Shown: positions 1-64,000 of the stretch, piece by piece
How positions within the stretch are numbered: the first letter of the stretch is position 1
Layout: every line of letters starts with the position of its first letter
NCBI GenBank assembly: GCA_016866255.1
Contig: VGMY01000002.1
Span: 1 to 64,000, forward strand
Length of the DNA stretch: 64,000 bases
Source of the DNA: Bacteroidota bacterium
GTDB taxonomy: Bacteria > Bacteroidota > Bacteroidia > Flavobacteriales_D > Crocinitomicaceae
Direction of reading: 5' to 3'
Notes under the pieces: model-generated
What the model saw: only the letters and a program-made list of their open reading frames with translations
Databases searched by the model: none
Told to the model about the DNA's origin: nothing
Translations under genes and position numbers: made by a program

Positions 1-747
1 CGGATTCGAGGTCCATCTCGCCATAAAACAGCACCATGTGAAATTGATGTACTCCGCTTGAGTAAGGCCAAGTTTGCTCGAATGAACCTTCAATTCGTTG
101 AATGGGAATTTTGTTAAAGTCTCCCGATTGCCAACTTGATTACCTTTTACCTCGGTAAATTCACCAAAATTAGTGGATGGGATAAGGTACTTACTGTAGG
201 CCTCAAGCGCAGAGCCGTGGTCCATATTTTTCCACGCTTCATACCAACCCTTTATGCTGCGTTTGGGTAAGTGGAGTTTCGGGGAATGAAGCAACCGAAT
301 GAAATCTCCCAACAATTGTTGACGTCCCCAACCATCGTACAATAAGTGGTGATTGGTTAGCAATAAATAGCAACCTTGGGGAGTAATAAACCAATCAAAC
401 CTTAGCGCAGGTTCTTGAGCCAGGTTGAAACCTTGATTTCTAATGCGGTTTTTCTCCGATTGCATTTCATCCCATGAACATTCCCTAGTAGAAATTTGCG
501 GTTTTCCATTGCGCAACGTAACCCAAACGGGTTGTTTCAAACCTGCGTAAAGTACCTGAGAACGCAGGCATTCATAGGATGCAATGAGCGTTGTGATTCC
601 GTTCAATATATCCGTGAATTCGAAGGATTTAACTTGAAATAATAACTGTTGTACGTATTCTGAACTGCTGCTTTTTAAGCTCGCACTGAGCATGAACTGT
701 TGCGCTGGTAGCAACGGAACAATCGATTCAATATCTTCTTTGTTCAT
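1..747 (-). CDS. NRPS, N-terminal condensation domain (gene truncated by window edge)
   Basis: Open minus-strand frame absent from the ORF track because it has no stop in the window. Translation begins MNKEDIESIVPLLPAQQFMLSASLKSSSSEYVQQ and contains the C-domain motif NHHLLYDGW. Its ATG overlaps the stop of the upstream NRPS gene by 1 nt (TAATG). Confidence 0.85.
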   Translation of the reverse strand, partial: MNKEDIESIVPLLPAQQFMLSASLKSSSSEYVQQLLFQVKSFEFTDILNGITTLIASYECLRSQVLYAGLKQPVWVTLRNGKPQISTRECSWDEMQSEKNRIRNQGFNLAQEPALRFDWFITPQGCYLLLTNHHLLYDGWGRQQLLGDFIRLLHSPKLHLPKRSIKGWYEAWKNMDHGSALEAYSKYLIPSTNFGEFTEVKGNQVGNRETLTKFPFNELKVHSSKLGLTQAEYINFTWCCFMARWTSNP

Positions 748-3700
748 TAAAGGTCGTTCAATAGATCATCAATCGCATGGAGATCGTCTTGATCGATGGA
801 TACGTCGATGTGAGGACGATGACCGAGATGCTTTGCCAGATATTTTTGGGAAAATTGTTCGAATGCATCGCAATACGAAGTTAGTTCAAAATTGGGATGG
901 GAACGGAACATCCAGCGCAATTTACCTTCCACGATTAAAGCGTTTATTTCAACATGGGCAAGCATGCTGTTTTCCAGGTCCACCATTGCTCCTTGCGAAA
1001 TGCTGGAAGGACGAGCCAATCCTCCCCAGTTTTCATCGAAACTTCCTAAAAAGTTGATCAACAACGGATAGCAAGGTTTCGCATACCCTTCGGTTCCCAT
1101 GTAGGCCAATTGGTAGGGAGAAATCTCCTTACTAACAACGTGAAGGTGCTCCAAAAGTTGGTCAACTGGAACATGCTCCTGGATAGGAACAGGATAAAAT
1201 TGGGTAAACCATCCCAAACTTTCTGCTAATCCCGGAATGGAATCGTAGGATCGTCCATGGGTTTCCATCATTGGTGTCACCATGGGTAAGGCGTGTTCAC
1301 CCCAGGCACCCATTACTAAGAACAAAATTTTTTCGTTGACATGCCTTTCCGCTTCCCATCTTCTTAAAAAAGTTTCCGTTCTATCCATCTCCCAATCAAA
1401 AGTGATGTAGCGTGATTTTTGATAGGAGCACGGCGACCATTCTTCCCATGGATTAAACCAGGTTTTCGAAAGGTAGGGTAAATGCGTGCTCAGTTTTTTC
1501 AAGGCAAATTGCACCTTAGCAAAAATGGAGGGTCCTTCATAGCGCATGCCTTTTCCTTGAAGTCTTTCTTTCAATTCATCTAATATAATGCGCCATGAAA
1601 ATCCATCGCAATAGAAATGGTGTATTGCGATGAACAAATAGGTTTGTTCTCCCACCGATAAGACTGCAGCTCCCGCAACTGGGCCCTGAGATAAGTCGAA
1701 GGAAGATTGGATCCTTTCGCAAACCAAGGTTATCTCTTCCGTTGTTGCTAAGGCTTCTATGGTAACCATAGGATGGATTCCTGGTTGCCAACCAGATTGG
1801 TAAACTTGCCGTAAAATGGGAAATGCAGCCAAGGTCTCGTTCACCAAGGATCCCATGGTTTCAAGGGGTATAGGCACATTAATCTCCAGTAAAATAGATT
1901 GGTTAAAATGGTTTTTATTCCCTTTATACTCCTCCAGAAACCAGGCTTGAATCGGAGTTAATTCAAGTTCATCGTGGGAAGAAACAGGTTTGTTTTCCAT
2001 TTCAAGGGTTTGTAAAAACGCATCTAAGGACGCTGCGTTTAGTAGATCGTTAATGCCAGCGCCATACCCCCAAGTATTGAGTTTGCCAATCAGCCTTAAT
2101 CCGAGGATTGAGTCCCCACCTTGTTCAATGAATCCATAAGATCCATTTAACGTTTCAAAAAGGGGCAATTCCTTGAGTTTAAGCAGTAGGGCACTAGCAC
2201 TTTGATCTGGATTCAAGGTAAGGGAATTTTCGCTTTCAAAGCTTTGAAGCATGCTAAGTTCATCGATTTTTCCATTGCTGTTCTCGGGGAACTTTTCCAT
2301 CAACACGAGGGCGTCAGGGCGCATGTAGGCTGGGAATTTCTGAACAAGAAAGCGCTGAATTTTTTCTTTCAAACGTTCGTCGCTATGTTCTATAAACAAC
2401 ACAAAGGAATGCGCGTAGAAACAGTACCTTATCCTTTTTATTTCATGGAATGCTTGGCTCACGCTTTGCTCAATTTCATGGAGTTCGAACCGTTGTCCCA
2501 AACGTTTTACTTGCCGATCGTTTCTCCCAATTAACGTAATGGCACCATGACGTTTTACGCCGAAATCACCGGTTCTGTAATAGGACCTGCCGTTGTGTTC
2601 AAAAAATCCTCCTTCCGTGTCAATGTATCCCAATGCAACTCCATCGCCGCCAATGACAATTTCACCAACGATACCCTCAGGTACTTCTCGTAAGAGTGCA
2701 TTGCAAATATGGACCGTTTCATGCTTTAGTGCACGTCCAATGGTAGGATGGTATTCTTCACTTAAATCAACGATGGTGCTGTAGGTGGTGGTTTCCGTAG
2801 GACCGTACCAATTTTTAACTATCAGGGAGGGGTTCGTTGATTTTAAGTGTTTCCAAAGGGATTCGGTAAAGGGTTCTCCGGCGCTGTGTACCACAGATAA
2901 GTGCCTGATTTCATGGGCTTCAAGTCGCGAAAGTACCGATGGAACGGTGTTCAATAACCCCTTAGGAAAACGTTCTATGGCTCGTTCTAATTGAAGGATA
3001 TCGCCTACAACGACGACTGATTTTCCTATGTATAAGCCGTAAAGGTTTTCAAACAGTGATAAGTCGAACCCTAAATTGGTTATGCTGAATAGGTGATCAA
3101 ATGATGTTGGATTGACATGGTCTTTACACGCATGGAAGAACGCAGATAGGTTTTTGTGACTTAATTTCACTCCTTTTGGCATTCCCGTAGATCCCGAAGT
3201 AAACAAGACATAAGCTTCGTCTTCCATACCAAGTTCAGGTAAGCTTCGGTTTTCCAACGATAATGCAATGTTTTCAAAAGCAAGATATGGAATATCAACA
3301 GGGATTGGCATTTGAGGGTTAGGACCTAATATCATTGTGCAATTTGCCATCGATAATACTTGCTGTATTCGATCTTCAGGCCAACTTGGATTTAAAGGGA
3401 CGTAACTGTATCCGCAACGCATTATCGCATAAATAATGCAAGGAGTCCAGTGATTTTTTTCTCCATAAATGCCGATACGACTGCCTTTTGTAGCCCCGGA
3501 AAGCACCTCATTTAATCGATATACCCAAGATGGTGTATCCGACATGGCTAGGAAGGCCTCAGAGGAAGCATCGAAAATGCTTGACTTAGTTTGCTCCAAA
3601 ACCTCATCCACTACCTCGGTCCATAAGGGAAATTCCTTTGGCTGCTCGGGTTCTATCGAAGGTTCGAAGGTTACCAGTGGCTGATCTATATCCCTTTGTA

Positions 3701-5639
3701 TACGTTCCACCATCGAGGCCACTTGGTCTAAGAAATAGGCAACATATGCTTCATTCAATAATTCATTTTGATAAATGGCCTTGAATTGATAGTGGTCTCC
3801 ATCCGGCATTATTAACAAGGTCATTGCGTAGCCAGTTCGTTCAAGGTTGTATACTAAGTTTCCCGAAATCCGCTGGCCTTTTACTTGGTTATAGGGGTAG
3901 TTTTCATAAACAAACAGCACATCGGGAATTTCCAAGTTTTCGCTGGCTTCTAAGGGAGCATGCTCAAGCGACAAGCCTAGTTGCTGTCCTTCAATTACCT
4001 TTCGGCAAATCGTGCCAAGGTTATCCTCGGGCTGCCAATTCCAGCCAATAAGGATATTTTTGATGAACAATCCTACGGCGGTTTCTGCAAACTCGGGAAG
4101 GAGAGATCGACCGCTTGAAATACCGTGAATGTAGCTTTGATGTTGTCCCGTTAACGCAAAATTGGCCATACTCAACGCACCTAAAAACACCTGTTGAGGG
4201 GTCATTCCTTCTTGCGAACAAAAGGAGGATAGCCCGGAAAAATCCCGCCTTATTTCGATTTCTGCAAAGCCGGTTAATGCGCTTCGTTGCTTGTTGAAAT
4301 GAAGCGGTGCCAAGTCTTTAAAAAAGGCTGTCTTTTCAGCCATCGGCAAGGAACCAAGTGCTTTTTCTTTTTGGTGAACTAAGTACTGAAAGTTGGGTTG
4401 AACAATAGGTTTTTCGTCGGTATCCAGGCCTTCAATGAACTGCTGGATCAACAAACCCACACTCCATCCGTCCAATAGCACATGATGGTGCGACCATAGT
4501 AGATAGTTGGCATCCAAACAGCGGAAAGACTGACATCGCATTAATTGGGATGGAAATCCTTCTTCCAGATCTTTTGTTAGGATGGTATCCACAGAATCTA
4601 CGCTTCCAAGGTCTCGGAAATCCGCTTCCCAGTCGTGCACTTCCTGAAACCACACATGATGTTCTTGCTCGACGGTTATCCGCAACTGTGGATAAGCGGT
4701 CCAGATCTTTTGAAAAGCCTGTTCCAAAACAGTCGGTTCCGGCGATTGGCTGAGCTCAAAGAGAAATTGTTCGTGGTAAATTCCACTGGCCGAAGCTGCA
4801 CGTTGTGTCCAGATCTTCTCCTGCATAATCGTTAACGGAAAACGCAGGGGTTGAAAGGCTGTTTCGGGTGCATTGACCGATTCTTTTAAGTCCCATAGAA
4901 GCAAGCTAGGGGCGTTAAGCAGGGATCCAAAATCACCTTCAAATCCTAAAGAGCGTATTTTCGACAAAAGGCGAATGGCTTGTATCGAATCTCCTCCGTT
5001 GGAAAAATAACTCTTGTTCCAGTTTAAAGGTTGCTCGAAGATGGAATCCCAAGCTTCATGGAGTGCACTTGTTTTTCTTTGCGTTTTTTCTAGCGCTAGT
5101 TGAACAATAGAAGCTCCACTATGCAGGAGTTTGCCCGCAAGCGAATCATCCTTGGGAAGAATGCAATCTACAATACACAGAGAAAGGTCTTGCGTAAATG
5201 GAGCAAATTCAGGAGAATAGAATACCTGAAATCCTTTCAAATCTTCCGATAAACAAAAAGCTATGGGATAGAGGGAAGGGTCAAGGGTCTGAGCAACGAT
5301 GATTCCTGAATCTAAGCTGGCTTGATATTGATTTGGGCTGATGACGTGCGATTTAAGGCCTGTCATAATTGCTTTAGCTCCTTCCCGAAAGTCTCCTAAA
5401 CCCGTTGTCGGAATCGAAATCAAGGTTCGGTCGTGTTGAATTACCAAAGAAATCGGAATCGAGTGCGCATAAAGTAACTCGCGTACAATGCTGATAAATA
5501 GCACTTTACCATTGTTGATGTTGCCCTTGCACCAACCACTGAAAATTTCAGGAAGCTGGAAATCTTGCGATTGCCGGCAAGTGTCTTCGGAGCTTAGATG
5601 AATGAATTGATTTTTCAGAAAATGCCCTTTATGTTCCAT
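747..5639 (-). CDS. NRPS, 1630 aa: [half C-like]-PCP-C-A-PCP-E
   Basis: PCP motifs NGGDSIQAI and QGGDSILGL; C motif HHHVLLDG; A motifs LFTSGSTGMPKG, NWYGPTETT, YYRTGDFG, NSNGKID; terminal E-domain motifs TPIQAWF, HHFYCDGFSWRI, LGWFTQFYPV, INFLGS. Specificity code read by eye: D-L-F-N-H-A-W-T-Y-K (Ala-like). Confidence 0.9.
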   Translation of the reverse strand: MEHKGHFLKNQFIHLSSEDTCRQSQDFQLPEIFSGWCKGNINNGKVLFISIVRELLYAHSIPISLVIQHDRTLISIPTTGLGDFREGAKAIMTGLKSHVISPNQYQASLDSGIIVAQTLDPSLYPIAFCLSEDLKGFQVFYSPEFAPFTQDLSLCIVDCILPKDDSLAGKLLHSGASIVQLALEKTQRKTSALHEAWDSIFEQPLNWNKSYFSNGGDSIQAIRLLSKIRSLGFEGDFGSLLNAPSLLLWDLKESVNAPETAFQPLRFPLTIMQEKIWTQRAASASGIYHEQFLFELSQSPEPTVLEQAFQKIWTAYPQLRITVEQEHHVWFQEVHDWEADFRDLGSVDSVDTILTKDLEEGFPSQLMRCQSFRCLDANYLLWSHHHVLLDGWSVGLLIQQFIEGLDTDEKPIVQPNFQYLVHQKEKALGSLPMAEKTAFFKDLAPLHFNKQRSALTGFAEIEIRRDFSGLSSFCSQEGMTPQQVFLGALSMANFALTGQHQSYIHGISSGRSLLPEFAETAVGLFIKNILIGWNWQPEDNLGTICRKVIEGQQLGLSLEHAPLEASENLEIPDVLFVYENYPYNQVKGQRISGNLVYNLERTGYAMTLLIMPDGDHYQFKAIYQNELLNEAYVAYFLDQVASMVERIQRDIDQPLVTFEPSIEPEQPKEFPLWTEVVDEVLEQTKSSIFDASSEAFLAMSDTPSWVYRLNEVLSGATKGSRIGIYGEKNHWTPCIIYAIMRCGYSYVPLNPSWPEDRIQQVLSMANCTMILGPNPQMPIPVDIPYLAFENIALSLENRSLPELGMEDEAYVLFTSGSTGMPKGVKLSHKNLSAFFHACKDHVNPTSFDHLFSITNLGFDLSLFENLYGLYIGKSVVVVGDILQLERAIERFPKGLLNTVPSVLSRLEAHEIRHLSVVHSAGEPFTESLWKHLKSTNPSLIVKNWYGPTETTTYSTIVDLSEEYHPTIGRALKHETVHICNALLREVPEGIVGEIVIGGDGVALGYIDTEGGFFEHNGRSYYRTGDFGVKRHGAITLIGRNDRQVKRLGQRFELHEIEQSVSQAFHEIKRIRYCFYAHSFVLFIEHSDERLKEKIQRFLVQKFPAYMRPDALVLMEKFPENSNGKIDELSMLQSFESENSLTLNPDQSASALLLKLKELPLFETLNGSYGFIEQGGDSILGLRLIGKLNTWGYGAGINDLLNAASLDAFLQTLEMENKPVSSHDELELTPIQAWFLEEYKGNKNHFNQSILLEINVPIPLETMGSLVNETLAAFPILRQVYQSGWQPGIHPMVTIEALATTEEITLVCERIQSSFDLSQGPVAGAAVLSVGEQTYLFIAIHHFYCDGFSWRIILDELKERLQGKGMRYEGPSIFAKVQFALKKLSTHLPYLSKTWFNPWEEWSPCSYQKSRYITFDWEMDRTETFLRRWEAERHVNEKILFLVMGAWGEHALPMVTPMMETHGRSYDSIPGLAESLGWFTQFYPVPIQEHVPVDQLLEHLHVVSKEISPYQLAYMGTEGYAKPCYPLLINFLGSFDENWGGLARPSSISQGAMVDLENSMLAHVEINALIVEGKLRWMFRSHPNFELTSYCDAFEQFSQKYLAKHLGHRPHIDVSIDQDDLHAIDDLLNDL

Positions 5640-5740
5640 GCATCTTCTTTTTGCTCTTTAAAATCATGGTATTAAGATGACAAGATAATGAAAATTTGTT
5701 GTTGTGTGAACATTTTTATCGGTTTTTGGATAGGTCGGAA

Positions 5741-5960
5741 TTAATCTTTTAGTCCGTAGTTAACAAGGGCACTTATCGATGAAATACAATGGTAGGACAC
5801 CGGTTTATTGCGTTCAAATACATCCGTGCGCAATCCATCGATGGGTTGTTGGTTCTTTAAACTCCCTCCCAATAGTACGATTTCGCCCAATCTAAAGTGA
5901 TTAACGCCTGAGGACTTTAGCAATTCGGTATGCTCAAAGGATACCGATGTTCAGCATTAA
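5741..5960 (-). pseudogene. Fragment resembling an alanine/ornithine racemase-family PLP enzyme
   Basis: Frame reads SVSFEHTELLKSSGVNHFRLGEIVLLGGSLKNQQPIDGLRTDVFER..., resembling the [IV]N-x-[LF]R[IL]GE-x3-LG segment of this family. A stop lies just upstream and there is no full-length ORF. Confidence 0.4.
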
Positions 5961-6014
5961 ACGGGTCTTTGATGTCTGTTTGTGCCCGAATGGTTTAAGT
6001 TCATGTCAATGCTT

Positions 6015-6242
6015 TCATCTTCGATGAAAACCCCCTTGTAATCCTTGACGGGCCATAGCTTGTATTAATACTGACTTTTGGGTGTCCGATAGATCTCGAA
6101 TTAGTACGGAACTCGTTGGAGCGATTATTTCATCTTGCCATCCAAGACTGGATTTCCAAATATTGCTGTAGAGGAGCTCTTGATTCTCCTTTTGTATTTC
6201 GAGAATAAAATCTTTAGCAACAAATTCATGAATTACTTTCAT
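6015..6242 (-). CDS. Small conserved-size hypothetical protein (75 aa) in the NRPS operon
   Basis: ORF on the operon strand, 26 nt after the PhyH gene; no clear family motif. Confidence 0.5.
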   Translation of the reverse strand: MKVIHEFVAKDFILEIQKENQELLYSNIWKSSLGWQDEIIAPTSSVLIRDLSDTQKSVLIQAMARQGLQGGFHRR

Positions 6243-6268
6243 ACGTTTAGTGGTTTAAAGAGATCGGT

Positions 6269-7024
6269 TCAATTTTTCCAAGCAATGGGCGTTCGGTCCG
6301 TGTTGCAAAGATAAACAGGTCTCGGAGAGTCGTTGGACGGAAGGTTGGAACACGCGTTAAAGGTTAAAATCATAATTTTTCTTGAAAAATCCCGGTATGA
6401 AACTCCTGAGCCATGGATTAGATTTGGGTCAAACAGCAGCAAGCTACCCTTGGGTCCTGTCGTTTTTTCCAAACCGTATTTATGCTGGAAGTAGGATTTT
6501 TCTTCTTCAGAAAAACTGAACAATAAATCACTTGAGGCACTTCCTTCAAGGGAGTAATCGGTATGCTCATTCGCTTCACGGTCCAGGAATTCACGATGGC
6601 TTCCCGGAATGACTTCCAGTTCTCCCGATCCCTCATGAACATCGTCCAAATAAACAACGGCATTTAAAAAACAATTTTCTGGGAAATAATCGAAAACCTT
6701 CCAAAACGGAAAATCGCGGTGGAAAGGCCAAACGGAAGATTCCTGTTGGTTCTTTATATTGACCTTCGTTTGATGAAGGTAGACCTGATCCCCTAAAATC
6801 CTTTGGGTAATTTCACAAAGCAGGCGCTGCTTTTCAATCCAAGCGGTAAATTGGGGGTTGTTGTGAAAACCGTAAAGGGATCGCAGGGTGCTTTGATCTT
6901 GCTCATAAAACGGTTCAGCGCCTTCGTCCAGCAAGTCATTAAAGCTTGGTACATGGCAGAAAACTTCGGGAATCAATACATAACCCTGCTCAACGTAGTT
7001 TTTTATCAACGCTTCTATATCCAT
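6269..7024 (-). CDS. PhyH-family Fe(II)/2-oxoglutarate dioxygenase (EctD-like)
   Basis: HRD iron-binding motif in VWPFHRDFPFW, GSGELEVIPGSHRE, distal LIHGSG histidine; 251 aa. Confidence 0.85.
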   Translation of the reverse strand: MDIEALIKNYVEQGYVLIPEVFCHVPSFNDLLDEGAEPFYEQDQSTLRSLYGFHNNPQFTAWIEKQRLLCEITQRILGDQVYLHQTKVNIKNQQESSVWPFHRDFPFWKVFDYFPENCFLNAVVYLDDVHEGSGELEVIPGSHREFLDREANEHTDYSLEGSASSDLLFSFSEEEKSYFQHKYGLEKTTGPKGSLLLFDPNLIHGSGVSYRDFSRKIMILTFNACSNLPSNDSPRPVYLCNTDRTPIAWKN

Positions 7025-7026
7025 CT

Positions 7027-7641
7027 TTATTTTAACGAAACTAACCTAGTATTTTTATCACACTTTACAAAATTAAGTTCAGCATTTAAAGGCGTCCCCA
7101 CACTGAAAATATACGATTCATTTTCTGTTATTTCGACTTTTACGACATGCAAATGCTCTGAGGTTGTTGGTTTTATCGTCTTTGGGTCTTCGGTAAAACC
7201 CGTTCCCCGTAATTTAGAAACGGCTTCTTTTTCTGAAAAGGCTTGTAATATGCGGAAGGCATCTCCTTGAATTTTTTCCCAGGTTGCACCATCAAATGCC
7301 ACCGAAAGCGCTTCGATTTCTCGCTGTTCTAATTGTTCAATATCAACCCCAACCGGACTATCCGAGACAGCGACGAACACCCATCCATTCGAATGGCTAA
7401 TTGAACAATAGCCAGTATCCAAAAGGGGTTGCCCCAAAGGACTCTTTCGGAAATTGAGCGAAAGTAAGGAAGATCCAAAAACGATTTGACAAAGGTCGTT
7501 CAAAAGAGTTCGTGCAACCAAGGATTCTTTTTTGCGCTGCAGATGTTTAAAGGAGTTGGTGTAGGCGTCCTCCGAAACCATAGCCGGCATTTCAGGACTA
7601 TTAACATGCAATAAGGCTAAGTGTACTTTTTGAAGTTTCAA
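7027..7641 (-). CDS. 4'-phosphopantetheinyl transferase, Sfp type
   Basis: GVDIEQ and FSEKEAVSKLRGTGF motifs; 4-nt overlap with the upstream gene. Confidence 0.9.
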   Translation of the reverse strand: MKLQKVHLALLHVNSPEMPAMVSEDAYTNSFKHLQRKKESLVARTLLNDLCQIVFGSSLLSLNFRKSPLGQPLLDTGYCSISHSNGWVFVAVSDSPVGVDIEQLEQREIEALSVAFDGATWEKIQGDAFRILQAFSEKEAVSKLRGTGFTEDPKTIKPTTSEHLHVVKVEITENESYIFSVGTPLNAELNFVKCDKNTRLVSLK

Positions 7642-8843
7642 AACAGCGAAGGAAATTGGTTTTCAGGGTCCAAGCTTTTTTTTAGCGATTTATAAACGTT
7701 TTTTTGCCATTTTGATGCGCACTTGCGGTATCGATCGCGATGCACCCTTCCAATGCCGTGTTCGCCGGAGATGCTTCCGTCAAAATCAAGCACCACTTGG
7801 TCGAATTCAGTTTGTACGACTTCCCAAGTTTCACGTTCTTTTGCACCATTGAAAAATGCGTGAATGTGATAGTTTCCATCTCCCGCATGGCCAAAAACAA
7901 TATGCTCAAATGAACCATCCATCAGCAGTTTCGAAAGGTTTGCCACGCCCATTGCAGCATGCTTTACCGGGAAACTAACATCTAAATCTACGAAGGGCTT
8001 GTAGTTTTGTAAGTTATGGCCAATCTGAAATCTTTCTTCCATGGTTGAAGGTGCCTCGGAGGTAATTCGAAATTCGGAAGAAGCGAGGATGTCCGTGTTC
8101 AATGGTTTGCTAAACGCCGCCCAAATTACATTTTCGGTGCTCTTACTGCTGAACTTTAATGCGTCTTCCGATGCCAATTCCAGCACATAGGGGTCGTACT
8201 GGAGCCATTGCGGAACGGACTGCATTAAGGTGCTCAAATCGTCGGAGGCGATACGGTAATAATGTAAATCCGGCAATTTTGGTATGCAGCGAAGCAATGC
8301 CGATACAATAATTCCTAAGGTTCCTTCGGAGCCTATCCAAATGGATTTATCCATAATTCCTTGAGAAACCTTGTTCGACTTTCCTCCAACTAAAAAACGC
8401 TCCCCCGAAGCAGTCATGATCTCTAATTCCAGAACAGCATTACCAATTTTTCCATACTTTAGGGAGAGAGGTCCCCCTCCATTGCAGGCGAGCATGCCTC
8501 CCAAGGTTGCGCGTTCCGAACTACCGGGAATTATTGGAAATTCCCATCCGCCATTCCTCACAAAGACTTGCAATTCTTTCATCGTTGTACCGCATTCGCA
8601 TTGTATAATACCTGATTTTTGGTCATACCATTCGATTCGTGTTAATTGAGATACGTCGATGTAACATTCCTCGGACAAGGGAACAGCGCCCCCACTGACA
8701 CCTGTTAGACCCGCACCAATTCGGAAAGATACATGGGGTCGTTTGCGAACGAATTTTTCAAGTGAATCAATGGTAGGTGGCGAATAGAATTCACAGGGGG
8801 TTCCACGTAATCCCGAATAATCAGCAACATCAAACGTCGCCAT
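7638..8843 (-). CDS. FAD-binding oxidoreductase, GlcD/D-lactate dehydrogenase-like; putative 4-hydroxymandelate dehydrogenase
   Basis: PCMH-type FAD domain (RIGAGLTGVSGGAVP, IPGSSERATLGGMLACNGGG, GSEGTLGII) and C-terminal GHAGDGNYHIH and SGEHGIG motifs. The substrate assignment comes only from operon context. Confidence 0.8.
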   Translation of the reverse strand: MATFDVADYSGLRGTPCEFYSPPTIDSLEKFVRKRPHVSFRIGAGLTGVSGGAVPLSEECYIDVSQLTRIEWYDQKSGIIQCECGTTMKELQVFVRNGGWEFPIIPGSSERATLGGMLACNGGGPLSLKYGKIGNAVLELEIMTASGERFLVGGKSNKVSQGIMDKSIWIGSEGTLGIIVSALLRCIPKLPDLHYYRIASDDLSTLMQSVPQWLQYDPYVLELASEDALKFSSKSTENVIWAAFSKPLNTDILASSEFRITSEAPSTMEERFQIGHNLQNYKPFVDLDVSFPVKHAAMGVANLSKLLMDGSFEHIVFGHAGDGNYHIHAFFNGAKERETWEVVQTEFDQVVLDFDGSISGEHGIGRVHRDRYRKCASKWQKNVYKSLKKSLDPENQFPSLF

Positions 8844-9909
8844 TTAATTGTATTTCCAAAGATTTAAATAACTGGTGGACATTATTCACACCAAACCCAT
8901 CGTAGTCGTTTACTCGTTGGATGAATTCATAAAAAAGGGTTGGTCGATCGCCAATAGGTTCTGTAAATACTTGCAGCAACAACTTGTCCCCATCTTTTTC
9001 ACACAAAATATTCGTCTCTTTCATTGAAGCAATTGGAAGTTCTGGAAATTCTTTTTCTATCGCTTCATAGTATGTTTCAGGAACCTTATTAAATGAAACG
9101 CCTCGTTCTTTAAAGGCTTTTACCAACGTGATTAGATCACGCACTTCAAATGCCAGATGCTGAATACCTGTTCCGAAATGATGCTGCAAGAAAACATCGA
9201 CCTGTGACTTCCTTGTTTTTTCAGGTAAGGGTTCTACGATGACCTTGTTGATTTGGGAATGGGAACTATGAAACACATTCATTTTCATTCCAGTCATTAA
9301 GTTGGCAAAAAATTCCTCTCCAATAGTTTGAACATGGTCTAACTGTAGAATTTTCGCAAGGTAATTATTCCAGTAGTCGGATTCATTGAAGCGAACTACC
9401 GAGGCCAAGTGGTCTATGTTCAAAATACTGTTGGGGCTCTGCTCGTCATGATCTACAGACACAAAGCCAGGTAAAGGTCCAATCGACGAAATGTTTTCTA
9501 CCAATAAAATTTCGTTATCATCGAAGAGTTTAACCCTAATGCATTTGGCTTTTTCCTTGCCGTGTTCCAAACATTCAATACCGCTAAGCAATATGGCATG
9601 TTGTGCATTAAGATGCTCGAAGGCGAGTTCAATGTTCACCACCTCAACGGCGAACCTTTTGATAGAATTTCCATGACGGTCCACAAATGAAACGACGTCA
9701 TGCGCAGCAGGGTCCAACGCGGACGTAATCAGTAAATTCGCATTCCCCTGTTGAAGCCAATAGGTTATTTCTTCTCCGTGCTGTCCTTTTTGGATACGTT
9801 TACCTTTTAACGTGAAACCAAGGGCAAACTGATGCCACCAAGCCACCATTTTTCCCATCCCAACGAAAAGTTCCACGAATTTTATTCCTGAATGCTCTCT
9901 AAGTATCAC
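8830..9909 (-). CDS. hmaS: 4-hydroxymandelate synthase-like (HPPD superfamily)
   Basis: Two VOC domains; Fe ligands in NIDHLASVV, GIQHLAF and FYEFIQRV. VEP replaces the HPPD NEP motif, and GFGVNNV replaces HPPD GFGxGNF. Confidence 0.75.
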   Translation of the reverse strand: MILREHSGIKFVELFVGMGKMVAWWHQFALGFTLKGKRIQKGQHGEEITYWLQQGNANLLITSALDPAAHDVVSFVDRHGNSIKRFAVEVVNIELAFEHLNAQHAILLSGIECLEHGKEKAKCIRVKLFDDNEILLVENISSIGPLPGFVSVDHDEQSPNSILNIDHLASVVRFNESDYWNNYLAKILQLDHVQTIGEEFFANLMTGMKMNVFHSSHSQINKVIVEPLPEKTRKSQVDVFLQHHFGTGIQHLAFEVRDLITLVKAFKERGVSFNKVPETYYEAIEKEFPELPIASMKETNILCEKDGDKLLLQVFTEPIGDRPTLFYEFIQRVNDYDGFGVNNVHQLFKSLEIQLNGDV

Positions 9910-10982
9910 TATAGCACAAATTTATGCATTTTCATGAAACCCTCTTCAAGATTTTTTACAGAAGTTTTTGCTACCGCAATTCGAATTTTATGGTTGAATG
10001 AAGAAGTATCTGAAAACAAGTTCATGGGACAAACGGCTACTCCTTCCATTTCGAGTAATTTCGAACACCACTCAAAGTCGAGGATTCGGCCTTTGATTTC
10101 CATAATAGCAAAAAATCCCCCTTCAAATTCAATTCCTTGGTTTTGCAGGAATTGTTTTTTTCGCATCATTGTCCCTTTGAATTCCTTCAAATGGGCTGAA
10201 AGGCTCAACCCGTTTTGTAAAAGCCATCCACCAACAATGGCTTGAGTAAATCCCGAACTGTTCAGGCTGATGTTGGCTTTTAAAGCGGTAAATGCAGCGA
10301 GGAATTTGTCAGGAACATGCGTCATGGCGATGCGTAGACCCGGAGAGAGCAATTTCGAAAAGGATAGCGCATGGAATACCCTTTCAGGGGCTAAGGAGAC
10401 CAAACTAGGCAAGGGGGTGTCTAAAAAAAATGGTCGGTAAGTTGCATCGTCAAAAATGTAAAAATCCCACCTTCTTGCAATTTCAACAAGCTGTTCTCGT
10501 TCTGAAAGCGACAACCGTTTTCCCGTCGGATTTGCGAAATCTGCGCTTAGATAAAATAACGATCCAGGGTTCAGTGATTCAAGCGATTCCAACCAATGCT
10601 CACCATCAATAAAGAACGGTTTATTACCTGTCATTTTTACGGCATCCACGAAGCCAGGATAATAAGGATCGGTGCAAGCCACGCAGGCGTTTTTGAAAAG
10701 CAATGCGGCCACTGTGATGGATTCTTGAACGCCGTTGGTGATTATCCCGCCTTTCGCTTCAGAGAATCCATCTTTTTGAAATACCCGTTGACTTATTTCC
10801 CCCAAACAGCCTTCGGATTGATGGTAATGCAAAACAGGTTTATTGGGGAATTCTTCTAAAAACACACGATAAAAATAACCAGGATCAAAAGCAGGATATT
10901 GATCAAGTGGAGGAACCCCCGCACCAAAATTATACGGACATTCGCTGGTAGCGAGTTGGTTTAAAAAGTGAATACGGTTCAT
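9909..10982 (-). CDS. PLP-dependent class I/II aminotransferase, HpgT-like
   Basis: LHYHQSEGCLGE, DFANPTGKRLS, FDDATYRPFF, SFSKLLSPGLRIA (PLP lysine motif). Its stop overlaps the hmaS-like start by 1 nt. Confidence 0.75.
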   Translation of the reverse strand: MNRIHFLNQLATSECPYNFGAGVPPLDQYPAFDPGYFYRVFLEEFPNKPVLHYHQSEGCLGEISQRVFQKDGFSEAKGGIITNGVQESITVAALLFKNACVACTDPYYPGFVDAVKMTGNKPFFIDGEHWLESLESLNPGSLFYLSADFANPTGKRLSLSEREQLVEIARRWDFYIFDDATYRPFFLDTPLPSLVSLAPERVFHALSFSKLLSPGLRIAMTHVPDKFLAAFTALKANISLNSSGFTQAIVGGWLLQNGLSLSAHLKEFKGTMMRKKQFLQNQGIEFEGGFFAIMEIKGRILDFEWCSKLLEMEGVAVCPMNLFSDTSSFNHKIRIAVAKTSVKNLEEGFMKMHKFVL

Positions 10983-11036
10983 GTATTACCTTGCGTTAAT
11001 GCTCATAACTTCCGCAGTTTTTTCCAAAAGTACTAT

Positions 11037-11044
11037 TATATTTG
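11037..11044 (+). promoter_or_regulatory. Candidate Bacteroidota -7 element TATATTTG (TAnnTTTG)
   Basis: Exact match to the TAnnTTTG consensus about 22 nt upstream of the preferred ATG at 11066. Confidence 0.4.
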
Positions 11045-11065
11045 ATAATCAACCCAGGACAAGTC

Positions 11066-12088
11066 ATGGACGAAATTCAAGCAGAGAATCTTTTAAGACA
11101 AGTAGAAAGCATCAGCGAAGCTTCCCTTCGTGAAAAGTTTGATCCCTCTGATTTAGGCTTGGCCTTAGACCTTTGTTTTACAAGGGGCAATCAACAAATG
11201 GTGGCAAATCTGATCGACAAGGTGATCAACGTTTATCCTTTAGACGGACGTATTCTCAGGGTAAAAGCTCTTCTTTTAGCAAAAGGAGGAAAAGCTCAAG
11301 ACGCGATTTACTTGCTTAGCATGGTGCCTCCTCGAGATCCTTATTTTTTATCCTGCGTTGAACTGATCGGGGTTGTTTTTGCCAACGAGAATCAATTTAA
11401 CAAAGCGATTGAAACATTTAGTGTCCTACTAACCCAAGAAATGGAGGAAGGAAGCCGGGCATTTGTGCTGTATCAGCGGGCAGTTTGCTTTCAGTACCAG
11501 AGCGATTTTAAAGCAGCTTTCGAGGATTGTAAGGAGGCGTGTGAGTTGTTTTTTTATGACCCTGACTTTTTCAAGGAGGCATTGTTTAATTTTCGATTGC
11601 TCTGGGTAAATGGTGATTATGTGCAATGCAAAGAGGCACGAAATTCCATGGATGATTTAGTGAGCTTTTCAGAAGGAGTGACGGAGGAATTTTATGCCTT
11701 CGGTGCTTATTGGTTGCTGATGGAATGGTCCATGGTTGCGCGTCAGCCCGAGCTTGCCTTGTCGTACGTTCAAGAGTATGAAGCAGCCGAACAGGTCGAT
11801 GAATTCAGAGAGCTGCAGGACCGGTTTTTGGCATTGAAAACGTTCTTACAATACTATGAAAAGTATCTTTCTTTGAAGGCTTGCATTCAGTCGGTTCAAA
11901 AACCCACGGGACCGCTGACGGGGCGTAAACCAGGGGCTGGAGTAAAAGGCATGTCGAGATATGAGTCTGAAATGGAGGATTACTTCCGTAAAATAGCACC
12001 GTGGAAAGATGATTTTGAACGCATAAAATCACAACTTAACGAACAATTTGAATCGGAATTTAATTTCTATGAAGCCTTTACATTATAA
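11066..12088 (+). CDS. TPR-like hypothetical protein
   Basis: Helical repeat-like sequence (FNKAIETFSVLL, YQRAVCFQYQSDFKAAFEDCKEA). The track start at 11042 overlaps the candidate promoter, so the ATG at 11066 is preferred. Confidence 0.65.
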   Translation: MDEIQAENLLRQVESISEASLREKFDPSDLGLALDLCFTRGNQQMVANLIDKVINVYPLDGRILRVKALLLAKGGKAQDAIYLLSMVPPRDPYFLSCVELIGVVFANENQFNKAIETFSVLLTQEMEEGSRAFVLYQRAVCFQYQSDFKAAFEDCKEACELFFYDPDFFKEALFNFRLLWVNGDYVQCKEARNSMDDLVSFSEGVTEEFYAFGAYWLLMEWSMVARQPELALSYVQEYEAAEQVDEFRELQDRFLALKTFLQYYEKYLSLKACIQSVQKPTGPLTGRKPGAGVKGMSRYESEMEDYFRKIAPWKDDFERIKSQLNEQFESEFNFYEAFTL

Positions 12089-12215
12089 GGTTTTTTCGTT
12101 TATTTGTTCATGCAAATCCCTGACCAGTTTCTTCCCAAGCTCAACGCATCACGGGTAACCATACCCTTGCTTTCGCCGTTGTATGAACAAGAATTCTCCA
12201 ATGTCAAGGATGAGG

Positions 12216-13055
12216 TTATTCCATTTTGATAAAAGCGACCAGGTCAGAGGTGAGTAAAGCCATTTTCCCGTAATTCAAGGTTTCAGGCAAATCGCCTAAG
12301 GTATGGTAATTTTTATTGCGGAACATGGCCGTATCGGTTAGCATCAATGCGGGTATCCCGAATTTCCAGTAATTTCTATGGTCGGACCAATCTAAACCTG
12401 AAATAGGGAAGGGTAAGAGGAGATTTTTATAGAAGGACGGGTGGCATGTATGAAGGGCCTTTAAAACGTTCCGCGCTTCTTTTCGAGAAGCAGAATTACT
12501 AACGCCTAAAAGAAAATTACCTCGGTTTCCGAACCACCAATTCAAGGCCCAAAATGGGTATTCTTGGCTGTTTTTTGCCTCACTGAAATACCCCACCATT
12601 TCCAAACAAATCATGCATTTGATGCGTTCGGGATTCAAGTGGCTAGCGTGATAATAACTCCCCATGTTTTCGGTACCAAAAAAAGGAGGTTCTTCACAAG
12701 CGTAAAAGACGAATTCCCATGTGTACTTCGGCACTAAACTTGGGTTTAGGCTTTTTAATACGCCGAGTAAAACGGCAACGGCGCTTGCATTGTCGTCGGC
12801 ACCCGGAGTGTCTTCAAAACTGTCATAATGGGCGCCTAACACGTAGGTGTCCTCGGATTTACCTATCAATCGAACGATAAAATTTTTGAATATCCTACCC
12901 GATTCATTGCTCCAAGACTGCACCTCTACGGAATATCCTAGCGTTTCGATTTCAGCAGAGAGGTACTCCATGAATTCATACCACCGTTCTCCGTTGGCAT
13001 TTCGATAATTCGAAACGGCAATTTCATGAACAATACGGGAGAGGTAATCTTGCAT
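12216..13055 (-). CDS. M28-family metallopeptidase
   Basis: LGAHYDS, PGADDNASA, ACEEPPFFGTENMG, CLEMVGYF, WSDHRNYW supply all expected Zn ligands. Its start overlaps the NRPS stop by 1 nt. Confidence 0.85.
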   Translation of the reverse strand: MQDYLSRIVHEIAVSNYRNANGERWYEFMEYLSAEIETLGYSVEVQSWSNESGRIFKNFIVRLIGKSEDTYVLGAHYDSFEDTPGADDNASAVAVLLGVLKSLNPSLVPKYTWEFVFYACEEPPFFGTENMGSYYHASHLNPERIKCMICLEMVGYFSEAKNSQEYPFWALNWWFGNRGNFLLGVSNSASRKEARNVLKALHTCHPSFYKNLLLPFPISGLDWSDHRNYWKFGIPALMLTDTAMFRNKNYHTLGDLPETLNYGKMALLTSDLVAFIKME

Positions 13056-16000
13056 CAGAAGTCGAAATCGTCAAAAAGGTCCTCTTTATTAGTTGCAACG
13101 GTGCTTTTGTTGAAGAGCGCGTTTGAGATGCGTTGCCTCCAAGCATCGAAGATTACTTGACCCGTTGACCCATCGGCAGTATACAGCGTGATTTCAATGC
13201 GATTACCGTAGTCAATAAACTGCCATTCAAAAGGATATTTGGTTATGGTTGGTTCACTGACCTCAACCTTTTCAACCCATTCTTGAGGTATTTCAAGCAT
13301 TTGATAGTTTGCCACAATGGATGTCGTAAGTTCTTCTTTATTCCAAGGTATTTCGGTCTCTGATAGCAAATCGATGGAAAAGGCATCCAGTTCAGTAAAC
13401 ATACCAGGGATTCCGGGGTGTTGGTTTACATTGGCGTATGCAATCAGTGGTGCTTGGTGTGCTACGGCAACCGATATGAGCCAAAATTCCCGATTGGACA
13501 GTGCATTACCTTTGCAATGAAGCTGAACCGATTGATATTCTTCACCGCTTATTTCTGTGAATAATTTTACGGCGCGTTTTGAGAGGGTTTGAACGTTGAA
13601 TGCTGTCTTTTTCGGATGCGTATTTAATAATCTTTCGTTAGGGTTTCCATAATTCACCGTTTTATCATCAAGGTGGTCCAACAGCCGGTTCAGAAGAACA
13701 TTCATTCCCAAACCATCCAATAATATATGGTGATAGACCAATTCAATGTTGCTTGAATTGATGTATCGAAATCGAATTAATGGATCACTCCATTGCGAAA
13801 AATAGTCTTCGGTAAATACCTTATTCGAATTTTCTGTTTGAGTCCAAGCGGTGTTTTTGGGGTCATACACTTGATCTAAACCGTAGGTTAAATAGGGAAA
13901 TTGAACAAGTACTGCCCCAACCGCTTCCTTCCAACGCGTTTCGGATATTATTTGTTGAAGTTTAACCGTAAACCTTAAAATAAATGGACTCTGACCCCCC
14001 CAATCATTTGCCAGTTCGGTCAATAAAATGGCCCGTTGTAGGTTGTTTAATGGAAATGCGCTGGGGAGCAATACATCCCTAAAAGACCGTTCATTTTGTA
14101 AAAGGTTCTCGAGCAAATTGGGGGTGTTATGTTCGATAAGTGACTTGACAGAAACAAAACACCCGGCCTTTTTTTCTAACCATGCTTGCATTTTCATAAG
14201 AAGGATTGAGTTCCCACCCACTTGATCAAACCGATCGGTTATATTAAACTGGTCATGTCCTAATACATCAATCCAACATTGTATACTCAGGAGGTTTCGG
14301 TTTAGATCCACTGAGCTCTGCACCATGGGCTTAATAAGCTCTTTTAACATTCCTCTATCCGCTTTACCGTTGCTGTTCATCGGCATGGCGGTAAGAGGAT
14401 GAAATACCTCTGGAACCATAAAATCAGGCATGCCTTCGTGGGCTTTAGATCGCAATGCTTCTAATGCTAAAGAAGTTACAACAAAGGCATGTAGGGCATT
14501 TTGATGAACTAAAACGCAACATTCTTTGATTTCGTCAATTTCAGTGAGCAGTCGTTCTACTTCGAGCGGCTCTACACGAAAACCCCTGATTTTCAATTGA
14601 TCGTCTTTGCGTCCGATAAAATGAAATTTTTTATCCTCATCGATGAATGCCCAGTCACCCGTTGCATAAAAGCGTTGTTCATGAAAGATGGGGAATTTGA
14701 GTTGGGTTTGTTGTTCGTCCTTTAAATAACCAATAGCTAAATGATCTCCAGTGGCCCAAATTTCACCCGGCAATCCTTCGGGTACTGGAGCGCCATTCAC
14801 CATAAGTGCAAGGGTTGTATTAGGTAATACCTTGCCAATCGAGGGTTGAGTTATTGCTTGCGAAGCATTTACAGGTTGTGCCGTAATGACATGGGTTTCG
14901 GTTGGGCCATAAAAATTCAATAATCGAATGGTACTTCGTTCAAGGTAGGACTTTAATTCACCTCCAATCACCAAAGCTTCTCCCGTAGTGACAATATTTT
15001 TAAGGGAAGTACATGCTTCAAAAAAATTGGAATCCCCCTCCAGTACTGCATTCAATAAACGCGCTGGTATCCACCCGAGCGTTGCTTTGTGCTGGAGAAT
15101 ATTGGCGCGTATTTTCTGTGCATCAAGTCGATCTTCCAAGGGAACTTCAACCAACGTGGCGCCAAGTGCCATGGCCAGTAGCACTTCATGAAATGAAGCA
15201 TCAAAACCAAAGGATGATAGTTGTAAAATCACCTCGTTCTGGTTTAATTCAAAAGACCTCGCATTCCATGAAATTAAATTGATCAAACAAGCATGGGTTT
15301 GTATAACGCCCTTAGGTTCTCCGGTGGAACCAGAGGTGTGTAAAATAAAGCTGGCTTCTGTTCCATGAGAAAATGCCGCAATGTCCCGGTGTTCCAGCGT
15401 AATTTCTGAGGAATTTGATTGAAGGATAATACGAACCTCTGAATTATGGAAAATGAAATTTTTTCGTTGAGCGGGATAGCGCCTGTCAACGGGGCATGCG
15501 ACCCCTTGAGCCATCCAAATAGCAAGAATACACTGGGTGAAATGATAGGTGCTTTGGACATCAATACCTACAGCTTCACCCGGTATTATTTTTAGATTTC
15601 TAGCTAATAATTCTGCCTCGCTCCAACATTTAGTGTAGGTAATTCGGCTTGTCCCTATTAAGATGGGGTTGATCGATTCCCTCATGAGGAGGTCTAGAAC
15701 GCTTGTAGTTGAATGTTGTACTATTTCCCCTGAAATCAGTGGTGTAGGACTAAAAGCACTGATGGACTTACTCATTGGTTGATCCCAAACCAAATCACTC
15801 AACCAACGGGAAAAGTGCCGTAAAATTTGGTGGACATATTTGGAAGCATAAAATCGGGTCTCATGTAAAATGGCAAGTTCGAAGCCACCTTCTTTCGGAT
15901 AAACTATCGTACTCCACGAGGCTCCTGTGCGTTCTTGAAATGCTCCAATGCGTATTCCGTAGTGCTCAAGCGTTGAATAGTCTACCGGGTAGTTCTCAAA

Positions 16001-19000
16001 AACGAAAAGGTGATTGAATTGATTTCCCTTAAGATACGCATTCATTGGGGCGTTCGCGTTGGCTTGGTCGATCTGTGATTTTGCAAAAACCTTTGCGGAA
16101 AATTCTATAAAAGAATGGTTGGAATTGAACGATAGTTGAAATGGAAGGCTGCGAATGTACATGCCCATTTCCTCCATGGCACTTTCGTCCCTTAAGGAAA
16201 TAACATTGGCGATGTGAAGTGCTTTTTTATCGAACAATAACCCCAAAAAGGAACTCCAAGCGGCCAGCATAAAACCATGTTGTGATAGATTAAGTTGCTG
16301 CAACTTCTGAAATTCGGTAAACGGAATAAAAGCGGTGGTTTTTTGATATTCCTTCTCTTGATGTCGTGCACCAAGATAGGGGATTAATGGATCATTCTCT
16401 TGCTGATCTAGCTGCTCCCTCCAATAACTAGAAGGCAGTGAGGATAGAGATTGTTTACAACAAAAAGCGATAAATGAATCAGAGGATACTAACTTTTTAT
16501 TTTCCAGCGCTTGAAGCATCTGTTGGCTAAATATCCCCAGCGACCAACCGTCTAGGATGAGGTGATGATGCGTCCAAATGATCCGGTGAACCTCCGCGCC
16601 TGGAATAATGCTCAGCCGCGTCAGGTTTTGTTCTAGGTTGAATCCGCGTTCAAAATCATGGGTTTTGAAGGATTCAAAATCAACATCGTGGAGAATTTGA
16701 CAATCAATTCGATGATCGGTGGCAACTTCCATAAGGTAATTTTCCTGTTTTCTCGCAATGCGCGACCTTAAAAGCGGCTGCGCCTCACATACCTGTTGAT
16801 AGGCTCGGTACAAGTCATCAGGACGGTATTTGGAGGAAATTTCATAGGTGAGTTGCTCTACATACAGTGACGGGTTCTCTGATTTTAAGCAATCGAAGAG
16901 AATTCCTTGTTGCGACTCTAATAAAGGAAAGTAAAAATGTTCCGGAGAATAGTTGAGTTGTTTTTTTTCATGAAAGGCCTTAACGAAATCCTCCGTATTT
17001 GCTGCTGCCGAAATGTTGATCGGGTTCAATTCATCGATGGGATTTTCACTGAATAATTCTTGCACCGAAAGTTGAAAGCCTTCCTTTTTCAATCGGTTGA
17101 TCAGACGAATGGCAAGAATGCTGTCTCCTCCATTTTGTAAAAAAGAACGTGAGCCATCGATGTTTGAGCCTAAAATTTCTTTAAAGTAGGCACTCCAAGG
17201 ACTGATGGCATTTGCTCTTGATGTTTTAGTGATGCTTGCCATCAAGGCTTTCTCGTCAATTTTTCCACTTTGATTTAAAGGGAATTCGGGGACTTGAATT
17301 AGCAAGGAAGGTATGGCATAATCCGCAAGGATTCCTCTAAAACGATCAGGGGTTAAATCCGTAACTCCTCCTTTATAAAAGGCAATGAGTTTTTCATCAA
17401 TAAACAATACCGTAAAATCACATTGATTAACTGTTTGTTTTAATGAGTTCTCAATTTCACCTAACTCAATTCGAAATCCACGAATTTTTACCTGGCGATC
17501 TCGTCGACCGAGGTAATAATACGAATCCCCAATTTGCCATGCAAGGTCGCCAGATTTATAGTGTCGCCCGAGTTCATTCTCGGCGAATTTTTCTTCAGTT
17601 AATAATGGATTTTGGTAGTAGCCATTGCAAACCCCCTTTCCATAAACATAAATTTCCCCAAGAAATCCCGGAGGTACCATAGTTCCTTCTTCATTCATCA
17701 AGCAAATCTCATAGCCAGGAAGGGCCATTCCTATATTACTTTGGAGTTCGGGTTGAACTTTGTGAAATGTAACATGTACAGTTGTTTCTGTGATACCATA
17801 CATGTTGACTATGGACATGTTTGGATAGGTCTTCATCCAAGCAGTTAAGCGGTTGCTGTGTAATTTGTCTCCTCCAAAAATCACATAATCGATATGGGTA
17901 AGTTGGTCAAGGTCTTTATCCACCAACATAAGATTATAAAAAGATTTTGGTGTCTGGTTCAATATATTAACTCGCTTCTCTTGTAATAATTTATGAAATT
18001 TGAAGGTGTCTTGAACTTCTTTTCTATCTGGAATGAAGAGTTTAGCACCATTTAACAAAGCACCCCAAATTTCCCATGTTGAAAAATCGAACCCATAACT
18101 GTGCGCTAAAATCCAGCGGTCCTCAGGCTTAAATGAAAACAGCGTTTTGCTTCCCTCAAAAAGGTTTAATAGATTTAAATGATTTACTGCACATCCTTTG
18201 GGTATGCCTGTGGTTCCCGAGGTATAAATTAAATAACACGTATCGGTAAGTTCGTTATTGATTCGTTCGTAATTGGTATGATTGCTTCGTTTTGTAGGGT
18301 CAATTATATTTCCTTTGAAGCTTGGGTTTAAATCTGAAATGATCACCTCAATTCCGGCGTTTTCAATAATAAATTCACGACGATCTGCGGATACTGTCGG
18401 GTCAAGAGGAACGTAAATCCCACCACGTTTAAGAATGGCAAGAAATGCAATAGGTATAGAGGCGGAATAGGAAGTATATACCCCAACACATGCACCTTTT
18501 TTTATGGTTAACCTTGCTGCTAAACGGTCTGACTCTTCATCTAATTCTATGTAATTCAGAACAGTTCCAAGATGATCTTCTATTGCGACATTTAAAGGGA
18601 AGTGTTGAACCATTTCTTCCCAGCGCGCAAGAAGGGAGTGTAACCGTGGTTCGTGATGAGTTAATCGAAGTTTTGGTGCACATTGAAGGGTAAGTGATTG
18701 AACGAATGATGTACAAATTTCAAGCGCTGCATCTCGGTCAATCTTCTCAAGATTCCAGCAAAAATTAACGGTTAGATTATTTCCTTTAGGACTTAATACG
18801 ATGGTCAGAACATAGTGTGGCTTGGAATAAAAATAGGCTTCAATCCCAGCGTTAAGCGACGGTTCAACCACCCAGCAATGATCAAATGCATTTGGTGTAT
18901 AATGGTCTTTTACCCAACCAGTTGCTTTTGCTTTAATTGCTTGCCTTGTTTGCGCTAACTGCTCAGAGCTCAAGTCAGAATGGACCCTAATTGGCCAAGT

Positions 19001-19753
19001 TTGCACGAAATATCCCAAGGCTGTACTGGATTCAATAGTTTCATCTCTGGCAGAAAACACCTCACCAATTATGATTTCCTCCAATCCAGAGGCTTGTTTT
19101 AAGTACCTTAGCCATTCCACCATAAAGGCTTCATAAGACACATTTTCTAATTCAAAGGATTTTCTAATATATCCCTGTTCAGGCACAACAGGAGGTGGGA
19201 CTAAACGCTCCAAGCTGAATGGAGTAAGCTCAATTTTTTCAGGACTTACCGATTGTGTTTTCGGATTCCAATCCGAAAATGTGAGTTTTGAATTTATATC
19301 AAGTGCAGAAAGGGCAAGTTGAATTGAAATTCCATCAAACAACAGGTGATGATACACTAAACAAAAATACTGTCCAAACTTGGTTTCAATGAGATATATG
19401 TGAAATAGTGGCGGTTTTTGAACGTTAAACGGATGATCCTGTTCTAGAACCCATGTGTTAACTTGCTCAACATTCGTAAATTCAGGTTTATGGATGATCG
19501 AAATAGGGTTAAATGAATTTTTTAGTCGAATTCGTATGGGGTTGTTTTGCTCGTAGAGGTAGCAATCTTTTAGGCGTTCAATTGAATCAATCCAACGTTT
19601 GATTTCGACTTCGCTTAACCGTTTATTGGTTAATGCCAGTATTGCATATTCTACATAGCTGGAAGTGTCATTGGTAGATTGAAAAACCAAAAGGCTTTCC
19701 TCGATGGGGGTTGTTTTATATGCTTTTTGTATATCGTCTTTAGAAAATCTCAT
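13055..19753 (-). CDS. NRPS, 2232 aa: C-A(Thr)-PCP-C-A(unassigned)-PCP-C
   Basis: C motifs YHHLLFDG, THHHLILDGW, YHHILLDG; A1 code DFWNIGMVHK; A2 code DAHGVTFVIK; PCP motifs NGGDSILAI and VGGNSILLM. Confidence 0.93.
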   Translation of the reverse strand: MRFSKDDIQKAYKTTPIEESLLVFQSTNDTSSYVEYAILALTNKRLSEVEIKRWIDSIERLKDCYLYEQNNPIRIRLKNSFNPISIIHKPEFTNVEQVNTWVLEQDHPFNVQKPPLFHIYLIETKFGQYFCLVYHHLLFDGISIQLALSALDINSKLTFSDWNPKTQSVSPEKIELTPFSLERLVPPPVVPEQGYIRKSFELENVSYEAFMVEWLRYLKQASGLEEIIIGEVFSARDETIESSTALGYFVQTWPIRVHSDLSSEQLAQTRQAIKAKATGWVKDHYTPNAFDHCWVVEPSLNAGIEAYFYSKPHYVLTIVLSPKGNNLTVNFCWNLEKIDRDAALEICTSFVQSLTLQCAPKLRLTHHEPRLHSLLARWEEMVQHFPLNVAIEDHLGTVLNYIELDEESDRLAARLTIKKGACVGVYTSYSASIPIAFLAILKRGGIYVPLDPTVSADRREFIIENAGIEVIISDLNPSFKGNIIDPTKRSNHTNYERINNELTDTCYLIYTSGTTGIPKGCAVNHLNLLNLFEGSKTLFSFKPEDRWILAHSYGFDFSTWEIWGALLNGAKLFIPDRKEVQDTFKFHKLLQEKRVNILNQTPKSFYNLMLVDKDLDQLTHIDYVIFGGDKLHSNRLTAWMKTYPNMSIVNMYGITETTVHVTFHKVQPELQSNIGMALPGYEICLMNEEGTMVPPGFLGEIYVYGKGVCNGYYQNPLLTEEKFAENELGRHYKSGDLAWQIGDSYYYLGRRDRQVKIRGFRIELGEIENSLKQTVNQCDFTVLFIDEKLIAFYKGGVTDLTPDRFRGILADYAIPSLLIQVPEFPLNQSGKIDEKALMASITKTSRANAISPWSAYFKEILGSNIDGSRSFLQNGGDSILAIRLINRLKKEGFQLSVQELFSENPIDELNPINISAAANTEDFVKAFHEKKQLNYSPEHFYFPLLESQQGILFDCLKSENPSLYVEQLTYEISSKYRPDDLYRAYQQVCEAQPLLRSRIARKQENYLMEVATDHRIDCQILHDVDFESFKTHDFERGFNLEQNLTRLSIIPGAEVHRIIWTHHHLILDGWSLGIFSQQMLQALENKKLVSSDSFIAFCCKQSLSSLPSSYWREQLDQQENDPLIPYLGARHQEKEYQKTTAFIPFTEFQKLQQLNLSQHGFMLAAWSSFLGLLFDKKALHIANVISLRDESAMEEMGMYIRSLPFQLSFNSNHSFIEFSAKVFAKSQIDQANANAPMNAYLKGNQFNHLFVFENYPVDYSTLEHYGIRIGAFQERTGASWSTIVYPKEGGFELAILHETRFYASKYVHQILRHFSRWLSDLVWDQPMSKSISAFSPTPLISGEIVQHSTTSVLDLLMRESINPILIGTSRITYTKCWSEAELLARNLKIIPGEAVGIDVQSTYHFTQCILAIWMAQGVACPVDRRYPAQRKNFIFHNSEVRIILQSNSSEITLEHRDIAAFSHGTEASFILHTSGSTGEPKGVIQTHACLINLISWNARSFELNQNEVILQLSSFGFDASFHEVLLAMALGATLVEVPLEDRLDAQKIRANILQHKATLGWIPARLLNAVLEGDSNFFEACTSLKNIVTTGEALVIGGELKSYLERSTIRLLNFYGPTETHVITAQPVNASQAITQPSIGKVLPNTTLALMVNGAPVPEGLPGEIWATGDHLAIGYLKDEQQTQLKFPIFHEQRFYATGDWAFIDEDKKFHFIGRKDDQLKIRGFRVEPLEVERLLTEIDEIKECCVLVHQNALHAFVVTSLALEALRSKAHEGMPDFMVPEVFHPLTAMPMNSNGKADRGMLKELIKPMVQSSVDLNRNLLSIQCWIDVLGHDQFNITDRFDQVGGNSILLMKMQAWLEKKAGCFVSVKSLIEHNTPNLLENLLQNERSFRDVLLPSAFPLNNLQRAILLTELANDWGGQSPFILRFTVKLQQIISETRWKEAVGAVLVQFPYLTYGLDQVYDPKNTAWTQTENSNKVFTEDYFSQWSDPLIRFRYINSSNIELVYHHILLDGLGMNVLLNRLLDHLDDKTVNYGNPNERLLNTHPKKTAFNVQTLSKRAVKLFTEISGEEYQSVQLHCKGNALSNREFWLISVAVAHQAPLIAYANVNQHPGIPGMFTELDAFSIDLLSETEIPWNKEELTTSIVANYQMLEIPQEWVEKVEVSEPTITKYPFEWQFIDYGNRIEITLYTADGSTGQVIFDAWRQRISNALFNKSTVATNKEDLFDDFDF

Positions 19754-22473
19754 TAGCAGTTCAAAATTCCGAGGATATCATCCATGTCAAGGTCATCAAT
19801 ATTTATTTCATGTGATGAGTCAAGGTCGTTTTTCGAATTTTCTTCTTCAAGCAACGTTTTTATATATGGTTTTGCCATTACTTTCTGTGTAGGGACATGA
19901 ATTCCTTTGATCGCAAGCTCATTACAAAGAGAAAGCAAATCTATGCTATTCCATCCATATGCAAGTAGGGAATCTTCCGAGTCACCGTATGCTTTTTCAA
20001 AAGTTTTTAATACCCGGTATATCGCCTGTTCTCTTTCAGTTGCTTTCGGCTGCCATTGTTTCCGAGATTCGCGATGGATTGAAATCTGTTTGCTCAAGGT
20101 TTTCTTATCGATTTTTCCATTTTGATTTATAGGCCAACTTAGATTAAATTGAATAAGATCTGGCTGTTGGTATGGTGTAATATGTTGAGATAAATATGCC
20201 CTTATCTCGGATTCGCTTAAGTTCAGTTCATGGAGTAACACGCTCGCGCCGTTCATTCCAAGCACACAACATTGGGTTAATACTTTGAGTGAAGCGATTA
20301 AATGTTCTATTCGTCGAGCCGGAATTCTTTTCCCATTTACTTTGATAAAGTCATCTTGCATCCTTCCAGAAATTATAAGTCCATGGATCGGATGAATGAA
20401 CGCGCGGTCCCCCGTTTTATATCCAAGTGTCCCGTCTTCATGCGCAATGTATCGTTCGGTTTTCAATAACGGAGTACCAACGCAAGTGCCTGAAATGTGT
20501 AATTCTCCCCACATACCCATTGGAACGATATTTCCTTTTGGTCCATGAACCGTAAATTGCTGGTCCCCGAGCGGGGCTCCAAGTGGAAATTGATGCTTCA
20601 TGTCAAGAAGCGGGTAAAGCGCAGAGTCAATGCTTACTTCGGTTAATCCATAACTATTATAGATGTGAATTCCTTCCAACTCCTTAATTGCGTTGTATAA
20701 GGAAAGCGTAATGGCTTCTGAACCACAAACTAAATGCTTTAACCCTTCCAGTTTTGGATTGTTTTTAAGAATGAGTTGTATAAATGAGGGTGTGGATTCA
20801 AGATGGCTAACTTGGTGCTTTGAGATGAGTTGACTAATCATATGTGGTGATAAGCGTTCACTTTCTGTTGCAAGAACTAGGGTGCTCCCAAGAAAAAGGC
20901 TTCTAAATAAATCTCCGAAAAACACATCAAATCGCATGTCTGCAAGAGAAAGATGTATTGCGTTTTCATTTATGTTTAAGCGATTTTTCCAATCAAATAA
21001 CAAGGTTTCAATACCCGCTTTCTGTATTAATATTTCTTTTGAGTCTCCGCTACTTCCAGACGTTTCAGCTAAATAAAGAAACGGGCCTGAAGGTATTTGA
21101 ATTTCTTTTGGTTTTGTAAATGAAATTATTCCACCATGTTTCCATTGCTTAAGAATCTTTACAATGGTTTCAATGTTCCTATTTGGTGATAAAAATATGA
21201 TAGGCGATTCCTTTTGTTCTGTCCTTATTCGTTTTTTAAGTTCCCCGAAAGTTATTGATTCATCTGCACATATAATCGCGGTTTGATTATCCTTTGCCTT
21301 TTCGAACAGGCTCCAAAATTCAATGTTATTTTTTAGATCCTTGGTTAACTGAGCCTTGGGTAAATTTAGTTCAGGATCTTTGCCGTCAAGAAGTGCTAAT
21401 ACGCCATTTAAATAAGCGTTCACGAAGAAGCGCCAAAACGATATATCAGCAAGATCTGTACGCACGTCGAATGAGAGCCGAAGAGATTCTTCACCAAATT
21501 CCAGTACATGCATTGAAATAATATTCTCATCCACTGAGGTGGGGAGAAAAGTAAAGCTTGCCTGAAGTTCGTCTGTATTTTTCTCGTACGCTTCTTTCTG
21601 GTATGAAAACAGTGCGTTAAATGCCGTACTTTTTCGCTCCTCGGATAACCACTTTAATAAAGGGTATTCTTGATTTCTAAAACAGTTTTTTATTACGGTA
21701 TCCAAGTCGCTGATTTTGGAAATAGGAACGTGACTTACGGGGAGAAAATTCACGCGTGTCAAAAAATTTTGCTTCTCAATTTTACCACTTCTGTTGCGCA
21801 ACGCCATTCCGGTTTGAATTGGAATACCCATGGCTGATTCAATCTGATCGAGAAAGTGCTGAAAGCACCCTAACAACAGGGTTGAAAAGTTAAGTTGTTG
21901 TTCCTTGCATCGTTGTATTATTTCACGTTTTCTATTCGGAGATACATTAATGGAAATTCGCTCAATTGGTCCCAATCCAATGGGCTCGATGATTTTTATG
22001 TCCCCAAAATCCACCGTTTTTGACGGGGTTTCCATACCATAACCGTTGCTTATTGTTCTCAACGGTTGTTTTCCTTCATATATACACTTCAGTTCTTCCC
22101 AAAAGATTTGAAAACTATGTGCATCTGCCAGAGCATGGTGCAACGACAATTTTAGTGTAATTTCCTGTTCAACGGTGAATAAACTAACAGCCCATAATCG
22201 ATCAATTGACAACTCGGGTAATTCCTTATTTTCGTAACTTACAATTCCCGTTTGATTTTTTTCAATAACCCATGTTGTTAAATCTTCACTTAACCGCAAG
22301 TATGGCCATTCGCTTATTTGTAATAATTCTTCAAGGGCTTTAACAAGTTTATCGAAAGATGCGTTCTTAATGATTGCTATTCCAAACAATTGGTTACTCA
22401 AGGAACTGCCGTAAGCTTGCTCTTGGCGAATAAATAACTCTTGATATGGAAGTACCTGAGTTGGGATTTTCAT
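19753..22473 (-). CDS. NRPS, 906 aa: C-A(Orn-like)-PCP
   Basis: C-like motif LHHALADA; A motifs ETSGSSGDSKE, NSYGLTE, YKTGDRA, NQNGKIDKK; code DVGEVGSIDK; PCP serine in YGWNSIDLL. Confidence 0.9.
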   Translation of the reverse strand: MKIPTQVLPYQELFIRQEQAYGSSLSNQLFGIAIIKNASFDKLVKALEELLQISEWPYLRLSEDLTTWVIEKNQTGIVSYENKELPELSIDRLWAVSLFTVEQEITLKLSLHHALADAHSFQIFWEELKCIYEGKQPLRTISNGYGMETPSKTVDFGDIKIIEPIGLGPIERISINVSPNRKREIIQRCKEQQLNFSTLLLGCFQHFLDQIESAMGIPIQTGMALRNRSGKIEKQNFLTRVNFLPVSHVPISKISDLDTVIKNCFRNQEYPLLKWLSEERKSTAFNALFSYQKEAYEKNTDELQASFTFLPTSVDENIISMHVLEFGEESLRLSFDVRTDLADISFWRFFVNAYLNGVLALLDGKDPELNLPKAQLTKDLKNNIEFWSLFEKAKDNQTAIICADESITFGELKKRIRTEQKESPIIFLSPNRNIETIVKILKQWKHGGIISFTKPKEIQIPSGPFLYLAETSGSSGDSKEILIQKAGIETLLFDWKNRLNINENAIHLSLADMRFDVFFGDLFRSLFLGSTLVLATESERLSPHMISQLISKHQVSHLESTPSFIQLILKNNPKLEGLKHLVCGSEAITLSLYNAIKELEGIHIYNSYGLTEVSIDSALYPLLDMKHQFPLGAPLGDQQFTVHGPKGNIVPMGMWGELHISGTCVGTPLLKTERYIAHEDGTLGYKTGDRAFIHPIHGLIISGRMQDDFIKVNGKRIPARRIEHLIASLKVLTQCCVLGMNGASVLLHELNLSESEIRAYLSQHITPYQQPDLIQFNLSWPINQNGKIDKKTLSKQISIHRESRKQWQPKATEREQAIYRVLKTFEKAYGDSEDSLLAYGWNSIDLLSLCNELAIKGIHVPTQKVMAKPYIKTLLEEENSKNDLDSSHEINIDDLDMDDILGILNC

Positions 22474-22485
22474 ACCATCATTAAA

Positions 22486-25400
22486 TTATTCAACACGCAC
22501 TAACACTTTACTTACGTTTTGACCCATATAGCTACACTGCAACCAATAGGTCCCATAAGCCATTCCCGAGGTATCTAAGGTAAAGGGAGAAAGCGGATTT
22601 TGAATTTCTTTAAGTTTCCTGCCCGCCGCATCGTAAAGCACAAAGGTGAAGGCTTTGTCGTTCGGCAAATTATGCACCACTGTCGGATTGTTTTCGAAGG
22701 GGTTGGGCTGAATTCCCACTTGAATGCTGCCCTCGGTAATCTGCAACGTCTGCGAGGATTTTCCTACACAGCCAAGCGTGTCGGTAACGGTCATTTGAAC
22801 GGTATAAATTCCCGGAACGGCATACACATGCACTGCTTGCAGCCCATTGCCCCAAGGCGTTTGGTCTCCGAAATCCCAAAGGTATTGGCTGCTCGTTCCG
22901 TTGTTCCCGGTAAAGGTATATTCGATGCCATTACTACTCGGGTCGAAGGTACTGTCCGGCGCCGAAATTCCAACGTTCATAGGAAGATTGCGCTCGCATC
23001 CAAAGGCATCGCTCACTTCCAACAGGTAAGGACCAGGAGTTGTTAACGTGATTTCTGGAGTTTCAGGGCCCGGTTTCCAGTTGTAACTGTATAAGGGGTT
23101 GTAAGGAGCGGTATAGGTGATTCCCACACAAACCGTGGTATCTTGAGGAATCTGCACCGTGGGTAATTCCGCTTCAAAGGGCGCCAAGGTTTGGTCGATC
23201 CACGTGAGCCGTTGGTACATGAACACCTTCAAATTAAGCACTTGCTGGGGGTAAGGCACACCGTTCAGCGTCTGCCATATGGCAAAATTACGCTCAGCGG
23301 GTCCTTGGTACAACAAGTTCGCAGTGCTATCGATGTAGGCCATGAATTTTCCGTTCGAAAGTTCATTTTCCCGTAGGCTGAACCATCGGCAGGCCAGTTC
23401 ATGCTGGTACACGCTGTCCGTGTACATTTTTGACCACCAAAAAGGGAAGGGCCAAAGTGGATGGCAGTTCTGCCATACCCAACCCGAGGATGGTGGGGAG
23501 TCCATCGCGCGGTCATAATCCCATGGCGGACCAATGCATAATTTCCCTCCGTCGGTGTCTTTTTCCTTGTACATATAGGTGCTGCGTCCGTAGCTGTCGT
23601 AGTTCATCGTGAATTCGTTGACAATCAAAAAGTCAATGAAAGTGCTCACATCAATCCAAGCTCGGTAACCCAAGGAATCGTTCGTGAAATTCGCACCGTT
23701 CAAGGCATTTTCAAACGAATCAACGTATGTTTTGATGTAATTTCCTTGTACCGGTAAAATGCTGTCGCTCTTGGGGTAAACGTATTTAAATTCAACGGCA
23801 TGCGGGGACGTGGCATTGTTAATGGGAGGATACACGGAATTCCAAGCACCGGGTTCTCCGTTAATGTTCATTTCGATGATGTACCCGCCGGTAAGGGCAC
23901 TTCCAGCCGTATCGGCTGAGGTCATTTTTGCAATATCCACACGATGCTTATCGCGCTTGACTTTTTCAGTGAGCGTGTACACTCCAATATAGTTGCCGTC
24001 GAGGAAGATTTCACAATGTTTTGTTCGAGGAGCGTAGCGTCCCATTTTTCGGGCAAAGTAATAGGCAACGCTGTTTTTTAGCAGGGTGTTATCCAAATAC
24101 TCGGCCTTGAAAATCCAATCGTTCTCGGCAGGTAATCCCAAAAGGGAGGTGTCAATTTTGTTGCCTTGTCCATCAATGAGGTCGAAATCGTAATTTTTCT
24201 TAGGGTAATAAGGCCCAGTAAACCCTTGCCACTCCGCCAGGATGTTTCCTTCGTAGGAGTAGATTGTATCGTTGCTGTAATTCAATTGCCCCAGCCCATG
24301 GTCAATGATTTCCATTTTCACCGGAACTTTCACGTTGTTGTTGATGGGGTTACTCAAGGTGGTTAACTTGACAATGGGCAGCACACTGCTCATGGCTCCA
24401 ACGTAGGTAATCATGAAGGGGATATTTCCGTCGCATGCGGTATCCGCCCAATTGACTTTCACCCATCCATTCCCCGTGTTCCCGGTCATCGTTCCACCGC
24501 TGGGATTGGGCATCGTAGCATTTCCAGCGATCGTTACGCCATTCATTACCCCGCCAATATACGAAGAGCCACCGCCGCCGCCATCGTCGTTATAGGAAGC
24601 GCCACCGCCGTAATATCCACCACCACCACCGCCGCCATCACCTGACTTATGTCCTCCCTGACCTAGGCTTCCAGCACCTTGACCCGCTCCTCCCGCATTT
24701 TGGGTTCCTCCTAATCCGCTCCCGTTATTTCCGTTAAGACCTCCTCCTTCGCCGGCGGGCGTCCCACAGCAACCCGTTCCACCACCGCCACCGGCTACTA
24801 AAATGCGATCGCCCAAGGCGTTGCCTCCAAAACGCACATCGCTGGCACCGCCACCACCACCGGAGCAGCCAACGTCACCCGCGTTTCCTCCACCGTTCCA
24901 TCCTCCGCCTCCAGCCACTGTACAATTGGCCCCTTCACCGCCAACAAAAATGGACAAGGTTTCTCCTGTGTTGAGGTATTTTGTTCCTTTGGAATAGCCC
25001 CCCTTGGCACCGGTTTGACCGTCGTCACCGCCTTGCGCACCCCAGGTTTCTAGAGTGTAGATTCCCGAGGTAGGCGCCGTAAACGTTTGAGGACTTCCCG
25101 TGTAGGAGTAGGTTTGAGCGTTGCCTATATTCTGACCGTAGTCAATTCGAACAACGTAAGGAACGCCAGCCGCCAAAAGTACTTCCAAATCGGCTTGTTC
25201 TCCGCAATTCAAGTTGTTGTCGTTGTAGTACATGGCTCCGTTGCTTGAGCCGCTGTAATCGACGTTCTGACAGGAGTTGTAAATCCATAATCGGGTATCA
25301 CAGGTTGTGATTCCACAGGTGCTGAATGAATAAATCCCAGTAGAATCGGGGGTGAATTCAAAAAATCGCTGGTTATTAGGGGAAAGATTCAATCCCAGAT

Positions 25401-25794
25401 TCGCGCTCAGCGGATTCTCACAAATCGTTCCCGGGCCGCAATTAAAGGAATGCGATGCTAGGGTGGCAAATTGTCCTCCCGAAGCTACTTGATTGCCATT
25501 CAAGGTGATGACATACGATCCCAATCCATAGCCGCAGCAGATTCCGTCGCCGTAACTGTCGTGAATATCGAAGCGGATGCACGAACTGCTGTCCACACAA
25601 ACGGTGTCGCTGAGGTAGGTTCCTTGGGCAATTTCAGTACCGTTGGCCAACAAGTTCCACGTTGTTTCGTTGGGGTAGTCGTCCGGTACGATCGTAATTT
25701 CCAAGGGCCATTCTCCAGCAGGGCATTGCGCTAGGTTCCGATGCATCCCAAACAACACACACACTAGAAGTAGGAACAGGTAGTTTTTTTTCAT
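22486..25794 (-). CDS. Secreted protein with glycine-rich domain, CotH kinase-like domain, PKD domain and T9SS type A tail
   Basis: Signal peptide; APTSGIYTLETWGAQGG...GGGGGASDVR Gly-rich domain; YFARKMGRYAPRTKHCEIFLDGNYIGVYTLTEKVKRDKHRVDI and GPPWDYDRAM (CotH); YLWDFGDQT (PKD); C-terminal IQPNPFENN...KVLVRVE. Confidence 0.85.
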   Translation of the reverse strand: MKKNYLFLLLVCVLFGMHRNLAQCPAGEWPLEITIVPDDYPNETTWNLLANGTEIAQGTYLSDTVCVDSSSCIRFDIHDSYGDGICCGYGLGSYVITLNGNQVASGGQFATLASHSFNCGPGTICENPLSANLGLNLSPNNQRFFEFTPDSTGIYSFSTCGITTCDTRLWIYNSCQNVDYSGSSNGAMYYNDNNLNCGEQADLEVLLAAGVPYVVRIDYGQNIGNAQTYSYTGSPQTFTAPTSGIYTLETWGAQGGDDGQTGAKGGYSKGTKYLNTGETLSIFVGGEGANCTVAGGGGWNGGGNAGDVGCSGGGGGASDVRFGGNALGDRILVAGGGGGTGCCGTPAGEGGGLNGNNGSGLGGTQNAGGAGQGAGSLGQGGHKSGDGGGGGGGYYGGGASYNDDGGGGGSSYIGGVMNGVTIAGNATMPNPSGGTMTGNTGNGWVKVNWADTACDGNIPFMITYVGAMSSVLPIVKLTTLSNPINNNVKVPVKMEIIDHGLGQLNYSNDTIYSYEGNILAEWQGFTGPYYPKKNYDFDLIDGQGNKIDTSLLGLPAENDWIFKAEYLDNTLLKNSVAYYFARKMGRYAPRTKHCEIFLDGNYIGVYTLTEKVKRDKHRVDIAKMTSADTAGSALTGGYIIEMNINGEPGAWNSVYPPINNATSPHAVEFKYVYPKSDSILPVQGNYIKTYVDSFENALNGANFTNDSLGYRAWIDVSTFIDFLIVNEFTMNYDSYGRSTYMYKEKDTDGGKLCIGPPWDYDRAMDSPPSSGWVWQNCHPLWPFPFWWSKMYTDSVYQHELACRWFSLRENELSNGKFMAYIDSTANLLYQGPAERNFAIWQTLNGVPYPQQVLNLKVFMYQRLTWIDQTLAPFEAELPTVQIPQDTTVCVGITYTAPYNPLYSYNWKPGPETPEITLTTPGPYLLEVSDAFGCERNLPMNVGISAPDSTFDPSSNGIEYTFTGNNGTSSQYLWDFGDQTPWGNGLQAVHVYAVPGIYTVQMTVTDTLGCVGKSSQTLQITEGSIQVGIQPNPFENNPTVVHNLPNDKAFTFVLYDAAGRKLKEIQNPLSPFTLDTSGMAYGTYWLQCSYMGQNVSKVLVRVE

Positions 25795-25870
25795 GGAAAG
25801 CCCTTAACTACAAAGATACGATTATTAAACTTATGTTAATTTAGGGGCTGCAAACTTAAAACCTCATTAC

Positions 25871-28800
25871 ATGCGTCGGATTTTATGCTTCTTTATGCTT
25901 TCCGTGCAACTTGTTTTGGGACAAAACACCTGGAAAATATCCTACGAGCGTCCGAAGTGCTTCATTGAAAATCAAGGGCAGTTCGACGCCTATCAAAACC
26001 AACAAACCGGCCCCATCAAATTTGCCGCGGACTTTGGCAACGCGAAGGTGTTTTTTGGGGAAAAAGGCATGAAGTACTTCTTCATGGATGCCGATAAAAT
26101 TTCCCACAAAGAAGGAGACTCTTTCAAGAATACACAGGAAGTTAAGACGTTGAAAGATCACAAACAATGGGAACGAACCATCGGTAAATATCGCTACCAA
26201 TACGATGAGATTAATGCGTCCTTCCTCGCATCCAATCCTACCTCCATCCAAGGAATAAACCCGCAGCAAGCCTATTTCAGTTACACCTTCAAGTCAGCCG
26301 ATGGAACCTATCACAATAAGAACGAAATCCTCGGATACGAGCAAATTGTGTACACCAACATCGTTCCAGGCATAGACTTGAAGTATTCTATTCATCCATC
26401 CTCGGGATTAAAATACGCGTTAACGGTGCATCCCAAGGCCGATCCAAGCAGTTTTCAGCTCTTGTTCGACCGCGACCTAGCGCTCGTCAACCAAGAATTA
26501 ACCGTGGAAACCATGTTCGGAACATGGGTGGATCACGCCCCGATTTCGTTTTATGAGTGGGCAGACAATGCCACCATTCCGTCGTCGTTCAAACTCCTCA
26601 ACGAGCGAACCATGGGATTCTCGGTGGGGGAGTACGACGCGTCGCAAACCTTGATCATTGATCCTTGGACCCAATTGCCCAGTTTCACGTCGAATTGGGA
26701 TTGCGTTTGGGAATGCGACAAAGACGCTGCAGGAAATATTTACGCCATCGGTGGGGTCATGCCCATGCAATTGTTGAAGTATAATTCCGCTGGAAACCTC
26801 CAATGGACCTACAACACACCCTACGACACCTCCAACGTTTGGTTAGGAACGCTTGCCGTGGACAATCTAGGGAATTCCTACATTACGGCCGGTTCCGTGG
26901 CAGCCATTCAAAAAATTAACACCTCGGGAACCTTGGTGTGGGACAATCCGAATCCAGGCGGTTTCTTGAGTAACGATGAGTTTTGGAGCATTTCGTTCAA
27001 TTGCGACCAATCGAAGTTGGTGGTAGGGGGCACTGGAGGCTCAGCTTTTACCTTGACGGCTTCCATTTACGATATCGATGTAAATACGGGAAATGTCACT
27101 GCGAGCCAAGACGTCGCCCAAGGGAGCACCTTCGGGATTCCGCCTTCGATTCAAGAGGTTCGCGCTATTTGTGCTTCACCCAATGGGAAATACTATTTCA
27201 TGACACAAGACACCGTGGGTGCGATCAACCAGAATTTGAACGCCTGTGGCGGAAATCCTCTTATCTACAAAATCGACAACAGCTATGATTTGGGTTACAA
27301 ATGCGAAAATTACCGCTACGATAACGCGGGCATCTGTGCCATTAAAGCCAACAATGCCTTTTACTACACGCAGAACGGTACCAATGTCGCCAAGCGCAAT
27401 TTGCAAACCGGTGCCATTGTAACCACCAGTCCTATTCCCGGCGGGGCCAATGTTTCAGCACTAGGGGATTTTTCCGTAGCCAACAGTGGATTGGACCTCG
27501 ATAACTGCGGCAACGTGTATGTAGGTTCCTCCACGGGAGTGGTGAAATATGATGCCAACCTCATGCAGCTGGCGACCTATCCCACGAATTTTAAAGTGTA
27601 CGACGTGCATGTTCTGAACGGAGGAGATATTGTCGCGGTGGGAAGTACCGGAACGTCCTCGAGCAATGTGCGAACGGGTTATGTGCAAACTTTTGCCGCC
27701 GCCGCATGTGCACCTTTGGCCATGAGCTGTTGCGACGCCTCAATTTGCCCTGTGCAAAACGTGTGCATCACCGATGCCCCATTCCAGTTAACTGCGGCCA
27801 CCCCAGGTGGAACGTGGAGCGGTCCAGGCGTTTCTGCTGCTGGATTGTTTACCCCTGCCAATGCCGGAGTGGGCAACCAAACCATTACCTACACCTTGGC
27901 GTGCGGTTCGGAGTCGGTAAGTATTGTGGTGAGTCCTTGCCAAGGTTTGACTGCCTGCGTTGAAGCGAACGGTTCGATTACGGTGAGCGGGGGAGTGGCG
28001 CCCTACACGTGGGCCTATTACCAAGCAGCGCAAAATACGCCCATTACCAACCAAACCGAATGTCAGAATTGCGGTTACACTTGGTTTTTTGGACAGTGTT
28101 TGAACGGACTAACCCCGGTTAATTCTTGCAATTCACCGGCACAGTGGGTCAATTTTGCCAACGGCAACAATGCGGTTGCTCCCAACGGTGCAGCCCAGGT
28201 TCAAGTCACCGATGCTGGAGGTACAGTGCAGGTATTTACCCTCGCCAATTTGGCGCCGTGCAATCCAAACCCTTGCCCGAGCATTACCTTGACTCCTTCG
28301 AATATCGTCAACGCAACCTGTTTTGGACTGACCGATGGTTCGGCGAATGTCAGCGCCTCGGGGGGAACGGCTCCCTACACTTATCAATGGATGCCTGGGA
28401 ACCTTTCGGGGGCTTCACAATCAGGTCTTGCGGCCGGTACTTACACGGTCACCGTCACCGATGCGAACCTTTGTACGGGCGACACCACCTTGGTGATAAC
28501 CTCACCACCGCAAATTCAAGTGAATACCTTAAACGTAACGGGCACGCAATGCGGTAGTGCCAATGGGGCCATCGATATTTCTGTGAGCGGCGGCAGTGGA
28601 AATTATTCCTACGCTTGGAATCCAAACGCAGGATCTTCTGCGAGCATTCAAAACCTTGCGGGTGGAAATTATTCGGTGTTGGTAACGGATTTAGCCAACG
28701 GTTGCTCCAATACCTTGCAAATTAATGTTCCAACCTTGGGAGGTCCGGTGTTGAACAATCCTGTCCTAACGCCAGCCTTGTGTTTTGGTGCTTCCAACGG

Positions 28801-29491
28801 CTCCATTCAAGCAAGCGCAGGCGGTTCTACGCCACCTTACCAATACAGCTTAAATAACGGACCTTCGCAAGCCTCGGGTCTTTTCAGCGGATTAGCTGCT
28901 GGGCAATACACGGTTACCGCGACGGATGCCAACGGCTGTCAAAATTCCCTCAACGTAACGGTAGTAGAACCCTCCTTGTTGACATTAAATCCTATGGCGG
29001 ACGTTCAAATTTGTTCGGGTGATTCGGTGCAATTGACGGCCTCTGCTTCGGGGGGTACGGCACCTTATACCTATGCTTGGATGGGCAGTGCGGGAACTGC
29101 TAGCTATTGGGCGGCACCCTTGGTATCATCAACGGTGGATATTACAGTGACGGATGCCAACGGTTGCACAGCAGGCGACTTGGTCACGGTGGCCATTGTA
29201 CCTTGTGGGAACATCGAAATTTTCATTCCCAACGTCTTTACGCCGAACGGTGATGGTCAAAACGATACGTATGGGATTCAATCGATTAACGCTTTAACCC
29301 AAGAAGCGGTTATTGTCAACCGTTGGGGCGAAGTTATGGCCGTATTGAACCAGTTGAATCAATTGTGGGATGGCACCACGGCCAACGGCAACGAAGCTTT
29401 GGAAGGGGTGTATTTCATGAAGTACCGCTTGACCGGGTTAGGAAGTGACGAGCAGCAGGGTCATGTGTTTTTTCACCTAAAACGTTACTAA
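25871..29491 (+). CDS. Large secreted adhesin-like protein with SprB-type repeats and T9SS type B (gliding motility-associated) C-terminus
   Basis: Repeats of the form GGTAPYTYQW...GLAAGTYTVTVTDANxC; C-terminus IPNVFTPNGDGQNDTYGI...VNRWGEV...WDGTTANG...GVYFMKY. Confidence 0.9.
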   Translation: MRRILCFFMLSVQLVLGQNTWKISYERPKCFIENQGQFDAYQNQQTGPIKFAADFGNAKVFFGEKGMKYFFMDADKISHKEGDSFKNTQEVKTLKDHKQWERTIGKYRYQYDEINASFLASNPTSIQGINPQQAYFSYTFKSADGTYHNKNEILGYEQIVYTNIVPGIDLKYSIHPSSGLKYALTVHPKADPSSFQLLFDRDLALVNQELTVETMFGTWVDHAPISFYEWADNATIPSSFKLLNERTMGFSVGEYDASQTLIIDPWTQLPSFTSNWDCVWECDKDAAGNIYAIGGVMPMQLLKYNSAGNLQWTYNTPYDTSNVWLGTLAVDNLGNSYITAGSVAAIQKINTSGTLVWDNPNPGGFLSNDEFWSISFNCDQSKLVVGGTGGSAFTLTASIYDIDVNTGNVTASQDVAQGSTFGIPPSIQEVRAICASPNGKYYFMTQDTVGAINQNLNACGGNPLIYKIDNSYDLGYKCENYRYDNAGICAIKANNAFYYTQNGTNVAKRNLQTGAIVTTSPIPGGANVSALGDFSVANSGLDLDNCGNVYVGSSTGVVKYDANLMQLATYPTNFKVYDVHVLNGGDIVAVGSTGTSSSNVRTGYVQTFAAAACAPLAMSCCDASICPVQNVCITDAPFQLTAATPGGTWSGPGVSAAGLFTPANAGVGNQTITYTLACGSESVSIVVSPCQGLTACVEANGSITVSGGVAPYTWAYYQAAQNTPITNQTECQNCGYTWFFGQCLNGLTPVNSCNSPAQWVNFANGNNAVAPNGAAQVQVTDAGGTVQVFTLANLAPCNPNPCPSITLTPSNIVNATCFGLTDGSANVSASGGTAPYTYQWMPGNLSGASQSGLAAGTYTVTVTDANLCTGDTTLVITSPPQIQVNTLNVTGTQCGSANGAIDISVSGGSGNYSYAWNPNAGSSASIQNLAGGNYSVLVTDLANGCSNTLQINVPTLGGPVLNNPVLTPALCFGASNGSIQASAGGSTPPYQYSLNNGPSQASGLFSGLAAGQYTVTATDANGCQNSLNVTVVEPSLLTLNPMADVQICSGDSVQLTASASGGTAPYTYAWMGSAGTASYWAAPLVSSTVDITVTDANGCTAGDLVTVAIVPCGNIEIFIPNVFTPNGDGQNDTYGIQSINALTQEAVIVNRWGEVMAVLNQLNQLWDGTTANGNEALEGVYFMKYRLTGLGSDEQQGHVFFHLKRY

Positions 29492-29536
29492 TAAATGAAC
29501 TTTTATTCCCTTTAATGGGTTATTTTTACATCCAAT

Positions 29537-30070
29537 ATGATGAAAAATTTAGTAATTCTTCTCTTTGTATCGATGAACGCTTGGATTGTTGCTCAAGACG
29601 TGCATGAATTGGCCAGAACCGGTACCGTTGAACAGATGAAGGCATGCTTGGATAAAGACTCTATGGCGCTTAACCGATTGTCGGATCGCGGAATAACCCC
29701 CTTCATTTTGGCCTGTTACCGGGGAAATAATGAAGTAGCGAAGTACTTGATCACCCAGGGAGCCGATGTTACCTATTGCGCTGCGGAAGGATCGGCGATT
29801 TACGGAATGATTTTTAAGGACAACGTGGAAATGTTGGACTACATTTTAGCCCTAGGATACTCTCCTAACGACACTTGCCAATTTGAGCAATTTGGAACGC
29901 CCTTGCACATGGCTATGAGTCTTAAACGCTATGAAATTGTTAGAAGTTTACTTCGTTACAAAGCGAATACCTCAATACCGGATCAACAAGGAAGGAGCTT
30001 GAGAGAACTCTTAAAATTCTATAAAGATGAACAACTTAGCCAACAATTTAAACCTTATGAGAAAGAATAA
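29537..30070 (+). CDS. Ankyrin repeat protein, exported
   Basis: Signal peptide MMKNLVILLFVSMNAWIVAQ; ankyrin units GITPFILACYRGNNEVAKYLITQGADV and GTPLHMAMSLKRYEIVRSLLRYKANTS. Confidence 0.8.
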   Translation: MMKNLVILLFVSMNAWIVAQDVHELARTGTVEQMKACLDKDSMALNRLSDRGITPFILACYRGNNEVAKYLITQGADVTYCAAEGSAIYGMIFKDNVEMLDYILALGYSPNDTCQFEQFGTPLHMAMSLKRYEIVRSLLRYKANTSIPDQQGRSLRELLKFYKDEQLSQQFKPYEKE

Positions 30071-31727
30071 TTTGCTGTTATTATTTACGTTTGTAGTCGG
30101 CACCTTTTTGGCCCAAAACTACACTACCGGGGTCGTAAATCTGTCCTCAACCGCAGGACTAGCGATGACCGCTAAATTGGACCTTGGACCCAACGTAACC
30201 TTAACGGTGACAGGGCCTTCAACGCGTTGGTTTTCTCTTGGATTTAATGCAGCCTCCATGGCAGCCGGAACCGACGTAGTTGGAGTCCATACCGCCGGAG
30301 CATTGACGTCTTTTGACGCGCATCTTACTGGATATAGCGCACCTGCAACAGACGCACAACAAAATTGGACGATTACTTCAGATCAAGTCGCGGGTGGGGT
30401 GCGAACCATCATAGCAACGCGAGCTCTGAGCACCGGCGACCCGAACGATTACACGTTTACGGCAGCAGCGGGAACCCTCTCTTTGATTTGGGCTCGTGCC
30501 AACACCAATTCCTTCAATTATTCCTACCATGGAAACACCAATCGGGGAATCACCACGGCTACTTTGACCCTGGTTCCTGTAACCCCACCACCCACAGGAT
30601 CAGCAAATCAAACCTATTGTGCCGGTGCAACGGTTGCTCAATTGGCAGCGGTTGGGTCGAACATACAATGGTATGCCAACGCTTCGGGAGGAAGTCCACT
30701 GGCTGGAGGAACTCCTTTGGTCAATGGGGCCACTTATCACGCATCTCAAACAGTTGGAGGGCTCGAATCGCAAAATCGGCTTGCTGTAACGGTTAGTATT
30801 ATCAATCCCCCTGTTCAGGCGCCCATCTTTGTCAACACGCCAGCGAGCGTGTGCAGCAATAGTACTTCCATTATCTTTATTGTGAACAACGTCAGCGGTG
30901 CCACACAGTACAATTGGTCCAATCAAGGAGTACAAGGCACCACGGTACAGCCAAGTATTTCTTACCCTGTCATCGCGGGTGTGAACTCCGTAACGGTAAC
31001 GGTCAACGCTTCGAACCAGTGCGGTCAAGGACCATCGGCCTCGCAAACGGTGTTGATCAATGAGGCTTATAACAGTTTGTTGGTGGAAACGGCCTGCGAT
31101 ACTTTTATTTGGAACAATCAAGCCTACACAAACAGTGGAACGTATACCTATCAAGGAACAACGGTTGCCGGGTGCGATTCAGTGGTCAACTTACAATTAA
31201 CAGTGTTGAATGGAAGTACTATAGAATTTGAAGTTTCTCAATGTACTCCTTTCACCTTAAATGGTATAACATACAACCAAACGGGCACGTACCAACAGAC
31301 ACTTACCTCAGTTTTAGGTTGCGACTCAGTGGTCACCGTTGATTTTACACTAGACCCTTCTTATGATACAAGTTTCGATACGACCGTAACGGGAAGTTTT
31401 GTGTGGAACAATCAAACCTACATGCAAAGCGGTGCATACACACAAAATCTGATAACGGTTAACGGGTGCGACAGCACCGTAACGGTGAATTTGACGGTAT
31501 TTACCGGATCGCTTAACGAAAGCGATGCGCCCTTAACGATTCCTACCTTGGTGCAGCGTGGCTCAGAAGTGACCTTACCTGAAGGAGCGTGGAATTTATG
31601 GGATTATAACGGTCGTTTAGTTTTGGAGGTTGATCCTTCAACCAATAACCTAAGAATGAACGTAGCACCAGGTTTTTATTTGCTTCGAAGTTCGAGAAAA
31701 GCGATAAAAATTATGGTAGTGGAGTAG
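30057..31727 (+). CDS. DOMON-like domain protein with T9SS type A tail
   Basis: Preferred start MRKNNLLLLFTFVVGTFLAQ. WFSLGFNAASMAAGTDVV...DAQQNWTITS...TGDPNDYTF...IWARAN...SYHGNTNRG resembles DOMON. C-terminus GFYLLRSSRKAIKIMVVE. Confidence 0.7.
   Translation: MRKNNLLLLFTFVVGTFLAQNYTTGVVNLSSTAGLAMTAKLDLGPNVTLTVTGPSTRWFSLGFNAASMAAGTDVVGVHTAGALTSFDAHLTGYSAPATDAQQNWTITSDQVAGGVRTIIATRALSTGDPNDYTFTAAAGTLSLIWARANTNSFNYSYHGNTNRGITTATLTLVPVTPPPTGSANQTYCAGATVAQLAAVGSNIQWYANASGGSPLAGGTPLVNGATYHASQTVGGLESQNRLAVTVSIINPPVQAPIFVNTPASVCSNSTSIIFIVNNVSGATQYNWSNQGVQGTTVQPSISYPVIAGVNSVTVTVNASNQCGQGPSASQTVLINEAYNSLLVETACDTFIWNNQAYTNSGTYTYQGTTVAGCDSVVNLQLTVLNGSTIEFEVSQCTPFTLNGITYNQTGTYQQTLTSVLGCDSVVTVDFTLDPSYDTSFDTTVTGSFVWNNQTYMQSGAYTQNLITVNGCDSTVTVNLTVFTGSLNESDAPLTIPTLVQRGSEVTLPEGAWNLWDYNGRLVLEVDPSTNNLRMNVAPGFYLLRSSRKAIKIMVVE
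31090..31505 (+). repeat. Three tandem ~40-aa repeats encoded in the DOMON-like protein
   Basis: ACDTFIWNNQAYTNSGTYTYQGTTVAGCDSVVNLQLTV / CTPFTLNGITYNQTGTYQQTLTSVLGCDSVVTVDFTL / TGSFVWNNQTYMQSGAYTQNLITVNGCDSTVTVNLTV. Confidence 0.85.
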
Positions 31728-31780
31728 GCTTCTATTTGTCTTAAAGGTATTATGAGAATTCGAAGGTCACTGCATGAAGC

Positions 31781-32050
31781 TCACAACGAATATCGAAGCG
31801 CCATCTGGCAAGGTCTGCCATAATACTCGGTGGTCAAATTTCTCCAAGGTTCGCCTAAGTATTTTCTTTCGGAAGCATTCAGTAAGTTGCTGCTTTGTGC
31901 TTCGAGTTCCCAATGTTCATTTCAACGATAGCCTGCTGTAAACCCTAACCGATAGGTTTCGTTCATATAGGTATCAAAAGCACTGCTAATTGTGGACTAA
32001 TTCTCAAGGTTTGTTCTTAGGGTGAAGAATTTCGCGTGAACCACATGCTC
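31781..32050 (-). pseudogene. Relic of the C-terminal beta-barrel of a TonB-dependent receptor
   Basis: One minus frame reads VVHAKFFTLRTNLEN*STISSAFDTYMNETYRLGFTAGYR*NEHWELEAQSSNLLNASERKYLGEPWRNLTTEYYGRPCQMALRYSL*, with two internal stops. Confidence 0.65.
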
Positions 32051-32099
32051 AGAAACCCCTTTTGAAAGACTCTACGTATGAAAACTAGAAAACAAGGCC

Positions 32100-32894
32100 T
32101 TACTCATTGCACTGGATAGCGTAGTTGGTTTTAAGATGGTTTTTAACGCAGTCGGCTCTCCTACCTGAATAGGGATGAGTATTTAATAGGGATGTAATAC
32201 TTTGATTCTCTTTTCCTTCTTTGGCTTGCATACGTTTCCAAAGTGAGATGGTTTGGCACGTTTGATAGCCGGTATTTCTGGCTAAATCTACTCCCCACAT
32301 GTCGCAATGTGCTTCATTCTTTTGGTTGAAAGAAAGGGTTAAAATATTTGCAACGAATACGCTAAACTTACCGAAATGTTTACCGATATATTTATCGTAT
32401 GTTTTACTTTTTGCGATATTATCACGAATATGTCCTAATTCGTTGTGGGCTATTTCGTGTGCTAAGATAGCCGCCATTTCGTGTTTATCTTTGCAAAATT
32501 TATACATTCCTTTAGTAAAAAATATTTTACCTCCTGCTGTAAAGGCATTAACCATGGGATCATCGATGTAATAAATTTGATAGGTAAACCCTCTCGGTTT
32601 CTGAATTTTAAGTTTCAATTTATTGAGGATTCCACGAAGTAAGTCGATTTCAGCTCCCGAGGAAATAAAGGTGTACTCCTTTTTACACTCGTCCAATACT
32701 TGTAATCCTACGTTAATTTCCTCGGTAAAAGTCGCTTCAACTCCAAGCGTTGAAATTATTTCTTTTTCCCAGTCCGCAAGCCAAATGGTGGTTGAACTTT
32801 CCAAACACGAAAAGTCATAGGTAATCTTTTTTTTCGTTTGAGCATTGAGGTGAGCTTTCAACAAAAAAATACCTACCAATAGGATATATTTCAT
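32100..32894 (-). CDS. M48-family metallopeptidase
   Basis: AAILAHEIAHNELGH zinc motif; signal peptide. Confidence 0.85.
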   Translation of the reverse strand: MKYILLVGIFLLKAHLNAQTKKKITYDFSCLESSTTIWLADWEKEIISTLGVEATFTEEINVGLQVLDECKKEYTFISSGAEIDLLRGILNKLKLKIQKPRGFTYQIYYIDDPMVNAFTAGGKIFFTKGMYKFCKDKHEMAAILAHEIAHNELGHIRDNIAKSKTYDKYIGKHFGKFSVFVANILTLSFNQKNEAHCDMWGVDLARNTGYQTCQTISLWKRMQAKEGKENQSITSLLNTHPYSGRRADCVKNHLKTNYAIQCNE

Positions 32895-32939
32895 GGAGCA
32901 TAAAATTAAAACTTTACAGGACTCGAAATCTGCGAACTT

Positions 32940-34745
32940 TTAGGTTTTAACAAATCGCACCTTGAATGGGCAGTTATCGCTACCAAATACCAAGTAATAA
33001 CTGCCGGATGGGAGTTGCTGAATATCTACCGAGGTAATGGTTGTTCCGTTTTCCCAAGCACTTGTAGAATGCTGAAGAGGAATCGTGGTTCCATCCGATG
33101 CAACTGCGTAGAACGTGTCGAAGGGAATTTGATGAGTCTGCAGTTTAATTAAGTCGGCACTTGGATTAGGATATAACCCCAATATTACGCCTTTTGAAAC
33201 ATCTTCTATCCCGACAAAAAATCGGCTGCAAGGTCCTGCCAAGGCTTGAGGGAAAGTCCCATGACCAATAGCTGGTGCATTGGCCAAGGTTAGCGCATTG
33301 CTGCCCGCATTCGTAACATACGATTTAACGCAGCTGCTGGTTGGATCCATCTGGTTGATGGTAGCTACATTGTACCAATCGCCCTGTACTTGTTGAGGCG
33401 TGATATCCACTAGAATAAACCCTTTTTTGGTGAGTTCTACGTATTTGATGTGCGGATTTTGAACGGTGATGAGGGCTGATAAATTGATGGGAGAACCAGG
33501 AGAAGTAACGCTTGGTGTTACCATTTCCACTCCAACCGAAGTATTTCCATTTTTCAGGTCCAAAGCCCAACTGGTATGAATGTCTCCTGTGAGTACCACC
33601 GTATTCTCAATGTTGTTAGCGGAAAGATGGTCAAATAATTTCTGGCGTTCTGCAGGGTAACCGTCCCAAGAGTCTGTATTGACGGGATTTCCAAGCAATT
33701 CTACGGCCCCTACCATGACTTGATTTCCTATGATTTTCCAAGGTTGGGTCGTTGTGCTTAGTTCATTTTTAAACCAATTGAGTTGCGTTGCGCCAAGTAG
33801 GGTTCTACTCGTGTCTGCAAAGTTCGGATCGTTCGCTCCCAGTTGTTCTTCTCGTCCCTCCAAACGCGTATCCAGCATGATGATTTTGGCAAGATCTCCC
33901 AGTTCGAAGGTTCGGAAAATTTCCTGATTTCCCGGAGCTTTCGGACGAATGGGAATCCATTCAAAGTAGGCGCGTTTTCCCGCTTCCATGCGCAGGTTCC
34001 AAGGACCTTCGTTGGCTTGATGGTTTCCTGCACCCCCGCTGTAAGCATCGTTCGCTGTTTCGTGGTCATCCCAAATGCAGATCCATGGAAAGTTTTGGTG
34101 CAATTTCCGCAAGGCATAATCCAATCGGTACGAATTATACCGTAAGCGGTATTCGTTCAGTTCCGTTATCTCCACGGCAGGCTCCCACGTACGATCCACG
34201 TTGGCATTTGGTCCAAATCCTTGGGTTTCGTATTCGTAGATGTAATCGCCGAGCATGAGCACTGCATCCACATCGTTGCGCAGGGCAATGGCGTCGTAGG
34301 CATTAAAATACCCAGACTCTAAACTGGCACAAGATACCACTGCGAGGCGCATGTTGTCCACATTTCCAACGGGCAAGGTTTTGGTTCTCCCAACCAAACT
34401 GTAGGCACCATTATGTTCGAATTCATAGTAGTAAAATGTATTGGGATTGAGACCCGTAACATCGATTTTTACGGTGAAGTCTTTGGTGGAATCGGTGCTA
34501 TACGTGCCGTTGGCAACCACATTCGTGAATTGATCATCTGTGGCGACGTGGTAGGTACCCGTTAAAGTTTGACCGTAATCCACCGGAGTAACCCGTGTCC
34601 AGATAATTACACAATCGCTCAAGGGGTCGCCCGAGGCTACGCCGTGGTAAAAGGGTGCAATGCACTCTTGAGGGGTAACGCTGGTTTGGGCCTTCAAGTG
34701 GCCCAAAAGTAATAGCGTTGATATGGCTAAAAGTTTGATTTTCAA
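32940..34745 (-). CDS. PhoD-like alkaline phosphatase with T9SS tail
   Basis: GVASGDPLSDCVIIWTRVTP, MLGDYIYEY, CIWDDHETANDAYSGG, VVLTGDIHTSWA; C-terminal GLYPNPSADLIKLQ. Confidence 0.9.
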   Translation of the reverse strand: MKIKLLAISTLLLLGHLKAQTSVTPQECIAPFYHGVASGDPLSDCVIIWTRVTPVDYGQTLTGTYHVATDDQFTNVVANGTYSTDSTKDFTVKIDVTGLNPNTFYYYEFEHNGAYSLVGRTKTLPVGNVDNMRLAVVSCASLESGYFNAYDAIALRNDVDAVLMLGDYIYEYETQGFGPNANVDRTWEPAVEITELNEYRLRYNSYRLDYALRKLHQNFPWICIWDDHETANDAYSGGAGNHQANEGPWNLRMEAGKRAYFEWIPIRPKAPGNQEIFRTFELGDLAKIIMLDTRLEGREEQLGANDPNFADTSRTLLGATQLNWFKNELSTTTQPWKIIGNQVMVGAVELLGNPVNTDSWDGYPAERQKLFDHLSANNIENTVVLTGDIHTSWALDLKNGNTSVGVEMVTPSVTSPGSPINLSALITVQNPHIKYVELTKKGFILVDITPQQVQGDWYNVATINQMDPTSSCVKSYVTNAGSNALTLANAPAIGHGTFPQALAGPCSRFFVGIEDVSKGVILGLYPNPSADLIKLQTHQIPFDTFYAVASDGTTIPLQHSTSAWENGTTITSVDIQQLPSGSYYLVFGSDNCPFKVRFVKT

Positions 34746-34911
34746 GATGAGTAGGTTTGTTCGTTCAAAAATACTGACTTTATCAATGAAAAATGTGCTA
34801 GAGGGTATCGAAATTCGATATTTAACGGAAGTTTAAACACTTCATTTTTTTGATTTAACGTTGGGGTGCTTAGAACACCATAGAATCATTAAAATCCATT
34901 ATTTTTAAGCC

Positions 34912-35838
34912 ATGGAAACGGAAAAATCGACGGATGAAATTGGCTTTGGCACTAAAAATTATACCTCCAATACACGGTACCTGAACCCCGACGGTTCCTT
35001 TAACATACAGCGGAAAGGAAAGCACTTTTGGGAGAATTTCGACGGGTATCACTTACTCATTACCATGCCGACAGGCAAGTTTTTATCGGTAGTAATTTTC
35101 GGTTACGTCGTCATCAATACCCTTTTTGCCATGATGTACATGGCCATTGGCGTTGAGCATTTTGGTAATTTAAAACCTACGACGTGGTTCAACGATTTCA
35201 TGCAGTTGTTTTTTTTCAGTGCCCAGACCTTTACCACCGTAGGCTATGGACATCTTTACCCTAAAGGAAACCTGGCAGGGTTGGTTGCAACGGTAGAAGC
35301 GGCCCTAGGTTTAATGGGTTTTGCCTTAGCAACCGGTATTCTTTATGCCAGGTTTTCACGGCCACAAAGCCTATTTTTATTCAGCCGAAACATACTTATT
35401 TCTCCCTACAAAGAAGGCAATGCTCTGATGTTTCGATTGACTAATCCCAAGAAAAATGAATTAATTGAAGCGGAAGTCCAGGTCGTTTTATCCATGGTTG
35501 ATGAATCAACAGGTCGCCGTTTTTTTCGACCTCTAGACTTAGAGCTTAAGAAAATTAATTTTTTAGCCCTCACCTGGACGGTGGTTCATCCCTTGAACGA
35601 CGAAAGTCCACTTCACCTTTTTAGCATGGAGGATTATCAAAGAGTCGATGCGGAATTTCTCATTTTCATCAAAGCGATTGACGATACCTACGAACAAATG
35701 GTTCATTCCAGGCATTCCTACACCTTTGCTGATCTTGTCCCTAATGCGAAATTTAAACCCATGGTGCCACGTGCTAACGGGAAAGGAAAAATCATGTTAA
35801 ACATTCATGAAATTCACGAATACGATCCAATAGGTTAA
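34912..35838 (+). CDS. Inward-rectifier-type K+ channel (KirBac-like)
   Basis: Pore FFFSAQTFTTVGYGHLYPKG between TM helices; C-terminal Kir domain (LFLFSRNILISPYKEGNALMFRLTN). Confidence 0.85.
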   Translation: METEKSTDEIGFGTKNYTSNTRYLNPDGSFNIQRKGKHFWENFDGYHLLITMPTGKFLSVVIFGYVVINTLFAMMYMAIGVEHFGNLKPTTWFNDFMQLFFFSAQTFTTVGYGHLYPKGNLAGLVATVEAALGLMGFALATGILYARFSRPQSLFLFSRNILISPYKEGNALMFRLTNPKKNELIEAEVQVVLSMVDESTGRRFFRPLDLELKKINFLALTWTVVHPLNDESPLHLFSMEDYQRVDAEFLIFIKAIDDTYEQMVHSRHSYTFADLVPNAKFKPMVPRANGKGKIMLNIHEIHEYDPIG

Positions 35839-35848
35839 GCGTTCGATC

Positions 35849-36745
35849 TTACACTACCAACATTTCATGTCGGAATAAGGATCTCTGAAAATCAATATCT
35901 ATGCGCCCGAGGAATAAGCCTGCCCATCCTGTTTGGTTGATCAATACCGGCTGTTTATCGCGGTTTTCCGTGAACAAGGGTTTTTCCAAAAAGGTATGGG
36001 TATGTCCGCCGAGTATGAGGTGAATGTTGCTGCTTTGGGCAGCCAATACCTTATCCGATACTTGATTCGAGGCATATTCAAACCCTAAATGCGATAAACA
36101 TACGATAAGGTCACAGCGCTGTTCCTTTAAGTGCTTGGCCGTATCGTTGGCTACCTGCACCGGATCAAGGTAATTCATTCCTCCGTAATTGGCTTTTCCT
36201 GCCAAGCCATCAAGATTTACCCCAACGCCAAATAATCCGATACGAAGCCCACCTTTCTTAAGAATTAAATGAGGTAGGGTTGCGCCTTCGAGGAGGGTGT
36301 TGTTAAAATCGTAGTTGCTGCAAAGGAAGGGGAAATTGGCATGTTGCTGTGCCTTTTTAAATCCGTCTAATCCGATGTCGAAATCGTGATTACCCATGGT
36401 CGAAGCATCGTATTGCAAGGCGCTCATGAGTTTCATTTCGAGCACCCCGTGGTATTTGTTGAAGTAGGGTGTACCTTGAAAAATATCGCCTGAATCCAAG
36501 AGCAATACATGCTCCTCTTCCGAGCGGATTTTTTCAATCAAGGCGGCTCGTTTTGCTACCCCACCCATTCCCGGATACTTCGAATGCGACATCGGAAAAG
36601 GATCGATGTTCGAATGCGTATCGTTGGTGTGGAGGATAGTTAGTTTTTTGCCTCTTGCGATGGTTTGAGCCCGTAAATCTAGGCTTCCGCTCAAAACGCC
36701 CAGAGTGACCAAGCCTGTGGTTTCAATAAATCGTCTTCGGTTCAT
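35849..36745 (-). CDS. Metallophosphatase (5'-nucleotidase N-terminal catalytic domain), Tat-like leader
   Basis: MNRRRFIETTGLVTLG leader; LHTNDTHSNI, LLLDSGDIFQGT, MGNHDFDIG, LGGHTHTF. Confidence 0.9.
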   Translation of the reverse strand: MNRRRFIETTGLVTLGVLSGSLDLRAQTIARGKKLTILHTNDTHSNIDPFPMSHSKYPGMGGVAKRAALIEKIRSEEEHVLLLDSGDIFQGTPYFNKYHGVLEMKLMSALQYDASTMGNHDFDIGLDGFKKAQQHANFPFLCSNYDFNNTLLEGATLPHLILKKGGLRIGLFGVGVNLDGLAGKANYGGMNYLDPVQVANDTAKHLKEQRCDLIVCLSHLGFEYASNQVSDKVLAAQSSNIHLILGGHTHTFLEKPLFTENRDKQPVLINQTGWAGLFLGRIDIDFQRSLFRHEMLVV

Positions 36746-37446
36746 GGAATGTAGCGCTTTTCGGTTCGGTTGGAAAGGGTTCCTTGCTGTTTTACTGCTT
36801 GGATGAAAACGTCGCGTAGGTTGTGCTGACTAACGCTTACCGACTCCGGTTGCAGGAAAAAGGTCATTTTATCGCCTCCATAAGCCAGATAATCCGAGGT
36901 GATGAAGGTAATGTGGGTGTGTTCCGGTAATAAGTTACCTACCATTAATTTGCCTTTTTCAAAACGTGCATTGGATAGGGCAACGCCTTTGGCTTGTTGC
37001 GATAAGTTTTTTTCAATATCGGGTATCCGTTCCACCGGTAATCGAACCCATGCTACCACATTATCGAAAGGCATGAGCTTGTAGAGATCTCCGACCGTTA
37101 TGTCTCCGCGGTTAATGCTCGACCTTAATCCTCCGGCATTCAGCAGTACCACTACTGGCTCCCGCATTTTAACTGCCTGCGTCTCTTGCTGCAATAGGGC
37201 ATCTGCCACCCAGTTCATTAAATTCGAGTTGGGATAGCTCAGGTCAAAACTCGTGTCTGCGCGGCCAATGACCTCTCCCATTTCTGCGGTTAAACTGTCG
37301 GAATAGGGCTGAATGATGGAACTTATCTCCAGTTTGGTAGGGTAGCCCTGATCTAAACCTACGTTTTTGGTGCCGCCTTGCAAGCTGATTTTTTGGGAGC
37401 ATGCTCCAAGTACTAATAACCAAAATGGTAAGCGAAGTGGACGCAT
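36742..37446 (-). CDS. 5'-nucleotidase C-terminal domain protein, probable lipoprotein
   Basis: Lipobox-like LLVLGACS; LNAGGLRSSINRGDITVGDLYKLMPFDN typical of 5'-nucleotidase C-terminal domains. Confidence 0.85.
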   Translation of the reverse strand: MRPLRLPFWLLVLGACSQKISLQGGTKNVGLDQGYPTKLEISSIIQPYSDSLTAEMGEVIGRADTSFDLSYPNSNLMNWVADALLQQETQAVKMREPVVVLLNAGGLRSSINRGDITVGDLYKLMPFDNVVAWVRLPVERIPDIEKNLSQQAKGVALSNARFEKGKLMVGNLLPEHTHITFITSDYLAYGGDKMTFFLQPESVSVSQHNLRDVFIQAVKQQGTLSNRTEKRYIP

Positions 37447-39713
37447 TACTCGATTAAGAAACTTTTTTGAGCAGTTCCAAAGGGAGTTTGAACGGTAAGT
37501 AGGTATTTTCCAATGTTAAGCTGAGCCCCGTCAAGAATGAGTACCGGTAACTCAAGGTTCGACGCTTCCATGATCACTCGCCCGCTAAGATCACAAACCT
37601 TATAAGCGGTTATGGTCGTGTTGTTCACCTGCGCATAGACTTGGTTTCGGCTGGGTACCGGAAACACGGAGAAATTAGCTGCCAATTGTTCTTCCATACC
37701 TACGTTGCAATTTTCTGCCAAATAACTCATGTTGGCAAAGTTCACATGGCATACGAATTCTGCGGAATCAATGTAAGGATTTCGGTTCCCTTGAACGCTG
37801 AAGATGTACTCTTGACGTGCTATTTCATAGGAATCCGGTGGGTCGTTGAAGTGCCAGTTTTTTAAAGATTCTTGATCCTGGTAGGCAGGAAAACTCCAGT
37901 TCAATCCCCCTTGGCCATTATAGCAGGTTGCTTCATAAAAAATGGAGCGCGCGGCATTTCCTTTTTGCGCGTCTCTGGGTTCGTAACACATTTGGTTTCC
38001 GTTATAACCAACGCTTCCTTCTAAAAAACTAAAAAGTACATTTCCGGTGATATCCAATAGGGGTAAGTTGCTGCGATAGGAGTTAGCATTGGCAAAATTC
38101 GTAGGGTAGAGATTATGTTGGTCAGTATATTCGGGTTGCTCAGGGTCATTGCAAGGGAAAGACGCCATCCAAGAATGGCAAAAGGAGTGTTCTCTTGAGT
38201 AACCAGTGGCAGTCCAATCAAAAGGATCGCTGAAAACTTTATTTTCTCCGGTGTAAACGCACGTTACGTAGGACTGTCCGTTGGTGGTGTCGCTCACTTC
38301 AAACTGATTCATGATCGTCTGTTTATAGTTAAAATAACTGATGAATGTATGCGGATTTATAAGAGCAGATAAATTGCTTAGGAAGGTGGGGATCTGGGAA
38401 TTAATACCGCTGTAATAATTACCAACATTCAAGCCCGTAGTTGTCGTATTACCCGTTGCCGGGCTGGTCGTTTTGTAATTCTCAAATCCTGCAGGTCCGT
38501 TGAATGCAAAAACCGCAAAATAGTAGGGTTGATTGGCGCGTACGCCCCGAGGCACAAAGTTGGTTGAACTTCCTGAGTAGGCAACTTTCGCATTTCCAAG
38601 AAGGTCACCTCTGAGGTACGTTGTTCCGTCTAAAGGAGTTCCTGAAACAGGTGCGGTTTTTGACCATAACACCAAGTATTTTTCTGCCCCGTTGCCGGCG
38701 GTGTATGAACCTGTCAAGGTGTAGGCTTGAACATTTGAGAAGGCAAGATTTGCTGCATTAGTGATTGGTTCAGTCGCTAGATTGTCTAATCCGACCGCTA
38801 ATAAATTAATGATATATGGGTTTTCATCGCTGTCGTTATTGGCAATGGATAGCGTAGCCGTACGAGTTCCATTACCCGTTGGAGTAAATGTAAGGGTAAA
38901 ATTCTCTGTTCCAAGACCTGCAACCGTAGTGGCATTCAGGTTGGTGGTGTAATCGGAAGCATTCGCTCCTGTAAGGGATGTTCCAGACACCGTAAGCGAT
39001 TGCACTCCGCTGTTTTCGATGGTGATTACATTGTTAGCGGTATTTCCAACAACATACGTTGTATTATTCAATGCGGTGGTTCCGTTGATTTTGACATTGA
39101 TTTCTCGAACGGGCGCAACGTAAGGAACGATGTCCGCTAAACTTCGCGGAACGACTTGATAGTTCGCGTTGAATTGTCCCATTAACCCAGTAATCGAAAC
39201 CGGTCCAACGGGAATGGGCGTTCCGTCGATATTGGTGGATGCGTTAATCCGAACGTCCAAGGTATTAGCACCGTTGGTGATTTGCACCGTGCTGTTCCCT
39301 ACTGCAAAATTACCGGTTTGAACAAAGATAACGTTCTCAATTCGGATAAGTTGGGATTCCAACGCTTCACCCGCGCTGGTAATCGGTATTACTTGAGGTA
39401 CGTTTGGAGTAACAGGTCCATGATCGGTAAAACTGTTGGTCGGCGATAATTCCAATAATCCACTGAAATCAAACAAAACTCCCGTGGCGGTAATGGAATC
39501 TCCGGTGGTTAAACTGCTCAAATTATTTCCGTAGCAGGCAATTCCCGCAGTTTCGTCTTGCAGGTAGCGTATAATACCGAGTTCAGAACCGTTTGAAACT
39601 ACTCCTCTTACGGTTACCGTTGCTCCAATCGACATACTGCGAACCTGTTGAATTGTTTGTGCCTGAAAATATAGGATAAATACAATAGAAAAAAGTGTAA
39701 TAATTTGTTTCAT
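37446..39713 (-). CDS. Secreted endonuclease I family protein with N-terminal OB-like and choice-of-anchor-like regions and T9SS tail
   Basis: YSREHSFCHSWMASFP...YTDQHNLYPTNFANANSYRSNLPL nuclease core; C-terminal FSVFPVPSRNQVYAQ...KSFLIE. Confidence 0.85.
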   Translation of the reverse strand: MKQIITLFSIVFILYFQAQTIQQVRSMSIGATVTVRGVVSNGSELGIIRYLQDETAGIACYGNNLSSLTTGDSITATGVLFDFSGLLELSPTNSFTDHGPVTPNVPQVIPITSAGEALESQLIRIENVIFVQTGNFAVGNSTVQITNGANTLDVRINASTNIDGTPIPVGPVSITGLMGQFNANYQVVPRSLADIVPYVAPVREINVKINGTTALNNTTYVVGNTANNVITIENSGVQSLTVSGTSLTGANASDYTTNLNATTVAGLGTENFTLTFTPTGNGTRTATLSIANNDSDENPYIINLLAVGLDNLATEPITNAANLAFSNVQAYTLTGSYTAGNGAEKYLVLWSKTAPVSGTPLDGTTYLRGDLLGNAKVAYSGSSTNFVPRGVRANQPYYFAVFAFNGPAGFENYKTTSPATGNTTTTGLNVGNYYSGINSQIPTFLSNLSALINPHTFISYFNYKQTIMNQFEVSDTTNGQSYVTCVYTGENKVFSDPFDWTATGYSREHSFCHSWMASFPCNDPEQPEYTDQHNLYPTNFANANSYRSNLPLLDITGNVLFSFLEGSVGYNGNQMCYEPRDAQKGNAARSIFYEATCYNGQGGLNWSFPAYQDQESLKNWHFNDPPDSYEIARQEYIFSVQGNRNPYIDSAEFVCHVNFANMSYLAENCNVGMEEQLAANFSVFPVPSRNQVYAQVNNTTITAYKVCDLSGRVIMEASNLELPVLILDGAQLNIGKYLLTVQTPFGTAQKSFLIE

Positions 39714-39715
39714 AC

Positions 39716-42460
39716 TTAAAATTGATAAGATAAAGATACATTAAATCGGAACCCCTGGCCGAACATAACCGCAGCGGAGGTAGCATCAAAGTTTTGATTA
39801 CTACCGTTGTTGTTATTCGTGGCATCGGCGATAAACACCGTGTTCAGTAAATTAATCACGTTGGCGGAAAGGTTTAAGGCGTCTTCGCCAATTTTGAACC
39901 GGTATCCAGCATAGAAATTAACAAGGTAATATGAAGGCATCATCCAAGATTGTCTTCCTCCGTTAGCTCCTTGCAGCGAGAATGGATTGAAGTCGGAAAA
40001 ATAGCGGTCGAAATACTGAAACTGACCTTTGAAATACAGGTTTTTAATGGGCTCATACCTCACCGTTGCCGATAGCGCCGTTTGCGCAGCATCGCCTACG
40101 CCAACTCCTTCAGCATTGAACGTGTATTCCAACGAATCGTATTGTGGAATGATGATGGTTTTAGAAGAATTCCAAAACCAGTCTCCCATGGAAAACATGA
40201 ATTCGGTGGAGACTTTTTTGTCAATTTCCCAGGCGATATCAATTTCTCCTCCCATGTGGATGGCGTCCATTCCGTTGATATTTACACGAATGGTTTCCGT
40301 AGGATCATTTGGATCCGGAACGGCTACACCGTATGGAAAAGGTTTGTTCTTCCAGTTGGTAAGATATCCGTTAAGGTTGATACCGAAATTTCGAGCTGCG
40401 TATGAAAAACCTTGTTCAAATGCTAGGATTTTCTCGTTGTTAATCACCCCAAAAAACTTGTTGTAATTATTATCAATTACATTGGAAAACATCGGAGTAC
40501 GGTTCAAATAACCTATGTTTAAAAATACACTCGCATAATCGCTGAACTTGACGCATACTCCCTCTTTAATGGTAAAACCAGGAATGTACTTCCAGGGGGT
40601 TTTTACGTAATCTACGCCCTCAGAATAGCTGTGGTAGGTTTGACCGTTATAGGTAATCGTATCGCCAAATCCAAATTGCAGAACGGTATCTCCAAGATTT
40701 AGTTCGCGTTTTTGGAAATAGTCAATTCCTTGATAACCATTTCCGATCCCTGTCAGGTTGACAAAGGCACTTACGGTTTTGGACTCATAGGAAACTTGAG
40801 AAAATGCCCCTAACCAAGATACCAAGCCATCGCGGTTTGCGTTGAACAGATTCTTCGCGATTTTATCGCCCACACGCTTCATAGGACTTGCCGCATTTTT
40901 ATCCGATAAATCTACATAGTAGTCGCCCCCTAATAAATCCTTCACTTCCTGGTAATGTGAACCGCGGTAATAACGTGCGTCTAATCCGGCAGAAAACTCG
41001 AATCCTTTCTTGACCTCATAATTCACTTGCCCTAAATAACCTACCCAAAAGTGGTTGTTCACGCTGGATAACAGGATTTGCGAACTTTTAATTTCGGTAG
41101 GAGAATATTGAGCGTCAATGTTGGGGGTACCAAATAGCGGGTTGTATTGGTTAAAATAAGTCATGGTGTCCCAATCGATCAAATTGTTGGAATCTCGAAT
41201 GATCGCGGATGAATTGAATAATGCCGTTCCTCCACCACGTCCAATGGAGGCATAGGCAAGGTTCGAAATGGACAAATGCTTATTGACTTTCCAAAAATCT
41301 TTCAGCGTGAATTGCGGTTTATTGTAATAGTTTAAACGCTCAGAAACGACCTCTTGCTTTCCGTTAACGGTTCTATAACCCCAATGTTGGTTGTAGCGTA
41401 AGCCCATATCGTTGAACATTGCATTCGTGTCGATCGTGGCTCCATTGTTCCGTGCTTCTTCCTCACTCCAATATTGGATAGGTTGGCGAAACGACCGCTG
41501 TCCGTGTTGTTGAGGAGCAGCAAAAGCGGAAAGTGTGAGTAAATGTTGTTCAAATTGTTTCGACACTTTCAGATAACCGAAAAATCCTTGGCTAGGGGTT
41601 CCTTCCACCCATCCTGTTGCTTGTTTGTAGGAGAGTGCCGCGGTCAGTCCCCAACCTCCCGTCAAAATACCTGTATTGTAAGATGCAGTTGTTCGCATGA
41701 GGTTTCCTGTACCATACTCCTGCTTTATCGTACCGCCTCGTTTGTTTCCGATACCTTGAGTGATTATGTTAAGTGTCCCGCCAATTGATGGCATAGCAAT
41801 TTTTGTGGCACCCAATCCCCGCTGGACTTGCATGGTGGCTGTAATTGCGTCTAAACCAAACCAATTGGACCAATAAACCCAACCGTTTTCCATGTCGTTT
41901 ACAGGCACTCCGTCGATCATTACCCCCACATTTCGTTGATCGAAGCCCCGAACATTGATGCGCGCATCGCCGTCGCCTCCACCCGATTGGGTGGCGTAAA
42001 CCCCCGCAGTCCCATTAAGCAACATAGGTAAATCGCGTGAGCCCAACTCTTCTTGAATTTTTTGGGTACTGATCTTCGTGACCGCTATGGGGACGGGGCC
42101 ATCTTTTACGACATTCCCTATCACTCTGACTTCGTCAAATTCCAAACTGCCGGCCATGTTGATGTTCAGGATGAGTTCCGATTGATTCAATTTAAAGTCT
42201 CTTATTACCGTATCGAATGAAACCATCGTAACGGTTATGCGATAGTCGCCGAAAGGCAGGTTTTGTATGCTGTAGAATCCGTTAATTTCGGAGAGCAATC
42301 GATTCACTACGGCCCCCGAAGTTCTCAATTTGACCTCTATTTTGGCCCCTCCAACAGATTGTCCCGTAGCTCCTTCAGAAATTATCCCGCTAACTTGACC
42401 TTGTTGAGCGAACCAAATAGGACACAGCGAGCATGCGAAAAGGAGAATGTAAACACGCAT
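39716..42460 (-). CDS. TonB-dependent receptor
   Basis: Carboxypeptidase-like N-terminus, plug domain (LLNGTAGVYATQSGGGDGDARINVRGFDQRNVGVMIDGVPVNDMENGWVYW), C-terminal aromatic FNVSLSYQF. Confidence 0.93.
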   Translation of the reverse strand: MRVYILLFACSLCPIWFAQQGQVSGIISEGATGQSVGGAKIEVKLRTSGAVVNRLLSEINGFYSIQNLPFGDYRITVTMVSFDTVIRDFKLNQSELILNINMAGSLEFDEVRVIGNVVKDGPVPIAVTKISTQKIQEELGSRDLPMLLNGTAGVYATQSGGGDGDARINVRGFDQRNVGVMIDGVPVNDMENGWVYWSNWFGLDAITATMQVQRGLGATKIAMPSIGGTLNIITQGIGNKRGGTIKQEYGTGNLMRTTASYNTGILTGGWGLTAALSYKQATGWVEGTPSQGFFGYLKVSKQFEQHLLTLSAFAAPQQHGQRSFRQPIQYWSEEEARNNGATIDTNAMFNDMGLRYNQHWGYRTVNGKQEVVSERLNYYNKPQFTLKDFWKVNKHLSISNLAYASIGRGGGTALFNSSAIIRDSNNLIDWDTMTYFNQYNPLFGTPNIDAQYSPTEIKSSQILLSSVNNHFWVGYLGQVNYEVKKGFEFSAGLDARYYRGSHYQEVKDLLGGDYYVDLSDKNAASPMKRVGDKIAKNLFNANRDGLVSWLGAFSQVSYESKTVSAFVNLTGIGNGYQGIDYFQKRELNLGDTVLQFGFGDTITYNGQTYHSYSEGVDYVKTPWKYIPGFTIKEGVCVKFSDYASVFLNIGYLNRTPMFSNVIDNNYNKFFGVINNEKILAFEQGFSYAARNFGINLNGYLTNWKNKPFPYGVAVPDPNDPTETIRVNINGMDAIHMGGEIDIAWEIDKKVSTEFMFSMGDWFWNSSKTIIIPQYDSLEYTFNAEGVGVGDAAQTALSATVRYEPIKNLYFKGQFQYFDRYFSDFNPFSLQGANGGRQSWMMPSYYLVNFYAGYRFKIGEDALNLSANVINLLNTVFIADATNNNNGSNQNFDATSAAVMFGQGFRFNVSLSYQF

Positions 42461-42493
42461 TGCGTCAATACCAATGTTGAATAAACGGTGAGT

Positions 42494-43552
42494 TTATCGG
42501 ATAATTATTTTTCGAGTATCAGTTCGCCCTTCCTTCGTAAATATTTTTACAAAATACACACCTTTGGGTTCGTTAATTTCCAAGGTAATGAGTTTTTGTT
42601 TTTGAACCTCTCTGCTCATAATAACTTGGCCGAAAATATCCAAAACCTGCAGTTTTTTTATTGCTGTAGCGTTGTTAATATAGAAGGTTCCGCCAGATGG
42701 ATTCGGATAAATCGAGTAAGCCAACTCATCCATGTCATTTATCGATGCAGGATTACATTGACAATCGTGTGTTCCCAGTGAATTCCAGTTTCCGTCTAAG
42801 ATTGGGTTTCCGCTGTTGCCAAGTACTGGGTTTCCGTTTTGATCTAATCGAACAATTACTGCAGGAATGGTATCCCACTCTAATAAGGGATCAAAGAAGG
42901 CAACTTGATTAGTAACCCCTTTTTGAATGCTTACCTTACGAATCATGGAATGGTCCTTCGTTACCAACACACCCTGCCCGTTGTTGTAGGGAAAGGTGGT
43001 AGACCAAGCGCCGTCGTTACCGGCGGAGGAACCCGAGGAGTTGGCGGGATTTTCACCAATTTTTCCAAAGATATCCACCAAGGCAAAGCCCGGGATATTG
43101 GCGGGGCTTATAACAGTGGCCCCATTAGCGGGAAGTGTTCCCTTGGCAAGGACGACAACGTCATTTCCATTCCAATAGAAGGCATTTGAGGTATTGTACA
43201 CTGGGCAATAGAAGCCATCAGCTCGCGCCTGCAGGGAGTCCCAAATTGGGGCTTCCTGACCTGTTCCACTGGAATCAAGTTTTTCCAAAACAGCGACATA
43301 AACACCGTATGGTTCAACTGAACCGGACAACTGTACGGAGTTTACCACAGTTGCCGACGAGGCGCCGTTTGCATATCGAACTACAAAATAGCCGCTCAAA
43401 TTTACTGCTTGGTTCGTTGGATTATAAATTTCAAGGGCTTTGTTGTTCGACCATCCTTCAACGTATTCTGAAATGAACAGTTCAGAACAATTGCTCTGAG
43501 CCAATGCAACGCAAGACGAAATAAATAAACTTAACGTAACAAAATGTTTCAT
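42494..43552 (-). CDS. Lamin-tail-domain (LTD) secreted protein with T9SS tail
   Basis: ELFISEYVEGWSNNKALEIYNPTNQAVNLSGYFVVRYANG; C-terminal YSIYPNPSGGTFYI...RKIIIR. Confidence 0.85.
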   Translation of the reverse strand: MKHFVTLSLFISSCVALAQSNCSELFISEYVEGWSNNKALEIYNPTNQAVNLSGYFVVRYANGASSATVVNSVQLSGSVEPYGVYVAVLEKLDSSGTGQEAPIWDSLQARADGFYCPVYNTSNAFYWNGNDVVVLAKGTLPANGATVISPANIPGFALVDIFGKIGENPANSSGSSAGNDGAWSTTFPYNNGQGVLVTKDHSMIRKVSIQKGVTNQVAFFDPLLEWDTIPAVIVRLDQNGNPVLGNSGNPILDGNWNSLGTHDCQCNPASINDMDELAYSIYPNPSGGTFYINNATAIKKLQVLDIFGQVIMSREVQKQKLITLEINEPKGVYFVKIFTKEGRTDTRKIIIR

Positions 43553-43645
43553 AATCGATATTTTTTACAAAGGTAACTCGATTTTACTTATTGAAGGCCA
43601 TTTGACAAGGTTACCTTTCTATTAATTTTAACAATCTCACTAAAA

Positions 43646-45835
43646 ATGCTATTTTCGAAGGAAAAATTTGCCATGCATTACCTTCATATTATTGCATTTG
43701 TGTTAATCTCTTTACCCATATTCCCACAAGAGATTACGGTGGAAAAAATTTGGAAAAAATATGAATACCGTTCGTTGGGAGTAGACGGTTTTAATACCCT
43801 TCAAGACGGAGATCGAACTACGCAATTGGATGCGGAAGGAAACTTAATGCTCTCCTACATTTCCAAGCCTAACGAAGCCCCAACACACCTCATTGCAGCA
43901 AGAGAGTTAACCTATCGTGGAAAAATAGTGAATATTGAGGATTACAGTTTCGATGAATCAGAGCGCAAAGTCCTTATTAAAACATCCATTGCCCCCGTTT
44001 ACCGCAGAAGTTATAACGCTGTATATTTTCTCTACGATTTAGATACTCGGTTCCTAGAACCTTTGTCCGAAACATTGAGCCCTCAAACCCTCGCGGAATA
44101 TTCGCCCGACGGAAAAAAGGTATCTTTCATTTTCAAAAACGATCTCTATGTTAAAGATCTTTCAAGCCATAAAATCACCCAAATTACGACCGACGGAAAA
44201 CGCAACAAAGTCATCAACGGCACCACGGATTGGGTATATGAGGAGGAATTTTCGGTTACAAAAGCCTACAGTTGGTCGTCGGACTCTAAATATCTGGCGT
44301 TTTTGAAGTTCGTTGAAAAGCGGGTTCAGGAATTCGGTATTGACTTTTTTGGTGAATTATATCCAACCCGTTACGAATACAAATATCCCAAAGCAGGAGA
44401 AGAAAATTCGAAGGTTACAGCCCATTGGGTCAACATTTCTACTCCCCAAAAAATTAACTCCTTAGAAATTGGGGATTATGAGTACATCCCTCGCATTCAA
44501 TGGTCTAACATTTCCAACCGTTTGCTCCTTCAAACCATGAACCGTCATCAAGATAGCCTCAAATATCATATGGTCGATTTTAGCGGAAAAAAACCGCTTC
44601 ATTCGATTCTTTTTACCGATGTTAGCTCAACCTATGTGGATGTCAACGAATGCTTGCATTTTATGCCCAACGGTGAAGGGTTTTTCTTTACCTCCGAAAA
44701 ATCAGGGTACAATCAATTGTATGCGCTGGATTATTCTGGCAAACTTAACCCCGTCACCAGCGGTGAATTGGACTTGATCGATGCCTATGGGGTGAGTCAA
44801 GATGGAACCAACTTTTATTTTACTCGCTCCGGACAGTCCGGTATTTCAAAAGTGCTTTGCCGCATGCATATCCCCTCAAAGGAAGTCCAGGTTTTATCCC
44901 CCTTGGAAGGTTGGACGGAGGCGAACTTTACCCAAGGAATGAAATATTATGTGGGCGTGTTTTCCGAAGCGAATACTCCTCCTGTTTATTCGCTGTTTGA
45001 CGGAGAAGGAAAGCTCATCAAACGGTTAGAGGATAATGCCGTGTTAGCGGCCAAATTATCGCCTCTGGGTTTGAGCAAGAAAACCTTCCAATCAATCGAG
45101 GTGAATGGCGTCACCTTAAATGCCTCAGTTATGTTACCCCCTGAATTTTCGAACAGCAATAAATATCCTCTTTATATGAACGTTTATGGAGGTCCTGGGC
45201 ATAATGAGGTGACCAACCAGTGGGATGGAAATGATTTTATGTACCATCAGTTATTGGCTTCTAAAGGATACATTGTGGTAAGTGTCGATCCACGAGGCAC
45301 ACAATACCGCGGGGCTGATTTTAAGAAAGCAACGTACCTTCAGTTGGGCAAATTGGAAGTGGAGGATTTCATAGGTGCAGCAAAATTTTTCCAAACCCTT
45401 CCGTATGTTGACGGGAGTCGGATTGGAATCATGGGGTGGAGTTACGGCGGGTTTATGTCTTCGTTGGCCATGACCAAGGGTGCAGAGGTCTTTAAAATGG
45501 GGATCGCGGTGGCTCCCGTAACGAACTGGAGGTATTACGACAACATTTATACGGAGCGCTTCATGCGAACACCGCAGGAGAATCCAAAGGGTTATGACGA
45601 TAATTCTCCAATCAACCATGTTGATCAAATGAAAGGTAAATACCTGTTGATTCACGGAATGGCAGACGATAACGTGCATTTTCAGAACAGTGCCGACATG
45701 GTTACGGCCTTAGTGAAAGCAAACAAACAATTTGACTTTTTTGCCTATCCGAATAAAAATCACGGTATTTATGGTGGAAACACACGAAATCACTTATTTT
45801 CCCTCATGTTCGAGTATATTTTGAGAAATTTGTGA
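43646..45835 (+). CDS. S9 prolyl oligopeptidase / DPP-IV-like peptidase
   Basis: GWSYGGFMSS nucleophile motif, MADDNVHFQN and NKNHGIYGG catalytic residues. Confidence 0.93.
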   Translation: MLFSKEKFAMHYLHIIAFVLISLPIFPQEITVEKIWKKYEYRSLGVDGFNTLQDGDRTTQLDAEGNLMLSYISKPNEAPTHLIAARELTYRGKIVNIEDYSFDESERKVLIKTSIAPVYRRSYNAVYFLYDLDTRFLEPLSETLSPQTLAEYSPDGKKVSFIFKNDLYVKDLSSHKITQITTDGKRNKVINGTTDWVYEEEFSVTKAYSWSSDSKYLAFLKFVEKRVQEFGIDFFGELYPTRYEYKYPKAGEENSKVTAHWVNISTPQKINSLEIGDYEYIPRIQWSNISNRLLLQTMNRHQDSLKYHMVDFSGKKPLHSILFTDVSSTYVDVNECLHFMPNGEGFFFTSEKSGYNQLYALDYSGKLNPVTSGELDLIDAYGVSQDGTNFYFTRSGQSGISKVLCRMHIPSKEVQVLSPLEGWTEANFTQGMKYYVGVFSEANTPPVYSLFDGEGKLIKRLEDNAVLAAKLSPLGLSKKTFQSIEVNGVTLNASVMLPPEFSNSNKYPLYMNVYGGPGHNEVTNQWDGNDFMYHQLLASKGYIVVSVDPRGTQYRGADFKKATYLQLGKLEVEDFIGAAKFFQTLPYVDGSRIGIMGWSYGGFMSSLAMTKGAEVFKMGIAVAPVTNWRYYDNIYTERFMRTPQENPKGYDDNSPINHVDQMKGKYLLIHGMADDNVHFQNSADMVTALVKANKQFDFFAYPNKNHGIYGGNTRNHLFSLMFEYILRNL

Positions 45836-45946
45836 TGCTTGACAGACTTACCCCATAAAAAAAGCCTTTTTGTCGGCTATTTTCGCAATTAAGATAAATT
45901 TCTTCACTAAATTAGGCGGTGGAAATTTTAACGAGAAAAACATCCT

Positions 45947-47233
45947 ATGAGCGAAACTGCCAAAATTGAATTAGATGGAAAAGTTTATGAACTGCCCATC
46001 GTTCGGGGAACTGAGAACGAGAAAGCCATTGATATTTCGAAATTGAGGGATTTATCGGGGTATATTACCCTTGATTCCGGGTACAAGAATACGGGCTCTA
46101 CCAAAAGTGCTATTACGTTTTTGGACGGTGAAGAAGGAATCTTGCTTTACCGGGGTTATCCAATAGAGCAATTGGCTGAAAAAGCTTCGTTTTTGGAAGT
46201 TTCTTACTTGCTCATTTATGGCAATTTACCCACTCAAATTGAATTGGAATCATTTGAAAACAGCATCAAAAAACACACCTTAGTTCACGAGGATATGAAA
46301 CGTTTTTTTGAGGCATATCCTGCAAAGGCGCATCCCATGGGCGTACTTTCATCCATGATTTCGTCGCTTTCCACGTTTTATCCGGAATCCTTGGATCCTA
46401 ATAGGAGTGCGGAAAAGAAGAACCTCACGGTTCACCGGTTGATTGCCAAATTACCTACCCTCGCCGCTTGGTCCTATAAAAACTCCACCAGTCATCCCTT
46501 CATGTACCCGAGAAATCAGTACGATTACGTAACCAACTTTTTGTACATGATGTTTTCCATGCCTACGGAGGATTACTCCGTAGATCCAGTGATTGTCTCG
46601 GCCCTAAATACTTTACTCATCCTACACGCCGATCACGAACAAAATTGTTCCACGTCAACGGTGAGAATGGTTGGTTCAGCGAATGCCAATCTTTACTCAT
46701 CGGTGGCTGCAGGAATCTCTGCACTATGGGGACCTTTGCACGGTGGAGCAAATCAAGAAGTCATTGAAATGTTGGAGCAGATCGTTTTGGATGGTGGAAA
46801 CGTAGATAAGTGGGTAGCAAAGGCGAAAGACAAGGAAGATCCTTTCCGGTTGATGGGCTTCGGTCACCGCGTTTATAAGAATTTCGATCCGCGAGCCACC
46901 ATCATTAAAAGGTCCTGCGATGAGGTATTGGAAAAGTTGGGCATTAACGATCCGCTGCTTGATGTTGCAAAGAAACTGGAGAAAGTTGCTTTGGAGGATG
47001 AGTATTTCAAGTCGAGAAGCTTGTATCCAAATGTTGACTTCTATTCAGGTATCATTTACAAGGCTATTGGAGTCCCTACGGAGATGTTTACCGTTATGTT
47101 TGCATTTGGGCGTCTCCCCGGTTGGATCGCTCAGTGGAAGGAAATGACCGAAAATAAAGAGCCCATTGGACGGCCAAGACAAGTTTACTTAGGTTCAACT
47201 TGCCGAAATTATGTCCCTATTGGCGATCGTTGA
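45947..47233 (+). CDS. gltA: Citrate synthase
   Basis: GEEGILLYRGYPIEQLAEK, HADHEQNCSTSTVRMVGS, GPLHGGANQEV, GFGHRVYKNFDPRA. Confidence 0.96.
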   Translation: MSETAKIELDGKVYELPIVRGTENEKAIDISKLRDLSGYITLDSGYKNTGSTKSAITFLDGEEGILLYRGYPIEQLAEKASFLEVSYLLIYGNLPTQIELESFENSIKKHTLVHEDMKRFFEAYPAKAHPMGVLSSMISSLSTFYPESLDPNRSAEKKNLTVHRLIAKLPTLAAWSYKNSTSHPFMYPRNQYDYVTNFLYMMFSMPTEDYSVDPVIVSALNTLLILHADHEQNCSTSTVRMVGSANANLYSSVAAGISALWGPLHGGANQEVIEMLEQIVLDGGNVDKWVAKAKDKEDPFRLMGFGHRVYKNFDPRATIIKRSCDEVLEKLGINDPLLDVAKKLEKVALEDEYFKSRSLYPNVDFYSGIIYKAIGVPTEMFTVMFAFGRLPGWIAQWKEMTENKEPIGRPRQVYLGSTCRNYVPIGDR

Positions 47234-48416
47234 TTGAGGAATCGTAAGTATCATAGCGGCGAAAACTGCAGCGAAGAGCTCCATTGAAGACTTCCATTTT
47301 TTGACTTGCTTTCAGACCAATTGCCTTGAATCCCTCAGCATTGTTGCTGATGATCCATATGGGGATTTCTTGCATGGTGTGTTTCATCCAGGTTCCCAGT
47401 TGTTGATAAAGTTCATCGTCTTCAAGCTGCATGCGTTCATCGTAGGGTGGGTTTGTTAGCATGAATTGGATGCCTTTTTTCTCGGTTATTTCTCGGAAAT
47501 CTTTGGAACTAACCTCAATAAAACGTCCAAAAGAAAAACCCCTGAGATTTCTTCTTGCTTTGATGACCATTTCATCGGAAATGTCCGATCCGCTTATTGA
47601 ACAAGGCAGGGACCTTACGATTCTAGGGGCATTATCGTAGATTTCTTCCCACAGGGTTCCATTAAAGTTGGCTAAATTTTTAAAGGCATAATGGGTTCGT
47701 TCTATGTTAGATGGAATACCTGTAGCCAAAAGAGCGGCCTCTATTAGGAAGGTACCTGAACCGCAAAACGGGTCGTAAAAGGCTTGCTTTCGGTTCCACC
47801 CTGAAAGCCGAATTAAAGACGCAGCCACCACTTCGTTGATGGGTGCAATTCCTGTAGAAGTTCGGTATCCTCGTTGAAAAAGCGGTAAACCGCTGGTGTT
47901 AACCGAAAGAACTCCCTCTCGATCGTTTAGGTAGAGGTCAATCACAATTTTTGGATGTTTGGTATCAATCGATGGCCGTTCTTTGTTGTATTCTCGAAAA
48001 TGGTCAACGATGCCGTCTTTAATGAGCAAAAAAGGATAATGGGTGTTGCGCACTCTTTGCGTTTGGATGGCTCCACGAACCACGAAAGTTTGCGACTCAT
48101 GAAACCAATTGGACCATTTCACGCTGAGCGAAGCATCGTACAAATCTTGTTCGCCTCGAAAGGCAAACCGCGTAATCTCAACTAAAACACTAATGGCGCA
48201 ACGGCTGTAGAGGTTGAGAAAGTAAACATCTTTCCATGTTCCGTTAAGAGAAACCGCCCGATTGCCAACTTGGCAATTGGTATAACCAAGTTCTACCAAT
48301 TCTTCCTTGAGCACTTCTTCGAAACCGTAGAAACATTTTAGGGTTATGGTGAAATTATTTTGGCTTTCTGTTCGCTCTTGGTTCATGGGCAAAAAATTGC
48401 GTGTATTTTTGTGCAA
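47217..48416 (-). CDS. THUMP-containing class I rRNA methyltransferase (RlmL N-terminal type)
   Basis: YDPFCGSGTFLIEAALLA, GSDISDEMVIKARRN, LTNPPYDERM. Converges with and overlaps the citrate synthase 3' end by 17 nt. Confidence 0.9.
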   Translation of the reverse strand: MHKNTRNFLPMNQERTESQNNFTITLKCFYGFEEVLKEELVELGYTNCQVGNRAVSLNGTWKDVYFLNLYSRCAISVLVEITRFAFRGEQDLYDASLSVKWSNWFHESQTFVVRGAIQTQRVRNTHYPFLLIKDGIVDHFREYNKERPSIDTKHPKIVIDLYLNDREGVLSVNTSGLPLFQRGYRTSTGIAPINEVVAASLIRLSGWNRKQAFYDPFCGSGTFLIEAALLATGIPSNIERTHYAFKNLANFNGTLWEEIYDNAPRIVRSLPCSISGSDISDEMVIKARRNLRGFSFGRFIEVSSKDFREITEKKGIQFMLTNPPYDERMQLEDDELYQQLGTWMKHTMQEIPIWIISNNAEGFKAIGLKASQKMEVFNGALRCSFRRYDTYDSSINDRQ

Positions 48417-50719
48417 ATGAACAAACTTTGAAGGGTTTAATCATCTTTTTTCTTATGATTTTTTGTCACCTTCATTCAGAGCTTGGTATGGCTCAGAAGA
48501 AAGTAGGCTTGGTTCTAAGCGGTGGGGGAGCCTCGGGTCTTGCCCACATCGGGGTTTTGAAAGCCTTGGAAGAGCATCATATACCGATTGATTATATCTG
48601 TGGGACATCGGTTGGAGCTTTTGTAGGTGCCATGTATGCCTGTGGAATGAGTCCTTGGGAAATGGAAGCCTTGGTGACCTCGCAACGGTTTCAGAATCTC
48701 TCCTTAGGAATTGTTCCAACCGGAAGAAGGTATTTGTACCGGGAACGTTATCCGGATGCTTCTATGATTTCCTTTCCCTTTTCCTTTGACTCGCTGTTAA
48801 GCAATTCCTTGCCTATGAATTTTGTAAATCCTATGGCCTTGGATTTTGAAATGTTTCGTTTGATAGGACAAATTGGCGTTGTAAAAATGAGCGACTTCGA
48901 CCAACTCTTGGTTCCGTATCGCTGCATAGCCAGTGATGTTGCGCGGAAAAGACCGGTAGCATTTGGTCGAGGTGATTTAAATGCTGCCGTTCGTGCTTCA
49001 ATGACCTATCCGTTGTATTTGAATCCCATTAAAATCGATGGTGTAATTTATTTTGATGGCGGCTTATACAACAATTTCCCCATCGATGTGATGTATCAAA
49101 CGTTTCATCCCGATTTTATCATCGGCAGCAACGTTTCTACCAATACCCAAGTGAAAGATGAGCAAGATTTTCTCGGTTTATTGGACCAATTAACTCGGTT
49201 CCCCACGATTTACAAACTTCCTTGCAAGGATGCGATTATCATTCAGCCAAAGTTAGAGGTTGGAACTTTTGACTTTTCGAAAGCTACTGAAGCCATTGAA
49301 TCGGGTTACCGTCAAACCCTCTTAGCATTAGATTCAATCAAGATGGAAGTCAAAGATTCTGCCAATTCAACAACCTTAGGAGAGCGTCGAGCCGCTTTCA
49401 AAAAATCCACAAATGAATTTTTGGCTACCGCAATTTCCGTTAATGTGGAAAATCCGAAGGCAGCTCAATATGTTACTCGTTCCATGCTGGGAGCGAGGCA
49501 AAGGCGCTTTATGAATTGGAATCAACTGGAACAACGCTACTATAAATTGCATTCTTCTGAGCAAATCGATTTTATTTTTCCTCGTTTGAACCAACAATCG
49601 GACAATACTTACAAGCTCGACCTGAACGTGAAAAAATCGAAGCCCTTCAAACTTAGAATTGGGGGGCATTTATCCTCGCGTCCTGTGAACATGGGATACC
49701 TTGGATTAACGTATCGGCACCTTGGAAGGGTGGCAAGTGCCCTTCACGCGGAATCGTATTTTGGAAAATTCTACGGTTCTGTGAGGACTGAATGGAATGT
49801 CGATTTCCCCGGCATTTTCCCGGTGAGCACCAATGCCTATTTTACCATGAATCGTTGGGATTATTACCGCAGTTATGCGACGTTTTTTGAAGACGTGAAA
49901 CCGTCTTTTCTTGTGCAAAATGAAATGTACTTCGGTCTCAAGTTTAAGCATCCTATCTTGACGAATTCCCGCGGCGAACTCGATGTTCGGATGTTTTCCT
50001 TGGAAGATGATTACTACCAAACCATGAACTTTCTCAGCACGGATACCACGGATGAGACAATTTTAAAGGGAAACCTGGTTTCGTATGAAATTACCGACAA
50101 CGCTCTTAATCGTAAGCAATTCGCAAGCGAGGGACACTTCTTTACGTTAAAAGCAAAATTTTTGTCCGCCATGGAAACAAGTGTTCCTGGTACCACAGCT
50201 CAATTTGATTCAACCGTCCGTAAACAACACGATTGGTTAAACCTAAACATAGAAGGGCAGTATTATTTTTTAACCCTTCCTAAATTGCACGTAGGTTTTC
50301 ACGGAAAAGCCATGCTGAACTCGCAGTCCTTGTTCGCCAATTACACGGCCAGTTTGCTGTCGATGCCTACCCTAAACGTAATTCCTGATTTGGAAACGTA
50401 TTTTTTTAAGGAATACCGGTCACCCCAGTTCCTTTGTTTAGGCGTGAATGCTGTTTTTCCTTTGGTTAAATCCTTTGAAGCGCGCATCGATGCCTACTTT
50501 TACCAGCCTTTTGTGGTGCTTGCAAAACAGAACGACGGTTCCATTGCTTACGAAAAACCCTTTCAAGCGAACAGTTTCCTCGGCTCGGCCAGTTTACTCT
50601 TTTTTACTCCGTTAGGTCCCTTGAGAGCCACCGTGAATTATTTTCCCTTGGTTTCAAAACCGTGGAATTTTCAACTGAGTTTTGGCTATGTTCTGTTCAA
50701 TGAACGTGCGGTTCGGTAG
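48401..50719 (+). CDS. Patatin-like phospholipase with outer-membrane barrel C-terminus
   Basis: VGLVLSGGGASGLAHIGVL, GTSVGAFVGA, DGGLYNNFPID; long beta-rich C-terminus. The N-terminal extension overlaps the divergent gene, so the true start may be internal. Confidence 0.88.
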   Translation: MYFCANEQTLKGLIIFFLMIFCHLHSELGMAQKKVGLVLSGGGASGLAHIGVLKALEEHHIPIDYICGTSVGAFVGAMYACGMSPWEMEALVTSQRFQNLSLGIVPTGRRYLYRERYPDASMISFPFSFDSLLSNSLPMNFVNPMALDFEMFRLIGQIGVVKMSDFDQLLVPYRCIASDVARKRPVAFGRGDLNAAVRASMTYPLYLNPIKIDGVIYFDGGLYNNFPIDVMYQTFHPDFIIGSNVSTNTQVKDEQDFLGLLDQLTRFPTIYKLPCKDAIIIQPKLEVGTFDFSKATEAIESGYRQTLLALDSIKMEVKDSANSTTLGERRAAFKKSTNEFLATAISVNVENPKAAQYVTRSMLGARQRRFMNWNQLEQRYYKLHSSEQIDFIFPRLNQQSDNTYKLDLNVKKSKPFKLRIGGHLSSRPVNMGYLGLTYRHLGRVASALHAESYFGKFYGSVRTEWNVDFPGIFPVSTNAYFTMNRWDYYRSYATFFEDVKPSFLVQNEMYFGLKFKHPILTNSRGELDVRMFSLEDDYYQTMNFLSTDTTDETILKGNLVSYEITDNALNRKQFASEGHFFTLKAKFLSAMETSVPGTTAQFDSTVRKQHDWLNLNIEGQYYFLTLPKLHVGFHGKAMLNSQSLFANYTASLLSMPTLNVIPDLETYFFKEYRSPQFLCLGVNAVFPLVKSFEARIDAYFYQPFVVLAKQNDGSIAYEKPFQANSFLGSASLLFFTPLGPLRATVNYFPLVSKPWNFQLSFGYVLFNERAVR

Positions 50720-50746
50720 AAAAATTACCTTTGTAAAAAATTCGCC

Positions 50747-51805
50747 TTGGAACCTATAATTTGCGGAATTCAACAAGTGGGTATTGGTGTTCCAGATGTT
50801 CAAGAAATATGGACTTGGTATCGTACCATGTTTGGCGTGGATGTTCGGATTTTTGAAGAGGCGGCTGAGGCGCCTTTGATGATTCAATATACGGGCGATA
50901 AGGTGCAAGCGCGCACCGCTACCCTTGCCTTGAGCATGGACGGCGGAGGAGGCTTTGAAATCTGGCAATACACTAGCCGAAATACCGAAAAACCAACCTT
51001 TGAAGTGCAGTTGGGCGATTTAGGTCTTTTTTCGTGTAAAATTAAATCGCGCGACGTGCGCAGCTCCTACAATTACATGGTTCAGCAAGGAGTCAAAATC
51101 TTAGGTTCTCTTTCTAATTCACCCGACGGTTCGTTAACCTATTTTGTCGAAGATCCGAACGGAAATCCTTTTCAAATTGTAGAAGGTTCCGGTTGGTTCA
51201 CGGCCACAGGTCATCCCTCAAATTGCGGAGGCGTGGCTGGAATTATCATCGGTGTGTCGTCCATAGAACAATCGTTGAAGTTATACCGCGACGTCCTAGG
51301 CTATGAAACGGTGGTCTACGATGTTACGGGTTCTTTCGAGGATTTCTCTCCGCTATCGCAAGGAACCTTCCGACGGGTTAAGTTAATTCACCGCGAGGCG
51401 AGAAAAGGTCCTTTTGCGAAATTGCTAGGACCGACCTCCATTGAATTGGTTCAAGCCATGGACCGCACCGATGTGAAACGCATCTTTGAAAACCGTTTTT
51501 GGGGCGATTGGGGCTTTATTCATTTGTGCTTTGATATTCAAGGAATGGACGCCCTGAAACGTAAATGTGAGCAAGCGGGATTCCCTTTCACGGTGGACAG
51601 TGCCAATACCTTCGATATGGGGGAGGCAGGGGGTCGATTTTCCTATATCGAAGACCCCGATGGTGCGTGGGTTGAATTCGTGGAAACCCACAAAGTACCG
51701 GTGATAAAGAAAATCGGTTGGTACCTCAACTTGAAAAACCGTCAACCCGGTAAATTCCTACCCAATTGGATGCTGAAAGCCATGGCTTTTAACCGCGTGA
51801 AGTAG
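50747..51805 (+). CDS. Tandem VOC (glyoxalase-fold) domain protein
   Basis: IQQVGIGVPDVQEIWTWY..., YFVEDPNGNPFQIVE, IEQSLKLYRDVLGYETVVYD, YIEDPDGAWVEFVE. Confidence 0.75.
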   Translation: MEPIICGIQQVGIGVPDVQEIWTWYRTMFGVDVRIFEEAAEAPLMIQYTGDKVQARTATLALSMDGGGGFEIWQYTSRNTEKPTFEVQLGDLGLFSCKIKSRDVRSSYNYMVQQGVKILGSLSNSPDGSLTYFVEDPNGNPFQIVEGSGWFTATGHPSNCGGVAGIIIGVSSIEQSLKLYRDVLGYETVVYDVTGSFEDFSPLSQGTFRRVKLIHREARKGPFAKLLGPTSIELVQAMDRTDVKRIFENRFWGDWGFIHLCFDIQGMDALKRKCEQAGFPFTVDSANTFDMGEAGGRFSYIEDPDGAWVEFVETHKVPVIKKIGWYLNLKNRQPGKFLPNWMLKAMAFNRVK

Positions 51806-52123
51806 TACAGGACCATGAATAATTCTTTTTAAAATATTCATTTTGCACTTTCTGTTGAGCATTTTTAGAATATATTGCTCAATTTGTTGTGCGTTTTGTA
51901 TAATCAAGGGAGGATTGCAAGTTAAACTTATCTCAATGTTATTCCTTTATGGGCCTTTGGAATGAATTATTGAGCCGTGGAAGTAAGACCGAGCAGGATG
52001 AAAAAGGTTGGTGAATTTTATCGCCGTTCAAGATATTATTTTACTGTTGCTTGCTACACAATAAATTGAAATTGAGTAATTTATTGGTTATTTTTGAGTC
52101 AAGTCAAATATTGTATTTATAAA

Positions 52124-53659
52124 ATGCTTAAACTATTCTTCGCATTATGCTGCTACTCCGCCATTCATTCGCAATGTACTCCCCCTGTTGGCGCTGTTGC
52201 AGCCAATCCAAACACGGTGTATTATGCCGGCGGAAGCTGTACTTTTTACGATGCTCAGTGCAATCCATTGTTGGTTGCACCTGCGGGTGAAGCATCATGG
52301 TCATGTTCACCAGCACTAGCGGCGTGGGTATTGGTTTCGCCAGTCGCAGGCGGATATTATGAGTTCCCTCATTATGGAAACAACATGCCTCAGATAAATT
52401 TTAACCGCTACATGAATCCATTTTGGAATTGTGACACCATTTACAACGAATTAATTTTTCTGGATGGAGTAGGTTCAAGTGCTCATTTAATGTTTGAACC
52501 AGCCCAAGTCATTTCAGTCAAGAACTACAATTACAATACGTCCTTTTCTCAAGGAGTCGATTATCAGCTGAATGGAAATACCATTACTCAGATAAGTCCC
52601 AATGTATCCACTACGGTAACCACTACCTTTGGCAGCGGATTGGAAAATAAACAGCACAGTTCATGGACCAATGTTACGTATATTCCCAATCGATCCAATT
52701 GGAATGCCAACAACAATTTAACTTATCGCGGTCAACAGTTACCAAAGACGATGGCAAAATTGCAGAACCAACTTCCATTAACCGTTCAGGCGATTGGAAT
52801 GTCCATTACCTGCGGTTTGAATGTGAGCGGTTTCATCGGTGATCCGAATAATTTTCAAGCCAATGTCCCCTACATGCATAGTTACATCGATATGCTTGGC
52901 ACAAAACTTAATCAAGTTTTTGGAAATAATACCAGCATGCTCAACAGTTCTTGTGGCGGCAAAACGATTGCATGGGTCGATAATTATTGTGAGCCATTGG
53001 TGAATCCTAATAACCCTGACTTGGTGATCATCGACATGGGAATGAATGATATTTGGGGAACATCAACGGCGTCATTTATGAACAGCTTACAATCAGCAAT
53101 GAATAAAATGAAAACCCATAACCCTGACGTTGAATTTATTTTAATTTCGAACATGTTGCCGGATGTCAACGGAATGGGGGCTCCTGCGAACGGTGCAATG
53201 GATATGTACGGATTTAGAGCAGCCATGTTGAATTTGGATACCGTAGGTACCGTAGTGTTCGATATGACTTCGATGAGCGACACGATTTATCAGCGCAAAG
53301 GTGCCAATCACTGCACGGCCAATTCCCTTCATCCAAATGACTATTTGGCACGATGGTACGCTCAAGGGTTATTTGAAATATTCAACGAGCCACAAGGGTC
53401 AAAACTGGACGAAACAGCCTACAGCGATGTTGAAATCTTCCCCAATCCGGCTCTAGGATCATTTACCTTGGATCTAGGTAAAGGGAGTATTCCCGCAACC
53501 ATTGCTTTATTCGATTTGAATGGCCATAAGGTTTTTGAGGCGGAGCAAAACGAACCGATTTTGATATATGATTTAAAATCCAACATTCAAGCAGGAAATT
53601 ATCTATTAAAAATTTCAAATGGAAAACAATCTTCGGAAAAACTACTTCAGATTCGATAA
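52124..53659 (+). CDS. Secreted SGNH/GDSL hydrolase with T9SS tail
   Basis: Preferred start MLKLFFALCCYSAIHSQ; IGMSITCGLN, VIIDMGMNDIW, NSLHPNDY; C-terminal VEIFPNPALGSFTLD...EKLLQIR. Confidence 0.8.
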   Translation: MLKLFFALCCYSAIHSQCTPPVGAVAANPNTVYYAGGSCTFYDAQCNPLLVAPAGEASWSCSPALAAWVLVSPVAGGYYEFPHYGNNMPQINFNRYMNPFWNCDTIYNELIFLDGVGSSAHLMFEPAQVISVKNYNYNTSFSQGVDYQLNGNTITQISPNVSTTVTTTFGSGLENKQHSSWTNVTYIPNRSNWNANNNLTYRGQQLPKTMAKLQNQLPLTVQAIGMSITCGLNVSGFIGDPNNFQANVPYMHSYIDMLGTKLNQVFGNNTSMLNSSCGGKTIAWVDNYCEPLVNPNNPDLVIIDMGMNDIWGTSTASFMNSLQSAMNKMKTHNPDVEFILISNMLPDVNGMGAPANGAMDMYGFRAAMLNLDTVGTVVFDMTSMSDTIYQRKGANHCTANSLHPNDYLARWYAQGLFEIFNEPQGSKLDETAYSDVEIFPNPALGSFTLDLGKGSIPATIALFDLNGHKVFEAEQNEPILIYDLKSNIQAGNYLLKISNGKQSSEKLLQIR

Positions 53660-55559
53660 AATATGGTTAACAATGTTCTGTTTTGTAGCTTCTTTTGAAG
53701 CGCATAGCACCACCTATTATGTTAGCCCAAATGGGAACAATAGCAGCGGATTAAGTCCTAACAGCGCGTGGAACGCAATTTCCTCAGTTAACAATTTCAT
53801 GTTTGCTCCCGGTGACTCCCTTCTTTTTGAGGGTAATTTCAGTTACACCGGTAACCTCGAATTCGATGCCTTGGATGCAAATAATCCAAATAACCCTTTT
53901 TTTATTGGTTCCTATGGGAATGGAATTGCTACGATTCAAACCCTCACCACGGCAAAATGTGGTTTCAAGGCGACTAATACCCAAGGATTCATTTTGAAAA
54001 ATTTGATGTTTCAAGGACCAGGTGTTGGAATGGCGTCGAACAGTGACGGCGTTTTATTCTACACGGACTTACCGACTGGATATCTTAGAAATATCCAGCT
54101 GAATAACATTGAGGTTACTGGATTTGGATATTGTGGAATTCGCTTCTATTCCAATTGGTCAGCATCGGTCAATTCTGGTTTTCGAAATGTGAAAATTGAT
54201 TCTTGTACGGTTCATGATTGCCGCGAAAATGGGATTGTGAGCATCGCCTACGATACGCAAAATTCTACCAACTATCAACATTACGGTTTCCAGATCAAAC
54301 ATACCAAGGTTCATGATATTACCGGCTATTCAGCGAATTCTCATAAAGGAAGTGGTATTGTTTTATCCCAAATCGACTCAGCATTAATCGAACGTTGTGT
54401 GGTATACAATACCGGAAGCCAAAATACTGCTTGTGGTGGTCCTGGAGGTATTTGGGTCTATGCGGCGAACCATATTATTATCCAGTTCAATGAAAGCCAT
54501 CACAATAAATCGGGTTCCGGAAATGGATGCGACGGTTTAGGTTTTGATTTGGACGGCGGAACAACCAATTCCGTATTGCAATACAATTATTCTCATGACA
54601 ACGATGGTGCGGGTATTTTGTTAGGAAATTTCCCGGGTGCACGACCTTGGGGAAGCAATTTGGTTCGGTATAATTTTAGCGTGAACGATGCCAGAACCAA
54701 CAACAGTTCTGTTACCCTTTTTACCGCACCTGGAACTCAATGGTCGGGCCTCAGAATTCATAACAATACGGTTATAACCTCTTCCTCTAACACGAATAAC
54801 TATCCTACTTTTGGAGCGTTTCAGATGACCGATTACGGTAGCACCATGGCAGGGGTTGAATGCTACAATAACCAGTTCATTACCGATGGATTGCCATTGA
54901 TTAATGTTCCCGCGACCTTTTTAGGCGATGAACCAAGATTCATCAATAACCTCTACTGGTCTAATGGTCAAACACCGGAGTTTTTTTATGGAAGTTCTCA
55001 TAGCTCATTGGCTTCTTTCCGCACCGCAGGGAATTATTGTGAAAAATGGTTGAACAATGATTATGGCATAGTATCCAATCCACAGTTAACCAATTTATGG
55101 AACCCTGCACCTATTTTGTATCCAAACCCAACAGAATCCCTTATGAGCTATCGCCTTACTTCAAATTCACCTGCTATTAACCAAGGCTTAGATTTGTATA
55201 CCATGTTCGGCATTGGCAGTTTCATGGATTATTTTTGGCATTCACTCCCATTAGGCGCAACCTATGAGATTGGTGCAGAAGAAGGAGTTTTTTTACAGGT
55301 GGGTTTAGCACAGAATAGCGATTTTGACCGGTTTAATGTGCTTCCAAACCCCATAAGGTCGAACGCTGTTTTTCAAGTGTCAAACTTCGAAAACATTCGA
55401 AAAATTTCCATTTATGATATGCAGGGAAGGATTCAATATATGAACGGTGAAGCGTTGGACGTTCCCATTAAAGCAGATTTCGGAAAGGGTTATTTTTTCT
55501 TAAAAATTTCAACCACATCAGGGCAGGAATTAACCTTACCTATGCTCGTGATTGATTAA
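53619..55559 (+). CDS. Secreted right-handed parallel beta-helix protein with T9SS tail
   Basis: YYVSPNGNNSSGLSPNSAWNAISSVNNF...; repeated helix turns; C-terminal FNVLPNPIRSNAVFQV...LPMLVID. The true start may be the ATG at 53673. Confidence 0.8.
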   Translation: MENNLRKNYFRFDKIWLTMFCFVASFEAHSTTYYVSPNGNNSSGLSPNSAWNAISSVNNFMFAPGDSLLFEGNFSYTGNLEFDALDANNPNNPFFIGSYGNGIATIQTLTTAKCGFKATNTQGFILKNLMFQGPGVGMASNSDGVLFYTDLPTGYLRNIQLNNIEVTGFGYCGIRFYSNWSASVNSGFRNVKIDSCTVHDCRENGIVSIAYDTQNSTNYQHYGFQIKHTKVHDITGYSANSHKGSGIVLSQIDSALIERCVVYNTGSQNTACGGPGGIWVYAANHIIIQFNESHHNKSGSGNGCDGLGFDLDGGTTNSVLQYNYSHDNDGAGILLGNFPGARPWGSNLVRYNFSVNDARTNNSSVTLFTAPGTQWSGLRIHNNTVITSSSNTNNYPTFGAFQMTDYGSTMAGVECYNNQFITDGLPLINVPATFLGDEPRFINNLYWSNGQTPEFFYGSSHSSLASFRTAGNYCEKWLNNDYGIVSNPQLTNLWNPAPILYPNPTESLMSYRLTSNSPAINQGLDLYTMFGIGSFMDYFWHSLPLGATYEIGAEEGVFLQVGLAQNSDFDRFNVLPNPIRSNAVFQVSNFENIRKISIYDMQGRIQYMNGEALDVPIKADFGKGYFFLKISTTSGQELTLPMLVID

Positions 55560-55561
55560 CG

Positions 55562-55925
55562 TTATTCCACCACCAAGCGACGCACCATGCCGTCGATTTC
55601 GATAAGGTAAACGCCCGAGGCCCAAGGGGCATGAATCACTGGTGAAATACCGCTTACTATTCCATCGGCCACGTGCTGCCCCATGCCATTGGTCACGGTA
55701 TAGCTTTTTCCGACCCAGCCATCGCTTAGAACAATCCAAAAGGACGCTTCGCAAGGATTCGGAAATACGATAAAACCTTCTGCCTCAAGGGTGATTAAAT
55801 TGACCCCGATGAGTTGACGTTTGGCCCATGAACGACTCGTATTTTGGGTTGAGGTCAAGAAAATGGCGGTGTAGCCTTTTAAACTCCCAACTTTTGGGCT
55901 AAACTCTTTGAGAATTTCAGGAAAA
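55562..55925 (-). pseudogene. Orphan T9SS type A C-terminal tail (relic of a larger secreted protein)
   Basis: Frame reads FFPEILKEFSPKVGSLKGYTAIFLTSTQ...EGFIVFPNPCEASFWIVLSDGW...GVYLIEIDGMVRRLVVE: sorting-domain sequence with no signal peptide or passenger domain. Confidence 0.6.
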
Positions 55926-55941
55926 AAATATTATTCGAGCC

Positions 55942-56805
55942 TTATTCTTCTTGTACCTCGAGGAAAACACGTCTTCGACTTATCCACAACATAAAAACAG
56001 CCATAGATGCACCCATGATCAAGATGGATATGCGCTCCCATCCTTCCAACGAAAACGAAATTCTCAAAAGAAATGTCGCAAGTACATAACCTGAGTTTCG
56101 TATGATGAGTATGGTATTCTGTAAATTTTTTGCGCTGCTGAGAAGTAAAATAACATCAGCAAAGGTAAGAAGGGTAAAAAACTCGCGGTAAAAAACGTGG
56201 GAGGGGTTCTCTAATTCTTGATGGTTCGAGGAAAACCTAATGAGGTCGAGGAGCCAATCCGAGAATGAAAAAATGGAAAGTCCAAAAAAGATAATCATGA
56301 GCACCGTTGCCATTTTGTCTTTAAGTGCCACAAAGCGTTCCGAGAGTTGAAACTTGTGATCGACTCGACTGGCATCAATGCGATGAAATAACCAGACAAG
56401 AAGCATAAGGATAATAAAGCCGCTAAGATCTTTAATCAATTCGCTGCTCATGAGCAAATTTGTGCCTTCGGTGAGTCCGCCTGCATCTTTAAAACAATTC
56501 CTTAGCAAAATAAGTGCCATAATTTCCAACTGTTTGGAAATGCTTTTTGTGTAACTTTTGCGTAAGTAGTAAATCAGCAAATACACTTCATAAACCAATA
56601 GGGAACTAAACGGGGAAAACAAAGCGGAGAAAGGATTCCCAAAAAGATTTTTGGGAAAATACTGTGGATCAAGCCAACCTAATTTGAGTAAAAAAATGAT
56701 GCTTGCGTGGATGATGAACGTGGAGATACCAAAGTAAAGCGTAAGTATTTCGAAACGGGATTTAAAAGTGGAAGAAAATAACATGCTTTCTTTTCTAATT
56801 ATCAT
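55942..56805 (-). CDS. Multi-pass membrane protein, unknown function
   Basis: Several hydrophobic helices; no recognisable motif. Confidence 0.65.
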   Translation of the reverse strand: MIIRKESMLFSSTFKSRFEILTLYFGISTFIIHASIIFLLKLGWLDPQYFPKNLFGNPFSALFSPFSSLLVYEVYLLIYYLRKSYTKSISKQLEIMALILLRNCFKDAGGLTEGTNLLMSSELIKDLSGFIILMLLVWLFHRIDASRVDHKFQLSERFVALKDKMATVLMIIFFGLSIFSFSDWLLDLIRFSSNHQELENPSHVFYREFFTLLTFADVILLLSSAKNLQNTILIIRNSGYVLATFLLRISFSLEGWERISILIMGASMAVFMLWISRRRVFLEVQEE

Positions 56806-56825
56806 TGTTAAGGTGCCAAAACCAT

Positions 56826-58409
56826 CTAAAGTTTGATTTGCGGTCCTGCTTTTAATATGTTCAACGGGGTTTGAGCTTCAAATTTTTCAAAATTTTTATT
56901 AAATTTTTCAGCCAAATTTCGGGCTGTTTGGTCGTACAATTTCTTGTTTTTCCAAGTGTTTCGCGGGTTGAGCAATGCGGTAGGAACTCCCTCGCACACC
57001 GTGGGAATTGCCAGGTCAAACATGGCTATGGTTTCGTAGGGAACGCTGTCGAGTTTTCCTGACAGCGCAGCCGTTATCATGGCCCTAGTGTAACTAAGCT
57101 TAATACGACTTCCAAGGCCATAACTACCTCCTGTCCAACCGGTGTTTATCAACCAAACTCGAATGTCCGTTCCCTCCAATTTTTCCCCCAACAATTCCGC
57201 ATATTTAGCGGGATGAAGGGGAAGAAAAGCCGCGCCAAACCCCGCAGAAAAGGTTGTGGTGGGCTCGGAAATTCCTACTTCTGTTCCGGCAACTTTTGCG
57301 GTGTAGCCTGACATGAAATGGTACATGGCTTGATCCTTGTTTAAACGCGAAATCGGTGGCAGTACTCCAAAGGCATCTGCTGTTAGAAAAAAGATGTTCT
57401 TAGGAGTACAACCGACGGATGGTACAACAATGTTGCCAATGTGATCGATCGGATAGGAAACTCGCGTGTTTTCCGTAATGGAACTATCGTAATAATCCGG
57501 TTCGTTGGAGCCTTTTTTGAAACCAATGTTCTCCAACAGAGCTCCGGGTTTGATGGCATCGAATATTTGAGGTTCCTTTTCGTGGCTTAAATCGATCGTT
57601 TTTGCATAGCATCCCCCTTCGAAATTGAATATCTCATCGTGTGCCCAACCGTGTTCATCGTCTCCTATTAATCGCCGCTTAGGGTCTGATGATAAGGTGG
57701 TTTTGCCGGTACCGGATAATCCAAAGAAAATCGCTGTATCACCGTCTTGCCCAATGTTGGCGGAACAATGCATGGAAAGCACGTTTTTTTCTCGAGGCAG
57801 CAAATAATTCAACGCGGAAAAAATGCTTTTTTTAATCTCTCCGGTATAACCTGTTCCGCCGATGAGGACCATTTTTCGGGAGAAGTTCAATACCACAAAA
57901 TTAGCCTGGCGTGTTTCATCCAGCAAAGGATCTGCCAGGAATCCGGGCAAGCAAATCACCTGCCACTCGGCTTCAAAATATTTCAACTCTTCTTCATTTG
58001 GTCTTAGGAATATGTTGTAGGCGAAAAGGTTGGACCAGGGATATTCGGTAACCACGCGAAGTGGCATGCGGTACTTCAACGATGCGCAAGCATAAGCGTC
58101 GCGCACATAAAGTGGAATGTTACTGGCATAGTGCATCATTTTTTGGTACAGTCTCTCAAAGGCTTCAGGGCTGAAAGCAATATTGATATCGCCCCACCAA
58201 ACGTTGTCTTGAGTAAGATGGTCCTTGACGATAAAGCGGTCTTTAGGAGATCTTCCTGTGAATTTTCCGGTGTTGATTGCCAAGGTTCCATTGTGCGTGA
58301 GGCGTCCTTGTTGCAGTCGTAGGGTAAGTTCCGTTAGTTCATGCGGAGTAAGGTTCCAAAACTGCTGAGAGGTGGTATTTATTTCTGACTTAGTTTTTAA
58401 ACTTTCCAT
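56826..58409 (-). CDS. pckA: Phosphoenolpyruvate carboxykinase (ATP)
   Basis: FTGRSPKDRFIVKD, GLSGTGKTTLSSDPKRRLIGDDEHGW, INTGWTGGSYGLGSRIKLSYTRAMI. Confidence 0.97.
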   Translation of the reverse strand: MESLKTKSEINTTSQQFWNLTPHELTELTLRLQQGRLTHNGTLAINTGKFTGRSPKDRFIVKDHLTQDNVWWGDINIAFSPEAFERLYQKMMHYASNIPLYVRDAYACASLKYRMPLRVVTEYPWSNLFAYNIFLRPNEEELKYFEAEWQVICLPGFLADPLLDETRQANFVVLNFSRKMVLIGGTGYTGEIKKSIFSALNYLLPREKNVLSMHCSANIGQDGDTAIFFGLSGTGKTTLSSDPKRRLIGDDEHGWAHDEIFNFEGGCYAKTIDLSHEKEPQIFDAIKPGALLENIGFKKGSNEPDYYDSSITENTRVSYPIDHIGNIVVPSVGCTPKNIFFLTADAFGVLPPISRLNKDQAMYHFMSGYTAKVAGTEVGISEPTTTFSAGFGAAFLPLHPAKYAELLGEKLEGTDIRVWLINTGWTGGSYGLGSRIKLSYTRAMITAALSGKLDSVPYETIAMFDLAIPTVCEGVPTALLNPRNTWKNKKLYDQTARNLAEKFNKNFEKFEAQTPLNILKAGPQIKL

Positions 58410-58585
58410 CGTTGAATGTTAAGTTATTATCCTCAGAGGCCATCACATTCCTGCTACAAATCTAACCTTAATTTCTCCACCCTACTAGAAATGGCCAATG
58501 TTTTGCTAACAATTTAATGATACAGTGTTCATAACAAAAGCAATGTATTAATGTTTAGCCGCGCCATAGTAGTACTTTCGTAAAA

Positions 58586-60481
58586 ATGTTCAAGTACGTT
58601 ATCCGAGTAGCTTTGGGCGCAGGGGCTCTTTTAGGTATGGGGTTTCTTGTGAATGCTGTATTAGTCAAGGCTCTTTCTGCATCAAGCAAACCCGAGGTGC
58701 AAAAGCATTGGTTCCATCAATCGCTCAAAGCCCTTGGTGACAAACCCCAATGGTTGTCAAAGGTCTTGGATGAATCGGTTATTTGTTTAAAAAACGAGGG
58801 AGAACTGCTTCCTCTGAATAACCTGCATCCAAATTTTTCGGTCATTACCTTGGGAGGCAACAGCGATGCATTCGTTGAGGGCTTGAATTTATTTTTTCAG
58901 CCGAAAATTTATCCTTTTTACAAAAATGATCTTGTGGCATTTGATAAAATTGTTGCTGCTGATCGCTGTATAGTAAGCTTGCACGCTGAGAGTTCTAATG
59001 CCGCATTTTTAGGCGAATGGTCACTTAAGGCCCTGGCAAAAATCCCAAAAAGTAAGGAGATGATTTTGGTGATTTTTGGAGACACGAAGAACATTAAGGC
59101 GGAGCATCTAGGCATGTTTAACGCAATTGTTTTGGCCCCTGAAAACCACCCTGAGGTTCAACATCGAACTGCACAAAAGTTGCTAGGTGCGCTAGCTATT
59201 TCAGGCAGGTTGAATAATTCTTTTCTCGATTTTAAAAGTGGAGCTGGCATAGATGTAAGAGCAAACGGCCGCCTTAGTTTTGGTCAACCGGAGGAGTTGG
59301 GCATGGATTCGAAGCGCTTTGAAAAAATAGATCAAATGGCGTTAAACGGCATTAGTGCAGGAGCGTATCCTGGATGCCAAATCGTGGTGGCCGTTAAAGG
59401 CAAGGTAATTTACCGCAAATCCTTTGGAAGCTATACTTACGACAAGGCCTCTTCAAAAGTGAGCGATAATTCCCTGTACGACATTGCCTCTATTACCAAA
59501 ATCGCTGCATCCACGTTAACGGCCATGAAGTTGCATACCGATGGGAAATTAATCCTGAACGAGCGTTTAGGGAAATACATTCCTGAAGTAACGGGAGAAA
59601 CGGCCTATAAAAGCATTGTGATTCGTGAAATGATGGCCCATCAGGCAGGATTGGAACCTTTTATTCCTTTTTACAAGCGCACCCTTACCGATGGAAAACC
59701 CTCGTTACCGTGGTATTCAACCCAAAAGGATGAGGTATTTAGTTTGGAAGTAGCGGATGAATTGTACATGAAATCCGTGTACAAAGACTCCATGTATGCT
59801 CGGATTTTACGGAATCCTCTGAAGGAAAAAAAATACGTGTATTCCGATTTGTGCTATTATTTCATGCAGCCCATTTTTGAAAAACTTACGGGTCAGTCCT
59901 TGGATGCCTATGTTCGCTCTACCTTTTATCAAGCCATGGGGCTTCAATACATCGGCTATAAACCCTTAACCCATTTTGCCAAGGAGCAGATTGTACCCAC
60001 GGAAAACGAAAATTACTTTCGCAGGCAGTTGCTTTGGGGGTACGTGCACGATCCGGGTGCCGCCATGCTCGGTGGGGTTGCGGGACATGCTGGCTTGTTT
60101 TCCAACGCAACCGATTTGGCCAGCATCATGCAGTTGTTCTTGAATAAAGGGACCTATGCGGGTCAAACCTTCTTCGATGAAGCTACGGTGCAAGAATTTA
60201 CGAAGGCGCAATTCGCCGGGAATAAAAGAGGAATTGGTTTCGACCGTCCAAGTGCTAGCGGGGGAGGAACCTGCGATGAATTGGCTTCTCAGCAGAGTTT
60301 TGGCCATTCGGGTTTTACTGGAACCTTGGCATGGGCCGACCGCAAAAACGAGGTGGTATTCGTGTTCCTCTCGAACCGCGTTCATCCAAGTCAAGACAAT
60401 TGGAAAATCCGTGACATGAATATTCGTACCAACATTCAACACGTCGTCTATGAAATCGTCAACGAGCGTTTCAAGAATTAA
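58586..60481 (+). CDS. Serine hydrolase (class C beta-lactamase family) with GH3 C-terminal-like N-terminal region
   Basis: SxxK motif in YDIASITKIAAS; VSDNSLYDIASITK; N-terminal DESVICLKNEGELLPLNNLHPNFSVITLGG resembles the GH3 C-terminal domain. Confidence 0.85.
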   Translation: MFKYVIRVALGAGALLGMGFLVNAVLVKALSASSKPEVQKHWFHQSLKALGDKPQWLSKVLDESVICLKNEGELLPLNNLHPNFSVITLGGNSDAFVEGLNLFFQPKIYPFYKNDLVAFDKIVAADRCIVSLHAESSNAAFLGEWSLKALAKIPKSKEMILVIFGDTKNIKAEHLGMFNAIVLAPENHPEVQHRTAQKLLGALAISGRLNNSFLDFKSGAGIDVRANGRLSFGQPEELGMDSKRFEKIDQMALNGISAGAYPGCQIVVAVKGKVIYRKSFGSYTYDKASSKVSDNSLYDIASITKIAASTLTAMKLHTDGKLILNERLGKYIPEVTGETAYKSIVIREMMAHQAGLEPFIPFYKRTLTDGKPSLPWYSTQKDEVFSLEVADELYMKSVYKDSMYARILRNPLKEKKYVYSDLCYYFMQPIFEKLTGQSLDAYVRSTFYQAMGLQYIGYKPLTHFAKEQIVPTENENYFRRQLLWGYVHDPGAAMLGGVAGHAGLFSNATDLASIMQLFLNKGTYAGQTFFDEATVQEFTKAQFAGNKRGIGFDRPSASGGGTCDELASQQSFGHSGFTGTLAWADRKNEVVFVFLSNRVHPSQDNWKIRDMNIRTNIQHVVYEIVNERFKN

Positions 60482-60511
60482 CAATTACTTAATATTCCTT
60501 ACTTTGGCCTC

Positions 60512-62158
60512 ATGAAACCTCGATGGACATTGATTTTTTTGATACTTCAAACGCTTTGTTTTGGGCAATCCTACAACTATTATTTTGGGAATATCCATGC
60601 CCATTCAGGGTATTCGGATGGGAATAAAGATAGCTTAACTTCGGGTTTGTATACACCTTATCAGGACTTTGTGTACGCGAAGGAATCAGAACACATTGAT
60701 TTTTACGGAATTTCTGAGCATAACCACAGCGCGGCTGGAATGGCAAGTAAACAACATTATTACAACGGAATTGCCGATGCGGAGTTAGCTACGGTGGAGG
60801 ACAGTTTTGTGGCACTTTACGGCATGGAATGGGGAATCATTTCGCAGGGAGGCCATGTGCTCATTTACGGTTACGATAGCTTAATTGGATGGGAAAACAA
60901 CCTCTATGAGGAATATGTGCAACCGACGGATTTCCATGGTTTATGGAATGTGATTAATAGTAAACCCAATTGTTTCGGATATTTGGCGCATCCACAAGCG
61001 GCAGATTACGATTCGCTTTTACTCAAACCATGGGACGCAACCGCGGACCAAGCGGTGGTTGGTATGCCGTTCCGGAGCGGCCCTGCTTTTTCGCAAAACA
61101 TTTCGTATAGTAACCCCTCAACCGGTTCATATTGGTCTAGGTACACGCAGTTGTTGAAACAGGGCTATCATGTTGGAATTGGTTTAGACCACGACACCCA
61201 TTACAGCGTTTTTGGTCGTTCGCAGCAGGGTAGAATGGGTTTGTTAGCTCCAACTCTCACGAAAAACGACATGATGTATGCTTTGCGGAAAATGCATTTT
61301 TACTCCACCGACGATTGGAACTTTCGGCCCGAATTTAAAATCAACGAACAGCCCATGGGCAGCATTTTAGAGCAAAGTGGCAATCCCACCATTTTCATTG
61401 ATTGCATCGATTTGGATTTGTCGGAGACGGTATCCGCTATTTACATCTACCACGGAGTTCCAGCCAGCGGCCAGCAAGCTACTCTATTGACACAAATCAA
61501 CGGTTTGTCCATGGCAACGTATACGGATACCTTGTTAAACGGTGAAACCTACTACTATTATGCCCGCATCGTTCAAGCCGATGGCGACGAGATTTTCACT
61601 TCACCGATTTGGTACACCCGCAACGATGCAAGCACCGAAGTAGTTCCTGTAGCCTCATATGTCACCGATGCTTCGCCGGCTTGTCTTGGAGTTCCATTGC
61701 AATTGACGTACGACGGCATGGGCACCAACAACCAGTATTTTTGGTCTTTTTCCAACGGGGTCATTCCCTCGTATTCCACGGAAGCCAATCCCACCATCAA
61801 CTTTGAACAGACCGGTACCTATCATGTGACCGTCTACGTTGAAAATGCAGCAGGAACCTCTTTCTACACCCAAGCAATTAGCGTTGAAGGTTGTGCAGGA
61901 TTGTTGGACCATGGCCTAGGGTATAAAGTATATCCCAATCCGGCAAGTACCCAGCTCACGGTTGAAATTGAAGGGCAAGCTTCGTATGAAAGCGTGGAAT
62001 TATTCGATGCTTTGGGGAGGGTTGTGGTGCGTGAAACGCTCAATGATTCAGGCAAAAATATCATCGACTTAAGCAATGTTCCAAGCGGAATGTACGTGGT
62101 GTGTTTGCTCGGAAAAGCATGCCAGGCAACGGAATCGCTCTGGATAAGGAGGCAGTAA
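60512..62158 (+). CDS. Secreted PHP/CehA-like metallohydrolase with PKD domain and T9SS tail
   Basis: YYFGNIHAHSGYSDG, IDFYGISEHNH, YGMEWGIISQGGHVLIYG, GIGLDHDTH; YFWSFSNGV (PKD); VYPNPASTQLTVEI. Confidence 0.8.
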   Translation: MKPRWTLIFLILQTLCFGQSYNYYFGNIHAHSGYSDGNKDSLTSGLYTPYQDFVYAKESEHIDFYGISEHNHSAAGMASKQHYYNGIADAELATVEDSFVALYGMEWGIISQGGHVLIYGYDSLIGWENNLYEEYVQPTDFHGLWNVINSKPNCFGYLAHPQAADYDSLLLKPWDATADQAVVGMPFRSGPAFSQNISYSNPSTGSYWSRYTQLLKQGYHVGIGLDHDTHYSVFGRSQQGRMGLLAPTLTKNDMMYALRKMHFYSTDDWNFRPEFKINEQPMGSILEQSGNPTIFIDCIDLDLSETVSAIYIYHGVPASGQQATLLTQINGLSMATYTDTLLNGETYYYYARIVQADGDEIFTSPIWYTRNDASTEVVPVASYVTDASPACLGVPLQLTYDGMGTNNQYFWSFSNGVIPSYSTEANPTINFEQTGTYHVTVYVENAAGTSFYTQAISVEGCAGLLDHGLGYKVYPNPASTQLTVEIEGQASYESVELFDALGRVVVRETLNDSGKNIIDLSNVPSGMYVVCLLGKACQATESLWIRRQ

Positions 62159-62161
62159 TTT

Positions 62162-62198
62162 CCCTCTGGGTGCGGGTTTTAAACCCGTACCCAGAGGG
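62162..62198. repeat. Long near-perfect inverted repeat (hairpin)
   Basis: CCCTCTGGGTGCGGGTTT-T-AAACCCGTACCCAGAGGG: 18-nt arms with a single G:T pairing. Confidence 0.85.
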
Positions 62199-62208
62199 GA
62201 TGATAAAA

Positions 62209-62230
62209 GACTATTATCCTTGAATAGTCT
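62209..62230. repeat. Second inverted repeat (8-bp stem, 6-nt loop)
   Basis: AGACTATT-ATCCTTG-type spacer-AATAGTCT, immediately after the first hairpin. Confidence 0.6.
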
Positions 62231-62293
62231 GCCCTGATGTTTTTTCAAAACCAACTTTTTGGGCAGTTGTTTGTTTTCACTAAAAAACATTCA

Positions 62294-62872
62294 ATGAAAC
62301 GATTATTCATAGGAACCGCAGTGATCGCCATTGCTTTAATAGGACTTAACTCTTTTTATATGGGCCGCATTGAAAAACCTGATTACGTTGTTGAAAAAGA
62401 ACTTTCTTGGCGAATTGAAATTCGTCAATACGCTGCGATGGTAGTTGCTAAGACCAGTCTGCCCGGAGCGTCTTTCGATGATTACGGTTCGCAAGGATTT
62501 CGCAACGTGGCTTCGTACATTTTCGGCAATAACCAAAATCAACAAAAAATTGCCATGACTTCTCCAGTAATCATGGAGCAAGGTCAGGAGGCCAGCATGT
62601 ACTTTGTGATGCCAAAGCAATACGCGAAAACCGACTTACCGCAACCGAATTCAAGCCGCGTAGAAATTACAGAGGTTCAGCCGAAACGATTGGCCGTAAT
62701 TCGATTCGGTGGTTGGGCCAGCGACCGCAAAATTACTAAATACCAGGACCTTTTGAAAGCAGCCTTGAAAAAGGAAAACATCCCTTTCAAGGAACCCTTT
62801 CTTTTCATGGCGTATAACGCCCCATGGGACATTATTGCCCGACGCAACGAAGTTGCGGTTGAGTTGTTATGA
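62294..62872 (+). CDS. SOUL-family heme-binding protein
   Basis: EIRQYAAMVVAKTSLPG, FRNVASYIFGNNQNQQKIAMTSPVIME, RFGGWASDRKITKYQDLLKAAL. The ATG at 62294 precedes a membrane-anchor helix. Confidence 0.88.
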   Translation: MKRLFIGTAVIAIALIGLNSFYMGRIEKPDYVVEKELSWRIEIRQYAAMVVAKTSLPGASFDDYGSQGFRNVASYIFGNNQNQQKIAMTSPVIMEQGQEASMYFVMPKQYAKTDLPQPNSSRVEITEVQPKRLAVIRFGGWASDRKITKYQDLLKAALKKENIPFKEPFLFMAYNAPWDIIARRNEVAVELL

Positions 62873-62874
62873 GT

Positions 62875-63100
62875 GCTCGGGGATGGATCCAAATTTGCCC
62901 CGAAGGAACAATGATGTCGAGGTATTCTTGGTCCACTAGCAGTAAGGGGGGGTTCTCGCCATGGAAGGTTGTGATTCAACGAAGCGGCAATTTGCGCAGA
63001 TGTTCCAGGTAAATTGTTGGCTGCCGTAAAGCTATTGCTAATGCCTAGTGCCTCGAGGTTTATTTGGGTGGATTTGGTGAAGGAACTGAATATGGCAAGG
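62875..63100 (-). pseudogene. Degraded coding fragment of unknown family
   Basis: Minus frame ILAIFSSFTKSTQINLEALGISNSFTAANNLPGTSAQIAASLNHNLPW continues coherently only after a frame shift: HGENPPLLLVDQEYLDIIVPSGQIWIHP. Confidence 0.35.
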
Positions 63101-63151
63101 ATTCATAATAAGTTCATCATCTCCTATGCTTTTCTTGCGTAAATTTACCGC

Positions 63152-64000
63152 ATGTACAGAATATCTGAACTACGATTCGTTTTTTTTACAGCGTTATTTT
63201 GTTACTGTAGCAGCGTAAGCGCTCAATTTCAGTTCATTTACAACGATTCAGTTCCTGTTGTAAAATTGGGAAATGCGCTTAAGTTTCCTTGGGCAGGTGG
63301 GTTAAACTATCCCCAATTTTCCGAATTGGACTACGATTACGATGGCGATCTGGATCTTATTGCCTTCGACCGAAGTAATGATCAAATTAAGGTTTTTGAA
63401 CATGTGGTGCAAGCCGGAGCGCATTCCTACCAATGGAATCCTTACGGACCCTCGTTCTTTCCCAACGACCTACGTTACCGCCTGTATTTTGCGGATTATA
63501 ACTTAGATGGTAAAAACGATTTGTTTACACAAGGAATTGGGGGTATTCAAGTTTTTAAAAACGTGGGCAGTTTAGCTTCTGGTTTGCAATGGGAATTGGA
63601 AAAAAACTTGTTATATTCCGATTATAACGGTTTATTCATGGGGCTCTATGTTAGTGCGGCGGACATTCCGGCAATTGTGGACGTCGATGGTGACCTAGAC
63701 CTAGACATTCTTACCTTTTCCATTTCAGGCGATCATGTGGAATACCATAAAAATATGTCGAAAGAATTGTACGGACACTGTGATAGCTTGATTTACTCTC
63801 TGAAGAACCGTTGCTGGGGAGGATTTAATGAGTCTGTGACCACCAACGCTATAACCCTGTTCAGTACGAGCAGTTTGTGCACCACGGGCAACGTACCCAA
63901 TCCTGAAATCCCCGAAATTATTAAACCCGAAAACGAGGAGAAAGCTCACGCAGGGTCAACGCTGTTGGCCTTGGATTTCGATAACAACCAAGTGCTAGAT
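63152..64000 (+). CDS. FG-GAP/VCBS repeat secreted protein (truncated by window edge)
   Basis: Open frame MYRISELRFVFFTALFCYCSSVSAQFQF...ELDYDYDGDLDLIAFDRSND...FADYNLDGKNDLF...VDVDGDLDLDILTF. Not in the ORF track because it has no stop in the window. Confidence 0.85.
   Translation, partial: MYRISELRFVFFTALFCYCSSVSAQFQFIYNDSVPVVKLGNALKFPWAGGLNYPQFSELDYDYDGDLDLIAFDRSNDQIKVFEHVVQAGAHSYQWNPYGPSFFPNDLRYRLYFADYNLDGKNDLFTQGIGGIQVFKNVGSLASGLQWELEKNLLYSDYNGLFMGLYVSAADIPAIVDVDGDLDLDILTFSISGDHVEYHKNMSKELYGHCDSLIYSLKNRCWGGFNESVTTNAITLFSTSSLCTTGNVPNPEIPEIIKPENEEKAHAGSTLLALDFDNNQVLD

Follow-up and report, generated by a model that had tools for sequence, protein, structure and literature searches.

The question raised by this locus is whether a lake-dwelling flavobacterium makes 4-hydroxyphenylglycine (Hpg) and builds it into a peptide. 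Antibiotics of the vancomycin, ramoplanin, and CDA types depend on this residue as a key building block. To our knowledge its biosynthesis has been described only in actinomycetes; a literature search, with subscription journals mostly outside its reach, linked hydroxyphenylglycine to no Bacteroidota producer. Within the window (the whole 64,000-nucleotide stretch analyzed), an NRPS cluster that carries genes for a 4'-phosphopantetheinyl transferase (PPTase) and a PhyH-type oxygenase encloses a three-gene cassette that probably supplies it with Hpg, by steps that we infer throughout from sequence. Most likely, tyrosine would be converted to Hpg and incorporated into a peptide by enzymes belonging to other family branches than those of the known pathway.

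Organization and recurrence of the cassette

The following features, all on the minus strand, make up the locus.

1 to 747, minus strand: start of NRPS0 (249 aa), with the remainder on contig C34
747 to 5639, minus strand: NRPS1, X-T-C-A(DLFNHAWTYK)-T-C/E
6269 to 7024, minus strand: PhyH-family Fe(II)/2OG oxygenase with an HRD motif, a near-constant neighbor of the cassette
7027 to 7641, minus strand: PPTase, ACPS superfamily (ACPS match)
7638 to 8843, minus strand: compact GlcD-type FAD 2-hydroxyacid dehydrogenase, proposed hydroxymandelate dehydrogenase (motifs GHAGDGNYH and SGEHGIG)
8830 to 9909, minus strand: HMS-like member of the HPPD superfamily, proposed 4-hydroxymandelate synthase, with iron ligands kept and HPPD residues replaced
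9909 to 10982, minus strand: class I/II PLP aminotransferase (Aminotran_1_2; lysine motif SFSKLLSPGLR), proposed HpgT role
12216 to 13055, minus strand: M28-family peptidase, directly after NRPS2 in all clusters where that end is visible
13055 to 19753, minus strand: NRPS2, C-A(DFWNIGMVHK, Thr)-T-C-A(DAHWVTFVIK)-T-C
19753 to 22473, minus strand: NRPS3, C-A(DVGEVGSIDK, Orn-like)-T

The preliminary description had proposed three overlapping genes beside a PPTase and NRPS genes. The reading frames are present, with successive overlaps of 1 and 14 bp and a further 4-bp overlap between the dehydrogenase and PPTase genes, and Pfam and NCBIfam matches confirm the neighbors, NRPS genes flanking the cassette on both sides. 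The aminotransferase and the HPPD-superfamily enzyme also stand as described, as does a flavin-dependent oxidoreductase, although the last is a GlcD/VAO-type FAD protein and not a homolog of the FMN enzyme Hmo. This 401-aa protein exceeds the Pfam cut-offs for FAD_binding_4 and FAD-oxidase_C (the match to the C-terminal domain being partial), and its Pfam matches do not include FMN_dh, the Hmo domain carried by the Hmo candidate beside the dbv HmaS. The aminotransferase (357 aa) has no second copy of the same type elsewhere in the genome; it scores 65 bits against the S. chartreusis and S. finlayi aminotransferases versus 58 bits against the best PDB chain; for both proteins, the likeness to the actinomycete counterparts is not clearly above that to other family members.

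The arrangement is not a chance one, since the same order of aminotransferase, HMS-like, and GlcD-type genes was found in about 10 sister Bacteroidota clusters and, at 26, 39, and 26% identity, between the NRPS genes of a distant, unrelated Bacteroidota cluster, that of G656, a genome 99% complete with 0 contamination. The dehydrogenase gene lies directly 3' of the HMS-like gene in every Bacteroidota locus reaching that far, and the PhyH-family gene, a further member of the cassette, is present in nearly all loci.

Active site and lineage of the oxygenase

The HMS-like protein (359 aa, GTG start) retains the two-His/one-Glu iron triad found in all alignment rows, here H167, H251, and E328. Its best NCBIfam model is 4HPPD (TIGR01263), which it matches at 224 bits, under the cut-off of 277; the G656 enzyme reaches 276.3 bits. 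The active site was compared over nine window-type proteins, using Arabidopsis residue numbers. Q293, Q307, Q379, and N423 are retained in all nine, whereas S267 is replaced by M, P280 by V, N282 by V (S in one protein), and F424 by V or I; every sampled HPPD has S, P, N, and F at these sites, and in rows of the HmaS clade the usual residues are S/T/I, T, I, and I. The S, P, N, F364 pocket of HPPD is absent from the window enzyme, and the pocket in its place is the more hydrophobic of the two. The HmaS-like residues originally ascribed to this enzyme were borne out in so far as the HPPD-diagnostic residues are replaced, as in HmaS: P, N, and F364, which are T, I, and I in HmaS, are all exchanged, though here for V, V, and V/I. 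In HPPD, the substitution F337I (human F364) gives hydroxymandelate (PMC3739788), and N282 and S267 are part of a network required for turnover (PMC6750108). An AlphaFold model from an 8-row alignment (pLDDT 56) was discarded and not used.

Phylogenetic trees place the window-type enzymes in a third lineage (support 100/99-100/100), apart from true HPPDs and from actinomycete HmaS, whose own clade is supported at 100/100 without the window enzyme. We do not claim a sister-group relation to HmaS: it was supported at 98/95 in one tree and at 76/92 once G656 was added, was lost when the diagnostic columns were masked and two long rows (QuiC and Bandiella) dropped, and AU tests rejected neither an HmaS-side nor an HPPD-side placement.

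A-domain codes and the predicted peptide

An exact overlap of 127 bp connects the cut NRPS0 gene with contig C34. The first of its A domains has the Hpg-like code DIAHMGFVLK and the other the Orn-like code DVGEIGSIDK; orthologs have a thioesterase (TE). DIAHMGFVLK agrees with the canonical Hpg code (DIFHLGLLCK) at 5 of 10 positions, two near-invariant ones among them, and Hpg is its nearest class; the nearest codes are the Hpg-like DVYHLGLVFK, from the S. finlayi cluster with HMS, GlcD-type, and aminotransferase genes, and real Hpg codes. The assignment was calibrated on codes extracted from real Hpg modules and set against a wider comparison table. Two A domains in G656 carry DIFHFGLIFK, a near-canonical Hpg code (7/10 match). 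Of the nine sampled family genomes that encode the enzyme, seven also have an Hpg-like A domain, and this domain is absent from all sampled family genomes that lack the enzyme (nominal p about 1e-11, ignoring relatedness of the genomes). Residues, A-domain codes, and co-occurrence thus support the initial proposal of an aminotransferase, an HMS-type oxygenase, and a hydroxyacid oxidoreductase that would feed Hpg to the NRPS. The outcomes that were to overturn that proposal did not materialize: the protein lies outside the true HPPDs, and the genome has a true HPPD-HgmA pair at another site.

The second condensation-type domain of NRPS1 we read as a putative epimerase, from the motif HHFYCDGFSW spotted by eye. 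If the NRPSs act in the order 3, 2, 1, 0, the peptide would be Orn-Thr-X-(?)-(Ala-like, possibly D)-Hpg-Orn, released by the thioesterase.

Proposed route to Hpg

The aminotransferase would convert tyrosine to 4-hydroxyphenylpyruvate (HPP), which the HMS-like iron oxygenase would decarboxylate and hydroxylate at the benzylic carbon, giving 4-hydroxymandelate and not homogentisate. The GlcD-type FAD enzyme would then oxidize 4-hydroxymandelate to 4-hydroxyphenylglyoxylate, and the same aminotransferase would turn this into Hpg; with tyrosine as the amino donor in this last step, the cycle would regenerate HPP. Activation of the NRPS carriers may fall to the PPTase, and loading of Hpg to the first A domain of NRPS0. 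In the best reading, the cassette would use an HMS branch of its own together with a non-Hmo dehydrogenase. Known GlcD-family members oxidize D-2-hydroxyacids. Conceivable, though less likely than not, is a separately evolved HMS lineage in Bacteroidota (and Acidobacteriota) that, when partnered by a GlcD-type dehydrogenase, would lead to Hpg through (R)- and not (S)-4-hydroxymandelate.

It is rather improbable that the product is instead phenylglycine or another arylglycine, formed from phenylpyruvate or a modified HPP. Hms enzymes also take phenylpyruvate and substituted analogs (PMC3720870). The hydrophobic pocket would suit such a substrate, and PhyH, with the methyltransferase of sister clusters, could alter the ring or side chain, but the enzyme retains N423, the contact of the HPP 4-hydroxyl in HPPD, and G656 has its near-canonical Hpg codes. 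Moreover, DIAHMGFVLK has His278, as does every real Hpg domain extracted, whereas the Phg code presumably has Leu at this position.

We consider it very unlikely that the enzyme is a diverged HPPD forming homogentisate, whether to break down tyrosine or to supply a precursor for a peptide or a pigment. The 4HPPD model is its top match, albeit under the cut-off, an HPPD-side placement is compatible with the AU tests, and an Acidobacteriota relative adjoins an HpaB hydroxylase. Against this, the N and F required to form homogentisate are replaced, and a hydroxyacid dehydrogenase directly follows the gene in all Bacteroidota loci that extend far enough. Tyrosine breakdown is served elsewhere, since a true HPPD (455 bits) adjoins an HgmA-like gene on contig C9 of the same genome. 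Just as improbable is another 2-oxo acid shortened by one carbon to a different nor-amino acid, or use of the hydroxy acid itself: the same chemistry could work on other substrates and DAHWVTFVIK and DLFNHAWTYK have no firm assignment, but both cluster types have Hpg-like or near-canonical Hpg codes, the aromatic and HPP-hydroxyl contacts are retained, and a retained hydroxy acid is disfavored because an aminotransferase and a dehydrogenase are present.

Comparison with known systems

The proposed Hpg cassette resembles the actinomycete pathway (HmaS, Hmo, and HpgT of vancomycin-, A40926-, and CDA-type clusters) in chemical logic, tight gene grouping, NRPS context, and an A-domain code with H278 and G301, and its oxygenase, like HmaS, is an HPPD-superfamily member with aliphatic residues for N and F364. 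It differs in its Bacteroidota host, the added PhyH gene, the lack of a prephenate dehydrogenase in the cassette, and an FAD GlcD-type oxidoreductase where actinomycete Hmo is FMN_dh; the oxygenase is a separate lineage, at 25 to 28% identity to HmaS, with M/V/V/V-I against S/T/I/I and F368 where HmaS has Y. With HPPD it has in common the superfamily, the iron ligands, and the majority of the pocket residues, but it lacks the four diagnostic residues, scores under the TIGR01263 cut-off, forms a separate deep lineage, and lies in an NRPS context. The clusters of S. finlayi NBSH44 and S. sp. NBC_00887 likewise unite HMS, a GlcD-type FAD oxidase, a PLP aminotransferase, and NRPS, but their HMS falls inside the HmaS clade, the gene order is different, and the clusters include an Asp/Glu racemase and MbtH.

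HPPD-like genes of Acidobacteriota (Sulfidibacter, Acanthopleuribacter, and a Holophagae MAG) belong to the window lineage (36 to 37% identity, V/V/V pocket) and lie beside NRPS genes. These loci differ in an upstream HpaB hydroxylase, Lys/Pro/Phe-like codes, and, in Acanthopleuribacter, a TonB receptor; no aminotransferase or GlcD gene lies within the flanks examined and no Hpg-like code among the NRPS stretches read, and the clade as a whole therefore need not serve Hpg.

If true, Bacteroidota would have a second route, distant in sequence from the first. Such a route would mean that the pathway logic is not limited to one phylum, and it would offer new enzymes for arylglycine production and a pointer to unexplored peptide families. 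Annotation pipelines would probably call such genes tyrosine catabolism, which the finding would help to correct. It also allows a test of whether HPPD gave rise to HMS activity on one occasion or on two, and of the residue changes and the stereochemistry involved.

With only 22% identity (E 2e-5), the window PhyH protein was not accepted as an ortholog of the one beside the S. angustmyceticus HMS-Hmo genes. Two conserved genes (335 to 354 aa) upstream of the aminotransferase in G142 and G077, considered as pyruvate-dehydrogenase-like Pgl subunits, were rejected as such: their products are a glycosyltransferase of the WbsX type and another PhyH protein. A methyltransferase gene occurs in sister clusters, and in G193 the PPTase is fused to PhyH.

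Cassette organization and gene content

The cassette in the window probably supplies 4-hydroxyphenylglycine (Hpg) by a variant pathway, as judged from sequence comparison; operation in the manner of the actinomycete enzymes HmaS, Hmo and HpgT, as had been proposed, is well supported at that level. Its genes and those directly downstream are as follows.

9909-10982, minus strand: class I/II aminotransferase (AT), overlapping the next cassette gene
8830-9909, minus strand: HPPD-superfamily protein, overlapping both cassette neighbours
7638-8843, minus strand: GlcD-type FAD oxidoreductase, overlapping the HPPD-superfamily gene
7027-7641, minus strand: PPTase, downstream of the three cassette genes
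6269-7024, minus strand: PhyH-family oxygenase, downstream of the three cassette genes

Gene calls and domains bear out the preliminary description of three overlapping minus-strand genes for an aminotransferase, an HPPD-superfamily enzyme and a flavin oxidoreductase, adjoined by the PPTase and by NRPS genes, which flank the cassette on either side. The source genome is 2.34 Mb and 94% complete, and the window opens its 210-kb contig.

The HPPD-superfamily enzyme

The window enzyme is not the catabolic HPPD. It shares about 30% identity with the family's HPPDs, and HPPD-type matches are near-universal among 200 family genomes, of which eight besides the window's carry the window-type enzyme (G132, G139, G142, G186, G189, G193, G077 and G101). 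The preliminary description had named grouping with true HPPDs, or service in tyrosine catabolism, as refuting its reading: the trees place the window-type clade outside the sampled HPPDs, and for catabolism the genome has another HPPD (455 bits, above the cut-off), immediately following an HgmA-like gene on contig C9.

Nor is the enzyme HmaS itself. In the trees, window-type proteins group in a single clade (100/100) with three Acidobacteriota relatives and a protein from the distant Bacteroidota genome G656, separate from the HmaS clade (100/100). A sister relation to HmaS had support of 98/95 in one tree, was lost when six diagnostic columns were masked and two rows, QuiC and Bandiella, omitted, and stood at 76/92 with G656 added and the columns restored; AU tests rejected neither placement. 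The Bandiella row is from a plasmid of Candidatus Bandiella numerosa (Rickettsiales; L091 292-1623), where a gene annotated as hppD shows HMS-type residues (V, I, I) and precedes an aminotransferase gene.

Active-site residues of the window clade, HmaS clade and HPPDs were compared by motif (Arabidopsis numbers); the A. orientalis HmaS sequence was confirmed against PDB 2r5v, and the S. coelicolor row (3zgj) is presumably an engineered mutant. The window clade retains His/His/Glu, Q293, Q307, Q379, F381, F392, F419 and N423. It replaces S267 with M (less certain than the other three because the column lies near a one-residue gap), P280 with V, N282 with V (S once) and F424 with V/I, sites at which all sampled HPPDs have S, P, N and F and HmaS-clade rows have S/T/I, T, I (two with V or L) and I (one with V). 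In HPPD, F337I yields some hydroxymandelate (PMC3739788), N282A and S267A lower efficiency about 160-fold and 12-fold, and N423 binds the substrate 4-hydroxyl (PMC6750108). Loss of P, N and F with N423 kept would fit an enzyme that binds 4-hydroxyphenylpyruvate without side-chain migration.

The flavin enzyme and stereochemistry

The window flavin enzyme is compact and of the GlcD/D-2-hydroxyglutarate dehydrogenase type (motifs GHAGDGNYH and SGEHGIG). It is thus not Hmo itself: the gene adjoining HmaS in the dbv cluster, likely Hmo, encodes an FMN_dh protein, whereas the window counterpart is a GlcD-type FAD enzyme. The known GlcD-type enzymes have D-hydroxyacids or glycolate as substrates. 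The S form is what HmaS produces and Hmo consumes by oxidation (PMC6677016). This contrast raises the question of R stereochemistry, of which a GlcD-type partner alone is no proof, since Streptomyces clusters pair HmaS-clade enzymes with GlcD-type oxidases. Plasmid p1 of Streptomyces angustmyceticus (L073 7986-14632) carries a row of HMS, alpha-hydroxyacid oxidase, PhyH-family protein, aminotransferase, DMT transporter and prephenate dehydrogenase, with no annotated NRPS within the fetched 17 kb around it.

NRPS genes and adenylation-domain codes

The NRPS gene cut at the window's left edge runs on into contig C34, whose final 127 bases are the window's initial 127. The joined gene, NRPS0, encodes 2573 aa with two A domains, and the G142 orthologue carries C, A, T and thioesterase domains. 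With the C34 portion, the cluster has six A domains.

A-domain codes of the window cluster. Amino-acid labels are presumed from a code table, except Hpg, Dpg and Tyr/Bht.
DVGEVGSIDK: Orn-like
DFWNIGMVHK: Thr
DAHWVTFVIK: no amino acid given
DLFNHAWTYK: Ala-like
DIAHMGFVLK: NRPS0, Hpg-like
DVGEIGSIDK: NRPS0, Orn-like

Reference codes for Hpg, Dpg and Tyr/Bht came from domains extracted from A40926 (dbv) and an S. chartreusis cluster, labelled by such clusters' known modules; those for Hpg read DIFHLGLLCK, DALHLGLLCK and DAFHLGLLCK. The S. finlayi cluster, with HMS, GlcD-type oxidase and AT, gives DVYHLGLVFK. DIAHMGFVLK is closest to these codes (BLOSUM sums 21 and 18, versus 13 for the top code outside the Hpg-like group) and shares D235, I236, H278, G301 and K517 with DIFHLGLLCK. 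Among the 200 family genomes, A domains of this type (E <= 1e-50) occur in seven, all among the nine with the window-type enzyme; in the other two, G101 and G132, the enzyme copies are on short broken contigs. The nominal p of about 1e-11 ignores relatedness, so block inheritance of one cluster would give the same pattern.

Recurrence and relatives

Disregarding genes cut off by contig ends, the order AT-HMS-GlcD, usually followed by PPTase and PhyH, recurs in G142, G139, G193, G189, G186, G077, G101 and the fetched loci L051, L053/G362, L054/G273 and L059, with NRPS genes nearby in most loci on contigs of sufficient length to judge. In L054/G273 no AT immediately precedes HMS; L053/G362 has an amidase in place of PhyH and no PhyH match; in G077 and G101 GlcD lacks an adjoining PPTase; G193 fuses PPTase and PhyH into one gene; and in G077 the NRPS0-type domain sits on a separate contig. 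The close relatives detected by scanning genome contigs are MAGs, several labelled Flavobacteriales; the record names Chryseobacterium, Planktophila and Saprospira seem unreliable, and names such as LacPavin suggest a lake origin.

A phylum-wide sample of 396 genomes added one match, G656, a 5-Mb genome of a different family, in which large NRPS genes flank AT (26%), HMS-like (39%) and GlcD (26%) genes arranged as in the other loci; two A domains of these NRPS genes read DIFHFGLIFK.

The Acidobacteriota relatives of the HMS-like enzyme (L057, L058, L061) are from Sulfidibacter, Acanthopleuribacter and a Holophagae MAG. There the gene has an HpaB hydroxylase on one side and NRPS genes, whose codes are Lys/Pro/Phe-like, on the other; a PepSY_TM protein is encoded upstream and, in Acanthopleuribacter, also a TonB receptor. 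No AT or GlcD gene was found in the 10-kb flanks. These look like siderophore-type clusters, the product possibly carrying a modified tyrosine-derived unit, and therefore the enzyme lineage may serve more than Hpg.

The NRPS1 A code of G193 is DFTKIGEVGK (Asn-like), and the M28-family peptidase gene (12216-13055 in the window) directly follows NRPS2 in every cluster showing that end. The methyltransferase of sister clusters had no match within window positions 1-25000. Between PhyH and NRPS1, 5741-6242 (minus strand) holds fragments of two genes that are whole in sister clusters. The one at 6242-6039 is the N-terminal part of a 2OG-Fe(II) oxygenase (60% to L055:14319-14834); the other, at 5950-5774, is the C-terminal part of an ornithine-racemase-like protein of about 230 aa.
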